DNA of 5,780 nt, taken from positions 1 through 5,780 of the forward strand of contig CACXGS010000389.1 in NCBI GenBank assembly GCA_902767195.1, given 5' to 3'. The translations under genes were made by a program, and so were the position numbers. This document shows positions 1 to 5,780 of this stretch, one piece after another. Below the pieces are notes generated by a model. It worked only from the letters and a program-made list of their open reading frames with translations, did no database searches and was not told where the DNA came from. The stretch's first letter is position 1. The number at the start of each line of letters is the position of its first letter. Source of the DNA: an uncultured Lachnospiraceae bacterium (GTDB lineage: Bacteria; Bacillota_A; Clostridia; Lachnospirales; Lachnospiraceae).

Positions 1-3
1 TAC

Positions 4-76
4 TGGAGCATAAGGGGATCGAACCCTCGACCTTCAGATTGCGAACCTGACGCTCTCCCAGCTGAGCTAATGCCCC
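4..76 (-). tRNA. tRNA-Ala, anticodon CGC
   Basis: Read on the minus strand the 73 bases fold as a full cloverleaf: a 7-bp acceptor stem (GGGGCAT with ATGCTCC), a D arm containing AGCTCAGCTGGGAGAGC, an anticodon stem TCAGG/TCTGA around the loop TTCGCAA, and a T arm GAGGG-TTCGATC-CCCTT. The anticodon CGC lies at 41-43 and reads the alanine codon GCG. The acceptor stem has the G3:U70 wobble pair, the classic identity mark for alanyl-tRNA synthetase, and the discriminator base is A, so both anticodon and acceptor stem say alanine. The three bases after the discriminator read GTA, so the CCA end is not encoded and must be added by the nucleotidyltransferase. The downstream terminator lies outside the window. 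Confidence 0.97.
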
Positions 77-126
77 GTATCCGGATATGGCAGAACACAA
101 AGAGTACCAATATTTCTGCCTTCTGT

Positions 127-154
127 ATTCTACCATATTCTCCGGAAAAAGCAA
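127..154 (-). promoter_or_regulatory. candidate sigma70-type promoter for tRNA-Ala
   Basis: On the minus strand TTGCTT (149-154) and TAGAAT (127-132) are separated by 16 bases. The -10 box matches consensus at 5 of 6 positions; the -35 matches only at TTG. Transcription would start near 120 and give a leader of about 45 bases before the tRNA, to be removed by RNase P. A perfect 10-base palindrome (TATCCGGATA, 78-87) sits one base from the mature 5' end. The -35 box overlaps the T-tract of the preceding terminator. A separate promoter makes sense because that terminator would otherwise cut the tRNA off from the upstream genes. Confidence 0.4.
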
Positions 155-178
155 GGTAGTCTTCCATCAGACTCCTGC
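146..178 (-). terminator. Rho-independent terminator after the MBL-fold hydrolase gene
   Basis: On the minus strand the RNA would pair GCAGG and AGTCT with AGACT and CTTGC, with one G-U pair, a 2-base bulge (AC) on the 3' side and a 6-base loop (GATGGA). Five T follow at once (146-150). It begins about 20 bases after the TGA of the hydrolase gene, which is the expected place. The bulge makes the stem imperfect, so efficiency is uncertain. Confidence 0.6.
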
Positions 179-198
179 AGAATAAATGTCGGATCGTA

Positions 199-840
199 TC
201 ATTTTCCAAGCATCCGGTTCTCTACCCGGATACCCGAATCCACATGGGCGGCAAAGATGTCGGCATCTTCCATTTTGCCCACGATGTCGCCGTAATGGGT
301 GGGAACGGCAATTTGCGGCCGGATTGTATTTACCAGTTTGGCTGCCTTTTTGGCATCCATGGTATAGGTTCCTCCTGCCGGCACCAGGGCGATATCGCAA
401 TGTACTGCCTTATTCTCTTTGGTGATATCCGTATCTCCTGCGATGTATATTCTCTGTCCGTCTAAAGTCAGGATATAGCCGACCCATCCCGCATTTTTGG
501 GGTGGAAGGGCTTCAGGGTGTTGTAGGCCGGAACCGTTTCCAGGGGCAGCCCGTCAATCGTATAGGATTCTCCGGGCTCCACAGTGACAATTCTGGCAAC
601 AGAATCGTCCAGGCTGCGGGCTGTAGCCTCCATCCTGCGGGGTGCTACCAGTAGGGTTTCCTTTGTGCATATCTTCTTGATGTCCTCCACGGAAAAATGA
701 TCGTAATGGTCATGGGTTACCAGAACAAAAGCGGCGTCATGGGGTTCTCCCTCCACATGGAAGGGATCCACATATATGGTTCCCAATTCGCTGCGAATAC
801 GAATACTGCTGTGTGTCAGAACATCGATATTACTAATCAT
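199..840 (-). CDS. MBL-fold metal-dependent hydrolase (UPF0173/UlaG-like)
   Basis: This 213-residue protein has the metallo-beta-lactamase fold signature and no signal peptide, so it is probably a cytosolic hydrolase binding one or two divalent metal ions. Visible metal-site motifs are T-H43-D-H45-Y-D47-H48 (HxHxDH), A-G-D136-T-D in the second half and P-T-H182-Y-G near the C-terminus. The YN...HPKNAGWVGY segment (106-122) and the C-terminal THYGD are, as I recall, typical of the short UPF0173/UlaG-like branch rather than of beta-lactamases or glyoxalase II. Substrate is unknown; members act on phosphoesters, lactones or other esters. The ATG is preceded by AAGGA about 8 bases away. The gene lies 42 bases after the Cys-Ala membrane protein gene and is followed by a terminator, so it is probably the last gene of that transcript. 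A role linked to the radical SAM pair is possible but unsupported; such hydrolases are common housekeeping-type genes. Confidence 0.9.
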   Translation of the reverse strand: MISNIDVLTHSSIRIRSELGTIYVDPFHVEGEPHDAAFVLVTHDHYDHFSVEDIKKICTKETLLVAPRRMEATARSLDDSVARIVTVEPGESYTIDGLPLETVPAYNTLKPFHPKNAGWVGYILTLDGQRIYIAGDTDITKENKAVHCDIALVPAGGTYTMDAKKAAKLVNTIRPQIAVPTHYGDIVGKMEDADIFAAHVDSGIRVENRMLGK

Positions 841-854
841 TGAATTATCCTTTC

Positions 855-875
855 TTGCTTCTTTTACGGAAGCAA
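855..875. other. stem-loop in the gap between the Cys-Ala protein and hydrolase genes
   Basis: TTGCTTC (855-861) pairs perfectly with GAAGCAA (869-875) around a 7-base loop. On the minus strand, the direction of the flanking genes, it is followed by GAAAGGAT, which is the ribosome binding site of the hydrolase, not a T-tract. It therefore cannot act as a normal terminator for these genes but could stabilise the upstream message or affect hydrolase translation. Read on the plus strand it is followed by AGC and six T (879-884), which resembles a terminator for antisense transcription. The function is unknown. Confidence 0.4.
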
Positions 876-882
876 AGCTTTT

Positions 883-2160
883 TTATTTGTCCTGCTCCAG
901 ACAATCATCTACGCGTATGACGCGTTTTTCATGGACACTGTCCTTAAAGAAATCTTTGACCGAACATCCGGCTCGTCCGGAGGATGCGCAGGCACAGGCA
1001 CAGGCGCAGGAGGATGCGCAGGCGCAGTGTGATGCGCAGGCACAGGAAGATGCGCAGGAAGAATGGTGTGAGCCTCCTGACCGGGAAGATCGGGATGAAG
1101 TCGATCTTCTTACAGGTACATTGACCACATTGACATGGATAAATGTATTGCCTGAGGTTCCGTAAGGATAGGTTCCGTTCTTGGTATACTTCTCCGGATT
1201 CTCAATCTGGTCTTCTTCTACCACTTCTTTGCTCTTGATCATACTGCGGCCACAGTAGGCACAGGTGTCTTTCCCCTCCTCACGGGGAGCACCGCAGCCC
1301 GGGCAGTTCTCGTAATATTCGATCTTTGTACGGGTTATCTTCTTTTTGGTTGGCTGACTGCTTCCGAATCCGACGCCTTCTAAGAGCCAGCGGAAAAGGC
1401 GGTATATGATCACAAAGGGAGTGGCGAAAAAGCCAAACAGAAAGACCAGTCCCAGGAGTCCGGTGATCAGATCCCAAAAAGTGAACTCATCATCGGTTCC
1501 CGAATCGCCCCCGTTCCACTCGCTTTCATTGCCTGCCTGACGGTCTTCGGCAAAGGCAAAGGTATCGTTGGGATAGGTTACAGACATGGTGAATCGTTCT
1601 CCCTCTGCCAGAGATGTCTTAAACACAAGATATCCGGCCTCCTGCTGGCAGTCCGGCTGCCATGCTCCGGCATTTTCCTCATTCCAGCGGATGGTGAGCT
1701 GTTTCACTTCCATTGTGTCAAACCAGGCAGGGGTAAAGGTGTATACCGTCTCCCCTTCCACCCATTTATCAATCTGGTACATGTGGTCCTGGGTCATGGA
1801 AAAGTCTATGCTGACCGTTTCCCCTTCCCCGTAAGCCCGGTCCAGATAGATGGCCAGGGCGTTACCGTTATCACTGATCCGGCTGATGGTGTCACTTAAA
1901 CCGATCACATTTTCATGAAACCGGTTGGGCACGCCCAGGTCGATCCATTCCAGCTTGCCGATGGAATCATCCAGGACTTTCCATACAATATGATAGGTCA
2001 TCTGAAGAGAAGCATCTTCATTGACATCCACCGTAATGGCAAAATCCTGTATCTCGTCAGTCACTTTGGCCTGTGCCGCGACAGGGGATACCAACACCAG
2101 AATCAGGAAAGCTGCTGCAAACACTAAAGATCGGACAGAATATTTTATGATTCGATTCAT
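883..2160 (-). CDS. membrane protein with zinc ribbon and Cys-Ala-rich tail; candidate radical SAM substrate
   Basis: A 425-residue protein without a named family that I can give with confidence. In order: an N-terminal signal peptide (about 1-31, hydrophobic 13-27, possible cleavage after AQA); a beta-rich extracytoplasmic region (about 32-200) weakly reminiscent of DUF2207; an acidic Gly/Asn-rich linker; one membrane segment (about 228-258) followed by Arg/Lys-rich residues, which puts the rest in the cytosol; a zinc ribbon with CPGC (286-289) and CAYC (300-303); a Ser/Arg-rich stretch; then the tail. The tail has Cys at 369, 373, 375, 379, 381, 385, 387, 389, 391 and 399, mostly in CA and CAS units, and passes into GRAGCSVKDFF. 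The ATG shares its A with the TGA of the radical SAM gene, and AGGAGG stands 8 bases upstream. A TTG six bases earlier would leave only 2 bases after that site and is unlikely. I recall similar CA-rich tails ending in a GRAGCS-KDF motif in other Clostridia but cannot check this. The coding region is certain; tail modification by the neighbour is inference. Confidence 0.88.
   Translation of the reverse strand: MNRIIKYSVRSLVFAAAFLILVLVSPVAAQAKVTDEIQDFAITVDVNEDASLQMTYHIVWKVLDDSIGKLEWIDLGVPNRFHENVIGLSDTISRISDNGNALAIYLDRAYGEGETVSIDFSMTQDHMYQIDKWVEGETVYTFTPAWFDTMEVKQLTIRWNEENAGAWQPDCQQEAGYLVFKTSLAEGERFTMSVTYPNDTFAFAEDRQAGNESEWNGGDSGTDDEFTFWDLITGLLGLVFLFGFFATPFVIIYRLFRWLLEGVGFGSSQPTKKKITRTKIEYYENCPGCGAPREEGKDTCAYCGRSMIKSKEVVEEDQIENPEKYTKNGTYPYGTSGNTFIHVNVVNVPVRRSTSSRSSRSGGSHHSSCASSCACASHCACASSCACACACASSGRAGCSVKDFFKDSVHEKRVIRVDDCLEQDK
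983..1058. repeat. short tandem-like repeats encoding the Cys-Ala-Ser units
   Basis: The 10-mer GATGCGCAGG occurs exactly at 983-992, 1013-1022, 1031-1040 and 1049-1058, with offsets of 30, 18 and 18 bases, all multiples of three. GGCACAG/GGCGCAG units fill the space between them. On the coding (minus) strand the repeat reads as Cys-Ala-Ser codons of the membrane protein's tail. The in-frame spacing suggests growth and shrinkage by repeat slippage without loss of frame, so tail length may vary between strains. It is part of the gene, not a separate element. Confidence 0.8.
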
Positions 2161-3557
2161 CAGCAATACCTCCTAAGCGGACACTCTCCCGTCATCTCGG
2201 CGGAATAATCCCTGCGAATGACACAGAACTGGCTATCCCAGATGGATTCCCAGTTGTCTTTTAACATGTTGCCTAAAGGTGGGTCAGACAGCCAGCTCTG
2301 GCATGGAACCACATTTCCTCCCGGCGTGATGGCCATGTTTGAAAGGCAGGCGCCACAGGATGGAGCCGGAATGTTAAGCTCTTCAAAAACCTTCTGGTCA
2401 ATCCAGCCCGGCGACGTAAAGGCAATCTCCATCTCGTTCTCATGGCAGTAGGCAACCGCATCCCGCAGGATGCTTTCCAGTTCCTCTCCTGTCAGCTGGA
2501 GATTCTCCGAGGCTTCAAGGGCTGCATTTCCGGTGGTGATGAGACCGGAACAGGTGACATAGATGACCCCTTTTTCGTGAAGAAATTCAAGGGTCTTGCG
2601 ATAGTCCCTGTTCAAGGTGCAAAGAGGCGTGTTGATGCTGACAGAAAGCCCTTCGGCCAGCGCATTATCAATCCCCTTTACCGTATCTTCGTAGCGCTGG
2701 GCTCCCACCAGCTGATTGTGCACCTCAGGATCCGGCGAATAGAAGGTAATCTGCACACTGTCGAGATCTGCCTGATGAAGCTCTCTGCAGAATTCTTCCG
2801 TCAGCCGGATTCCATTGGTATTCAGGCGGGAGATGAACCAGCGGGCATATTTGACCAGCTCTACCAGATCATCCCGCATGGTGGGCTCTCCTCCTGTAAA
2901 TGTAACCTGGGGGATTCCTATTTCCCGGCATTTATCAAGGATCGCTTTCCAGTCCTCTGTGGTCAGCTCCTCTTCATCGGCCAGAACCTGGTCCGCCGCA
3001 TAACAGTGGACACACTTCTGGTTGCAGTGCCATTTACCGTTTTTGGTCATAGCACTGACCATCAGGTCCATACGATGAGGCGCCGTCATATATTCCGCAT
3101 AATCTCCGATGCTCATATAGTGGATATCCGTCGTCACTTTCTCCCGATAGGCGATCTGCCTCATGGTCTGATAAATGGTCTGAATATCTCCCCGGATACG
3201 TTTCCTGGTGAAAAGAGGAATGATCTTCTTCACATTTTCCACGCTTCGGTCGAGAATACCCTGGATGTCATTGTCATCAATTTCTTTTCCGTCAAACTTG
3301 TTGGTCTCACGGATCATCTCCGCCAGCATGACTGCCCAGGCGAAATTCACCGGTATGATATCGGAACCGTTTATAATGGCAATACTCGGATTCAGCGCGT
3401 TCTCTTCCTTCTTGGGTGGTATCAGGTGGATACGGATCACGCCGGGCCCGTCAGGATTCAATGTTGTGTGCAGAACTTCGTTGAAAGTGGTATCCATATA
3501 GCTTTGGATTCTCTGTATGGTCTTTGTTTTTCTGAAAATTTTAGGTACAGGAATCAT
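2160..3557 (-). CDS. radical SAM/SPASM enzyme, probable maturase of the adjacent Cys-Ala protein
   Basis: A 465-residue cytosolic iron-sulfur enzyme. The [4Fe-4S] cluster that splits S-adenosylmethionine is bound by C178-x3-C182-x2-C185 (CNQKCVHC), followed by T-G-G-E-P (221-225), the SAM-binding GGEP motif. The C-terminus is SPASM-like, with C401-x2-C404, the typical ITPGGNVVPC (C419), LGNMLKDNWESIW, C445, and a final C459-x5-C465, suitable for auxiliary clusters; this domain is typical of enzymes that modify peptides or proteins. About 150 residues precede the radical SAM core and may form a PqqD-like or other substrate-binding domain (inference from position). The protein ends exactly at the last cysteine, so the SPASM region is short. 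GGAGG lies 5 bases before the ATG. The gene starts 63 bases after the lipoprotein gene, with no clear terminator or good promoter in that gap, and overlaps the next gene by one base. The family is certain. Substrate and reaction are inferred: thioether or other cross-links on the neighbour's tail, or metal-cofactor assembly. Confidence 0.93.
   Translation of the reverse strand: MIPVPKIFRKTKTIQRIQSYMDTTFNEVLHTTLNPDGPGVIRIHLIPPKKEENALNPSIAIINGSDIIPVNFAWAVMLAEMIRETNKFDGKEIDDNDIQGILDRSVENVKKIIPLFTRKRIRGDIQTIYQTMRQIAYREKVTTDIHYMSIGDYAEYMTAPHRMDLMVSAMTKNGKWHCNQKCVHCYAADQVLADEEELTTEDWKAILDKCREIGIPQVTFTGGEPTMRDDLVELVKYARWFISRLNTNGIRLTEEFCRELHQADLDSVQITFYSPDPEVHNQLVGAQRYEDTVKGIDNALAEGLSVSINTPLCTLNRDYRKTLEFLHEKGVIYVTCSGLITTGNAALEASENLQLTGEELESILRDAVAYCHENEMEIAFTSPGWIDQKVFEELNIPAPSCGACLSNMAITPGGNVVPCQSWLSDPPLGNMLKDNWESIWDSQFCVIRRDYSAEMTGECPLRRYC
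2169..2174 (-). promoter_or_regulatory. ribosome binding site inside the radical SAM gene end
   Basis: AGGAGG on the minus strand is formed by the two Arg codons in the final Arg-Arg-Tyr-Cys of the radical SAM enzyme. It lies 8 bases before the ATG at 2160, the ideal distance. With the TGATG stop-start overlap this predicts translational coupling and a controlled ratio of enzyme to substrate. It also decides in favour of ATG over the upstream TTG at 2166. Confidence 0.85.
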
Positions 3558-3620
3558 AGTGTCCTCCCGGATTACGCTCTATGCGACATTTAAATACTAT
3601 GCTTACAATGCAAACCCTTG

Positions 3621-4277
3621 CTAATTCGTATACAGTTCTACCGGATCCCATCCCTCGTCCTGGTACTTGGTCACATCAAGACCGTTCATGTTGACATAAT
3701 CGGATACGGTAATCTTTCTGTTCTCGGCCCGGGCAGTATCGTCAGAATAAACTTTCATAAAATCATCGTAATGCTCGCCGAAAAGCTTTTTGGCACTCTC
3801 ATCAAAACCCTCTCCGTCTTCCACCTGATCAAAAGAAGTCACCTTGTAGCCGTCACCGTCTCTTACCAGATGCATAACACCGGGGAAGTTCCCGCCGGAA
3901 ACACATTTTAAAGTATCTCCGTCAACCTTATAATTATCTACCCAGAAATCTCCGGATACTGCAACCTCTTCATCGTTGGTATAATCTACATTTACTATGT
4001 TGACAATCGGGATACTGGCATCTGCCTTATCAAAATTCTTGCTGACTTCTGTCGCCATATACTTGTATACAGCCAGTTCCACAGGATCTTCCCCGGCATA
4101 ACCGTAAGCAGCTCCGGGGAAACTCGGTTCCTCATCAGTATCTTCCACAACCATCTTTTCTGTGGTCGCCTCTGCGGGTTCATTGGCCGGTGTCTGTGCT
4201 GTCTTACTGCATCCGGTAAAACAAAGTGCTGCTGCCAGAGCCATCACAGCAAGCAATGAAAACAATCTCCTTTTCAT
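3621..4277 (-). CDS. secreted lipoprotein of unknown function
   Basis: A 218-residue protein starting with MKRR and a hydrophobic segment, then the lipobox F20-T-G-C23, so it should be lipidated at Cys23 and anchored on the outer face of the membrane. Residues 24-55 form a Thr/Ala/Glu-rich linker. The rest (about 60-218) is strongly acidic, with DPVELAVYKYMA, a beta-rich section containing GDFWVDNY and SGGNFPGVMH, and a C-terminus rich in Asp, Tyr and Trp. The alternation of a helix with beta strands hints at an NTF2-like or similar small alpha/beta fold, but no motif proves it. Only one further cysteine (C125) is present. AGGAGG lies about 6 bases before the ATG. It sits 59 bases after the acylphosphatase gene and 63 bases before the radical SAM gene on the same strand, so it may be expressed with both. 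It could be an outer-face partner of the membrane protein two genes on, but gene order is the only support. I do not recognise a named family. Confidence 0.85.
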   Translation of the reverse strand: MKRRLFSLLAVMALAAALCFTGCSKTAQTPANEPAEATTEKMVVEDTDEEPSFPGAAYGYAGEDPVELAVYKYMATEVSKNFDKADASIPIVNIVNVDYTNDEEVAVSGDFWVDNYKVDGDTLKCVSGGNFPGVMHLVRDGDGYKVTSFDQVEDGEGFDESAKKLFGEHYDDFMKVYSDDTARAENRKITVSDYVNMNGLDVTKYQDEGWDPVELYTN

Positions 4278-4336
4278 GATTCTCCTCCTTTTTTTGTAAA
4301 ACCTTAGTCATTTATGATTTATGTAAATACTAAAAG

Positions 4337-4612
4337 CTACCATCTTCTGAGCCGGAATTCCGTCTCACCCTCCACGAGTGGAACATCGAAGACATCGGTC
4401 TTCCTGATGCGGACATACCTTCCCTCTCTGATCCCGGCAAGGACCTGGTCGATCTGCCAGTCCGTGCCCTGGACCTCCATAGTCACAGAACCCACATATT
4501 CATTCCGCACCCAGCCGGTTACACCAAGCTTTTCCGCGGCTTTTCTGGCACGATACCGGAATCCGACTCCCTGTACATCTCCGTAAAATGTAAAATGTTT
4601 TCGTTTGATCAT
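4337..4612 (-). CDS. acyP: acylphosphatase
   Basis: A 91-residue protein, the normal length for the family. It hydrolyses the carboxyl-phosphate bond of acylphosphates such as acetyl phosphate or 1,3-bisphosphoglycerate in the cytosol. The signature is complete: GDVQGVGFR (11-19) with the phosphate-binding loop and catalytic Arg19, then LGVTGWVRN (29-37) with catalytic Asn37, followed by G-S-V and V-Q-G, in the usual spacing. The ATG start gives the family's normal N-terminus; the best ribosome binding site, GGGAG, is about 12 bases away, which is long. No in-frame alternative start lies just upstream. It is the first gene of the minus-strand series, with a candidate extended -10 promoter about 80 bases upstream. 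Its metabolic role is probably unrelated to the radical SAM pair. Confidence 0.96.
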   Translation of the reverse strand: MIKRKHFTFYGDVQGVGFRYRARKAAEKLGVTGWVRNEYVGSVTMEVQGTDWQIDQVLAGIREGRYVRIRKTDVFDVPLVEGETEFRLRRW

Positions 4613-4689
4613 GCTTATACCATTCTCCCGTTCAAGGCTATCGTTATAACAGATCGCTTCGCTGCAAAACGGCTCTTTTTATTACTCAT

Positions 4690-4718
4690 ATCATACCATA
4701 TTTTACCCAAAATCAAAA
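4690..4718 (-). promoter_or_regulatory. candidate extended -10 promoter of the acylphosphatase-led gene series
   Basis: On the minus strand the -10 box TATGAT (4690-4695, 5 of 6 to consensus) is preceded by TGG, an extended -10 element (TGn). With a 17-base spacer the -35 would be TTTTGA (4713-4718), which is weak; TTGATT with a 15-base spacer is an alternative. The TG extension can compensate for a weak -35. Transcription would begin near 4683 and give a leader of about 70 bases that contains the near-palindrome ATCGTTATAACAGAT (4640-4654). Confidence 0.5.
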
Positions 4719-4756
4719 CCGTATGTTCGCTGTCTCTCTTCCGGATGAGAATAGTA

Positions 4757-4791
4757 TTAATCACCAAAAATATCCTTGTGATTTTGGTTAA
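4757..4791. promoter_or_regulatory. inverted repeat, possible operator in the divergent intergenic region
   Basis: TTAA-TCA-CCAAAA (4757-4769) and TTTTGGTTAA (4782-4791) are inverted copies apart from a 3-base insertion in the left arm. An alternative pairing, AATCAC (4759-4764) with GTGATT (4778-4783), uses overlapping bases, so only one of the two can form. The dyad surrounds the candidate -35 box of the plus-strand esterase gene, a position suited to a repressor or activator. It is AT-rich and may be chance. Confidence 0.25.
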
Positions 4792-4804
4792 GATGTGTAA
4801 GAAT
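4776..4804 (+). promoter_or_regulatory. candidate promoter of the esterase genes
   Basis: TTGTGA (4776-4781, 4 of 6 to consensus) and AAGAAT (4799-4804, 4 of 6) are 17 bases apart, and TGT directly precedes the -10 as an extended element. The start would be near 4811, giving a leader of about 60 bases. The nearby TATAGA is another possible -10, so the exact box is unsure. Confidence 0.35.
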
Positions 4805-4812
4805 ATAGAGTA

Positions 4813-4851
4813 GCGTTTTTATAACGCAGAATTTCCACGGACTTTTGTCCG
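4813..4851 (+). other. two small hairpins in the esterase leader
   Basis: GCGTT-TTTAT-AACGC (4813-4827) and CGGAC-TTTT-GTCCG (4838-4851) are two perfect 5-bp stems in the predicted leader, ending 9 bases before the GGAG ribosome binding site at 4861-4864. Neither is followed by a T-tract, so they do not look like terminators. They may protect the 5' end of the message or mean nothing. No known riboswitch consensus is seen. Confidence 0.35.
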
Positions 4852-4872
4852 GGGTAGAACGGAGTTTATTAT

Positions 4873-5685
4873 ATGATAAAAATATGGGATGTTACGATCC
4901 CCGAGCTGACCGGCGACCAACCCCGGCGAGCTTATGTCTACCTGCCTGATTCCTACGGGCAGGAACCGGACCGGCGGTACCCGGTACTCTACATGTTTGA
5001 CGGGCACAATGTTTTCTATGATTCCCACGCCACCTACGGCACAAGCTGGGGTATGAAGGAATACATGGAGCAGACTGAGACACAGCTTATCGTTGCTGCT
5101 GTGGAATGCAACCACGGCCCGGACAATGCGCGGATCTGCGAATATTCCCCCTACTCTTTCAGCAATTCCTACTTCGGTTCCATCCGGGGACTGGGAGATG
5201 TCTATATGCAGTGGCTGATCCGGGAATTCAAGCCCATGATCGACAGAGACTATCGTACCCTTCCCGGCCGGGAGCATACCATGATCGCCGGCAGTTCCAT
5301 GGGAGGGCTGATGAGTTTATATGCGGTACTGAAGTATAATCATATATTTTCCAGAGCCGCCTGTCTTTCCTCATCCGTTCTTTTCTGTGCCGATGACATG
5401 GACCGGCTGGTCCGCCAGGCAGAACTGGACCGGGATACGATCATTTATCTTGATGCCGGATCCGAGGAGATGGGCTATTACAGTGAACAGATCGAAGCAT
5501 ACATCCGGATCATAGCCTCTCTGCTGCGCCGGGGCATCTTTCTGGAGACCAGGATTATTCCGGGAGGCACTCACAGCGAGGCAAGCTGGAGACGCCAGAT
5601 TCCCTTCTTTATGAACACGTTACTTTATGAACATTCTTCCACAGACGAAGATACGAAAACAAATGAACAGGCAAAGGTGAGTTAA
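4873..5685 (+). CDS. Esterase_D-type alpha/beta hydrolase
   Basis: A 270-residue protein of the putative esterase family (Esterase_D, PF00756 type), expected to hydrolyse carboxylic esters, for example acetyl or feruloyl groups or other acyl esters. The fold markers are in order: RRAYVYLPDSY near the start, YPVLYMFDGHNVF (36-48) with the usual oxyanion-region DGHN/DGQN, the nucleophile elbow G140-S-S142-M-G-G with catalytic Ser142, YLDAGSEE with the likely acid Asp194, and GGTHSEASWR with catalytic His234. The catalytic triad is therefore complete. There is no signal peptide, so it should be cytosolic. GGAG lies 8 bases before the ATG. The C-terminal 15 or so residues are Thr/Glu/Lys-rich and probably disordered. 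The next gene begins 3 bases later, indicating co-transcription. The substrate cannot be told from sequence. Confidence 0.93.
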   Translation: MIKIWDVTIPELTGDQPRRAYVYLPDSYGQEPDRRYPVLYMFDGHNVFYDSHATYGTSWGMKEYMEQTETQLIVAAVECNHGPDNARICEYSPYSFSNSYFGSIRGLGDVYMQWLIREFKPMIDRDYRTLPGREHTMIAGSSMGGLMSLYAVLKYNHIFSRAACLSSSVLFCADDMDRLVRQAELDRDTIIYLDAGSEEMGYYSEQIEAYIRIIASLLRRGIFLETRIIPGGTHSEASWRRQIPFFMNTLLYEHSSTDEDTKTNEQAKVS

Positions 5686-5688
5686 GTT

Positions 5689-5780
5689 ATGGATAAACAT
5701 TATATGACATATTACAGTAATTTTCTGAACAGGGATATGGAGATGAACATCTACGGTTACGCAGGACGTCCCGTATTATA
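5689..5780 (+). CDS. second esterase-family hydrolase, N-terminal fragment
   Basis: The reading frame opens with ATG 3 bases after the previous stop and stays open to the window edge, giving 30 residues. The text Y-Y-S-N-F-L-N-R-D-M-E-M-N-I-Y-G-Y-A-G-R-P-V-L matches the beginning of esterase-like alpha/beta hydrolases as I remember them, where a beta hairpin with R-D-M-E precedes GHAG/GYAG-x-PV-L-x-FP. AAAGGTGA (5673-5680), inside the end of the previous gene, serves as ribosome binding site about 8 bases upstream. The catalytic part lies outside the window, so the call rests on a short segment. It is cut by the window edge; nothing suggests it is broken. Confidence 0.65.
   Translation, partial: MDKHYMTYYSNFLNRDMEMNIYGYAGRPVL

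Follow-up and report, generated by a model that had tools for sequence, protein, structure and literature searches.

A single pair of overlapping genes raises the question addressed here: does a radical SAM enzyme modify the cysteine-rich tail of the large membrane protein encoded next to it? The pair lies in a stretch of 5,780 nucleotides (hereafter the window, the whole of the DNA analysed) from an uncultured Lachnospiraceae bacterium, and all features described below are on the reverse strand (-). Enzyme and partner are paired across the sampled gut bacteria, and this suggests that the partner's Cys-Ala tail undergoes a chemical modification not described before; among the open-licence literature listed, no title or abstract opening describes either the gene pair or the tail motif. 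On balance, we favour a two-gene protein-modification system, in which the tail, on a full-size membrane protein, would most likely be thioether-linked.

Two overlapping genes

The upstream gene (2160..3557, ATG start) encodes a radical SAM/Twitch-like enzyme of 465 aa. It belongs to the radical SAM superfamily (Pfam Radical_SAM, 86.8 bits against a cut-off of 29.5, 2.4e-24) and, within it, to the SPASM/Twitch subgroup (Pfam SPASM, 27.1 bits against a cut-off of 21.5, 5.1e-6). The preliminary description of this DNA had read CX3CX2C and GGEP motifs in the one gene, and both are there: the radical SAM cluster motif at C178, C182 and C185 (3003..3026), with all three cysteines kept in 86/86 aligned members, and GGEP at residues 222–225 (2883..2894). 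The other cysteines are at 401, 404, 419, 445, 459 and 465, and conservation of the first five (401, 419 and 459 in 86/86 aligned members, 404 in 83/86, 445 in 84/86) marks a Twitch/SPASM-like region (2181..2357). A SPASM domain has seven cysteines, in the pattern C-x9-15-G-x4-C followed by more. The enzyme has C404-x9-G414-x4-C419, then C445 and C459, and the later CX2CX5CX3C is absent. The preliminary description had read SPASM-like cysteines here; with the seven-cysteine pattern only partly present, the C terminus resembles a one-cluster Twitch domain more closely than a complete SPASM domain.

The N-terminal domain of the enzyme (about residues 1–172; 3042..3557), in which TT[LW]NPxGPG, NG and APHR motifs are strongly conserved, is possibly RRE/PqqD-like. 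Its alignment with a PqqD-like profile in hhalign was a weak match, both in extent (31 columns, probability 6%) and in score (21.1, against 18.96 or less across 40 shuffles). PqqD was not among the best 25 of 49 Pfam families for 66 enzyme members, and none of the six matches from a PDB profile search (E 0.31 to 2.9) was PqqD-like or a RiPP recognition element.

The partner gene (883..2160) begins where the enzyme gene ends: its ATG at 2160 and the enzyme's stop codon share one base (TGATG), as had been noted before. A TTG at 2166 is a possible alternative start; a near-identical public protein, P0001, has the same length of 425 aa and a start corresponding to the ATG at 2160. Homologues of the partner numbered 1299 at E ≤ 1e-3, and NCBIfam gave no match for the window's protein. 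Hydropathy picks out two hydrophobic segments, one at residues 4–34 (2059..2151), probably a signal peptide, and one at residues 226–257 (1390..1485), which we read as a single transmembrane helix. The ectodomain between them (about residues 35–210; 1531..2058) is distantly DUF2207-like (PF09972, E 0.039, sub-cut-off). Basic residues come after the second segment, so the C terminus is probably cytoplasmic. As first proposed, the candidate target is a large membrane protein, in contrast to the small precursors of the known classes. Beyond the helix lies a four-cysteine zinc ribbon (C286, C289, C300 and C303; 1252..1305); Zn_Ribbon_1 was matched in 16/73 partner family members at E ≤ 0.1, and the ribbon was not seen in the distant members L092–L096, which keep the tail.

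The tail itself, CASSCACASHCACASSCACACACASSGRAGC (residues 369–399; 964..1056), contains ten cysteines in 31 residues, in agreement with the earlier count, and ten alanines. Within it alignments single out a conserved core, CACACACA (residues 385–392; 985..1008), and at its end begins a conserved follower, GRAGC[ST]xK[DEN]F[YF] (residues 395–405; 946..978), a candidate recognition element.

Conservation of the Cys-Ala tail

The DNA of the tail is a tandem repeat with an 18-base unit (986–1058), as might be seen if the tail were a repeat artefact and the two genes chance neighbours without a functional link. However, one peptide, CACACACA, has 75 distinct DNA spellings among 80 loci, and the tail is therefore conserved at the protein level. 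The core and GRAGC were invariant or nearly so in an alignment of 73 partner sequences 30–70% identical to the window protein, and again in a 24-member alignment. Such conservation among diverged sequences, spelled in so many ways, exceeds chance, and the pairing recurs in every one of four genome draws, the family of G005 included; chance or artefact is scarcely credible as an explanation.

Tail composition was tallied over the 191 distinct tails with a GRxGC motif. Alanine follows the tail cysteine at 1393/1473 positions (94.6%) and valine at 61/1473; the follower's lysine, and its serine or threonine, are present in 191/191. The number of cysteines preceding GRxGC ranges from 2 to 10. This variation would be tolerable for a metal site, the dense CxCxCxC spacing is metallothionein-like, and many members carry a zinc ribbon in the same part of the protein, all of which would fit a tail whose thiols stay free or are partly altered, acting as a metal or iron-sulphur site or a redox relay, with the enzyme altering the tail differently, for example by epimerisation, or aiding cluster assembly. 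Yet the alanine after cysteine is more uniform than metal binding demands, and a plain metal tail would have no need of a dedicated radical enzyme, although the two were never found apart (28/28 genomes, below); we consider a metal or redox site unlikely.

The arginine after the last CA unit, also found in 191/191 of these tails, bears on a different proposal, namely oxidation of a single cysteine to formylglycine or similar, of the anaerobic-sulfatase type and without cross-links. Enzymes of that type do act on full-size proteins. Their target motif, C-X-P/A-X-R, places the arginine four positions past the cysteine, whereas R396 of the window protein lies five residues past its nearest cysteine, C391; many cysteines are conserved instead of one, and there was no AnSME model among the best 25 of 67 NCBIfam families for the enzyme. 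Oxidation of a single cysteine is accordingly very improbable.

No GRxGC motif was found in 23/293 homologous sequences: by eye, 13 end before or within the tail, and ten have a different end (P0048, P0050, P0057–P0060, P0064, P0065, P0071 and P0077). In some of these ten the end is apparently the tail read in another frame. The 23 may reflect errors or real losses. A search with the tail only gave 407 proteins; among the best 120 of these, 77 were new, of which 76 share the ectodomain and one (P0254) matches in the tail part only.

Pairing across genomes

A survey of genomes for co-occurrence had been proposed in the preliminary description, and in the genomes surveyed the two do co-occur. 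Four draws (200, 291, 79 and 266 genomes, overlapping slightly) yielded 28 distinct enzyme-positive genomes; the partner gene adjoins the enzyme in 28/28 of them, and in none of the genomes drawn did a partner occur without the enzyme. The Cys-Ala tail was seen in 26/28, the contig ending before the tail in the other two (G402 and G440). Tail-model matches covering the zinc ribbon alone were excluded (G081, G097, G265, G292 and G526, and extra matches in G047, G197 and G198), after one G047 locus and those of G081 and G097 had been read, and by the matched model range for the others.

A motif scan of species genomes matched at least 593 stretches. Among these, relatives are encoded by at least 204, and 80 loci were retained; the carriers of the pair include a tractable isolate, Sarcina sp. 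DSM 11001 (L023). The enzyme is directly upstream in 78 of these 80 loci, which were selected by the tail motif; the other two are on contigs that start inside the tail gene. Enzyme relatives in the genome loci are 47–82% identical, and one genome, G446, has a single enzyme with two tail genes beside it. Enzyme and partner distances correlate (Mantel r 0.918, 84 loci, 0/1000 permutations as high), a value to which shared descent contributes. Among viral contigs, 152 pattern matches included no relatives, and plasmids gave no enzyme match at 1e-50.

Modification of the tail is favoured by the constancy of this pairing, in which the partner never occurred alone. Further comparisons also favour it. 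G090 encodes an ectodomain homologue without the tail, in a genome without the enzyme; L092–L096 have the tail but no zinc ribbon; and DUF2207 proteins, weakly similar in the ectodomain and also ending in a low-complexity C-terminal tail, generally come without the enzyme. PF09972 matched 36/73 partner members at E ≤ 0.1, the window protein, at 14.6 bits against a cut-off of 24.4, falling outside the family. DUF2207 was over the cut-off in 24/200 genomes, 22 of which lack the enzyme, and CACA was present in the longest ORF of 0/10 DUF2207 loci, 9/10 having a Gly-rich tail ending in ...GGSW or ...SSW. Deletion of DUF2207 in Streptococcus mutans is described as lowering acid and peroxide tolerance (PMC10457818).

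Relationship to known radical SAM enzymes

None of the best 25 of 67 NCBIfam families reached its cut-off with the enzyme. The top score was for NirJ2 (108.9 against a cut-off of 500), followed by MoaA and AhbD/AhbC, slightly above PqqE, all far below cut-off, and the SkfB model TIGR04403 scored 47.8 against 300, outside that family. The prominence of heme-pathway and MoaA models would suit an enzyme whose substrate lies elsewhere (a small molecule, a lipid or another protein), with the tail protein as membrane partner or receptor only; pairing by itself is, moreover, no proof of substrate. On the other hand, no third gene family occurs in more than 14/80 loci (flanks of up to 6 kb, many shorter), and in G090 the tail-less ectodomain occurs in a genome lacking the enzyme; a substrate elsewhere is a distinctly unlikely alternative. 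We hold it highly probable that the Cys-Ala tail is the substrate.

Against solved structures, the best match of the enzyme profile was SkfB (E 2.8e-17), spanning both the radical SAM and the Twitch parts. SkfB is described as a sactipeptide synthase making a Cys to C-alpha thioether (PMC6231123). This match favours the thioether reading, and we put thioether cross-links as the enzyme's product at about an even chance, perhaps slightly better.

Discussion

The proposed sequence of events is as follows. A radical SAM/Twitch enzyme, presumed cytoplasmic, would recognise the membrane-anchored product of the next gene by its C-terminal tail, probably through the follower, and abstract hydrogen atoms within the Cys-Ala repeat. 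Cysteine sulphurs would then bond to carbons close by, with the alpha carbons of the interspersed alanines or valines as the likeliest acceptors, so that the tail would carry several thioethers in a row while remaining on its membrane anchor. The choice of acceptor carbon is a guess, since to our knowledge no known class has strict Cys-Ala alternation.

SkfB/SkfA and other sactipeptide systems resemble the pair in combining a radical SAM enzyme with a Twitch/SPASM-like C terminus and a Cys-containing substrate. Their substrates are described as precursor peptides with an N-terminal leader, in clusters generally with protease and transport genes (PMC8172795). The pair falls outside these systems: in place of a short leader/core precursor there is a 425-aa membrane protein with C-terminal cysteines and a conserved follower, and no protease or transport gene family (general in such clusters, if not universal) is common at the loci. 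QhpD provides a functional precedent: this radical SAM enzyme is described as forming thioether bridges in QhpC, a protein subunit made by the ribosome, instead of in the usual precursor peptide; within its enzyme complex QhpC serves as the small subunit, and its cysteines are joined to methylene carbons (PMC8172795). The likeness of this quinohemoprotein amine dehydrogenase system, as so described, is one of function, and lies in the full-size protein target. QhpC is not known to carry a Cys-Ala repeat or a membrane anchor, unlike the present partner, which has both. SCIFF, ranthipeptide and other radical SAM/peptide pairs share a Cys-rich target and a partner found via gene pairing; their targets are small peptides with spaced cysteines, unlike the alternating Cys-Ala on a large protein here.

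More tentatively, and with the chances somewhat against it in this full form, the pair may represent a new class of radical SAM maturation: a Cys-to-Ala thioether ladder in a cytoplasmic tail, follower-recognised and uncleaved, present in gut clostridia and, through horizontal transfer, in Eggerthellaceae, the stapled tail serving a structural, sensory or redox use.

The unit of interest is a conserved gene pair without a common protease gene, whose probable target is the tail of a membrane protein. The Cys-Ala substrate is simple and should express easily, so that the rule by which such enzymes choose their acceptor could be tested directly. Most of what is known of radical SAM cross-linking enzymes comes from small secreted peptides; if the proposal is true, it would extend such cross-linking to lasting cell-envelope proteins of rumen and gut bacteria.

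Two overlapping genes encode a radical SAM enzyme and a Cys-Ala-tailed protein

The enzyme (465 aa, window 3557-2160, minus strand) and its partner (425 aa, window 2160-883, minus strand) were read as ORFs and, as claimed in the preliminary description, overlap by one base, the ATG of the partner lying over the enzyme stop codon. Pfam identified Radical_SAM (2.4e-24) and SPASM (5.1e-6) in the enzyme and, as sole match in the partner, a sub-threshold DUF2207 (0.04); among 25 listed of 67, no NCBIfam family exceeded the cut-off for the enzyme, and the NCBIfam search returned none for the partner. The partner sequence comprises a hydrophobic N-terminus (residues 4-34), an ectodomain, a hydrophobic segment (residues 226-257) followed by basic residues, a zinc ribbon with four Cys (residues 286-303), a Ser/Gly linker and the tail, CASSCACASHCACASSCACACACASSGRAGC, in which the ten Cys in 31 residues described earlier are indeed present.

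When ORFs of ≥80 aa from 80 loci were clustered, within flanks of up to 6 kb, often shorter, the two partners came out in 67 and 63 loci, and every other cluster reached at most 14 of the 80. The next two clusters (14 and 11 loci) were opposite-strand ORFs at the enzyme/tail pair itself, and two further clusters (11 and 10 loci) had scattered positions. A putative lipoprotein of 218 aa encoded upstream of the enzyme (3621-4277, minus strand) matched no family above cut-off in Pfam or NCBIfam and had no relative in the 80 loci at 1e-6, so it probably lies outside the system. An acylphosphatase (4337-4612, minus strand) and a putative esterase (4873-5685, plus strand), both from Pfam, are ordinary neighbours; a metallo-beta-lactamase-fold hydrolase (Pfam; 199-840, minus strand) and, downstream of it, a tRNA-Ala with anticodon CGC (4-76, minus strand) are also present.

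The enzyme accompanies the tail

A tail-motif scan of species genomes kept 80 of 204 relatives as loci, and the enzyme lay directly upstream in 78/80; in the exceptions, L015 and L041, the contig begins within the tail gene. Since these loci were chosen by their tail, both families were also searched in genomes drawn irrespective of it (enzyme E ≤ 1e-60, tail family E ≤ 1e-5). The enzyme was found in 16/200 genomes from the family of G001, 4/79 from the family of G005, 6/266 from the order and 5/291 from the class, and the tail family in the same 16, 4, 6 and 5; paired enzyme and tail draws, of equal size and with matching handles where listed, were taken as identical. Allowing for overlap (G001 in three draws, G198 in two), 28 distinct genomes were positive. 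The co-occurrence survey proposed in the preliminary description thus gave adjoining genes in 28/28 and, in the four draws, no genome with the tail protein alone, rare misses being possible where only part of a genome's first-look candidates was scored. In 26/28 the adjoining gene was seen to carry the Cys-Ala tail (the G566 contig ends within the tail gene); the G402 and G440 contigs stop before reaching it, and another contig carries a full tail protein in G402 and a tail fragment in G440. Gene order varies, G446 having two tail genes, then the enzyme. Enzyme and partner distances were correlated across 84 loci (r = 0.918; 0/1000 permutations as high), to which shared descent contributes.

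The most divergent pair is that of G440 (L121, L124), where a single in-frame TAA interrupts the N-terminal part of the enzyme gene, the partner is cut by the contig end within a Gly-rich stretch, and the fragment CACACACAGGGRVGCSERGY ends another contig; decay, error or a code difference may account for this.

The remaining tail-model matches in the draws covered the zinc ribbon only, apart from G090, a genome lacking the enzyme, whose 281-aa protein has the ectodomain without a CA tail. DUF2207 proteins above cut-off occurred in 24/200 genomes, two of them enzyme-positive. CACA was found in none of the longest ORFs at ten DUF2207 loci, nine of which had a Gly-rich end with GGSW or SSW, the tenth probably being another gene. 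The enzyme therefore tracks the tail, not such membrane proteins generally. One DUF2207 protein (L162, genome G161, without the enzyme) has repeated CSSCGGG units in its Gly-rich end.

Conservation of the tail

The whole-partner search gave 1299 homologues, and 293 homologous sequences were examined (120 listed of the 1299, 77 new from a tail search and 96 from loci). GRxGC was absent from 23/293; by eye, 13 of these end before or within the tail, and in the other 10 the end is a different one. The latter (P0048, P0050, P0057-P0060, P0064, P0065, P0071 and P0077) keep the body, and in some of them the end seems to be a frame-shifted reading of the tail; these ends may reflect sequencing errors or genuine loss.

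The 270 sequences with the motif carried 191 distinct tails. Only tails with G[RK]xGC were counted, and many of the sequences (loci L001-L080 and the 77 tail-search proteins) were selected by the motif, so that the figures are partly by construction: GRAGC and a Lys three residues after it were present in 191/191, the Lys being followed by D (170), E (15), N (4) or G (2) and then by F in 185/191. Of 1473 Cys within 60 residues before the motif, 1393 precede Ala and 61 Val; CA units in the final run number four in 114 tails, five in 52, six in 21, and two or three in 4. A GRVGC variant is present in G440. Independently of motif selection, the core and GRAGC were kept in the first 27 aligned homologues with complete ends from the whole-protein search. 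Although the tail DNA is a tandem repeat with an 18-base unit (window 986-1058), the CACACACA core has 75 different DNA spellings in 80 loci, using all four Ala codons, and hence selection acts on the tail peptide.

Distant members (L092-L096) lack the zinc ribbon and keep ectodomain, hydrophobic segment and tail. Of the 77 additional proteins that the tail search brought in, 76 have the ectodomain, and one substrate family is therefore seen. A 391-aa member, P0247, represents 3610 sequences on 49 contigs and so probably comes from an abundant organism.

The enzyme

Cys was invariant in 86/86 aligned members at C178, C182, C185, C313, C336, C401, C419 and C459, and nearly so at C404 (83/86) and C445 (84/86). 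The first three form the CX3CX2C motif noted earlier, which stands; the SPASM-like cysteines hold in part, as C404-x9-G414-x4-C419 is present and the CX2CX5CX3C part of the SPASM pattern is absent, and one Twitch-type auxiliary cluster is accordingly expected. The best solved-structure match of the family profile was SkfB (E 2.8e-17), spanning the radical SAM and Twitch regions. SkfB has an N-terminal recognition element, a radical SAM core and a Twitch domain (PMC6231123). The N-terminal 172 residues of the enzyme are well conserved and, on sequence, look PqqD-like; a PqqD-like profile matched weakly, over 31 columns with a probability of 6% and a score of 21.1 (controls: at most 18.96 for 40 shuffled versions, 14.8 for the reversed one), and Pfam (25 families listed of 49) and PDB searches brought no support for such a domain.

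Relation to known systems and proposed modification

Among the matches listed from the open-licence literature, neither pair nor tail motif was described. Radical SAM/Cys-rich target pairs are the nearest kind, from which this one differs in target size and place, Cys-Ala alternation, the follower GRAGC[ST]xK[DEN]F[YF], and the lack of a common protease or exporter gene; the large target by which the preliminary description had set it apart is a 425-aa protein with a hydrophobic segment. A sactipeptide system was rejected, the precursor and cluster features tested being absent. The tail-motif loci, as labelled, belong to rumen and gut Lachnospiraceae and relatives; L055 and L064 are labelled Eggerthellaceae, and four positive genomes lie in the family of G005, the genome of L064. 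Carriage was found on neither viral contigs nor plasmids.

Enzyme and tail would both lie in the cytoplasm. Immediately before the tail, the sequence varies among subgroups, which makes the follower a candidate recognition element. Cys alternates with a residue that is mostly Ala, suggesting that this residue matters chemically, for example as a site of hydrogen abstraction and acceptor. Ruminococcin C1 is reported to contain Cys5-Ala12 as one of its sactionine links, and QhpD/QhpC offers a precedent in which the target of the radical SAM enzyme is a larger protein (both PMC8172795). The tail is very probably the substrate of the enzyme; a thioether product has an even chance or slightly better, and the remaining points of the mechanism are put forward with less certainty than either.
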